From NCBI GenBank assembly GCA_005883335.1, contig VAXM01000020.1, positions 1 through 39,386 of the forward strand: DNA of 39,386 nucleotides, given 5' to 3'. The notes under the pieces were generated by a model. That model made no database searches, was not told where the DNA came from, and saw only the letters and a list, made by a program, of their open reading frames with translations. Source of the stretch: Actinomycetota bacterium (GTDB lineage: Bacteria; Actinomycetota; Thermoleophilia; Gaiellales; Gaiellaceae). A program made the position numbers and the translations under genes. Below are positions 1 through 39,386 of this stretch, piece after piece (the stretch's first letter is position 1; each line of letters starts with the position of its first letter).

Positions 1-153
1 AAGCGTCTTCCCCGAGCCGGTCGGCGCCTGGATCAGCGTGTGCCCGCCGCGGGCGATCGCCGGCCAGCCGAGCGCCTGCGCAGGCGTCGGCTCGGCGAAG
101 GCGGCCTCGAACCAGGCACGCGTCTCCGGAGAGAAGACGTCGAGCGGCTTCAC
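1..153 (-). CDS. Lhr-like/DEAD-box ATP-dependent helicase, N-terminal fragment (runs off window start)
   Basis: Reverse strand from GTG at 153 reads VKPLDVFSPETRAWFEAAFAEPTPAQALGWPAIARGGHTLIQAPTGSGKTL: Q-motif-like PTPAQ and Walker A APTGSGKT; GTGA overlap with the upstream HIT gene. Confidence 0.8.
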   Translation of the reverse strand, partial: MKPLDVFSPETRAWFEAAFAEPTPAQALGWPAIARGGHTLIQAPTGSGKTL

Positions 154-599
154 CCGCGAAGCGCCTCCACGTCCCGGCGGAACAGCTCTTCGTCGATCGG
201 CGTGGCACCGTCCGGGAAGGGGAACGGCCAGCCCGGCTTCGGGTCCTCTGCGTACCGCGGCACGACGTGCGTGTGCAGGTGCGGGAGCGAGTTGCCGAGA
301 ATGTCGTAGTTCATCTTCACCGGTTCGAAGTGGCGCTCCAGCAGCCGGCCGGCCTCGAGTAGCTCGAGCCAGTACTGCTTCGCCTCGTCGGCGGAGAGCT
401 CTGTCGGCTCCGCCACGTGCCGTCCGCGCCAGATGACCACCGTGTAGCCGCGCTGGACGTCCTCCTTCTGAAGGTAGGCGTCCGAGACCTCACCCGCGAA
501 GAAGCGCGCGCCGTGGGGCGTCTCGTCGGGGCGGCCCTGATCGCACATCGGACAGCCCTCGCCGCGCTTGAGGTCGTAGAAGGACTGCGGCCACTCCAC
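150..599 (-). CDS. HIT family protein
   Basis: ORF 149 aa with HIT triad context NSLPHLHTHVVPRY; GTG start with TAACGT 7 nt upstream. Confidence 0.85.
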   Translation of the reverse strand: MEWPQSFYDLKRGEGCPMCDQGRPDETPHGARFFAGEVSDAYLQKEDVQRGYTVVIWRGRHVAEPTELSADEAKQYWLELLEAGRLLERHFEPVKMNYDILGNSLPHLHTHVVPRYAEDPKPGWPFPFPDGATPIDEELFRRDVEALRG

Positions 600-627
600 G
601 GCGCCGACGTTAGCATCGCCCGGAGCG

Positions 628-1194
628 ATGCCCGAGTCCCCCGAAGAGCTCTACGCCCGCACGAAGGACGCGTTGCGGATGCCTCCCGTCGAGGAGTGGG
701 AGCAGTGGCCGTTCGAGGGCGCGCTGCGGCCGCGCGAGCTCCGGCCGCCGGAGGAGCGCGAGCGGCCGCGCTTCGGCGAGGGCGGCGTCGACTGCGGGCG
801 CTGCGCGGCCCCGGACTCCGAGTACATCTGGACGAACGAGACTTGGAGGCTCTGGCCGTTCACGCCTCCGAACGGGCTTCCGCTCGTCGTGCTGCTGGAG
901 CCGCGCCAGCACTACGCGGAGCCGGGCGACCTCCCGGACGAGCTCGCGGCAGACCTGGGCGTAATGCTGGCGCGGATCGAGCGCGAGATCCGCGCGCTCG
1001 GCAACATCGGCCGCGTGCACGTCTGCCGCTGGGGCGACGGCGGCGAGCACCTGCACTGGTGGTTCATGGCACGCCCCGCGCGGATCCCCCAGCTGATCGG
1101 CAGCTTCGCCGCGATCTGGGACGACATCCTGCCGCCGGTTCCCGAAGAGGTCCGGCAAGCGGATCTCGCTCGGCTCGCCGCCGCGCTCGGGTGA
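628..1194 (+). CDS. HIT-like protein with degenerate triad
   Basis: ORF 188 aa; ...VHVCRWGDGGEHLHWWFMARP resembles HIT C-terminal motif but reads HLHWWF; CxxC in DCGRC. Confidence 0.6.
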   Translation: MPESPEELYARTKDALRMPPVEEWEQWPFEGALRPRELRPPEERERPRFGEGGVDCGRCAAPDSEYIWTNETWRLWPFTPPNGLPLVVLLEPRQHYAEPGDLPDELAADLGVMLARIEREIRALGNIGRVHVCRWGDGGEHLHWWFMARPARIPQLIGSFAAIWDDILPPVPEEVRQADLARLAAALG

Positions 1195-1712
1195 AGCGCG
1201 TCAACGTGAAGGGCATCTCCGGTTCGGGGAAGTCGACGTTTGCGGTGGAGCTGGCACGGCGCCTCGAGCTCCCGTACATCGAGCTGGATGCCCTCCACCA
1301 CGGCCCGAACTGGTCGGAACCGACCGCCGAGGAATTCCGGACGCAGGTGCGCGAGGCGATGGACGCAGCGCCGGACGGCTGGGTGATCGACGGCAACTAC
1401 GAGGGCAAGCTCGGCGACACGGTCCTCCGCGAGGCCGACACGATCGTCTGGCTCGACCTGCCGTTTCGGGTCAAGGCGCGATGGCTGTGGAGACGCAGCG
1501 TCCACCGGATTCGGGGCGGTGTCGAGCTCTGGAGCGGCAACCGCGAGAGCTGGCGCACCGCGCTCTGGGGCCGCGACGCGCTGTTCTGGTGGATGGTGAA
1601 GGGCCACTTCCGTCACCGTCGCCAGTGGCCCAGGCGGTTCGCCGGCGACCCGCGGGTCGTCCGGCTGCGCTCGGTGGAGGAGGCGCGTAGGTGGCTCGAT
1701 ACGACGTCCTGA
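1191..1712 (+). CDS. P-loop NTPase, adenylate-kinase/FlaR-like
   Basis: From GTG 1191: VKRVNVKGISGSGKSTFAVELARRLELPYIELDALHHGPNW; Walker A GISGSGKST; GTGA overlap with preceding gene. Confidence 0.8.
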   Translation: MKRVNVKGISGSGKSTFAVELARRLELPYIELDALHHGPNWSEPTAEEFRTQVREAMDAAPDGWVIDGNYEGKLGDTVLREADTIVWLDLPFRVKARWLWRRSVHRIRGGVELWSGNRESWRTALWGRDALFWWMVKGHFRHRRQWPRRFAGDPRVVRLRSVEEARRWLDTTS

Positions 1713-3010
1713 TCCTCGGCGCGGGCGCGGCCGGCTGCGCGCTCGCGGGACGGCTCAGCGAGAACCCAGACCGCTCGGTCTGCCTCGTCGAAGCCGGCCC
1801 TGACTACGGCCACCTGTCTGAAGGGCGCTGGCCGGCGGACATCCTCGACCCCCGCTGGCTCGCGCTCGAGTCGCACCTCTGGGAGCGCGACGACGCGGAG
1901 GACCGTTCCCAGGCTCGCGCTCGCATCCTCGGCGGCTGCTCGGCCCACAACGCCTGCGTCGTCCTCGAGGGAGCGCCCTCGGACTACGAGTGGGGCTCCG
2001 GCTGGTCGTATGAGGCCTTCGCGCCGTACCTGCGCCGCGCCGCCGAAACGCTGCGGACGCACGTGCTCGCCGACGACGAGCTGACGCCGTGGCACCGCGC
2101 CTTCCGCGAGGCCGGCCGCGCCGATTCGATCGTGCACCCGGTGAACATCGTCGGCGGCGTCCGCTGGCACAGCGGCTTCGCCTACGTCGACCCGGCGCGC
2201 GGCCGAACGAACCTGACGATCCTCGCGGACACGCTCGCCGATCGCGTCCTGCTCGAGGATGGGCGGACGACGGGCGCCGTGGTCGGCGAACGGGAGCTCG
2301 AGGCTGACACCGTCGTCGTCTCCGGAGGCGCGTACGGCTCGCCAGGGATCCTCCTCCGCAGCGGCCTGGGTGCGGACCTACCGGTCGGCGAGGGGCTCGT
2401 CGACCACGTGGGAACGGGCGCCGGCTGGGAGCCGACCGAGCCGCTGCTCGCGCAGACCGCGGCTCACGAGGCCGAGCACGGCCTGTACATGGGCCAGGTC
2501 ACGATCGCCGCCAGGAGCCGCTCCTGCCCGCCCGGCGTCAACGACCTGTTCGTTTTTCCGGCGCTCGACGTCGGGCCGGAGATCAGCGGCGCGGCCTTTG
2601 CGATGAAGCCGTTCTCCCGCGGGTCGGTGCGCTTACGTTCCGCGGACCCCGAGGCGCCACTTGCGATCGACCACGGCTTCCTCCGGGACGAGCGGGACGT
2701 CGACGTGCTGGCGGAAGGCTTCGAGCGGCTGCGTGAGCTGGCGGCGAGCGACGAGGTGCGGCCCTACGTGGCGCGCGAGCTGCGGCCCGGGGCCGAAGTG
2801 GACGCGGAGATGCACGTGCGTGCAACCGCGCGCGGGTTCTTCCACCCGGTGGCGACCTGCGCGATCGGGCGCGTTCTGGACGAGCGCTGCCGCGTGCTCG
2901 GGTTCGAGAACCTCTACGTCGTCGATGCCTCGGCAATCCCGGAGATTCCGAGCGCGAACACCAACCTGACGACGATCGCGCTGGCGGAGCGGGCTGCCGA
3001 GTGGATCTAG
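1691..3010 (+). CDS. GMC family oxidoreductase
   Basis: N-terminal FAD motif LILGAGAAGCALAGRLSE; C-terminal HPVATCAIG...NLYVVDASAIPEIPSANTNLTTIALAE. Confidence 0.9.
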   Translation: MARYDVLILGAGAAGCALAGRLSENPDRSVCLVEAGPDYGHLSEGRWPADILDPRWLALESHLWERDDAEDRSQARARILGGCSAHNACVVLEGAPSDYEWGSGWSYEAFAPYLRRAAETLRTHVLADDELTPWHRAFREAGRADSIVHPVNIVGGVRWHSGFAYVDPARGRTNLTILADTLADRVLLEDGRTTGAVVGERELEADTVVVSGGAYGSPGILLRSGLGADLPVGEGLVDHVGTGAGWEPTEPLLAQTAAHEAEHGLYMGQVTIAARSRSCPPGVNDLFVFPALDVGPEISGAAFAMKPFSRGSVRLRSADPEAPLAIDHGFLRDERDVDVLAEGFERLRELAASDEVRPYVARELRPGAEVDAEMHVRATARGFFHPVATCAIGRVLDERCRVLGFENLYVVDASAIPEIPSANTNLTTIALAERAAEWI

Positions 3011-3027
3011 CGCGGTAGGATCGCGGG

Positions 3028-3597
3028 GTGGCTACAAGCGCTCCGGAGCGGCTCCACTTCACCGGCAACGACGAGGCAGACGAGCTGATCGCGCGGGAGC
3101 CGTTCGCGCTGCTGGTCGGTTTCGCGCTGGATCAGCAGGTGCCGGTGCAGACCGCGTTCAGCGGGCCGTTGAAGCTGAAGCAGCGGCTGGGGACGCTCGA
3201 CCCGGGCGCGATCGCGGCGACCGACCCGGGGCGGGTCGAGGAGGCGTTCCGCGAGAAGCCGGCGATTCACCGCTTCCCCGGCAACATGGCGCGGCGGATT
3301 CAGGATCTCGCGTCGTTGGTCACCGAGAAGTACCGTGGGGACGCGGGCCGCGTCTGGGCCGATGCGACTGATGCGGACGACTTGCGGCAGCGGCTCGCCG
3401 AGCTGCCCGGCTTCGGCGAGATGAAGATCAAGGCGCTCAGCGCGGTCCTTGCGAAACGCTTCGGCGTGGAGACCGCACGCGACCTGGCGCCGTCGCACCC
3501 GACCCTCGGCGACGTCGATTCGCCCGAGGCGCTCGCGGACTATCAGGCGAAGAAGCGGGCCCACAAGGCCGAAATGCGCGCCCGCGCGGACAGCTAG
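3028..3597 (+). CDS. HhH-GPD-type base excision DNA repair protein
   Basis: FALLVGFALDQQVPVQTAFSGP...LPGFGEMKIKALSAVLAKRFGV, typical of the actinobacterial HhH-GPD family. Confidence 0.8.
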   Translation: MATSAPERLHFTGNDEADELIAREPFALLVGFALDQQVPVQTAFSGPLKLKQRLGTLDPGAIAATDPGRVEEAFREKPAIHRFPGNMARRIQDLASLVTEKYRGDAGRVWADATDADDLRQRLAELPGFGEMKIKALSAVLAKRFGVETARDLAPSHPTLGDVDSPEALADYQAKKRAHKAEMRARADS

Positions 3598-3753
3598 CCG
3601 CCGCGCCCCGTCGGGAGGACCTGTAACACTTTCGGCACGGTCCCTTCACCCAGGCGTGCGCCTTTTCGCACTAGGCTCATAGCGGGGAGGAGGTCAGCGG
3701 GTACCTGGCCTGAGGGGTCCGCAACTGAGACGCAGCGCCCGATAACCCCTCGC

Positions 3754-4677
3754 GTGAGATTCCGCGCCGCCGCAATCGCCCCCCTCGCCGCTGCTCTGGC
3801 GCTCGCCTGCGCCGGTGGTGCCGCTCACGCCCTGCGTGTCCCCTCCGCGCCGCGCTGCTCGGTGTTCCCGAAGAACAACCCGTGGAACCGGCGCGTCGAC
3901 CTCCTCCCCGTTGCACTCAACTCCGCGGCGGTCATCGCAACGATCGGCCTCGACACCGGCCTCCATGCCGACTTCGGCTCAGGCCTGTGGGACGGCTCGC
4001 CGATCGGGATTCCCTTTGACGTCGTCAGCCGCAACACGCCGCGCTCCCGCGTCTCCTTCGACTACAGCAGCGAGAGCGACCATGTCGGCTACCCGATCCC
4101 GAGACACGTCCACATCGAGGGCGGCAGCGACCACCACGCGCTGCTGCTCGACCGGAGCGCGTGCCGCCTCTACGAGCTCGGCGGCCTGGCGAAGCAGAAC
4201 GGACGCTGGCACGCCTGGGCCGGCGCGACCTGGAGCCTGCGCTCGAACCGCGTCCGGCCCGCGGGCTGGACCTCGGCCGACGCCGCCGGGTTGCCGATCT
4301 TCCCGGGTCTCGCCCGCTATGACGAGGTCCGCCGGGGCGTGATCGATCATGCGTTGCGCTTCACGGTCGAGCGCACGCGCCGCGCCTACATCTACCCGGC
4401 GCGCCACCTCACGGGCAGCCTGACCAACCCGCTCCTACCACCCATGGGCCTGCGCGTCCGCCTCAGGGCGAGCTTCGACGTGCGCCCCTTCCCGCGCCAG
4501 GCGCGGATCGTCCTGGCCGCGCTGAAGCGCTACGGGATGATCGTCGCCGACAACGGCTCGGACTGGTTCGTCAGCGGCACGCCGGACCCGCGGTGGTCGA
4601 ACGACCAGCTGCGCACACTCGGGCAGGTGAAGGGCTCGGACTTCGAGGTCGTCAATACCTCGACGCTCAGGCCCTGA
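3754..4677 (+). CDS. Secreted protein of unknown function
   Basis: Signal peptide MRFRAAAIAPLAAALALACAGGAAHA followed by 280 aa globular region (NNPWNRRVDLLPV...HVHIEGGSDHHALLLD). Confidence 0.75.
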   Translation: MRFRAAAIAPLAAALALACAGGAAHALRVPSAPRCSVFPKNNPWNRRVDLLPVALNSAAVIATIGLDTGLHADFGSGLWDGSPIGIPFDVVSRNTPRSRVSFDYSSESDHVGYPIPRHVHIEGGSDHHALLLDRSACRLYELGGLAKQNGRWHAWAGATWSLRSNRVRPAGWTSADAAGLPIFPGLARYDEVRRGVIDHALRFTVERTRRAYIYPARHLTGSLTNPLLPPMGLRVRLRASFDVRPFPRQARIVLAALKRYGMIVADNGSDWFVSGTPDPRWSNDQLRTLGQVKGSDFEVVNTSTLRP

Positions 4678-6028
4678 GGTCTCTCAGCGCGACCCGCGCG
4701 GCGCTGTAGCCGCACATGCCGTGGACGCCGCCGCCCGGCGGAGTCGAGGCCGAGCAGAGATAGATGCCGCGCAACGGCGTCCGGTAGGGCACGAGCTTGC
4801 GGGCCGGCCGGAGGAGCAGCTGGCCAAGGTCCATCACTCCGCCGTTGAGGTCGCCGCCGACGAGGTTCCGGTTGTGCGCCTCCAACTCGGCCGGGCCCAT
4901 CGAATGCCGTCCCAAGATCCGCTCGCGGAACCCCGGAGCGAACCGCTCGACCTGCGCCTCGATCCGCTCGGTCATGTTCTCGGACGAGCCGTTCGGCACG
5001 TGGCAGTACGCCCAGGCGGCTTGCTTGCCGGCCGGAACGCGAGAAGGATCGAAGAGGCTCGTCTGCGCGAGCAGCACGAACGGCTTGCCCGCGGGACGGC
5101 CGCTCCAGGCCCCCCACTCCGACGCGGAGATCTCCTCGAACGACCCGCCGAGGTGCACCGTCCCGGCCCGCGCGCAGTCATCCGCACGCCACGGGATCGG
5201 TCCGTCCAGCGCCCAATCGACCTTGAACGCGCCGGGCCCGTGCCGGTATGCGCGCAACCGCCCCGCGTAGCGCTCCGGGAGCGGTGCGATTCGGGCGAGT
5301 TCCCGGGGAGAGACGTCTGCGAGAAGCACGTCCGCGTCCGGCAGTTCGTCGACCGGGCTCGACACGTGGATCTCGCCGCCCAGCTCCAGGAGCCTGGCGG
5401 CCAGCGCGTCCGCGAGGCGCTGCGACCCACCGCGGGGGAACGGCCATCCGACCGCGTGCCCGAGCGTCAGCAGCGCCAGCGCGAACCCGGCGCTCGGACG
5501 GCGTTCGAGCGGAAGCATGGAATGCGCCGCAAACCCTGCGAACCAGCCCTGCGTCCGAGGCTCGCGGAAGCGCTCGGCGACAGGACGGGCGGCGGAAAGT
5601 GCCGTCAGCACCGCGCCGCGGAGCTCGAGGAGGGCACGGGGCGAGTACGGATACGGCCAGCCTTCGACCAGCGAGCCCACAAGCGACTGGTACACGTCCT
5701 CGTCCTGCCCGAGCGCAGCTGCGGTCGCCGCGAGGTCGCGCTCGAGTACCAGGGCAGTGCCGTCGTCGAACGGGTGCGCAGCCGGCGCATCCGGATGGAC
5801 CCACTCGACGTTCAGCTCGAGCTCGCGGAAGAAGGGCGACGCGACCGCGAGCGGGTGGATCGCCGAGCAGACGTCGTGAACGAAACCCGGCAGCGTCAGC
5901 TCGGCCGAGCGCAGGCCCCCGCCGATCTCCGGCTCGGCCTCGTGCACCTCGACCTCGAGCCCCGCCCGCGCCAGCGCGATCGCCCCGGCCAGCCCGTTCG
6001 GACCGGAGCCGATGACGACTGCTTTCAC
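4667..6028 (-). CDS. NAD(P)/FAD-dependent oxidoreductase, phytoene desaturase (CrtI)/COG1233-like
   Basis: MKAVVIGSGPNGLAGAIALARAGLEVEVHEAEPEIGGGLRS and C-terminal GIYLCSASTPPGGGVHGMCGYSAARVAL. Confidence 0.88.
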   Translation of the reverse strand: MKAVVIGSGPNGLAGAIALARAGLEVEVHEAEPEIGGGLRSAELTLPGFVHDVCSAIHPLAVASPFFRELELNVEWVHPDAPAAHPFDDGTALVLERDLAATAAALGQDEDVYQSLVGSLVEGWPYPYSPRALLELRGAVLTALSAARPVAERFREPRTQGWFAGFAAHSMLPLERRPSAGFALALLTLGHAVGWPFPRGGSQRLADALAARLLELGGEIHVSSPVDELPDADVLLADVSPRELARIAPLPERYAGRLRAYRHGPGAFKVDWALDGPIPWRADDCARAGTVHLGGSFEEISASEWGAWSGRPAGKPFVLLAQTSLFDPSRVPAGKQAAWAYCHVPNGSSENMTERIEAQVERFAPGFRERILGRHSMGPAELEAHNRNLVGGDLNGGVMDLGQLLLRPARKLVPYRTPLRGIYLCSASTPPGGGVHGMCGYSAARVALRDLRA

Positions 6029-6945
6029 CTGCGCAGCGCGCGAAGAGCCGGCCCAAGCGCCTGCCCACCCTTGAGCACCGGCTCGAAGAGGTCGCCGTGC
6101 TTCTGGACCCGGTCAAGCGCCTCGCGCCTCCCGAACTCCCGCGGCCGGACCTTCTCGCCGAGCTCCTCCCACCGCAAAGGCGTCGACACGGGCGCGCCCG
6201 GTTTGGGCCGCACCGAGTAGGCAGACGCAATCGTCTTGCCGTGGCCGTTCTGGCGGTGGTCGACGAGCACTCCCCGGCGCTTCTTCTTGAGCCACTCGGT
6301 CGTCACGAGGCCCGAGTGCTCCGCTTCGAGGCCGCGCGACACGCGCTCGGCGAGCTCGTAGGTGTCCTTGTACGACGACCGCCGGCTGATCGGCACGAGG
6401 ACGTGGATCCCGTCCGCTCCGCTCGTCTTCACATACGAGCGGAGCTCCAGCCGCTCGAGCGCCTCGCGGATGAGGTGCGCGACCTCGATCGCCTGCGCGA
6501 AGCCATTGCGCGACTCCGGCGGGTCGAGGTCGAAGACGACGTAGTCGGGCCGGTCCGGCTTGTCGACGCGCGAGTACCACGCATTCATGTCGATGCAATT
6601 CATCTGCACCATCCACACGAGCGCGGCGGGCTCGTTGACGAGCGCGAAGTCCACAAGGCGCGAGCTGCCCTCGCGCGGCCAGGTCCGAAACTGCCGCGTG
6701 GGGATCCACGACGGCTTTCCCTTCGGCGCCTGCTTGTGGAAGTACGGCCGGCCGCGAATGCCGTCTGGGTAACGCTTGAGCGTGAACGGCCGGTTGCGCA
6801 GATGCGGCACGATCGCGTCGCCGATCTCGGCGTAGTACTCGGCGAGGTCGCCCTTCGTCACGCCGTCGCCGGGGAACAAGACGCGGTCCGGGTGCGTGAG
6901 CCGGACTCGGCGCCGCCCGATCTGGATCTCGTCGCTCTCAGTCAC
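6025..6945 (-). CDS. ligD: DNA ligase D-type polymerase/primase domain protein (stand-alone PolDom)
   Basis: LTHPDRVLFPGDGVTKGDLAEYYAEI...RPFTLKRYPDGI...FHKQAPKGKPSW...DYVVFDLDPPE; no ligase or phosphoesterase domain in this ORF. Confidence 0.85.
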   Translation of the reverse strand: MTESDEIQIGRRRVRLTHPDRVLFPGDGVTKGDLAEYYAEIGDAIVPHLRNRPFTLKRYPDGIRGRPYFHKQAPKGKPSWIPTRQFRTWPREGSSRLVDFALVNEPAALVWMVQMNCIDMNAWYSRVDKPDRPDYVVFDLDPPESRNGFAQAIEVAHLIREALERLELRSYVKTSGADGIHVLVPISRRSSYKDTYELAERVSRGLEAEHSGLVTTEWLKKKRRGVLVDHRQNGHGKTIASAYSVRPKPGAPVSTPLRWEELGEKVRPREFGRREALDRVQKHGDLFEPVLKGGQALGPALRALRR

Positions 6946-7702
6946 GCAGCCGCGTCCAGTAGGCGACCGTGTTCACGCGCCGGCGGAGCTCGCCCGGCGG
7001 CACCAGCTCGCGTAGCCGCGCCGCGAAGGCAGTTCGGTCCTCGTTCGGCTGGGCGGCGATCGAGCTGACGGAGAGCAAGTTCGCGATCCAGCCCTCGCGG
7101 TCGGTGACGAGCTCGCGCTCGAGCTCGTCCTCGCGCAGCTCCTCGAAGCCCGCCGCGGCAATCGGCGCCCGCCACTCGCCCGAGAGCACGCGCGGCAGCC
7201 CGGGCATCCCGCCGCGTTCCATCGTCTCGTCGATCAGCGCCTCGGCCTCCTCGCCCAGGTCGGGGTACTCGAGGCCGATGTTCCAGAAGACGGCGAGCGC
7301 GCCGCGGGGCCGCAAGACGCGCACGATCTCGGCGAGCGCCTCCGGAGTGGCGAACCAGTGGAAGGCCTCGCCGGAAAAAACCGCGTCGACCTCGCCCTGT
7401 TCGAGCGGGATCGCCTCCGCGCTCCCACGCCGCGCTTCGGCTCGAGGAACGACCTCCCGCAGCACTGCGCGCATCGCGTCGTCCGGCTCGACGGCCACGA
7501 CCCGCTCGAACCGCGGCACCAGCGCGCGGGTCAGCTTCCCGGTCCCCGCGCCGAGGTCGAGCACGGCAGCGTCCGCCCGGAGCTCGAGATCCGAGACGAT
7601 CCGGTCGAGCAACTCCTCCGGCCAGAGCGGCCGGCCGAGCTCGTACTCGCGCGCCGTGCGCCCGAACGCGTCGGGTGGCGCCTCTCTACGAGACACCGGC
7701 AA
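6938..7702 (-). CDS. Class I SAM-dependent methyltransferase
   Basis: VLDLGAGTGKLTRALVPRFERVVAVEPDDAMRAVL motif I; DAVFSGEAFHWF. Confidence 0.88.
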   Translation of the reverse strand: MPVSRREAPPDAFGRTAREYELGRPLWPEELLDRIVSDLELRADAAVLDLGAGTGKLTRALVPRFERVVAVEPDDAMRAVLREVVPRAEARRGSAEAIPLEQGEVDAVFSGEAFHWFATPEALAEIVRVLRPRGALAVFWNIGLEYPDLGEEAEALIDETMERGGMPGLPRVLSGEWRAPIAAAGFEELREDELERELVTDREGWIANLLSVSSIAAQPNEDRTAFAARLRELVPPGELRRRVNTVAYWTRLRD

Positions 7703-8867
7703 GAAGGAAGGCTCTGTTCTCCTTCAGCATCTCGCGCGCGATCACGAGCCGCTGGATCTGGTTCGTGCCCTCGTAGATCTGCGTGATCTTGGCGTCGCGC
7801 ATCATCCGCTCGACGGGGTACTCCTGGATGTAGCCGTAGCCGCCGAGGATCTGGACCGCGTCGGTCGTGACCTCCATCGCCACATCTGTGCAGAACAGCT
7901 TGGCCATCGCGGAGATCTTCGTCAGCTCGGCGCCGTCAGCGCCCTCGTCGATCAGCTGCCCGCACTTGTAGAGAAGCCCGCGCGCGGCCTCGCACTTCGT
8001 CTCCATGTCGGCCAGCGTCGCGGCGATCAGCTGGTGCTGCGCGATCGGCTTGCCCATCGTCTCGCGCGACTTCGCGTACTCGAGCGCGAAGTCGGTCGCA
8101 CCCTGGGCCAGTCCGAGCCCCTGCGCGCCGATCCCGGGTCGCGAGCGGTCGAGGATCCGCATCGCGATCCGAAAGCCCTCGCCCTCCTCCCCGAGCAGGT
8201 TGCCGGCGGGGATGCGGCAGTCGTCGAAGAAGATCTCGCCCGTCGTCGAGCCCTTGATCCCCATCTTCGGCTCGATCCTCCCCACCTCGAAGCCCGGCGC
8301 GTCCGCCTCGACCACGAACGCGGAGATCCCCGAGTGGCCGGCGTCCGGGTCGGTCTTGGCAAAGACGACGTACAGCCCGGCCACGCCCGCGTTCGTGATG
8401 AAGCGCTTCGAGCCGTTGATGACGTACTCGTCGCCTTCCAGCCGCGCCTCGGTGCGCATCGCCGCGGAGTCCGACCCGGAGCCGGCCTCCGTCAGCGCGT
8501 ACGCAGGCAGCCACTCGCCGCTCGCCAGACGCGGGAGCCAGCGCGTCTTCTGCTCGTCGGTGCCCGTGAGCTTGATCCCGAGCGAGCCGAGCTCCTGCAC
8601 GGCCAGCAGCAGCCCTGTGGTCGCGCAGACCTTGGACAGCTCCTCGATCGCGACGAGCACCATCAGCGCGCCCGTGCCGGTGCCGCCGTGCGCCTCGTCG
8701 AACGGCAAGCCGAAGAGCTCGTGCTCGCGGAGCAGCTCGACCATGTCCCAGGGAAACTCGGCCGATTTGTCGATCTCCGCCGCCCGCGGCGCGACCCGCT
8801 CCCGCGCGAGCGTGCGCACGAGCTCGCGGATCTCGCGCTGCTCCTCGGTCAGAGGGTCGCTCGGCAC
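7686..8867 (-). CDS. Acyl-CoA dehydrogenase
   Basis: YALTEAGSGSDSAAMRTEA, DRSRPGIGAQGLGLAQGATDFALEYAKSRETMGKPI, QILGGYGYIQEYPVERMMRDAKITQIYEGTNQIQ. Confidence 0.95.
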   Translation of the reverse strand: MPSDPLTEEQREIRELVRTLARERVAPRAAEIDKSAEFPWDMVELLREHELFGLPFDEAHGGTGTGALMVLVAIEELSKVCATTGLLLAVQELGSLGIKLTGTDEQKTRWLPRLASGEWLPAYALTEAGSGSDSAAMRTEARLEGDEYVINGSKRFITNAGVAGLYVVFAKTDPDAGHSGISAFVVEADAPGFEVGRIEPKMGIKGSTTGEIFFDDCRIPAGNLLGEEGEGFRIAMRILDRSRPGIGAQGLGLAQGATDFALEYAKSRETMGKPIAQHQLIAATLADMETKCEAARGLLYKCGQLIDEGADGAELTKISAMAKLFCTDVAMEVTTDAVQILGGYGYIQEYPVERMMRDAKITQIYEGTNQIQRLVIAREMLKENRAFLLAGVS

Positions 8868-8919
8868 GGCGGGAGTCTAGCCCTGGAGTTCCACACTCTC
8901 GCTGCCGATAGCTGGCTCG

Positions 8920-9243
8920 ATGCGCCGCCTCGTCCTCCTCGCCGCGATGCCGTTTCTGCTCTCCGGGTGCTACTGGAGCACCGGCTCGAGCGGGAGCAGC
9001 TCGGGCTCCGGCTACGACGGCGAGACGCGTGTCCGCATGACGATTCCGGCCCTGGAGGCGTACAACGCCGACCACAACTCGTACAAGGGCGCGACGCTCG
9101 GCGCGCTGCGAAACTACGACACGGGCGTCACGGGCATCCGGGTCGTGTGGGCGACGGCGACGACGTACTGCCTCGAGAGCACCGGCCCGGGCGCGTTCCA
9201 CAAGGCCGGGCCTGCCGCGCCCATCTTGCCCGGCGGCTGTTAG
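8920..9243 (+). CDS. Small lipoprotein with pilin-like C-terminal region
   Basis: Lipobox LLSGC; MTIPALEAYNADHNSYKGATLGALRNYDTGV...TTYCLES resembles type II/IV pseudopilin globular domain. Confidence 0.6.
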   Translation: MRRLVLLAAMPFLLSGCYWSTGSSGSSSGSGYDGETRVRMTIPALEAYNADHNSYKGATLGALRNYDTGVTGIRVVWATATTYCLESTGPGAFHKAGPAAPILPGGC

Positions 9244-9244
9244 C

Positions 9245-9976
9245 TCAGCGGTTGTGGCACACGACCTCGACGTTGTTGCCGTCGGGGTCGAAGACGAACG
9301 CGCCGTAGTAGCCGGGGTGATAGTCCCGCTCGCCGGGGGCGCCGTTGTCACGGTAGCCCACCGCGACGAGCACTCGGTGGAACTCGTCGACGGTCGCGTT
9401 GTCGACGGCGGGGAAAGCGATGTGCAGGTTCTCGGTCAGCGGCCGGTCGTCGTGGACGACGCTGAAAGAGCGGTTCTCGCCCCTGAAATGCCTGCCTTCT
9501 GGCCACTCGCCCGCGAGGACGAAGCCGCCGAAGGGGCCGACGGTCTCGTAGAAGCGCTTCGAGGCCTCGAGGTCGGCGATCCGGATCCAGAGGTGGTCGA
9601 TGCGGTTGTCGCCTTCTCGCGCGCGCCCGTGGTGGACTGCCTCGGCGCTGTTGCCGTCCGGGTCGAGCACGAAGCCGCCGTAGTAGTCCGGCGAGTACTG
9701 CGGACGCGGTCCGGGCGCCCCGTCGTCCGGGTGGCCCGCGCCGGTCATCGTCTCCCACCACTCGTTGACGGCTTCGCGCGAGCATGCGACGAAGGCGACG
9801 TGGAGGTTGTGCGTCACCTGCCGCTCGTTCCCGGCCTGCGAGATCGAGAAGTCTTCCCACTCGAAGCCGTGGCCGTCGGTGCTCGGCTCGCCGAAGCCGA
9901 GCGTCGACATCGCCAGCTCATAGAACGCATGCGAGGCGTCCAGGTCGGAGACGCGGATCGTGACATGGTCGAACAC
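9245..9976 (-). CDS. VOC (glyoxalase/bleomycin resistance) family protein, two domains
   Basis: FDHVTIRVSDLDASHAFYELAM... and IDHLWIRIADLEASKRFYETV...; repeated YYGxFVxDPDGNxxEVV. Confidence 0.9.
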   Translation of the reverse strand: MFDHVTIRVSDLDASHAFYELAMSTLGFGEPSTDGHGFEWEDFSISQAGNERQVTHNLHVAFVACSREAVNEWWETMTGAGHPDDGAPGPRPQYSPDYYGGFVLDPDGNSAEAVHHGRAREGDNRIDHLWIRIADLEASKRFYETVGPFGGFVLAGEWPEGRHFRGENRSFSVVHDDRPLTENLHIAFPAVDNATVDEFHRVLVAVGYRDNGAPGERDYHPGYYGAFVFDPDGNNVEVVCHNR

Positions 9977-9981
9977 GGTCG

Positions 9982-11040
9982 CTACCTACCCGGCGGCGCA
10001 GCGGTCGATTCACGGACGACGAGCTCCGTCGGCAGGATCTGCTCGCGCCGCCCCGCGGGGGCCGCGCCGCGCTCGATGTCGTCCATCAGCCATTGAGCCG
10101 CCAGCCGGCCCTTCTCTTCATTCGGTTGCGCGACCGTCGTGAGCGGCGGCGCCGCGTGCTCGGCGGTCGGGCCGTCGTCGAACCCGACCACCGAGAGCTG
10201 CTCCGGCACTCTGATCTCCAGCTCCGCAGCGGCCTCGAGCGCGCCGATCGCCAGGATGTCGCTCATCGCGAGGATCGCCGTGGGCGGGCTCGGCAGCCGC
10301 AGGAGCTCGAGCGTCGCTTCGCGGGCAGGCTCGGGCGCGTTCGGGCGGCAGACCCGGACGAGCTCCGGGTCCCACGCAGCGCCGAGGCCCTCCTCGTAGC
10401 CCTGGATCCGCTCGACGGTCAGATCGAGCTCGAGGGCTCTGCCGGGATCGAGCGTCGTCACGAAGGACAGCACGCCCACGCGCTCGTGCCCCAGCTCCCG
10501 CAGATGTTCCGCCGCGCTGCGTGCCGCGCCGCGGTCGTCGATCCCGACGAACGGCGTCTGCGCGCCGCGCGGCTGGTCGACGGTGACGATCGGCAGCCGG
10601 CGCCCGAGCGCGGCTTCGATTCGCGGGTCGTTCCGCGGCGTGGAGTAGATGATGAAGCCGTCCACCGCGGCCTCCCGGACCATGCGCGCCGCCTCCTCGC
10701 GGTAGCGCGAGTCCGGAACGAGGAGCAGGCCCGCGGGCGCCTCCTCCATCCCACGCGCCACCCCGCGCAGGAACGCGGGCGCCGTCGGATCGGTGAACTG
10801 GTAGCCGAGGCGCTCGGCGAAAATGACGCCGATCGCACCTGCGCGGCCCGTGCGGAGGCGGCGCGCGACCGGATCGGGGCCCGGATAGCCGAGCTCCTCC
10901 GCCGCCTCGAGGACGCGTTTTCGCACTTCGTCGGACACGAGCTCCGGGCGGCCGAAGGCCTGGGAGGCGCTCCCCACGGAGACGCCGGCGCGCTCTGCGA
11001 CGTCCCGCAGACGAACTCGCCGCCTCTCGCCTCGTACCAC
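9982..11040 (-). CDS. LacI family transcriptional regulator
   Basis: HTH VRLRDVAERAGVSVGSASQAF plus periplasmic-binding-like domain. GTG at 11040 preferred over ORF-track 11088 because TACTAT lies 8 nt upstream and an operator-like site lies in the extension. Confidence 0.9.
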   Translation of the reverse strand: MVRGERRRVRLRDVAERAGVSVGSASQAFGRPELVSDEVRKRVLEAAEELGYPGPDPVARRLRTGRAGAIGVIFAERLGYQFTDPTAPAFLRGVARGMEEAPAGLLLVPDSRYREEAARMVREAAVDGFIIYSTPRNDPRIEAALGRRLPIVTVDQPRGAQTPFVGIDDRGAARSAAEHLRELGHERVGVLSFVTTLDPGRALELDLTVERIQGYEEGLGAAWDPELVRVCRPNAPEPAREATLELLRLPSPPTAILAMSDILAIGALEAAAELEIRVPEQLSVVGFDDGPTAEHAAPPLTTVAQPNEEKGRLAAQWLMDDIERGAAPAGRREQILPTELVVRESTAAPPGR

Positions 11041-11062
11041 AAACGGGAATAGTACGTCTGGA

Positions 11063-11100
11063 TGAACCGTTTCAGGTACCGTGACCACTGAATCGGTTCA
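11063..11100. promoter_or_regulatory. Pair of LacI/GalR-type operator-like sites
   Basis: TGAACCGTTTCA (11063-11074) and TGAATCGGTTCA (11089-11100): opposite-orientation copies with one mismatch, central CpG, between lacI-type gene and rightward genes. Confidence 0.65.
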
Positions 11101-11118
11101 ATAGACGAGGAGGCTGAG

Positions 11119-11301
11119 ATGGAGCTCTTCCAATTGCTCGTCGTCGGCGACGCCGCTCGTCGGCACGTCGAGCGCTCGCTCGAGCACAACCAAAGGCCGC
11201 CGAAGCCCGAGGCTACGCGCCCGCGGCGCGTGCGCGCCAGGGCGGCTTCCGCCGCCGCGCTCCGCACGCTCGCGGAGCGGCTCGAGCCTTCACCAACCTA
11301 G
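11119..11301 (+). CDS. Putative small protein (60 aa)
   Basis: ATG preceded by GAGGAGG; ORF sits between operator-like sites and the amidohydrolase; no family recognised. Confidence 0.4.
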   Translation: MELFQLLVVGDAARRHVERSLEHNQRPPKPEATRPRRVRARAASAAALRTLAERLEPSPT

Positions 11302-11320
11302 ACAGCTAGATTCCTCCGCC

Positions 11321-12862
11321 GTGATCTTCGAGAACGGCGTGATCCGGACGCTCGACCCGTCGCTGCCGGTCGTGCGCAGCCTGGCTATCGCCGGCGAGCA
11401 GATTGCCGGCGGCGTCGGGACGCACGAGACCGCGCTGCCCGGGCCGGAGCGCGTCGACCTCGGCGGCCGCTGCGTTGTCCCCGGGCTCAGCGACGCCCAC
11501 GTGCACTTCGCGACCTGGGCCGTCGCGCAGCACGAGGTGCGGCTCGAGGACACGCGCTCGCTCGACGAGGCACTCGCGCGCGTGCGCGAGGCGCTCGCCG
11601 CCGCACCTGCTGACAGGTGGCTGCGCGGCCGCGGCTGGCGCAGCGCGGACTGGTCGCCGTCCGTCGAGCCGACGAAGGAAGTCCTCGACGAGGTCGTTTC
11701 CGACCGGCCGGTCGCGCTGATGGCCCGCGACTCGCACTCGGTCTGGCTCAACTCGGCGGCGATCGCCCGCGCCGACGGCGACCTGCAGGTGCCCGGCGGG
11801 GTCGTCGAGCTCGACGACCGCGGCGAGCCGACCGGCGTTCTCCGCGAGGAGTCCTGCTGGCACTTCCGCGACCGCTACATCGAGCTGTCGGACGACGAGT
11901 ACGTCGAGGCGATGCGCGCCGGGTTGAAGCTCGCCGCGTCCCGCGGCGTGACGGCCCTCCACGACAAGGACGGCTGGCTCGGAGCCCTGCGCTTCTGGCA
12001 GCGCCTCCAGGCCGAAGGGCCGCTCGGCCTGCGCGTGTGGCAGTCGCTGCCCGCCGAGAAGGCGGACGAGCTCACCGACGTGGACGTCCGGAGCGGCCTC
12101 GGAGGCCCGCGCCTGCGGCTCGGCTACCTGAAGGCGTTCATGGACGGGACGCTCGGCTCGCAGACCGCCCGCATGCTCGACGGCTCGGGGGTCGAGATCA
12201 CGAGCCGCGAGCAGCTCGAGCACTACATCCGCGCCGGCGCCCGCGCCGGCTTCCCACTCGCCGTCCACGCGATCGGCGACCTCGCCAACCGCGAGGCGCT
12301 CGACGCCTTCGAGGCGACCCGCGACGAATGGCAGCCGTTGGGACTGCGGCCGCGGATCGAGCACGCGCAGCTGCTCGCGCCGGAAGACGTGCCCCGCTTC
12401 GCGGAGCTCGGCGTGGCCGCGTCCGTGCAGTTCAGCCATGCGCCGTCCGACCGCGAGCTTGCAGACCGCTTCTGGGGCCATAAGGTCTCGGGTGCCTATG
12501 CGTACCGCTCGCTCCTCGACGCGGGCGCAGTCGTCGCGAACGGCTCCGACGCGCCGATCGAGGAGCTCGACCCGCTCGCGGGGATCCGCGCGGGTGTGCT
12601 GCGCACGCTGGACGAGCGGCCGGCCTGGCAGCCCGAGCAGGCGGTCACCGTCGCGGAGGCGCTGCACGCCACCTGCGTCGCTCCCGCTTGGCTCGCGCGC
12701 GAGGAGCACAGCCGCGGGAAGCTCTTGCCCGGCTACGACGCCGACCTCGTCGTCCTCGACCGCGACCCGGTCGACTGCCCGCCGGACGAGCTCCCCGAGG
12801 TCCACATCGTGGCGACGATGCTCGCCGGGACCTGGACGCACAATCCGCCGCCCTGGGACTGA
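11321..12862 (+). CDS. Amidohydrolase family protein (YtcJ-like)
   Basis: VPGLSDAHVHFATWA, SRGVTALHDKDGWLG, PLAVHAIGDLANREAL, VANGSDAPIEELDPL. Confidence 0.9.
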   Translation: MIFENGVIRTLDPSLPVVRSLAIAGEQIAGGVGTHETALPGPERVDLGGRCVVPGLSDAHVHFATWAVAQHEVRLEDTRSLDEALARVREALAAAPADRWLRGRGWRSADWSPSVEPTKEVLDEVVSDRPVALMARDSHSVWLNSAAIARADGDLQVPGGVVELDDRGEPTGVLREESCWHFRDRYIELSDDEYVEAMRAGLKLAASRGVTALHDKDGWLGALRFWQRLQAEGPLGLRVWQSLPAEKADELTDVDVRSGLGGPRLRLGYLKAFMDGTLGSQTARMLDGSGVEITSREQLEHYIRAGARAGFPLAVHAIGDLANREALDAFEATRDEWQPLGLRPRIEHAQLLAPEDVPRFAELGVAASVQFSHAPSDRELADRFWGHKVSGAYAYRSLLDAGAVVANGSDAPIEELDPLAGIRAGVLRTLDERPAWQPEQAVTVAEALHATCVAPAWLAREEHSRGKLLPGYDADLVVLDRDPVDCPPDELPEVHIVATMLAGTWTHNPPPWD

Positions 12863-12983
12863 GTTCGTTCAGATTGCGTTAAGCCTGCTGACGCGGCAAA
12901 CCGCTCGAGCCGACGAGCCGTCTTACCCGGTACAAGGATCGGGCGGCCGACCTTCCCCTCGCCGGCCTGTCCAGTCCCAGAGC

Positions 12984-13013
12984 GGAGGGCCCGCCACCGG
13001 GGCGCGGCCCTCC
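12984..13013. terminator. Bidirectional hairpin terminator between convergent amidohydrolase and phoU
   Basis: GGAGGGCC (12984-12991) pairs with GGCCCTCC (13006-13013), inner CGCC/GGCG pairing; lies in the gap between convergent stops. Confidence 0.65.
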
Positions 13014-13028
13014 CCTCTCCTCTAAGTC

Positions 13029-13700
13029 CTAGCCGCGGTGCGAGGCGTCCGTGAACTCGCGGAACTCAGCGGTCAGCAGGTACGCGACCTGCTCGCCGAT
13101 GTCGACCGCGTGGTCGCCGATCCGCTCGAGCGTCCGCGAGACGACGACCATCCGCAGAGCCCACTCGCGCATGCCGGGCTCGCCGACGATCTCCACGACC
13201 CGGTCGACGAAGCGGCGGTTCGAGCGGTCGATCAGCTCGTCCAACTCGACGAGCGACTCGGCCGCTTCGAGGTCGCGATTGGCGAACGCGTCGAGCGCGA
13301 CCCGGATCATCTCCTCCGCCCGCTCTCCCATCTCCTCGAGGCTCTGGAGCAGGAGCGGGTCCGGCTCGACGTCCGCGACGAGCTTCGTCAGCTTCGCGAC
13401 CGTCACGCCGTAGTCGGCCATCCGCTCGAGATGCAGGTTCGTGTGCAGGATCGCGAGGACCAGCCGGAGGTCGATCGCAACCGGCGTCTGCAGCGCGAGC
13501 AGGTGCTCGATGCCCTGTTCGATCTGGAGGTAGCGGCGATCGACGTCGTCGTCGAATGCGATCACGTCGTCGGCGAGCTCGACGTCTCGCTGGGCCAGAG
13601 CGTTCAGCGCGCCCCGGAGCACGCGCAGGACGAGGGCGCCTTCCTCCTGCAGGCTCGCTTCGAGCTGGTCGAGCTCCTCCTGGAACGGTGAGCGCAGCAT
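13029..13700 (-). CDS. phoU: Phosphate signalling complex protein PhoU
   Basis: FQEELDQLEASLQEEGALV...ERMADYGVTVAKL...RTLERIGDHAVDIGEQVAYL. Confidence 0.95.
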   Translation of the reverse strand: MLRSPFQEELDQLEASLQEEGALVLRVLRGALNALAQRDVELADDVIAFDDDVDRRYLQIEQGIEHLLALQTPVAIDLRLVLAILHTNLHLERMADYGVTVAKLTKLVADVEPDPLLLQSLEEMGERAEEMIRVALDAFANRDLEAAESLVELDELIDRSNRRFVDRVVEIVGEPGMREWALRMVVVSRTLERIGDHAVDIGEQVAYLLTAEFREFTDASHRG

Positions 13701-14549
13701 CTAGCCGAACCGGCCCGTGACGTAGTCCTCGGTCCGCCGATCGGAAGGCGCCGTGAAGATCTTCGGCGTCTCGTCGTACTCGACGAGCACCCCGTAGCGC
13801 CCGTCCTCGTCCGAGTCGATGCTGAAGAACGCCGTCCGGTCGGCCACGCGCGCGGCCTGCTGCATGTTGTGCGTGACGATCACGATCGTGTAGTCCTGCT
13901 TGAGGCTCTGCATCAGCTCCTCGATCCGCTGCGTCGCAATCGGGTCGAGCGCGGAGGCCGGCTCGTCGAGCAGGAGCACCTCGGGCTCGATCGCGATCGC
14001 GCGCGCGATGCAGAGCCGCTGTTGCTGCCCGCCGGACAACGAGAGGGCGCTGCGCTTGAGCCGGTCCTTGACCTCGTCCCAGAGGGCCGCGCTCTGGAGC
14101 GCCTTCTCGACGCGCTCGTCTAGATCTTTCTTGAGGCCGAGCACGCGCGGCGCCCAGGCGACGTTGTCGTAGATCGTCTTCGGGAACGGGTTCGCCTTCT
14201 GGAAGACCATCCCGATCCGCCGCCGCACCTCGACCGGCTCGACCCCGTCGCCGTAGAGGTCGACGCCGTGGTAGAGGATCGTGCCTTCGTGCCGGAAGCT
14301 CGGCACCTCGTCGTTCATCCGGTTGAGGCACCGGATGAACGTGCTCTTGCCGCAGCCCGAGGGGCCGATGACCGCGGTGATCACGTTGCGGTAGATCTCG
14401 AGGTCGACGCCCTTGATCGCCACGTTCGAGCCGTAGCCCGCCTGCAGGCCCTGGATGTCGAAGACGGTCTCATGCGTCTGCGACTCCGTCTCCTGTCGCA
14501 CGGCGACATCGACCGGCCTCATCGGCGGCATCGTAACCCCCTGGCTCAT
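13701..14549 (-). CDS. pstB: Phosphate ABC transporter ATP-binding protein PstB
   Basis: [54 protein letters not shown] at 14549. Confidence 0.95.
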
Positions 14550-15418
14550 CCCATCCTCCGACGCGTGCGGGCGAGCACGAGGCGTGCGGTCAGGCTCGTC
14601 ACGAGCACGAAGATCAGCAGCACGAGCGCGGACGCCCAGGCGCGCGCATGATCCTCCGGAAGGTCTGACTCGGACCAGATGAAGATCTGGACCGGCAGGT
14701 TCGGCAGCGCATGCCCGGGGTTCCATTCGATCGTCCGGCCGAAGATCGAGGTCGCAAAGAGCAGCGGCGCCGTCTCGCCGACAGCACGGGCGACCGCGAG
14801 CACGGTTCCGGTCAGGATCCCGCCGGCCGCGCTCGGCAGTGTGATCCCGAGCACGGTCCGCCAGCGGCTCGCACCGAGCGCGAGGGCGCCTTCGCGCTGG
14901 CTCGTAGGCACGAGGCGCAACACTTCCTGCGTCGCGCGCGTCACCAGCGGCAGCATCACGATCGAAAGACCGACGCTGCCGGCCCAGCCGTTCTGCGGGT
15001 GCCCGTAGACGAGCAGGCCGAAGACGAAGACGCCGATGATGATCGACGGGAGGCCGTTGAGCAGGTCGACGCAGAGCTGGATCGCGGCGCCCACCCTCGG
15101 CGAGGCGAACTCCTCGAGGAAGACCGCGATCAGCACGGCCACGGGGAGCGCGATCGCTGTCGCGATCCCGACTAGCAGCGCCGAGCCGACGAGCAACGGC
15201 GCGATCCCGCCTCCCGGCTGGCCGAAGAGCGGCAGATCCTTGGTCAGGAAGCCCCACGAGAGCTCGCCCGCGCCGCGCTTGGCGATCGACCAGACGACGA
15301 TGCCGAGCACGAGCACGGCGAGGAGTGCCGCGACGGTGGCGCTCCCTTCTGCGAGCCGGTTGACGATCCGCCTGCGCCGCAGCCGCCGGTCGCCCTGGAG
15401 GTTCACCTCAGCTGCCAC
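14546..15418 (-). CDS. pstA: Phosphate ABC transporter permease PstA
   Basis: Hydrophobic permease; [52 protein letters not shown]-like loop. Confidence 0.93.
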
Positions 15419-16373
15419 CGGTTCGCTGGAACGCGAAGCGCTTGACGACTATCTGCGCGAGCAGGTTGGTCAGCAGCCCGATCACAAGCAGGATCGCAGC
15501 GAGGTAGAAGAGCGAGGCGATCTGCAGCTTCGAGACGGCACCCTGGTACTGGCCCGCGATCCGGCTCGCCAGGGTGTCCCCAGGGGCGAACAGCGACGAG
15601 CGGATGAACCAGCCGGCGCCGATCACCTGCGTGACGGCAATCGCCTCTCCGAGGGCCCGGCCGAGGCCAAGGATCACCGCCGCGCCGATCCCGGGCCGCG
15701 ACGAGGAGAGGACGACGCCGCGCACCATCTCCCAGCGCGTGGCCCCGAGCGCGAGCGCGCCCTCCTCGAGCTCGGGCGGGACACTCAGAAACAGCTCGCG
15801 GCAGACGCTCGCCACGATCGGGACAACCATGATCGCCAGGATCACTCCGGCGACGAAAATGCCACTCGACTGAGGCGTGCCGCTGAAGATCGGCAGGAAG
15901 CCGAACGAGTTGTGCAGCCACGGCTCGACGTGATCCGCGAGGAACGGGCCGAGCACGAGGATCCCCCAGAGCCCGAGGACGACGCTGGGGATCGCCGCCA
16001 GCGTCTCGACCAGCGACCCGACGACGAGGCGCAGGCTCCGCGGCGCGAGCTCGCTCAGGAAGAGCGCGATCCCGAGGGCGAGCGGCGTCGCGATCAGGAG
16101 CGCGATCAGCGAGGTCACGGCAGTCCCGTAGAGCCCGGGCGCAGCGCCGAAGACGTTCTTGTTGGTATCCCAAGCCGTGTGCCAGACGAACGGGAGCCCG
16201 AACGTGCTCAGCGCGAGATGCGCGCCGCGGATCACCTTGTAGGCGATGAAGCCGATCAGGACGACCGCGCCGAGCCCGGCAGCGCTGGTGACGATCAGGA
16301 GCAGGCGGTCGCCAAAGCGGTCGCGCAGGCGCCGTCCGCCGCGCAGCTCCTGCGTCATCGGGACCGCGCTCAT
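15408..16373 (-). CDS. pstC: Phosphate ABC transporter permease PstC
   Basis: [64 protein letters not shown]. Confidence 0.93.
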   Translation of the reverse strand: MSAVPMTQELRGGRRLRDRFGDRLLLIVTSAAGLGAVVLIGFIAYKVIRGAHLALSTFGLPFVWHTAWDTNKNVFGAAPGLYGTAVTSLIALLIATPLALGIALFLSELAPRSLRLVVGSLVETLAAIPSVVLGLWGILVLGPFLADHVEPWLHNSFGFLPIFSGTPQSSGIFVAGVILAIMVVPIVASVCRELFLSVPPELEEGALALGATRWEMVRGVVLSSSRPGIGAAVILGLGRALGEAIAVTQVIGAGWFIRSSLFAPGDTLASRIAGQYQGAVSKLQIASLFYLAAILLVIGLLTNLLAQIVVKRFAFQRTGGS

Positions 16374-16413
16374 CGCGGCGCACGCTAACGCCCAGATCGG
16401 CGCGCGAAGCGGG

Positions 16414-16432
16414 CCGTTACCGGACCGTTACC
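16414..16432. promoter_or_regulatory. Putative Pho box in divergent pstC/pstS region
   Basis: CCGTTACC at 16414-16421 repeated at 16425-16432: direct repeat with 11-bp period, the layout of PhoP/PhoB direct-repeat units. Confidence 0.6.
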
Positions 16433-16514
16433 AGTCCCACACCTCCTTTCAGCCCACGGTCGTCCCGTGGCGCACCAGCCTGAGATCGGAACTGGCAACG
16501 GAGAGGAGAGAAAC

Positions 16515-17528
16515 GTGAAGCGGATGAGCCTCGTAGCCCTGGCCGTGGTGGTCCTTGCGGCCTGGACGGGACTTGCAGGAGCTTCTTCGCAGAAGACATC
16601 GCTGACCGGCGCGGGCAGCACGTTCGTCGCGCCGCTCGTCAGCCAGTGGATCAGCCACTACAGCGCGGCGTCGATCAACTACAGCGGCGTTGGCAGCGGC
16701 GCCGGGATCGCGGCGATCAGCAGCCGCCAGGTCGACTTCGGGGCGAGCGACGCGCCCATGACGCCTGATCAGTTTGCGGGCTGCCACGGTTGCGTCCAGA
16801 TCCCGTGGGCTTTCTCGGCCACGTCGATCCCATACCACGTCAGCGGGGTCGGCTACGGCCTGAAACTGACAGGGCCGATCCTGGCCGACATCTACCTCGG
16901 CCACGTCAAGAAGTGGAACGACAAGCGCATCCAAGCGCTCAACAAGGGCGTGAAGCTGCCGGACGAGAACATCGTCCCGATCTATCGCAGCGACGCGAGC
17001 GGGACGAGCTTCAACTTCTCCGACTATCTCTCGCACGTGAGCAAGGAGTGGAAGAACAAGATCGGAAAGGGCACGCAGCCCGCGTTCCCGTCCGGCGTCG
17101 GGGCGAGAGGAAGCTCGGGCGTCGCCGCCAAGCTCGGCTCGACTCAGGGCGGCATCACCTACGTCGACATCGCGTATGCGTACAAGAACCACTACAGGAT
17201 CGCGAAGATCCAGAACCGCGCCGGCAAGTTCGTCCTGCCGACGATCAAGTCGCTCAGGGCGGCCACCGCTTCGGTCAAGCGGGTGACCCGGAAGGACAAC
17301 GCGATCTCGGTGGTCGACCCGCCGAAGAGCCAGTCGAAGGCGTACCCGATCTGCACGTTCACCTGGGTGATCCTGCCGGTGCAGAGCTCGAAGGCGGCCG
17401 ACCTGAAGAAGTTCGTCGACTGGGCCGTCACGAAGGGCCAGTCATTCGGCCCGAAGCTGCTGTTCCTGCCGCTGCCAAAGGCAGTCCAGGCAGCGGCACG
17501 TCATACGCTCGCCCGGGTCCATTCCTAG
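16515..17528 (+). CDS. pstS: Phosphate ABC transporter substrate-binding protein PstS
   Basis: LTGAGSTFVAPLVSQWISHYS...INYSGVGSGAGIAAISSRQVDFGASDAPM; GTG 16515 preceded by GAGAGGAGAG. Confidence 0.95.
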   Translation: MKRMSLVALAVVVLAAWTGLAGASSQKTSLTGAGSTFVAPLVSQWISHYSAASINYSGVGSGAGIAAISSRQVDFGASDAPMTPDQFAGCHGCVQIPWAFSATSIPYHVSGVGYGLKLTGPILADIYLGHVKKWNDKRIQALNKGVKLPDENIVPIYRSDASGTSFNFSDYLSHVSKEWKNKIGKGTQPAFPSGVGARGSSGVAAKLGSTQGGITYVDIAYAYKNHYRIAKIQNRAGKFVLPTIKSLRAATASVKRVTRKDNAISVVDPPKSQSKAYPICTFTWVILPVQSSKAADLKKFVDWAVTKGQSFGPKLLFLPLPKAVQAAARHTLARVHS

Positions 17529-18202
17529 GGAAACGAGCAACGAACGTCGAGCCCGCGGTTCTTGGCCCCGCGGGCTTCGACGTGCCCGCCCGCGGTCTCG
17601 ACGACGTGCTTGACGATCGCGAGACCCAGTCCGCTGCCGCGCGTCGTGCGCGCTCGGTCGGAGCGGAAGAAGCGCTCGAAGAGCCGCGGTGCGTCTTCCT
17701 CGGGCACGCCGGCCCCGTCGTCGCTCGCCTCGAGCACGAGGGCCCCGTCCTCGCGACGGAGCGAGAGCGTGCTCGTCGCGCCCTCGCCCGCGTAGCGGAT
17801 CGTGTTTTCGAGCAGGTTCTCGACGATGGTCCGGAGCATGCGCCGGCGCAGCGGGAGGTGCAGCGTCTCGTCCTCGATCCGGAGCTCGAGACGGACGCCC
17901 GCCCGTTCGGCACGCTCGAGGCACTCGTCGACGGCGGCGCGGAGTACGGGAGCAGCCTCGGTCTCGCCCAGCGCGACGACCTCACGCCCTTGCTCCAGCT
18001 CGCTCAGAAAGAGAATGTCGTCGACGAGCTCGGTCATCTCCTCGACCTCGGTGCGCGCGTGCCGGAGCAGCGCGGAGACATCGGCGCCGGGAAGCTCGGC
18101 GGTCTCCAACAGCGTCAGCAGCCGGGCAAGAGGCGTGCGGAGCTCGTGGGAGACGGACGCCGTGAACGCGGCACGGAGCTCTTCGTACTGGTCCCTTGAC
18201 AC
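17525..18202 (-). CDS. Sensor histidine kinase, catalytic core only (PhoR-type HisKA/HATPase)
   Basis: AAFTASVSHELRTPLARLL (H-box), ENLLENTIRYA (N-box), DDGAGVPEED, GSGLGLAIVKHVVE; GTG 18202 gives no TM segment (ORF track extends to 18268). Confidence 0.88.
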   Translation of the reverse strand: MSRDQYEELRAAFTASVSHELRTPLARLLTLLETAELPGADVSALLRHARTEVEEMTELVDDILFLSELEQGREVVALGETEAAPVLRAAVDECLERAERAGVRLELRIEDETLHLPLRRRMLRTIVENLLENTIRYAGEGATSTLSLRREDGALVLEASDDGAGVPEEDAPRLFERFFRSDRARTTRGSGLGLAIVKHVVETAGGHVEARGAKNRGLDVRCSFP

Positions 18203-18218
18203 TAGGGTTGAGTATCGC

Positions 18219-18914
18219 GTGACCAAGGTTCTGATCGTCGAGGACGACGAGGTGATCGCCGAGGGCATGGCGCAGCATCTCGCAGCGGCGGGGCTCGAGC
18301 CGGTCCGCGTAGGCGGCGGCGAGGTCGGTCTCGCCCGGCTCCGCTACGAGCGGCCCGACGTGCTCGTGCTCGACCTCATGCTCCCGGGCCTCGACGGCTG
18401 GGGCCTGATCGAGACCGCTCGCGCGGAAGGGATCGGCACCCCGATCGTCGTCGTCAGCGCCCGCGGCACCGAGCATGACCGCATCCATGCGCTCCAGATC
18501 GGGGCGGACGACTACATGGTCAAACCGTTCTCGATGAAGGAGCTCGTCGCGCGGGTGCAGGCAGCGGCGCGGCGCGGAGTCCGCGGCTTGGAGGAACAGC
18601 GTGGCGAGGAGCTCGTGATCGAGGAGCTCCGGATCGACCCGCGCTCGGTGCAGGCATTCGTGGGCGGGGAAAACGCGGGCCTGACGCCGACCGAGTTCCG
18701 GCTCCTCTACACGCTCGCCCTCGACATGGGCCGGGTCGCGAGCCGGGACGAGTTGCTGCAGCGAATCTGGGGCCGGCGCGCGACCCACCGCGACCGCACC
18801 GTCGACGTGTGCGTCCGCCGCCTGCGCGAGAAGATCGACCGCCGCGCCCCGCGGCACACATTCATCCAGACGCGTTACGGCGTCGGTTACAAGCTCGAGC
18901 CGGTCCCGAAGTAG
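18219..18914 (+). CDS. OmpR/PhoB family response regulator
   Basis: GTG 18219: TKVLIVEDDEVIAEG, VLVLDLMLPGLDGW, DDYMVKPFS; C-terminal winged helix GRRATHRDRTVDVCVRRLREKI...QTRYGVGYKL. Confidence 0.93.
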   Translation: MTKVLIVEDDEVIAEGMAQHLAAAGLEPVRVGGGEVGLARLRYERPDVLVLDLMLPGLDGWGLIETARAEGIGTPIVVVSARGTEHDRIHALQIGADDYMVKPFSMKELVARVQAAARRGVRGLEEQRGEELVIEELRIDPRSVQAFVGGENAGLTPTEFRLLYTLALDMGRVASRDELLQRIWGRRATHRDRTVDVCVRRLREKIDRRAPRHTFIQTRYGVGYKLEPVPK

Positions 18915-19189
18915 CGTCTGAGCGCGAGCTCCAGAACCAAGCCGGCAAGGAGGGCGGCTCCAGCTGCCCAGAGGAAGTTTCGATCCGCAGTCGACCCGGC
19001 CAGGAGGAAGAAAGCGCCCGGAAGACCTCTGGCCAGCAGCAGCCAAACTGCGCCGGCCCAGTCATGAGATACCCAGACGCGCGCGCGGGCCTTGTCTCTG
19101 ATCCCAAATGCGACGATCGCCACGACGGAAAACGCGACCCACGCTGCCCCGAAGGCGATCAGGATGCCTCGCTCGATCCAGCTGCCCAC
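18887..19189 (-). CDS. Small membrane protein of unknown function
   Basis: 100 aa with hydrophobic segments GILIAFGAAWVAFSVVAIVAFGI and FLWAAGAALLAGLVLELAL; directly follows the HD-type gene. Confidence 0.6.
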   Translation of the reverse strand: MGSWIERGILIAFGAAWVAFSVVAIVAFGIRDKARARVWVSHDWAGAVWLLLARGLPGAFFLLAGSTADRNFLWAAGAALLAGLVLELALRRYFGTGSSL

Positions 19190-20067
19190 TACTCGAGGCG
19201 ATAGATCGGGACCAGGCTCTTCTCCGCCTCGGTGTCGATCCGGGCAACGACCTCCACGTAGGGCTCCAGCCCGGAGCCGTGCATCTTCGCCTTCAGCAGC
19301 TCGTCGACCTGGTAGAGCCCGGCCGAGTTGTTCATCTTGATCTCGACCAGGACCGCCCGCTCCTTGCCCTCGGAGATCACGACCTCGTCGATCGCCGCCG
19401 CCGAGATCGAGTGGATCGAGACCCGGCCGCGCTCGAACGGGATCCGGGAGCGGCCCTCCTCGATGTCGAGAGCGTCGGCGACGCGGACGACCCCTGCCTC
19501 CACGGTCAGCGGATGGCCCGATTCGCGGTGCGAGGTGATCGCCTGCAGCACCTCGCAGACCACAACGGTCAGCTCGGGCTCCTCGTAGATCCCTTGCAGG
19601 AGCCCGCGGGCCTTCGGTTCGGAGAGGAAGAGGCTCCAGTCCTCGTGCCGGTCGCGGTGCACGGCCATGCCGATGCAGTGCAGCAGCGCGCCGAGGACCA
19701 CCACGACCTCCGCGTCGTCGCGCTCGAGCCCGTAGTCGGCGACCATGGCCGGCTCGACTCCGCGCTTCGCGAGCAGGCGCAGGAGGCGCAGCGCGATGTT
19801 CGCGACGATCTGGATGTGCACCCAGGAGTGGTCGTTGATCCCGAGCCGCTTGACCGCGTTCACGTTCGAGACGTGCCAGTACGCCTTCAGCGCCTCGTCC
19901 TCGCTCACCCGGCCGAGCAGGGCGCGCAGCTTCCGGTTGCGCTGGGCCGGCACGTTGATCCGCATCTGCGCGGTCGCCTCGCTCGGCGACAGGCGCGCTT
20001 CGCGCTCGGCCTCCTCGGAAGCCGGCTCCTCGATCCGCTCACGGAGCTCCTTGTCGAGTTGCGACAC
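19189..20067 (-). CDS. HD-domain-like phosphohydrolase family protein
   Basis: WVHIQIVANIALRLLRLL...VLGALLHCIGMAVHRDRHEDWSLFL...VRVADALDIEEG; HD position reads HC. Confidence 0.75.
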   Translation of the reverse strand: MSQLDKELRERIEEPASEEAEREARLSPSEATAQMRINVPAQRNRKLRALLGRVSEDEALKAYWHVSNVNAVKRLGINDHSWVHIQIVANIALRLLRLLAKRGVEPAMVADYGLERDDAEVVVVLGALLHCIGMAVHRDRHEDWSLFLSEPKARGLLQGIYEEPELTVVVCEVLQAITSHRESGHPLTVEAGVVRVADALDIEEGRSRIPFERGRVSIHSISAAAIDEVVISEGKERAVLVEIKMNNSAGLYQVDELLKAKMHGSGLEPYVEVVARIDTEAEKSLVPIYRLE

Positions 20068-20096
20068 AGCTTGGCGAGGGTACTACGATTCAGGCG

Positions 20097-20444
20097 ATGC
20101 GCACGATGGGCGAGATCCACGACTCGGGCTGCTGCTCCGTCGCCGCGTGCGCCGAGATCCTCGGCGCGAAGTGGACAGCCGTTCTCGTGCACGACCTCTC
20201 CGAGGGGCCGCGGAGGTTCACCGAGCTCGAGCACTCCTGTCGCGGGATCAGCCCGCGTACGCTCTCGGAACGGCTGCGCGCCCTCGAGAACGAGGGCATC
20301 GTGGTGCGCCGCAGCTACACCGAGTCGCCGCCGCGGGTCGAGTACGAGCTGACCCAGAAGGGCGATGACCTGCTGCCGATCATCGAGGAGATGCGGCGGT
20401 TCGGGCACGCCTGGCTCGTCGCCGGCGAGACCTCGCTCGTCTAG
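20097..20444 (+). CDS. HxlR family winged-helix transcriptional regulator
   Basis: EILGAKWTAVLVHDLSEGPRRFTELEHSCRGISPRTLSERLRALENEGIVVRR. Confidence 0.9.
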   Translation: MRTMGEIHDSGCCSVAACAEILGAKWTAVLVHDLSEGPRRFTELEHSCRGISPRTLSERLRALENEGIVVRRSYTESPPRVEYELTQKGDDLLPIIEEMRRFGHAWLVAGETSLV

Positions 20445-21757
20445 ATCTTCGCGAGCTCTTTGTAGAGCTCTTTCGCCGTCTCGATCCCGAGCGGCACGTA
20501 CTCGGCGAGCAGCCGCTCGTTGGGGGAGTGGATGTTGCTCTCCGGGAGCGCGAACCCCGTGATGATCGTCGGGATGCCCTTGTCCGCGAGCGCCGGGACG
20601 ATCGGCAGCGTCCCGCCGGAGCGGACGAGCAGCGGGCGGCGGCCGAAGGTGCGCTCGAAGGCCTCGAGCCCTCGTTGCACGGCCGGCGCCTCGGGCGGGG
20701 TGAGCCCGGGCGCGGCCGAGGAAAGGCGGGTGAGCTCGAGCTCGGCGCCTTCGGGCGCCGCCGCCCGCAGTAGCTGCTCGAGCGCTGCCGCGATCGTGTC
20801 GACATCCTGGCCCGGCGCGAGCCGGATCGAGAGATTCGCCTCCGCAGTCACCGGCAGCACGGTCTTCTGGAGGACCGGCGAGCCGCCGGCGATCCCGTTC
20901 ACGTCGAGCGCCGGCTCCGCAGTCGTGCGTAGGTAGAAGTCCTCGTCGGCGCGCGGATAGGCGTTGCGCGCGCCCGCCTCGGCGAGCATCTCGGCGCCTG
21001 GGACGAGCTCGGCCCAGGCCGCGATCTCCTCCTCGGTCGGCGGAGTGATCCCGGCGCGGAGGGGCTCCGGTAGAACGCCGTCGCGCGCGAGGACGGCCGT
21101 CAGCATCTCGTTCAGCGCATGGAGCGCGTTCAGCGCGGAGCCGCCGTAGACGCCCGAGTGCAGGTCGCGCGAGCCCGTGCGGACGACGAGGTGGAAGTAG
21201 ACGAGCCCGCGGGTGGCGACGTTGAACTCGGGCACTCCTCGCGAGGTCATGCCGCTGTCGAAGATCACGGCCGCGTCGGCGCCGCGCACGTCGGCGGCGA
21301 GGAAGTCGACTATCTGGTGGCCGCCCGTCTCCTCCTCCGCGTCGCAGGTCACCCGCACGTTCACCGGCAGCTCCCCCGCTGCGGCCAGCTCCGCGGCGGC
21401 CTTGACGAGCACGTAGAGCTGGCCCTTGTCGTCCGCGACCCCGCGCCCGTAAAGCCAGCCGTCCCGTTCCTCGAGCGAGAACGGATCGGACTCCCAGAGC
21501 TCGAGCGGATCCGGCGGCTGCACGTCGACGTGCCCGTAGACGAGCACCGTCGGCGCGGATCCGTTCGACGCCTGCAAGTCGCCGATGATCAGCGGCTGCG
21601 TGTCGGTCGGAACGACCTCGGCCTCGCCGCCGGCGCCGCGCACGAAAGCGGCCAGCCACTCCGCTGCCGCGCGAACGTCGTCCGTATGCGCCGGGTCCGC
21701 GCTCACGCTCGGGATCCGGACCAGCTCGGCGAGTTCGTCGAACCAGGACTCCGCCAC
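20441..21757 (-). CDS. M20 family dipeptidase
   Basis: VLVYGHVDVQPPDPLELWESDPFSLEERDGWLYGRGVADDKGQ; RVTCDAEEETGGHQ; VRSGGTLPIVPAL. Confidence 0.93.
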   Translation of the reverse strand: MAESWFDELAELVRIPSVSADPAHTDDVRAAAEWLAAFVRGAGGEAEVVPTDTQPLIIGDLQASNGSAPTVLVYGHVDVQPPDPLELWESDPFSLEERDGWLYGRGVADDKGQLYVLVKAAAELAAAGELPVNVRVTCDAEEETGGHQIVDFLAADVRGADAAVIFDSGMTSRGVPEFNVATRGLVYFHLVVRTGSRDLHSGVYGGSALNALHALNEMLTAVLARDGVLPEPLRAGITPPTEEEIAAWAELVPGAEMLAEAGARNAYPRADEDFYLRTTAEPALDVNGIAGGSPVLQKTVLPVTAEANLSIRLAPGQDVDTIAAALEQLLRAAAPEGAELELTRLSSAAPGLTPPEAPAVQRGLEAFERTFGRRPLLVRSGGTLPIVPALADKGIPTIITGFALPESNIHSPNERLLAEYVPLGIETAKELYKELAKI

Positions 21758-21779
21758 GGCGCGCGAGTCTACGGAACCG

Positions 21780-23447
21780 TCAGCGTCTGCGCCCGCGGCT
21801 GACGACGAGGTTCACGCGCGCGTTCGCGGCACTGCTCCAGCCACTGCGTGGTTGCTGCGCGATGACGATCCCGCGGCGGGCGCTCGAGAAGCGCCACGAG
21901 ACGCGGCCGGCGCGGCAGTGCGCGCGACCAAGCACCCGCTTCGCGAGTGCCAACGGACGGTGGACGACCTGCGGAACGACGCACCTGGGCGGCACGACCG
22001 GAGGAGGAGGAGGAGGTGGTGCCGGTGGAGGAGGTGGTGGCGGAGGAGGCGGCGGCGGTGGCGGCGGCGGTGGCGGCGGAGGTGGCGACGGAGGTGGAGG
22101 CGGTGGCGGAGGAGGCGGTGGCGGAGGAGGCGGTGGCGGAGGCGGCGGAGGTGGCGGTGGGCCGCCGACCATCCAAGGCGGCAGCGGCGTGGAGTCGCCC
22201 GCGCGGAACGCGAAGGTCCCGTGCAGTGCCGGCGTCATCCCCTCGCAGTGCTGCACGAACGAGATGCTGAAGGTCCGCACTGTCCCGTCCTCCCACCACG
22301 TCGCGGAGTTGACCGTGAACTGGCCGGTCAGCGTGTTGCAGCCGCGGCCGTTCCCGGAGACGTCCAGCCCGGGGCCGGTGCCGTTGAAGGGGTAACGCGT
22401 TGCGTTCGGATAGGTCCCGGGAGCGAGGATGTCCCCCGCTGCAGGGGCGAAATCTGCGTACCACCAGTCGCCGTTGGCGCCGTCGATGCCGAAGCCGACG
22501 TACTGCCGCGTTCCTCCGATCCCGATGTTGTCGTTGGCGATCGAATACGACCAGTCCCGCCCCTGGCCGATGTAGTCGCCGGGATCGCTGTGCATCGTCA
22601 CGGTGGTTTGCCCGCCGTATGCGAAGCCCTGCAGTGCCGCGTCTCGGTGCGTACCTCCCGAATCAGTGAACCGCAACGTCGCGTAACGGGTGCCCGCGCT
22701 CGCCGGCACGTATCGGACCCAGACCTGGCAACCCGACTGCACCAGCGTCTGGCCCGTACAGTCGTCCTCGCGAATCCTGAAGTCGCCGGGGTTCGTGCCT
22801 GTGAGCGCCACCGCCGTCACGGTCACCGGTGCGTCGAAGGCGCGGAGCGTGACCGGAACGGTCGTCGAGGCGCGGCCCGCGTCGCTCGCCGGCCACCGGA
22901 CCGTCGCGGGTGCGAGCAGCGCCGGGTCGCTCGACGGCTGCTCGCCGACTCGAACCTCGCCGAAGAGCGCCGCCCTGCCGCCCTCGCAATGCTGCTCGTA
23001 GATCAGCCAGAGACGATCGACCGACCCGTTGGGCGCCGAGTGGATGTCCCGCACTTCGAAGAGCCCGCTGTCCTCGTTGCAGCCGCGGCCCGAGCCGGAG
23101 ATGTCGATCCCCGGATGCCCCGCCTCGCGGAACGGCGCCCGCTGTGCGCCGATGTAGTAGCCGGGCGCGAGCACCTGTCCCGGCGGCGCCGCGAAGTCCA
23201 TGTCATACGAGTCGCCGGCTGTGCCTCCCGACACGTAGACGGTGAGGTAGCCGGCAGTGCCGCCGATGCCGATGGCCGAGTTCGAGGGCTGGAAGAGGCG
23301 CTGCGTCCCGCCGCCGATCCAGTCGCCGGGGTCGCTGAACATCGTTGCGAACGTCGTGGGCGCAGCCGCCGCGATGGCAGGCCCCGCGAGCGCGCACGCC
23401 GAAGCCGCGACCACCGCGACGACTAGCCTCCGGAGACTCCCTGCCAT
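21780..23447 (-). CDS. Secreted proline-rich protein: duplicated beta-domain, ASH/choice-of-anchor-like insert, poly-Pro spacer, C-terminal PASTA-like domain
   Basis: ATG 23447 after GAGGAGGGA; signal peptide; two SDPGD(W/Y)IG...IGIGGT...SG(S/N)GRGCN repeats; tract of about 60 residues that is nearly all Pro; CVVPQVVHRPLALAKRVLGRAHCRAGRVSWRFS...VIAQQPRSGWSSAANARVNLVVSRG. Confidence 0.8.
   Translation of the reverse strand: MAGSLRRLVVAVVAASACALAGPAIAAAAPTTFATMFSDPGDWIGGGTQRLFQPSNSAIGIGGTAGYLTVYVSGGTAGDSYDMDFAAPPGQVLAPGYYIGAQRAPFREAGHPGIDISGSGRGCNEDSGLFEVRDIHSAPNGSVDRLWLIYEQHCEGGRAALFGEVRVGEQPSSDPALLAPATVRWPASDAGRASTTVPVTLRAFDAPVTVTAVALTGTNPGDFRIREDDCTGQTLVQSGCQVWVRYVPASAGTRYATLRFTDSGGTHRDAALQGFAYGGQTTVTMHSDPGDYIGQGRDWSYSIANDNIGIGGTRQYVGFGIDGANGDWWYADFAPAAGDILAPGTYPNATRYPFNGTGPGLDVSGNGRGCNTLTGQFTVNSATWWEDGTVRTFSISFVQHCEGMTPALHGTFAFRAGDSTPLPPWMVGGPPPPPPPPPPPPPPPPPPPPPPPPSPPPPPPPPPPPPPPPPPPPPPAPPPPPPPVVPPRCVVPQVVHRPLALAKRVLGRAHCRAGRVSWRFSSARRGIVIAQQPRSGWSSAANARVNLVVSRGRRR
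22000..22163. repeat. GGN/CCN trinucleotide-rich low-complexity tract encoding poly-Pro on minus strand
   Basis: Continuous ggaggaggtggcggc... read directly. Confidence 0.9.
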
Positions 23448-23528
23448 TCCCTCCTCAGGCAAAGAGTACTCGGATCCAGGGAAAAAGGACGGCGACCGGA
23501 GCCGCCGCCCTCTCCATGCCTCTCGGTG

Positions 23529-24695
23529 TTACGCCACGTCTTTGAGGGCGACCGAGTCGGCGAGCGCGCGCAGCTTCTTCAGGCTCTGGTTCTCGATCTG
23601 GCGGATCCGCTCGCGCGTCACGTTGAACGCGCGGCCGACCTCGTCGAGCGTGCACGGATGCTCGCCGTTGAGCCCGTAGCGCAGCTCGAGCACCCGCCGC
23701 TCGCGAAGGCTCAGCGTCCCCAGCACCCGCTGGAGGGTCGCCTTGCGCATCTCGACCTCGGCGGCCTCCTCGGGCAGCGGCTCGCTCTCGTCGGTGAGGA
23801 AGTGCCCGAACTCCGACTCCTCCTCGTCGCCGACGGGCTTCTCGAGCGAGACCGGCGCCTGCGAGCTGCGGCGGATCTGCTCGACCTCGTCCGACCCGAG
23901 CTCGACGTCGAGCCCGATCTCGAACGCGGTCGGCTCCCGCCCGAGCTCCGCACGGAGCTTCCGCTCGGAGCGCACGATCTTGTTCAGCTTCTCGACGATG
24001 TGCACCGGCATGCGGATCGTGCGCGCCTTGTCCGCCAGCGCGCGGGCGACGGCCTGCCGGATCCACCAGGTCGCGTACGTCGAGAACTTGAACCCCTTGC
24101 GGTGGTCGAACTTCTCGGCCGCGCGAACGAGCCCGATCGTCCCCTCCTGGATCAGATCGAGGAAGGGCAGGCCCTGGTTGCGGTATCTCTTGGCGATCGA
24201 GACGACCAGGCGCAGGTTCGCCTCGACCATCTCCTGCTTGGCCTTGTGCTCGCCGCGCTCGATCCGCTTCGCCAGCTCGACCTCCTGCGCTGCGGTGAGC
24301 AGGTCGACCTTGCCGATGTCCTTCAGGAACAGCTGCAGCGAGTCGGTGCTGACCTCGCGCGCCTCCGGCTGAGCCTCGGGCTCCTCGGCCTCTCCGCTCC
24401 CATCCACAACGTCGATCCGCAGCTCCTCGAGCGCGTGGTAGAAGTCGTCCATCTGGGACGCGTCAAGCTCCAGCTCGCCTAGCGCGAGCGCAATCTCCTC
24501 AGTACTCAACGAGCCGGCTACGCGCCCGCTTTCCAGCAACCCCTTGGCCTCGTCGGTCTCCAGCACCTCTGCGATGCTCAGTGACCTGGCCCGTTCCCCC
24601 TCCTCGCTCAATGCGACTCCCCTCTCTGGGCTCGTGACAGGTCCGCGGCGGCTTGCGGATGCGGCACTCTCACACACGGCCCGGACAGACGCCAT
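23529..24695 (-). CDS. rpoD: RNA polymerase primary sigma factor (RpoD/SigA/HrdB group)
   Basis: [81 protein letters not shown]. Start uncertain. Confidence 0.95.
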
Positions 24696-24718
24696 AGGCC
24701 GAACGGCTCATCTTTCCG

Positions 24719-25684
24719 TCAGCGGGTCCCAGCATGCGCCAGGGCGCTCAGCAAAGTAGCAGCCTGGTGTCCAAGCGGTGTTTTGGGACCTTGGGCGCGA
24801 GCCTGGCGCAGCTCTTGGCGGGCCTTCGAAACATCGCCGATCCAGATCAGGAGCAGCCCGAGGTGGAAGCGGACGGTCTGCGCCTGGGGGAACACGCGAA
24901 CGAGCGGGCCGAGCCGGCTGAACGCTTTCGACGGATTGGCCTTTTCGAAGAGGCCGACCGCGGCCGCCGCCTGCGCCTCCGCGTCGCTCGGGCTCAGGCG
25001 CGCGGCTGCGGCGAACTCCCGCTCGGCGGAGACCGGCCGGCCGAGCTTCTGGAGCACGACGCCGTAGAGGATCTTCGCGTGCGCACCTCCGGCTTCCGCC
25101 GCGTGCTCGAGGGCGGCCACCTGCGCGGCCGGCTGCAGCGCCTCGATCCGCCGCGGGGGCTGGAACGACGGCACGAAGGTCGGCAGCCCCGTGAAGAGGC
25201 GCGGGTGGAGGAAGTCGGCTGCGCGGACGGCGTAGGGCGTGTCGGGCTGCAGCTTCTCTGCGGCGCGCCAGGCGGTCTCCGCCTCCTGGTCGCGGCGAGA
25301 CCAGTAGAGCGCGAACCCGAGATGGAGCGCGACCAGCGCGCTGTGCGGATGCTCGGCCGCCAGCGTTTGCAGGCGCCTGACGGTGTCCGCCGGCCAGGAG
25401 GCGAACGCGGCCCCCACCTCGGCCTCGAGTGAGTGGTAGCGCTTGAAGATCGCCGCGGCGCGCTTCTGCTTACGGTCGCGGTTATAGAGCGTCTCGGCCT
25501 GCATGAGCGCGCGGGCCTCCGGATCGTCTCGGAGGCCGAAGTCGAGCGCGAGCGGCGGCGTCCCAGGCCGCGGCTCGACCTTCGGGACGTTGCTGCGCGT
25601 CGCGAGCACGCCGATCACGACGACGCCCGAGGCGACGACGGCAGCGAGCGCCACGAGCGAGAAGACCCGGCCTCGAGCTGTCAC
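24719..25684 (-). CDS. TPR-repeat protein with N-terminal membrane anchor
   Basis: GTG 25684: VTARGRVFSLVALAAVVASGVVVIGVLATRS then TPR-like repeats. Confidence 0.75.
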   Translation of the reverse strand: MTARGRVFSLVALAAVVASGVVVIGVLATRSNVPKVEPRPGTPPLALDFGLRDDPEARALMQAETLYNRDRKQKRAAAIFKRYHSLEAEVGAAFASWPADTVRRLQTLAAEHPHSALVALHLGFALYWSRRDQEAETAWRAAEKLQPDTPYAVRAADFLHPRLFTGLPTFVPSFQPPRRIEALQPAAQVAALEHAAEAGGAHAKILYGVVLQKLGRPVSAEREFAAAARLSPSDAEAQAAAAVGLFEKANPSKAFSRLGPLVRVFPQAQTVRFHLGLLLIWIGDVSKARQELRQARAQGPKTPLGHQAATLLSALAHAGTR

Positions 25685-25741
25685 GACAACGACCTTAGCC
25701 GCCTGCGGCGAGGCGCCTGGGCCGCTATACAATCGAAAGCG

Positions 25742-26905
25742 ATGTCTTCGTATCGAGATCTGCTCCAGGCCGCCAAGGCCGAGATCGAGGAAGGTGACGC
25801 CAAGCGCGTGCAGGCGCTCATCGACGAGGGGTCGATCCTGGTCGACGTGCGCGAGCGAGACGAGTGGGAGCAGGGCCGGATCCCGGGCGCGGTGCACATC
25901 CCGCGCGGGTACCTCGAGTCTCGGATCGAGCAGGCGGTGCCGGACCGCTCGCAGCCGGTCGTCCTCTACTGCGCGGCGGGCAACCGCTCGGCGTTCGCGG
26001 CCAAGACCCTTGCCGACCTCGGCTACGAGCGACCGGTCTCCCTCGCGGGCGGCTACACGGACTGGCAGCGGAACGGGCTGCCAACCGAGCTCCCGCGAAC
26101 GCTCGGGCCGGCTCGGCAGACGCGCTACAGCCGCCACCTGCTGATCCCGGAGGTCGGCGAGGAGGGCCAGCTGCGGCTGCTCGACTCGCGGATCCTGCTG
26201 ATCGGCGCGGGCGGGCTCGGCTCGCCGGCCTCGCTCTACCTCGCGGCCGCGGGCGTCGGACGGCTCGGGATCGTCGACGCGGACGTCGTCGACGAGACGA
26301 ACCTGCAACGGCAGATCGTGCACTCGACCAACTCGCTCGGCGAGCCGAAGACCGACTCGGCGCGCCGCCGGATCGAGGCGCTCAACCCCGACGTCGAGGT
26401 CGTCCCCTTCCGCGAGCGGCTCACCTCGGAGAACATCGAGCGGATCCTCGAGCCGGGCTGGGACGTGATCGTCGACGGCGCCGACAACTTCCCGACGCGC
26501 TACCTCGTCAACGACGCATCGGTCTGGCACGACATCCCGGTCGTGCACGGCTCCATCTTCCGCTTCGAGGGCCAGGTCACGGTCTTCAAGCCGGGCTCAG
26601 GGCCGTGCTACCGCTGCCTGTTCGCGCAGCCGCCGCCGCCGGAGATGGCGCCGAGCTGCGCCGAGGGCGGCGTCCTGGGCGTGCTCCCGGGCGTCGTCGG
26701 CTCGATCCAGGCAGCGGAGGCGCTGAAGCTCGCGCTCGGGATCGGCGAGCCGCTCGTAGGCCGGCTGCTCCTCTACGACGCGCTCTCCGGGGAGTTCCAG
26801 GAGATGAAGCTGCGGCGCGACCCCGCCTGCCCAGTCTGCGGCGAGAGCCCGACGATCACGGACTACATCGACTACGTGGAGTTCTGCGCGGGGGTCGGAC
26901 ACTGA
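25742..26905 (+). CDS. moeB: Rhodanese-ThiF fusion, MoeB/MoeZ-like sulfur-carrier adenylyltransferase
   Basis: N-terminal rhodanese VVLYCAAGNRSAFAAKTLADLGY; ThiF RYSRHLLIPEVGEEGQLRLLDSRILLIGAGGLGSPASLYL; Zn motifs CYRC and CPVC. Confidence 0.92.
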   Translation: MSSYRDLLQAAKAEIEEGDAKRVQALIDEGSILVDVRERDEWEQGRIPGAVHIPRGYLESRIEQAVPDRSQPVVLYCAAGNRSAFAAKTLADLGYERPVSLAGGYTDWQRNGLPTELPRTLGPARQTRYSRHLLIPEVGEEGQLRLLDSRILLIGAGGLGSPASLYLAAAGVGRLGIVDADVVDETNLQRQIVHSTNSLGEPKTDSARRRIEALNPDVEVVPFRERLTSENIERILEPGWDVIVDGADNFPTRYLVNDASVWHDIPVVHGSIFRFEGQVTVFKPGSGPCYRCLFAQPPPPEMAPSCAEGGVLGVLPGVVGSIQAAEALKLALGIGEPLVGRLLLYDALSGEFQEMKLRRDPACPVCGESPTITDYIDYVEFCAGVGH

Positions 26906-27171
26906 GTCACGTCCGGATCCCACCCACGCTGCGAGGCGACACGGCAGGTCAGCGCGAGGTCGAGGCGCGCGGCGGCACCGTGCGCGAGCTGCTCGACGAC
27001 CTGATGGGCCGGTTCCCTGCGCTGCGCGGGCAGCTCCTCGAGGCCGACGACCTGGCCCCGTTCGTCAACGTTTACGTCGAAGGCGAGGACGTCCGCACGA
27101 AGGACGGGCTCGAGACCTCCGTGGACGACGGCTCAACGGTGATCCTGCTCCCGGCCATGGCCGGTGGATGA
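26902..27171 (+). CDS. cysO: CysO/MoaD-like sulfur-carrier protein
   Basis: LSHVRIPPTLRGDTAGQREVEARGGTVRELLDDLMGRFPALRGQL...STVILLPAMAGG*; C-terminal Gly-Gly; apparent CTG start. Confidence 0.85.
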   Translation: MSHVRIPPTLRGDTAGQREVEARGGTVRELLDDLMGRFPALRGQLLEADDLAPFVNVYVEGEDVRTKDGLETSVDDGSTVILLPAMAGG

Positions 27172-28153
27172 AGACGGCCGCGCCGTCAGCGCCGGCACGG
27201 CCTCTTATGGTCGGCGTCGCAAGCGAGCGCCTTCTGTGGTTGCTCACTCCCTCCTCGGACTGATCGGCACCACCCCGCTCGTCGAGCTGTCGCGCCTTTC
27301 GCCGAAGCCGGGGGTCAAGCTCTACGCGAAGCTCGAGGGCCAGAATCCGACCGGCTCGATCAAGGACCGTATCGCGCTTGCGATGATCGAGGCCGCCGAG
27401 CTCGAGCCCGGCGCCGAGCTCCTCGAGCCGACGAGCGGCAACACGGGCATCTCGCTCGCGCTCGTCGCGCGGCTCAAGGGCTACCGGCTCACGTGCGTGA
27501 TGCCCGAGAACGTGACCGAGGAGCGGCGCCGGCTGCTGCGGCTCTACGGCGCCGAGATCATCGAGTCGCCCGGCGAGGAGGGATCGAACGGAGCGGTCCG
27601 CGTCGCCGTCGAGCTCGCCGAGCGCGAGCCCCGCTACCACATGCTCTTCCAGTACGCGAACGGGGCCAACCCGGCCGCGCACTACCACGGAACGGGCGCC
27701 GAGATCGCCGAGGCGCTCGACCGCGTGGACGTGCTCGTGGCCGGCCTCGGGACAGGCGGAACGCTGATGGGAGCGGGCGCGCGCCTGCGCGAGGCTTTTC
27801 CAGGGATCGTCGTCGCCGCGGCGGAGCCCCTCCCCGGCGATCCGGTGATGGGCCTGCGCTCACTCGAGGACGGCTATGTGCCGCCGATCCTCGACGTCTC
27901 GAAGCTCGACCGGAAGGTGCTCGTCTCGAACGCCGACGCAGTCACGACCCTGCGCGAGCTGCTCCGCGAGGAGGGGGTCTTCGCCGGGGTCTCCTCAGGC
28001 GCGGTCATCCACGTCGCCCGCAGGCTCGCCGCCGAGCTCGACGAGGGCGTCGTTGTCGCCGTGCTCGCCGACGGCGGCTGGAAGTACCTCTCGGCCGATT
28101 TCTGGGAGACCGGCGCGGAAGCCGAAGAGCTCGAGAGCGCCGTCTGGTGGTGA
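27164..28153 (+). CDS. cysM: PLP-dependent cysteine synthase, CysM-type
   Basis: LIGTTPLVELSRLSPKPGVKLYAKLEGQNPTGSIKDRIAL; PTSGNTGISLAL; GTGGTLMGAG. True start may be GTG 27236. Confidence 0.93.
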   Translation: MDEDGRAVSAGTASYGRRRKRAPSVVAHSLLGLIGTTPLVELSRLSPKPGVKLYAKLEGQNPTGSIKDRIALAMIEAAELEPGAELLEPTSGNTGISLALVARLKGYRLTCVMPENVTEERRRLLRLYGAEIIESPGEEGSNGAVRVAVELAEREPRYHMLFQYANGANPAAHYHGTGAEIAEALDRVDVLVAGLGTGGTLMGAGARLREAFPGIVVAAAEPLPGDPVMGLRSLEDGYVPPILDVSKLDRKVLVSNADAVTTLRELLREEGVFAGVSSGAVIHVARRLAAELDEGVVVAVLADGGWKYLSADFWETGAEAEELESAVWW

Positions 28154-28518
28154 TCCCAACCGAGATCCGCGCGCAGCTCAGGGCCCACGCGCGCGCGGAA
28201 GAGCCGAACGAGGCGTGCGGGCTCGTCGCGCTGCGAGACGGCACGGCAGAGCGCTACATCCCGGCCCGCAACGCGGCAGCCAGCCCATACCGCTTCGAGC
28301 TCGAGACCGAGCCCGAGAACTGGTTCCTCGAAGACGACGGCTACGAGCTGGCCGTCTTCCACTCGCACGTCTCGTCGGCGCCGCGCCCCTCGCGCACGGA
28401 CGTCGAGAACATCGGCCTCTGGCAGGACCGGCCCTACCTGATCCTCTCGCTGGGGACCGGCGAGCTCGCCGCCTGGCAGATCACAGACGGCGAGATCTCG
28501 CCTCTAAGCCTGAGCTAG
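28150..28518 (+). CDS. mec: Mec-like M67 (JAMM) metallopeptidase
   Basis: GTG 28150: EEPNEACGLVAL...FHSHVSSAPRPSRTD, a full JAMM motif (E...H-S-H-x7-S-x2-D). Confidence 0.9.
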   Translation: MIPTEIRAQLRAHARAEEPNEACGLVALRDGTAERYIPARNAAASPYRFELETEPENWFLEDDGYELAVFHSHVSSAPRPSRTDVENIGLWQDRPYLILSLGTGELAAWQITDGEISPLSLS

Positions 28519-28877
28519 GTCGCCCTGAACGTGCCCTTCATGCCGAACTTCGCATGGCTGTCGACGGTGCAGATGTAAGGGAACTTCCCCTTCTTGAGCG
28601 TGACGGTGAGCGTCGCAGTCTTGTTGTGGGCGAGCTGCGGCGTCTTCTTGCCACCGATCTTGAAGTCGTGCTTGAGCGCGCCCTTGTTCACGAGCTTGAA
28701 GATGACCTTCCCGTGAGGCGCTGTCTTGCGCGAGAGGATGAACTTGTACTCCTTCGCGGTCACCTTGACGGTGGTCGCCGTGGCCGCCGACGGGCGGGCG
28801 CCCGCGAACGGCGAGACCGCGAGGAAGATCGCGGCGCCGATCGCGCCCATGACGAGCAGAAGAACGATGCGCTTCAT
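28515..28877 (-). CDS. Cupredoxin-like secreted copper protein
   Basis: ATG 28877 after AAGGAGAC; signal peptide; LKHDFKIG...FPYICTVDSHAKFGMKGTF type I Cu ligands. Confidence 0.85.
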   Translation of the reverse strand: MKRIVLLLVMGAIGAAIFLAVSPFAGARPSAATATTVKVTAKEYKFILSRKTAPHGKVIFKLVNKGALKHDFKIGGKKTPQLAHNKTATLTVTLKKGKFPYICTVDSHAKFGMKGTFRAT

Positions 28878-28909
28878 AAGTCTCCTTGGTTGCTGACCCC
28901 GTACGCGGG

Positions 28910-30214
28910 TCACGATACCTCTTTGAGCCTCTCCTCTTCCGGCTCGTGCGGGACGAGCTCGACCTCCAGCCGCTCGATGCGAGAGCCCTCGACGTCGAGC
29001 ACCTTGAAGCGCGTGCCGTCGTGCTCGACCTCGTCGCCGCGCTCCGGCGCCCGCCCGAGCAGCCCGAACACGAAACCGCCCACGGTGTGGTAGTCCTCGA
29101 TCGGCAGATCCCGGTGGAACTGCTCGTTGAAGTCGTCGATCGGGAACGTGCCGTCGATGCGCATCCGGCCGTCGGGGAGCCGCTCGACCGATTCGTCGGG
29201 AAGGTCGAACTCGTCCTCGATCTCGCCGACGATCTCCTCGAGCAGATCCTCCAGCGTCACGATTCCTTCGAGGTCGCCGTACTCGTCGACGACGATCGCC
29301 ATGTGCTGGTTCGTGCGGCGGAACTCCGCCAGCAGCGCTGCGAGGTCCTTCGTCTCGGGGACGATGTGCGCCGGCCTGACGAGCGTGTCGAGCTCGACTC
29401 CCGCGATGCCGCGATCGACGATCGCCGAGAACAGGTCGCGCACGTGGATCATCCCTATGACCTTGTCGAGCGACTCGCGGTAGACCGGGTAGCGCGTGTA
29501 GGGCGACTCGATCATCGCCGCGAGTGCCTCCTCGGGCGGTAGGTCGACGGACAGCGCGACCACCTCCGGCCGCGGCACCATCACCGCCGAGACCTCCTTG
29601 TCGGCGAAATCGAAGACCTTGTAGAGCATCTCTTGCTCCTGCTGCTCGATCTCGCCTTCCTCGCGCGAGCGGGAGAGCAGCATCTTCAGCTCAGCCTCGG
29701 AGTACACCTCCATGTCGCCGCCCGGCGGCTCGAGGCCGAACACGTTCAGCACGAGCTCGGTCGATCGTTGGAGCACCCAGATCAGCGGCTTCAGGGCGAC
29801 GAAGAACCCGCGCACGGGCGCCGAGACTGCGAGCGCGACGGTCTCGGAGTGCTGGAGCGCGATCCCCTTCGGCACGAGCTCGCCGATCACGACATGCAGG
29901 AACGTGATGATCAGGAATGCGAGCGCGAAGGCGAGCACCGAGGCGAGGATCGGATCGAAGACCTTCGCCAGGGCCTGCTCGCCGAGGGCGCCGATGCCCA
30001 GGCTTGTGCCGGTGACGCCGAGCTGCATCGCCGCGATGAAGCGGGGCGGGTCGGAGACGATGTTCAACACCGCCCGGGCACGTCGGTTCCCCCGCTCCTC
30101 GAGCTCGCGGATGCGCGTGCGGCGAGCGGTGACTAGCCCGTACTCGCCCGCGACGAAGAAGGCGTTGGCCAAAATCAGCGCTGCCACGCCGAGGAGCTCC
30201 AGGAAGAGGGTCAC
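28910..30214 (-). CDS. CNNM/CorC (HlyC/CorC) family transporter with CBS pair and CorC C-terminus
   Basis: LILANAFFVAGEYGLVTARR, VMVPRPEVVALSVD, MAIVVDEYGDLEGIVTLEDLLEEIVGEI, YHTVGGFVFGLLGRAPERGDEV. Confidence 0.93.
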   Translation of the reverse strand: MTLFLELLGVAALILANAFFVAGEYGLVTARRTRIRELEERGNRRARAVLNIVSDPPRFIAAMQLGVTGTSLGIGALGEQALAKVFDPILASVLAFALAFLIITFLHVVIGELVPKGIALQHSETVALAVSAPVRGFFVALKPLIWVLQRSTELVLNVFGLEPPGGDMEVYSEAELKMLLSRSREEGEIEQQEQEMLYKVFDFADKEVSAVMVPRPEVVALSVDLPPEEALAAMIESPYTRYPVYRESLDKVIGMIHVRDLFSAIVDRGIAGVELDTLVRPAHIVPETKDLAALLAEFRRTNQHMAIVVDEYGDLEGIVTLEDLLEEIVGEIEDEFDLPDESVERLPDGRMRIDGTFPIDDFNEQFHRDLPIEDYHTVGGFVFGLLGRAPERGDEVEHDGTRFKVLDVEGSRIERLEVELVPHEPEEERLKEVS

Positions 30215-30234
30215 GCCCCGCTCTCCGGGGCGTG
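30212..30234 (-). promoter_or_regulatory. Strong inverted repeat covering the start codon of the CNNM/CorC gene
   Basis: CACGCCCCG-CTCTC-CGGGGCGTG: 9-bp perfect stem, 5-nt loop; the GTG start (30214-30212) lies in the stem. Confidence 0.55.
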
Positions 30235-30264
30235 GGTACTAGGCGGTATCTCGTCGTCCACTAC

Positions 30265-31188
30265 TTACGAATCAGTATAGGCGCCCATCTGACGGACGGC
30301 CCTGCCCTCGCGGACGAGCCGCTCCAGGTGCGCAAGCGCCTCGGCAAGGGCAAAACGGCGGCCGCTGGCGTCCAGGTTGTCCCCGAACAGCGCCAGGGAA
30401 ACGTCGTAGCCGGTTCGCGGCTCAGGCCCGAGCGCTGCCGCGGTCTCGTCGAGGCGCTTGCGGTGATGCTCGACGATCTCGCGCGCGCGCGAAACCGGAT
30501 CGGCGATGAGCTCGCCGTGGCCCGCCAGCGCGAGCTTCGGCGCGAGCTCGATCGTCCGCTCGAGCGAGGCGAGGTAGTCCCCGAGCGGGTCGGGCCGCGA
30601 ATCGGGATAGAGCCCGACGGTCGGCGTGATCTCGCCGAGCAGGTGGTCGCCGGCGACGAGCACGCCGTCGCGCAGGAGGCAGATATGCCCGTCGGCGTGG
30701 CCCGGCAGCTCGAGCACCTTCCAGCCGTCGACCTCGTCGCCTTCGGCGAGACGCAGAGGGTCTCGCGCCCAACGGATGAACGGGCCGAAGATGCGCGACT
30801 CGTGCCGCAGCTCCTCCGCCACGGGCTCGGGTAGCCCGTGCCCGAGCAGATAATCGGCGAGCCGCTCCGACCAGTCCTCTCGCCCCCAGACCTGCTCGCA
30901 CTGCTCGTAGTCCCGCTCGCCCTGAAGGACTTGCGCGCCCGTCAGCCGCCGCGCGTCTTCGCCGCCGCCCGCATGGTCGGGGTGGAAGTGCGTGACGACG
31001 ATCCGGGCGACCGGCCCGTCGAGCCCGCGTAGGACCGGCTCCCAGCGAGCCTCGGCTTCGGGAAGACCGAGGCCGGTGTCGACGAGCGTCCAGCCGCCCT
31101 CGCCGGGCAGGAGGTAGCAATGGACGTGGAGAGGGCCCATCGGCAGCGGGAAGGTGAGTCGCCTGATCCCGTCTGGTAGCTCCGCCAT
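30265..31188 (-). CDS. MBL-fold metallo-hydrolase
   Basis: ATG 31188; VVTHFHPDHAGGGEDA, LPGHADGHICLL, VAGDHLLGEI, GHGELI. Confidence 0.93.
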   Translation of the reverse strand: MAELPDGIRRLTFPLPMGPLHVHCYLLPGEGGWTLVDTGLGLPEAEARWEPVLRGLDGPVARIVVTHFHPDHAGGGEDARRLTGAQVLQGERDYEQCEQVWGREDWSERLADYLLGHGLPEPVAEELRHESRIFGPFIRWARDPLRLAEGDEVDGWKVLELPGHADGHICLLRDGVLVAGDHLLGEITPTVGLYPDSRPDPLGDYLASLERTIELAPKLALAGHGELIADPVSRAREIVEHHRKRLDETAAALGPEPRTGYDVSLALFGDNLDASGRRFALAEALAHLERLVREGRAVRQMGAYTDS

Positions 31189-31190
31189 TA

Positions 31191-31204
31191 CGAACGTACG
31201 TTCT
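31191..31204. promoter_or_regulatory. Palindromic operator, LexA/SOS-box-like
   Basis: CGAACGTACGTTCt; GAACGTACGTTC is a perfect 12-bp palindrome directly abutting TATACT (31204-31209). Confidence 0.55.
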
Positions 31205-31215
31205 ATACTGCCGCC

Positions 31216-32118
31216 ATGCGCGCCGAGTATCGCGAAGAGCCCTGCAAGGCGGCGTTGAACCGAGTCAAGGGGATGATGTTCGACTGGTCGCTGAACCCGT
31301 ACATGGGTTGCGTCCACCGCTGCACCTTCTGCTACGTGCGCGCCTTCGAGCTGCGCGCCGACCGGCCGTTCGACGAGCGCTACGGACGCTCGATCCGGGT
31401 CAAGACGAACGTCGTCGAGGTGCTTCGGCGCGAGCTTTCGCGCGCGAGCTGGGAGCACGAGTCGGTGGTGATCGGCGCGGCCACCGATCCGTACCAACCC
31501 GTCGAGGGGCGCTACCGGCTGACGCGCGGCTGCATCGAGGCGCTCCGCGACCACTCGAACCCGTTCAGCATCATCACGCGCGGGCCGCTGATCATCCGGG
31601 ACGTGGACGTCCTCGCCGAGGCCGCGGCGCGGGCCTCGGTCTCCGTCACGTTCTCGATCCCGACGCTGGACGAGGAGGTCTGGCGCCGGACCGAGCCCGG
31701 CACGGCCCATCCGCGCCAGCGGCTGCGCGCGTTGAAGACGCTGGTCGAGGCGGGCGTCAAGGCGAGTGTCGGCATGGCGCCGATCCTGCCCGGGATCTCG
31801 GACCGGCCCGAGCAGCTCGAAGAGGTCGTGCGGGCCGCGCGGGAGGCGGGCGCCTGCGGTGTCTGGTCGAACCTGCTCTTCCTGCGGCCAGGAACGCGGG
31901 AGCACTTCCTCGAGGCGCTGGCCCGCGACTACCCCGGTCAGCTCGACCACTACGAGCGGCTCTACGCACGGCGGGCCTACCTTGGGAAGGATCAGACGAA
32001 GCCGGTGCGGGATCAGGTCGCGGCGCTGGCGAAGGAGCATGGCATCCGCGACCGCCGCCCCCTCCGGCTGGAGCCCGAGCCGCCCGTGATCGCGGAGCAG
32101 TTGACGCTGGCCGTGTAG
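31216..32118 (+). CDS. Rv2578c family radical SAM protein (SplB-like)
   Basis: MGCVHRCTFCYVRAFELRADRPFDERYGRSIRVKTNVVEVLRREL; CxxxCxxC radical SAM motif. Confidence 0.92.
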   Translation: MRAEYREEPCKAALNRVKGMMFDWSLNPYMGCVHRCTFCYVRAFELRADRPFDERYGRSIRVKTNVVEVLRRELSRASWEHESVVIGAATDPYQPVEGRYRLTRGCIEALRDHSNPFSIITRGPLIIRDVDVLAEAAARASVSVTFSIPTLDEEVWRRTEPGTAHPRQRLRALKTLVEAGVKASVGMAPILPGISDRPEQLEEVVRAAREAGACGVWSNLLFLRPGTREHFLEALARDYPGQLDHYERLYARRAYLGKDQTKPVRDQVAALAKEHGIRDRRPLRLEPEPPVIAEQLTLAV

Positions 32119-32165
32119 TTCGCTCGCGATGTAGGGCCCACGCTAGGTGGGGTAAGTTCGTCCCG

Positions 32166-33237
32166 GTGAAGGCGCGTTTCGTCGTTCTGGGCGCGGGCTT
32201 CGGCGGTCTCGAGCTCGCGACTCTCTTGTCCGAAGCGCTCGGCAGCGACGCCGGCATTGCGCTCATCGACGAGAACGACGCCTTCGTCTTCGGCTACTCG
32301 AAGCTCGACGTGATGTTCGGGCGCAAGGCGCCACGCGAGGTTCGCCTGCCGTATGCCGACTTCGCCAAGCCCGGTGTCCGCTTCTTGCGCGAGACGATCA
32401 CCGCGATCGATCCAGAGGCGCGGCGGGTGACGACCAACAGAGCTGTCCACGAGGCGGACGTCCTCGTCGTCGCCCTCGGCGCCGACTACGACTTCGACGC
32501 AACGCCCGGGCTCGCAGAGGGCGGGAGCGAGTTCTACTCCGTCCGCGGCGCCGAGCGGCTGCACGTGCCCGCCGGCGCCAAGCGAGGCGGCGTTGCTTCT
32601 AGACGACTACCTGTCGCGGCGAGGAGTCCGCGACGACTGCGAGATCTCGCTCGTGATGCCGTTCGGGACCCCGGTCCCTCCGTCGCCGGACACCTCGGCC
32701 GCGCTTCTGACAGCGTTCGCCGAGCGCGGCATCGAGTTCGTCCCCGGCCGCCGGGTGAGCTCGCTCGACCCGGGACGCAACGTCGCCGTGCTCGACGACG
32801 GCGCTGAGCTGCCATACGACCTCTTCCTCGGTGTCCCAAAGCACCGCGCACCCGACGTGGTCCTCGAGAGCGGGATGGCCACGGACGGCTACATAGCCGT
32901 CGATTCACGAACGCTCGAGACGCGTTTCGCGGACGTGTACGCCGTCGGGGACGTCGCGACCGTCGGCGTGCCGAAGGCGGGCGTGTTCTCGGAGGGTGCG
33001 GCCCGCGTCGTCGCCGTGTCACTGATAGCGCGAGTGCAGGGAGGTGAGCAGCCGCCAGCGTATGACGGGCGCGGTGCCTGCTACGTCGAGTTCGGAGCCG
33101 GCCGCGTCGGCCGGGTCGACGTCGACTTCCTCTCCGGGCCGAAGCCGACGGGTACGTTCCAGGAGCCGTCACGCGTCCTCGTCGCCGAGAAGCAGCACTT
33201 CGGGGCGAGCCGCAGCGCCCGCTGGTTCAACCACTGA
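32166..33237 (+). pseudogene. NAD(P)/FAD-dependent oxidoreductase, frameshifted with small internal loss
   Basis: 5' half in frame 3 (VKARFVVLGAGFGGLELATLLSEALG...EFYSVRGAERL) and 3' half in frame 1 (CPPAPSEAALLLDDYLSRRGVRDDCEISLVMPFGTPVPPSP...ARWFNH); junction about 32559-32566. Confidence 0.8.
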
Positions 33238-33302
33238 TCTCCCGAGCAGCTGGCCCTCGCGTTGTAGGCGTTTTCCGACCCGCGACATACAATCCGCTTG
33301 CC

Positions 33303-33950
33303 GTGGGAGAGCAGGCCGCAACGGAACGAGCGAACGGGGAGATCACCTGCCTGATCGTCGACGACCACGAGGTCGTCCGCGAAGGCCTGCGCCTCTCGCT
33401 CTCGCGCGCGCCGCACATCCGCGTCGTCGGGGAAGCACCTGACGGAGAGACGGCCGTCGCCCTGGCGGAACGCCGGAGGCCCGATGTCGTGATCATGGAC
33501 GTCCGCATGCCCGGGATGGACGGGCTCGAGGCGACCAAGATCCTGACGCAGAAGGCGCCCGATGTCGCCGTCCTGATCTTCACGGCCTACAGCGAGCGCC
33601 AGCTTCTGCGCCGCGGCCTCGAGTCGGGCGCGAAGGGCTACATCCTCAAAGAGGCGCCGCACCAGACGCTCCTCAAGGCGATCGACAAGGTCGTGGCCGG
33701 CGAGGGCTTCGTCGACCCGGCGCTCATGCCGGCTTTCCTGTCCGGGAGCGAGGAGGAGATGCTCACGGCCCGTGAGCGCGAGATCCTCAAGCTGCTCGCG
33801 GACGGAATGTCCAATGCGGACGTCGCCGGCCGGCTCTTCATCAGCCAGGAGACCGTGAAGAGCCACGTGCGCCACATCCTCACCAAGCTCGAGGCAGACA
33901 CGCGAACGCATGCCGTCGCGATTGCGCTTCGCGAAGCGATCATCGACTAG
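33303..33950 (+). CDS. NarL/LuxR-type response regulator
   Basis: CLIVDDHEVVREGLRLSLSRAPHIRVVGEA; VIMDVRMPGMDGLEATK; C-terminal LTAREREILKLLADGMSNADVAGRLFISQETVKSHV. Confidence 0.95.
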   Translation: MGEQAATERANGEITCLIVDDHEVVREGLRLSLSRAPHIRVVGEAPDGETAVALAERRRPDVVIMDVRMPGMDGLEATKILTQKAPDVAVLIFTAYSERQLLRRGLESGAKGYILKEAPHQTLLKAIDKVVAGEGFVDPALMPAFLSGSEEEMLTAREREILKLLADGMSNADVAGRLFISQETVKSHVRHILTKLEADTRTHAVAIALREAIID

Positions 33951-35076
33951 AGCAAGCCTGCTCGTCGCGGTCGTCGCCCTGGCGGCGGTCGTCTCGCTGC
34001 TGGGCCTGTCTCTGAGCTCTAGCGGGCTCGCGTTCGCCGGCCTCGCCGCGGCGATCATCGGCGCTGCCGGGTTCGCGCTCCACCTGATCGTCACCGAGCG
34101 GCGGCGGCACGAGGTCGTCGAGGACGAGCTCGAATCGCTCATGCAGTCGCTCGGGTCGATCACGGGCACGCTCGATCCGGGCGAGGTGCTCGAGCGCACG
34201 CTTCGGGAGGCGAAGAAGCTCTTCGGGGCGAAGGCGTCGCTGCTCGCTCCGGGCCAGACGAGCCGGGAGGACGGTGTCTTCCCGTTGCGGATCCGCGACG
34301 AGGACATCGGGGCGGTCAAGCTCGCTCGGTCGCGTCCGTTCGACCGCGAGGAGCAGGCGCGCGCCCAACTCCTGGCCGACTTCGCCTCGCGGGCCGTCGA
34401 GAACGCGCGGCTCCTCGCCGAGGCGCAGGTGCGCGAAGCCGAGCGCGCCCGGCTGTCGGACCAGCTGATCACCGCCGAGCAGGACGAACGGCGGCGCATG
34501 GCGCTCTTCCTGCACGACGGCCCGGTGCAGTCGCTCTCGGGGATCAGCCTGATGCTCGACGCCGTGATCGACTCGCTCAGGGCCAACCGGCGCGACGAGG
34601 CCGACCGCGTGCTCCGCTCGGCGCTCAAGCGGCACCGCGACACGATCCGCGAGCTGCGCGACCTCTCCTTCAACATCGAGCCGGTCGTGCTCCGCGACCA
34701 GGGCTTCGGGCCGGCGGTGCAGGCGCTCGCCGACCAGGTCGGGATCGCGAACGGGATCCAGGTCGACCTCGACGTCGAGGCGGCGGACAGCCTCGCGGAG
34801 AACGCGCGGGTCGGGCTCTACCAGATCATCCGCGAGGCCGTGAACCAGGCGCTCCGCCGAGGGCCGCCGAACCGGATCTCGATCCGCGTCGCTGCTGGCG
34901 AGGGGCGGGTCGAGACCGTGATCGCGGACGACGGCACGGGTGAGCGGCGGCGCGCGAGCTACGACGAGATCGAGGAGCGCGCCCGCACGCTGAGCGGCTC
35001 GGTCGAGGTGGAAGCCGGCGCGGACGGCGGCACGGCGGTCCGCGTTGTCCTTCCCTCGTACGTGGCGCAGCGCTAG
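33910..35076 (+). CDS. GAF-containing HisKA_3-type sensor histidine kinase
   Basis: Two TM segments; AEQDERRRMALFLHDGPVQSLSGISLMLDAVIDSL; VIADDGTGE; overlaps preceding RR. Start could be 33922. Confidence 0.88.
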   Translation: MPSRLRFAKRSSTRASLLVAVVALAAVVSLLGLSLSSSGLAFAGLAAAIIGAAGFALHLIVTERRRHEVVEDELESLMQSLGSITGTLDPGEVLERTLREAKKLFGAKASLLAPGQTSREDGVFPLRIRDEDIGAVKLARSRPFDREEQARAQLLADFASRAVENARLLAEAQVREAERARLSDQLITAEQDERRRMALFLHDGPVQSLSGISLMLDAVIDSLRANRRDEADRVLRSALKRHRDTIRELRDLSFNIEPVVLRDQGFGPAVQALADQVGIANGIQVDLDVEAADSLAENARVGLYQIIREAVNQALRRGPPNRISIRVAAGEGRVETVIADDGTGERRRASYDEIEERARTLSGSVEVEAGADGGTAVRVVLPSYVAQR

Positions 35077-35089
35077 CATCGGCGCCGCG

Positions 35090-35296
35090 ATGGAGGACGG
35101 GCAGCCGCAGCAGCATTCGCACTTGCGCTTCGTCTGGACCACGAACGGCTACGAGCTGCGCGAGCGCGACGGCGACGCGCCCGGCGTCGGCGAGGAGGTC
35201 GAGGAGGACGACAAGCGCCTGTACGTGACGAAGGTCGCCCCTTCCCCGCTCCCGGGCGACCTGCGCCGCTGCGCCTACCTGCAGCCAGTCACCTGA
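35090..35296 (+). CDS. Small conserved-looking protein of unknown function
   Basis: MEDGQPQQHSHLRFVWTTNGYELRERDGDAPGVGEEVEEDDKRLYVTKVAPSPLPGDLRRCAYLQPVT. Confidence 0.6.
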   Translation: MEDGQPQQHSHLRFVWTTNGYELRERDGDAPGVGEEVEEDDKRLYVTKVAPSPLPGDLRRCAYLQPVT

Positions 35297-36296
35297 CGGC
35301 GCTCTCGGCGGCAATACGGCCGAGAACGAGCGCCGCCGCCAGACCGCTCGAGTAGCCGCCGGTCGAGATTCCGCCCACGTCAGCACCGGCGGCGAAAAGA
35401 CCCTCGACCCCGGCAACGCGGCCATCCGGGCCGACCTCGATGCCGCCCTGCGTGTGCGTCACTGCGGCGGCGACGTGGAGGCGGAGCTCGCCGTCCTGCT
35501 CCACGACGGTGCCGCCCGCCTCGCGCAGGCCGACGACCCGCTGGTCGTCGCGGAGCTCGGAAGGGATGATGAACCAGGCCGTCCCGCCGGGCTGGCGCGC
35601 GATCGCCTGGGCAAGGTCGCTCTCGTGCCATCCGGGCGGGCCCGGGAAGAACTCGTCGCCGTTCTCGTTGACGACGCGCGCCTCGCCGTCCCAGAGCTGC
35701 GAGAGGCGCACGTAGTCCTCCTCGCGGATCCGCGCCGGTGGCGCCGGCATGGCGCGGCCGTAGAACTCGTCGAGGTCGCCCGCGAGTGTTGCCCCGCGCT
35801 CGCGCGCGAAGTCGAGCCCATCGCCCTCGCTCCACGGGTTGCAGCGAACGAGCAGCCCGTGCTCGCGCGCGTAACGCACCGCGAACCCGCCGGTTGCGAA
35901 AAGAAGAGGCAACTCGGGCTCGGCCGGCAGACCCTCCTCCAGGTGGACATCACCCGCGGCGCGCACGAGCGTCTCGGTGAGGCTTCGCGGCTCGAACCGT
36001 TTCCCGGTCGTGCGCGGGTTGGGCGTGTCCTCCCAGACGATCTCCGGGCCGAGCGAGACCAGCCAATCGAGCGCCTCGTCGAACCCGTCGAAGACCGCTC
36101 GCTGCAGCTCTTCGTCGCCGCCCGGACACTCGGCGCGGAAGTCCTCGAACGTGCGGTAGCGCCAGACCACGCAGCTCGAGAGCAGCATCGAGCCGCCCGG
36201 GCGAGAGCCTTTCTCCAGCACGACGGGCTCGGCGCCGAGCTCCCGTGCGCGCGCGGCGGCACACAGCCCCGCCATCCCCGCGCCCGCAACAAGCAC
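35289..36296 (-). CDS. FAD-dependent oxidoreductase, fumarate reductase/ketosteroid dehydrogenase flavoprotein-like
   Basis: LVAGAGMAGLCAAARARELGAEPVVLEKGSRPGGSMLLSSCVVW; GLFAAGADVGGISTGGYSSGLAAALVLGRIAAE. Confidence 0.88.
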   Translation of the reverse strand: MLVAGAGMAGLCAAARARELGAEPVVLEKGSRPGGSMLLSSCVVWRYRTFEDFRAECPGGDEELQRAVFDGFDEALDWLVSLGPEIVWEDTPNPRTTGKRFEPRSLTETLVRAAGDVHLEEGLPAEPELPLLFATGGFAVRYAREHGLLVRCNPWSEGDGLDFARERGATLAGDLDEFYGRAMPAPPARIREEDYVRLSQLWDGEARVVNENGDEFFPGPPGWHESDLAQAIARQPGGTAWFIIPSELRDDQRVVGLREAGGTVVEQDGELRLHVAAAVTHTQGGIEVGPDGRVAGVEGLFAAGADVGGISTGGYSSGLAAALVLGRIAAESAVR

Positions 36297-36997
36297 TAAG
36301 TCAGAGAGAACTCAGGCTTGTGCTCGACGTACTCGACCCGCACGCGCTCGGGGCCCCAGACGAAGACCGCGTAGGTGTTCGCCGCGTCGACGATGTTGTC
36401 GATCTCCAGGCCGAGCTCTTGGGCCTCCGCAATGTGCTCGTCCGCCGACTCGACCTTGACCGCGAGATGGTTCAGCAGCGGCCGCTCGGGATCGCCGGGC
36501 TCGCCGCGATGGAACTCGACGAACGCTCCGCCAGCTTCGACGCGCGGCGCTTCCGAGGGGCCGGGTTCGACCGGCACGAACCCGAGTTGCTCGTAGGACT
36601 CGGCAGTCTCCTCGGGAGTCGCCGACCACAGGGCCACGTGGTCGAGGTCGTAATCGACCTCCGTCGGCGCCTCGACCAGGCCGAGGCGCAGCCCCTCGCT
36701 GACGCCGAAGTAGATCTCTCCGTCGCGCGGCCGCTCGACCGCTAGCCCGTCGCGGAGCTCCCGCTCCGCGCGCTCAAGGCTCGAGACGCGCAGCGCGACG
36801 TGCTTGAGCGCCCCCTGCTCGCGCGGTCCTTCGGCGGCGAACAGCGTCAACTTGCCGCGCCGGGCATCCGAGCCGACGAGCGTGAAAGCGTCCGTCCGGT
36901 CGACGACGTGCATCCCGACCCGCTCGGTCAGGAAGTCGGCGATCGGGTCGCGGTCGGCCACCCAGAGGGCGACGTGGTCGAGCGTCTCCGGCCTCAC
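36296..36997 (-). CDS. VOC family protein (two-domain, dioxygenase-like)
   Basis: LDHVALWVADRDPIADFLTERVGMHVVDRTDAFTLVGSD...LDHVALWSATPEETAESYEQLGF. Confidence 0.85.
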   Translation of the reverse strand: MRPETLDHVALWVADRDPIADFLTERVGMHVVDRTDAFTLVGSDARRGKLTLFAAEGPREQGALKHVALRVSSLERAERELRDGLAVERPRDGEIYFGVSEGLRLGLVEAPTEVDYDLDHVALWSATPEETAESYEQLGFVPVEPGPSEAPRVEAGGAFVEFHRGEPGDPERPLLNHLAVKVESADEHIAEAQELGLEIDNIVDAANTYAVFVWGPERVRVEYVEHKPEFSLT

Positions 36998-37018
36998 GCC
37001 GGCCAGAATAACGGCCCG

Positions 37019-37354
37019 CTACTTCCTGGCGTCGACCGCTCGCTGAAGCTGCTGCTTGTTCATCTTCGAGCGGTTCGGGATGTTCATGCGCTTGGCCTCG
37101 TTGTAGAGCTGCTCTTTCGTGCGGCCGCGCTCGCGCCGCGTGCCCGACCGGAGCCCGCCTCGGCGGCCCGACGAGATGTCACGGCGCGACGTGCGCGACG
37201 ACTCCCGCGCCTCGCCGGTACGCGCCCGCTCCTTGTTGACCGTCCGGGCGGCGATCTCCTTGGCCCGCTTCGTGGAGCGGCCCTGCTGCTTCTCGCTCTC
37301 CTTGACGTGCTCGTACTGACGTTCCCGCTTGTTGCTCCAAGCTCGCTGAGGCAT
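37019..37354 (-). CDS. Basic Rho_N/plasmid-stabilization-like small protein
   Basis: MPQRAWSNKRERQYEHVKESEKQQGRSTKRAKEIAARTVNKERARTGE...KEQLYNEAKRMNIPNRSKMNKQQLQRAV; SD GAGGAGGG. Confidence 0.8.
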   Translation of the reverse strand: MPQRAWSNKRERQYEHVKESEKQQGRSTKRAKEIAARTVNKERARTGEARESSRTSRRDISSGRRGGLRSGTRRERGRTKEQLYNEAKRMNIPNRSKMNKQQLQRAVDARK

Positions 37355-37413
37355 GCAGATCCCTCCTCTGTGGGTTCAACTGGGACCTGCCCCGGAGGGA
37401 ACGTTTTATGCGT

Positions 37414-37719
37414 CTATTCGAGCGGCGGGTTCTGGACGTTGTGCTCGGTGGCGTACTCGTCGGTGAGCTTGTTGATCACGTCCGCGCCGTCGCCGTAGGC
37501 GTAGTTGATCTTGACGAAGGCTTCCCATTTGTCCGGGAGCGCGTCCTCGGGGAAGATCGCCTCGACCGGACACTCCGGTTCGCATGCCCCGCAGTCGATG
37601 CACTCCTCCGGATCGATGATCAGGATCCGCTCGAACTCGTGGATGCAGTCGACGGGACAGACATCCACGCACGAGAGATCTTTGATGTCGATGCAGGGCT
37701 CGGCGATGATGTACGTCAC
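37414..37719 (-). CDS. fdxA: 7Fe/8Fe ferredoxin (FdxA-like)
   Basis: MTYIIAEPCIDIKDLSCVDVCPVDCIHE...IDPEECIDCGACEPECPVEAIF. Confidence 0.93.
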   Translation of the reverse strand: MTYIIAEPCIDIKDLSCVDVCPVDCIHEFERILIIDPEECIDCGACEPECPVEAIFPEDALPDKWEAFVKINYAYGDGADVINKLTDEYATEHNVQNPPLE

Positions 37720-37725
37720 GGCGGG

Positions 37726-38040
37726 TCAGTCTACTGACGCCAACAGGCCGTCCACGAGCCCCTTCAACTGCTCGTCCATCGCCGATTTGGCGATCACCTG
37801 GTCGAAGCCCGCCGTGTGCGCGCGGCGCAGGCCGTCGGTGTCCGTGTGGTTCGTGAAACCGAGGATCGGCACCTCTGGGTAGTTGTCCGCGACATCCTCG
37901 GGATCGATGCGCGAGACGTCGCAGATCACGAGCTCGGGCGGATCGACGCTGTCGGCGGTCGTCAGGTGGTGCCCTGGCAGCAGGCCTTCCAGCTTCCCCC
38001 GGAAGAACACGTCGACCCCCGCCAGCAGGATCGTCGCCAC
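37726..38040 (-). CDS. Stand-alone receiver-like protein with atypical acidic pocket
   Basis: LVICDVSRIDPED phosphoacceptor-like Asp, VPILGFTNHTD, FDQVIAKSAMDEQL; N-terminal ILLAGVDVFFR lacks DD. Confidence 0.6.
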   Translation of the reverse strand: MATILLAGVDVFFRGKLEGLLPGHHLTTADSVDPPELVICDVSRIDPEDVADNYPEVPILGFTNHTDTDGLRRAHTAGFDQVIAKSAMDEQLKGLVDGLLASVD

Positions 38041-38080
38041 GGCTCAAAGGTAACACCCTCCACCGCTAGGATCGACCTCT

Positions 38081-38392
38081 GTGGCGGATGATCGTTTCCA
38101 GCCGGTAGCGCGGGTCGACGAGATCGAGCCCGGGACACTCGCCTGCGTCCGCGTCGGCGAGATCGAGCTTGCGCTCGTGCGCGTGGGCGACGAGTTCTAC
38201 GCAACGCAGGGACACTGCCTCCACCTGCAGGGGCCGCTCTGCGAGGGACGGCTCGAAGGCACCGTCCTGAGCTGCCCATGGCACGGCTGGCAATACGACG
38301 TCCGCAGCGGCGAGAACGAGTTCGACCGTGCGATCCAGCTCGAGACGTATGAGGTGCGCGTCGAGGACGGCGAGGTCCAGGTCGCTCTCTGA
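38081..38392 (+). CDS. Rieske [2Fe-2S] ferredoxin (NirD/BphA3-like)
   Basis: TQGHCLHLQGPLCEGRLEGTVLSCPWHGWQYDVRSG: C-x-H...C-x2-H. Confidence 0.92.
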   Translation: MADDRFQPVARVDEIEPGTLACVRVGEIELALVRVGDEFYATQGHCLHLQGPLCEGRLEGTVLSCPWHGWQYDVRSGENEFDRAIQLETYEVRVEDGEVQVAL

Positions 38393-38714
38393 AGAACTCG
38401 AGCGCGGGCTCGAGCTGATTCGCCGCGGAGAGTTCTTCGCCGCCCACGAGGAGCTCGAGGACGCCTGGCGCGCCGCCGAGCCCGAGGAGCGCGACTTCTT
38501 CCAGGGCCTCGTCCATTTCACGGTCGCCTGGTATCAGGCGGGACGCGGCAATCGCGTCGGCTGCGAGCGGCAGCTCGAGAAGGCCACCCGCCGCCTCGGA
38601 CCCTACGCTCCGGAGCACCGAGGCGTGGACGTGGAATCGATCCTTCAGCAGGTGGCCACAGCGGCGGAGACCGTTCAACGCGGATCGCTCGAGCTGCGCC
38701 CGCCCACACTCTGA
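38349..38714 (+). CDS. DUF309 family protein
   Basis: LSEELERGLELIRRGEFFAAHEELEDAWRAAEPEERDFFQGLVHFTVAWYQAGRGN; start uncertain (38349 ATG overlaps Rieske gene by 44 nt). Confidence 0.85.
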   Translation: MRCASRTARSRSLSEELERGLELIRRGEFFAAHEELEDAWRAAEPEERDFFQGLVHFTVAWYQAGRGNRVGCERQLEKATRRLGPYAPEHRGVDVESILQQVATAAETVQRGSLELRPPTL

Positions 38715-39386
38715 TGAAGGTCGCGGTATTCACGACTTCTTACCCGCGGCACGAGGGTGACCTTGCCGGCCGGTTCGTGTTCGACCTCGTGCGGCAGCTG
38801 CGCAACCGCAGCGTCGAGATCGAGGTCGTAGGGCCGGGCACCTACCGCGATTTCGGGCTGACCGGGAGCGGCGGGGCCGGGCTCGTCGCGAGCGTCAGGG
38901 GTCGGCCCTGGCTCGCGCCGCCGCTCTTCGCGTCGATGGTGCGCTCACTCCGGCGCGCCGCGAGCAGCGCCGACCTCGTGCACGCGAACTGGCTCGCCGG
39001 TGCTGCGGTGGCCAGGTTCGCCGGCAAGCCGTTCGTCGTGACCCTGCACGGCTCGGGGACTGCGGGCCGTTTCTCCGACCTCGGGCTGGCCGAGCGTTCA
39101 CCTGGGCTCGTCCGCCGGCTGCTCCGTCCAGCGAGCGCAGTCATTTGCGTCTCCCCCGCGCTGGCGGAGGCAATGCGACGGGTGGGCGTGGCGAACGTGC
39201 ACGAGATCCCGTACGGCGTCGAGATCCCCGACGAGACCGGCGCCGAGGACGAGCCGCCGACAGTGCTGTTCGCAGGCCGGCTCTCCCCCGAGAAGCGGAT
39301 CGACGTCGTTGCCGCCGCGACCGAGGGCCTGCCGCGGATCGTCGCCGGCGACGGGCCGCTGCGCGACCTCCTCCCGGACGCGCTCG
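38714..39386 (+). CDS. Glycosyltransferase family 4-like, N-terminal part (runs off window end)
   Basis: MKVAVFTTSYPRHEGDLAGRFVFDLVRQL...KPFVVTLHGSGTAG...VLFAGRLSPEKRIDVVAAA. Confidence 0.9.
   Translation, partial: MKVAVFTTSYPRHEGDLAGRFVFDLVRQLRNRSVEIEVVGPGTYRDFGLTGSGGAGLVASVRGRPWLAPPLFASMVRSLRRAASSADLVHANWLAGAAVARFAGKPFVVTLHGSGTAGRFSDLGLAERSPGLVRRLLRPASAVICVSPALAEAMRRVGVANVHEIPYGVEIPDETGAEDEPPTVLFAGRLSPEKRIDVVAAATEGLPRIVAGDGPLRDLLPDAL

Follow-up and report, generated by a model that had tools for sequence, protein, structure and literature searches.

A predicted LexA operator at a radical-SAM gene promoter in Gaiellaceae, conserved among homologues in the class Thermoleophilia

The window, meaning the whole stretch of DNA that was analysed, comprises 39,386 nucleotides (39 kb) of contig VAXM01000020.1 from a genome of the family Gaiellaceae (Actinomycetota; class Thermoleophilia). 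Two of its genes diverge from a short intergenic region that carries a LexA-box-like palindrome. The features of this locus are as follows.

31191..31204, no strand assigned: predicted LexA operator (SOS box), CGAACGTACGTTCT, based on the lexA-matrix score and on conservation
31192-31203: core of the operator, a perfect 12-bp palindrome, GAACGTACGTTC
31204..31209, + strand: putative -10 element (TATACT) for the radical-SAM gene; 54 aligned relatives have TATA-like bases at the corresponding position
31216..32118, + strand: radical-SAM protein of 300 aa, related to Rv2578c/PA0069 (PF04055, 1e-20; CxxxCxxC)
30265..31188, - strand: divergent MBL-fold hydrolase (PF00753, PF21221), a possible, unconserved second target

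The 14-mer CGAACGTACGTTCT matches the consensus CGAAC-N4-GTTCG at 9 of its 10 specified positions, and both this match and the perfect palindrome are present where the initial annotation had placed them. The last base is T rather than the G of the consensus, probably because the -10 element begins there; the first T of TATACT (31204) is at the same time the last base of the 14-mer. Apart from this shared base, the order of palindrome, TATACT and ATG is as first described, with a 6-nt spacer between TATACT and the radical-SAM ATG (31216). The position of this ATG, 6 nt 3' of the putative -10, suggests a leaderless transcript with a predicted start site at or near the start codon. On the other side, the ORF coordinates bear out the claimed proximity to the MBL gene, 3 nt lying between its ATG (start at 31188) and the GAAC of the operator core.

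A consensus match alone is no proof of an operator, because shuffled sequences yield one-mismatch matches as often (4 in the 39-kb window, against a shuffle mean of 2.97). More informative is a scoring matrix built from 29 lexA operators, all from other genomes and hence independent of the radical-SAM site. On this lexA-only matrix the site scores 19.4 bits, while the next best position in the window reaches 6.9 bits and the best score in 60 simulated windows was 16.7 bits. The lexA operators themselves score 21.8-29.0 bits, so that by matrix score the predicted radical-SAM operator is slightly weaker than those of lexA. In genome-wide scans, which were pattern searches, the exact 12-mer GAACGTACGTTC turned up at a single position of the 2.31-Mb genome, and exact GAAC-N4-GTTC was counted 21 times, compared to 11 occurrences of a reversed control motif.

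Of the 299 genomes in the class, 151 have a homologue of the radical-SAM gene. The sequence 5' of the gene was examined at 90 loci; two of them (L059 and L091) are cut by a contig end, leaving 88 that are usable. Every one of these 88 has an exact GAAC-N4-GTTC box 5' of the radical-SAM homologue, down to about 42% protein identity, although the loci are related and some genomes give two, so the counts do not represent independent events. Among the closest homologues (29/29) the exact box lies at -24 to -32, and it is equally constant in the remaining class homologues (59/59). In most of the distant ones it is found 90-160 nt before the aligned start, the greater distance being due to an N-terminal extension of those proteins. 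One set of loci (L036-L065, 110.6 kb) contains 29 exact boxes, all of them at the radical-SAM promoter, and no copy of the control motif. When 54 loci were aligned, the eight half-site bases were invariant, a C preceded the half-sites in 98%, a TATA-like stretch followed immediately, and conservation dropped outside the box. The motif scan upstream of homologues that the initial annotation had proposed thus finds the palindrome conserved throughout the class. By this sequence criterion, the 88/88 conservation settles that the box is real and not a product of chance. A chance palindrome in a GC-rich genome, which would fit the equal frequency of one-mismatch matches in the window and in shuffles, is barely credible when the exact box is at the promoter in every homologue and the matrix score is far above background.

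The genome encodes one convincing LexA (LexA_DNA_bind and Peptidase_S24 domains, contig C92), and its gene has the box GAACATACGTTC 40 nt upstream of the start codon. The radical-SAM site, at 19.4 bits, matches this operator of the genome's own lexA. In the family, 30/30 lexA loci, this genome counted, have an exact box at a distance of 25-64 nt 5' of the gene. Exact boxes also precede uvrA (C165) and dinB (C3), and there is a separate one before the DEDDh exonuclease/GIY-YIG gene located downstream of dinB on the same contig. The gene for an ImuB-like Y-family protein (C20) has a tandem pair of exact boxes 5', and a short membrane-LysM gene (C174; 3190-3402 of locus L031) has two tandem boxes, the second of which contains the start codon. 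The membrane-LysM protein is, judged by resemblance, a candidate division inhibitor of the YneA-like type. A single exact box lies between rplI and dnaB (C36). Together, these predicted sites make up a coherent SOS regulon. Two details may be added: dinB and the downstream exonuclease/GIY-YIG gene (L028) each have their own GAACATATGTTC box, and the membrane-LysM protein begins MFGKILMLAAL...YTVKPGDTLWSIA.

The LexA operators known from Actinomycetota and Bacillota (CGAAC-N4-GTTCG / tCGAAC-N4-GNNCGa) have the same half-sites, the same spacing and the same kind of place over the promoter, and the likeness extends to the lexA, dinB, imuB-like and uvrA genes of this genome, all of which have this box. 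It does not extend to recA, as there is no exact box in the cinA-thpR-recA operon region (L253, C185:22000-28500). LexA does not control recA in every bacterium, so this absence was not counted as disqualifying, and control of recA may differ in this lineage. Of the comparison with lexA and recA that had been proposed earlier, the lexA half therefore came out as expected, with the same type of box, but the recA half did not.

The comparison was extended to other classes of the phylum, with 60 Rv2578c-type loci. Near the start, 53 of these have the exact box and 4 a box with one mismatch, while three (L179, L182 and L206) have no near box. Conservation upstream of orthologues, as expected for a member of an SOS regulon, is thus found both within the class and beyond it. 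The exact box is present in Streptomyces sp. BHT-5-2 and Nonomuraea, there is one mismatch in Arthrobacter, and a Tsukamurella plasmid copy has no exact box. No LexA-like box was found at ten lower-scoring homologues in the phylum (L221-L230, seven of them from family f23), of which only L221 was classified, as PA0069-family. At four loci (L179, L180, L182 and L184) the Rv2578c-type match spans about 2 kb, apparently through the presence of inteins, and the exact box is kept in two of the four. A MAG labelled as Chloroflexi has the box GAACAAATGTTC.

The LexA motif of Alphaproteobacteria is GTTC-N7-GTTC, and this motif lies 25-80 nt upstream of PA0069-family genes in 7/9 alphaproteobacterial loci (two Azospirillum). 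It is missing from the Pseudorhodobacter gene, and in M. bullatum it is about 400 nt off. In the first alphaproteobacterial set (50.6 kb), all five GTTC-N7-GTTC motifs precede a PA0069-family gene. The gammaproteobacterial motif is CTGT-N8-ACAG, and a box of this type, CTGTATATATAAACAG, occurs in the Aeromonas copy, where a possible start follows 28 nt further on; no LexA motif was found upstream of the Legionella homologue. The comparison shows homologues in other phyla carrying the predicted LexA motif of their own group, with three motif types represented.

These distributions bear on whether the palindrome might be the operator of another repressor with a similar site. Palindromic operators of different regulators can look alike, and the support for LexA comes from computation. 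Nevertheless, the same motif stands at the genome's own lexA, at 30/30 lexA genes of the family and at other classical SOS genes, and another repressor would not explain why alphaproteobacterial homologues carry instead the LexA motif proper to their own group, so this possibility is given very little weight. It is all but certain that CGAACGTACGTTCT is an SOS (LexA) operator. Regulation of the radical-SAM gene by LexA in response to DNA damage, which the initial annotation had thought plausible, is strongly supported by this computational evidence: the site matches the box at the genome's own lexA, homologues retain it, and the SOS regulon is coherent.

The earlier suggestion that a repressor bound here could control both divergent genes holds only as a possibility in this one genome. 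With 3 nt between the operator core and the MBL start codon, a bound dimer would cover the MBL start region, and side-effects on the MBL gene are possible. However, a divergent MBL gene adjoins the radical-SAM gene at only 24 of the compared loci. There the separation between box and MBL start is anything between -14, which places the box inside the MBL frame, and +59, or extends to several hundred nt. The remaining loci keep the box, and the sequence read for them shows no MBL match. This small number of loci and the variable distance rule out the MBL gene as a conserved partner of the box. A single shared LexA operator for both genes is accordingly rather doubtful, as many relatives retain the box without an adjoining MBL gene and the box tracks the radical-SAM gene; the predicted operator is best assigned to the latter and not to the MBL gene.

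The explanation that best accounts for the whole, and in which we have high confidence, is that of a LexA operator with repression relieved by DNA damage, controlling an enzyme whose most probable targets are damaged DNA or nucleotides. The site, its conservation, the motif it has in common with lexA and the regulon are direct results of the computation. From these we infer that LexA binds and represses, that the gene is induced, and what the enzyme acts on. In the undamaged cell, a LexA dimer bound to GAACGTACGTTC would adjoin the -10 element, cover the region where the radical-SAM gene starts, and block RNA polymerase by occlusion. Once activated by single-stranded DNA, RecA would stimulate LexA to cleave itself, freeing the operator. 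The gene would then be transcribed along with lexA, dinB, the imuB-like gene, uvrA, the exonuclease/GIY-YIG nuclease gene and the LysM division-inhibitor-like gene. RecA-stimulated self-cleavage is established LexA biology, and it is from this and from the anatomy of the site that occlusion and release are proposed. The radical-SAM protein would use radical chemistry on damaged DNA or nucleotides, a role suggested by the company it keeps in the regulon and by its distant similarity to spore photoproduct lyase (SPL).

Predictions that place splB-like genes under LexA have been published for the alpha- and beta-Proteobacteria, with divergent motifs (PMC3323433), for a Gram-positive core regulon and Balneolaeota (PMC7739468), and for Bacteroidetes (PMC8565304). 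SplB-like radical-SAM genes in SOS-linked operons have also been noted (PMC3765255), and a LexA ChIP-seq study of S. venezuelae lists the radical-SAM gene vnz_31145 (PMC9380542). The box of vnz_31145, TCGACCGTTCGCTC at -61, differs from the one described here, so this gene may be another paralogue. Those SplB-like (COG1533) targets resemble the present case in that the same broad radical-SAM family is placed under whichever LexA motif the group uses. No report of such control in Thermoleophilia/Gaiellaceae was found in the literature searched. LexA control of SplB-like radical-SAM genes is thus already published, and the class-wide case described here is a new instance. The site itself is ordinary SOS biology, a sound and largely expected member of a known system. 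Its wider significance is that it supports, at the level of predicted regulation, SOS control, throughout an entire class, of a radical-SAM family that is poorly understood; the nearest named relatives in this class are metagenome-assembled genomes. That the regulation survives turnover of the LexA motif argues that the enzyme has a genuine role in the DNA damage response.

The radical-SAM protein belongs to the radical-SAM superfamily (PF04055, 1e-20), with the CxxxCxxC motif in the form CVHRCTFC and the invariant cysteines C32, C36 and C39. It scores 280.9 bits (1.1e-83) with the Rv2578c family model NF038135, where the equivalog cut-off is 430, and 198.3 bits (1.7e-58) with the PA0069 family model NF033668, where the cut-off is 360. 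Proteins of both families are homologous to it over most of its length and have the same CxxxCxxC, but it lacks the N-terminal extension of about 30 residues seen in Rv2578c-type proteins. By these profile scores it is a homologue of the Rv2578c family and not a member.

Identity as a spore photoproduct lyase was considered and rejected, as the score with TIGR04070 is 26.2 bits against a cut-off of 400, and SPL activity should not be assumed. In a profile search of the PDB, spore photoproduct lyase nevertheless came first among solved structures, although marginally (E 0.0015; 4fhe and others), and an EPGT region is common to both; phmmer gave no match in the PDB. In spore photoproduct lyase a fourth cysteine, C140/C141, is the hydrogen donor. 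Among ten diverse members of the present family, the cluster cysteines are the only three that are invariant, and the SPL region is not alignable residue by residue. On this sequence evidence the protein is SPL-like in the broad family sense only. The first description of it as Rv2578c-type and SplB-like is therefore right about broad homology, but the protein falls below the family cut-offs and is no genuine spore photoproduct lyase. With a mean pLDDT of 61 the AlphaFold model is of low quality, and its Foldseek matches are radical-SAM folds of a general kind (NifB, lipoyl synthase, SPL) at a query TM below 0.45, so no function was read from it. PADLOC gave no defence family match.

A more tentative proposal, to which we give somewhat less than an even chance, is that the Rv2578c/PA0069 group represents a core SOS repair enzyme for which LexA control has been kept or re-gained through changes of motif. 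Such an enzyme would act on a lesion other than the spore photoproduct, would do so without the H-donor cysteine of SPL, and would carry out an uncharacterised form of direct DNA or nucleotide repair. The radical-SAM protein (31216-32118) also matches the phage family phrog_13321 (1.5e-52, function unassigned), indicating that phages carry relatives of it. Downstream, an FAD/NAD(P) oxidoreductase-like gene (32160-33237) appears to be split between two frames around 32575-32595, with its N-terminal half in one frame and its C-terminal half in another, reflecting either a real frameshift or an assembly error.
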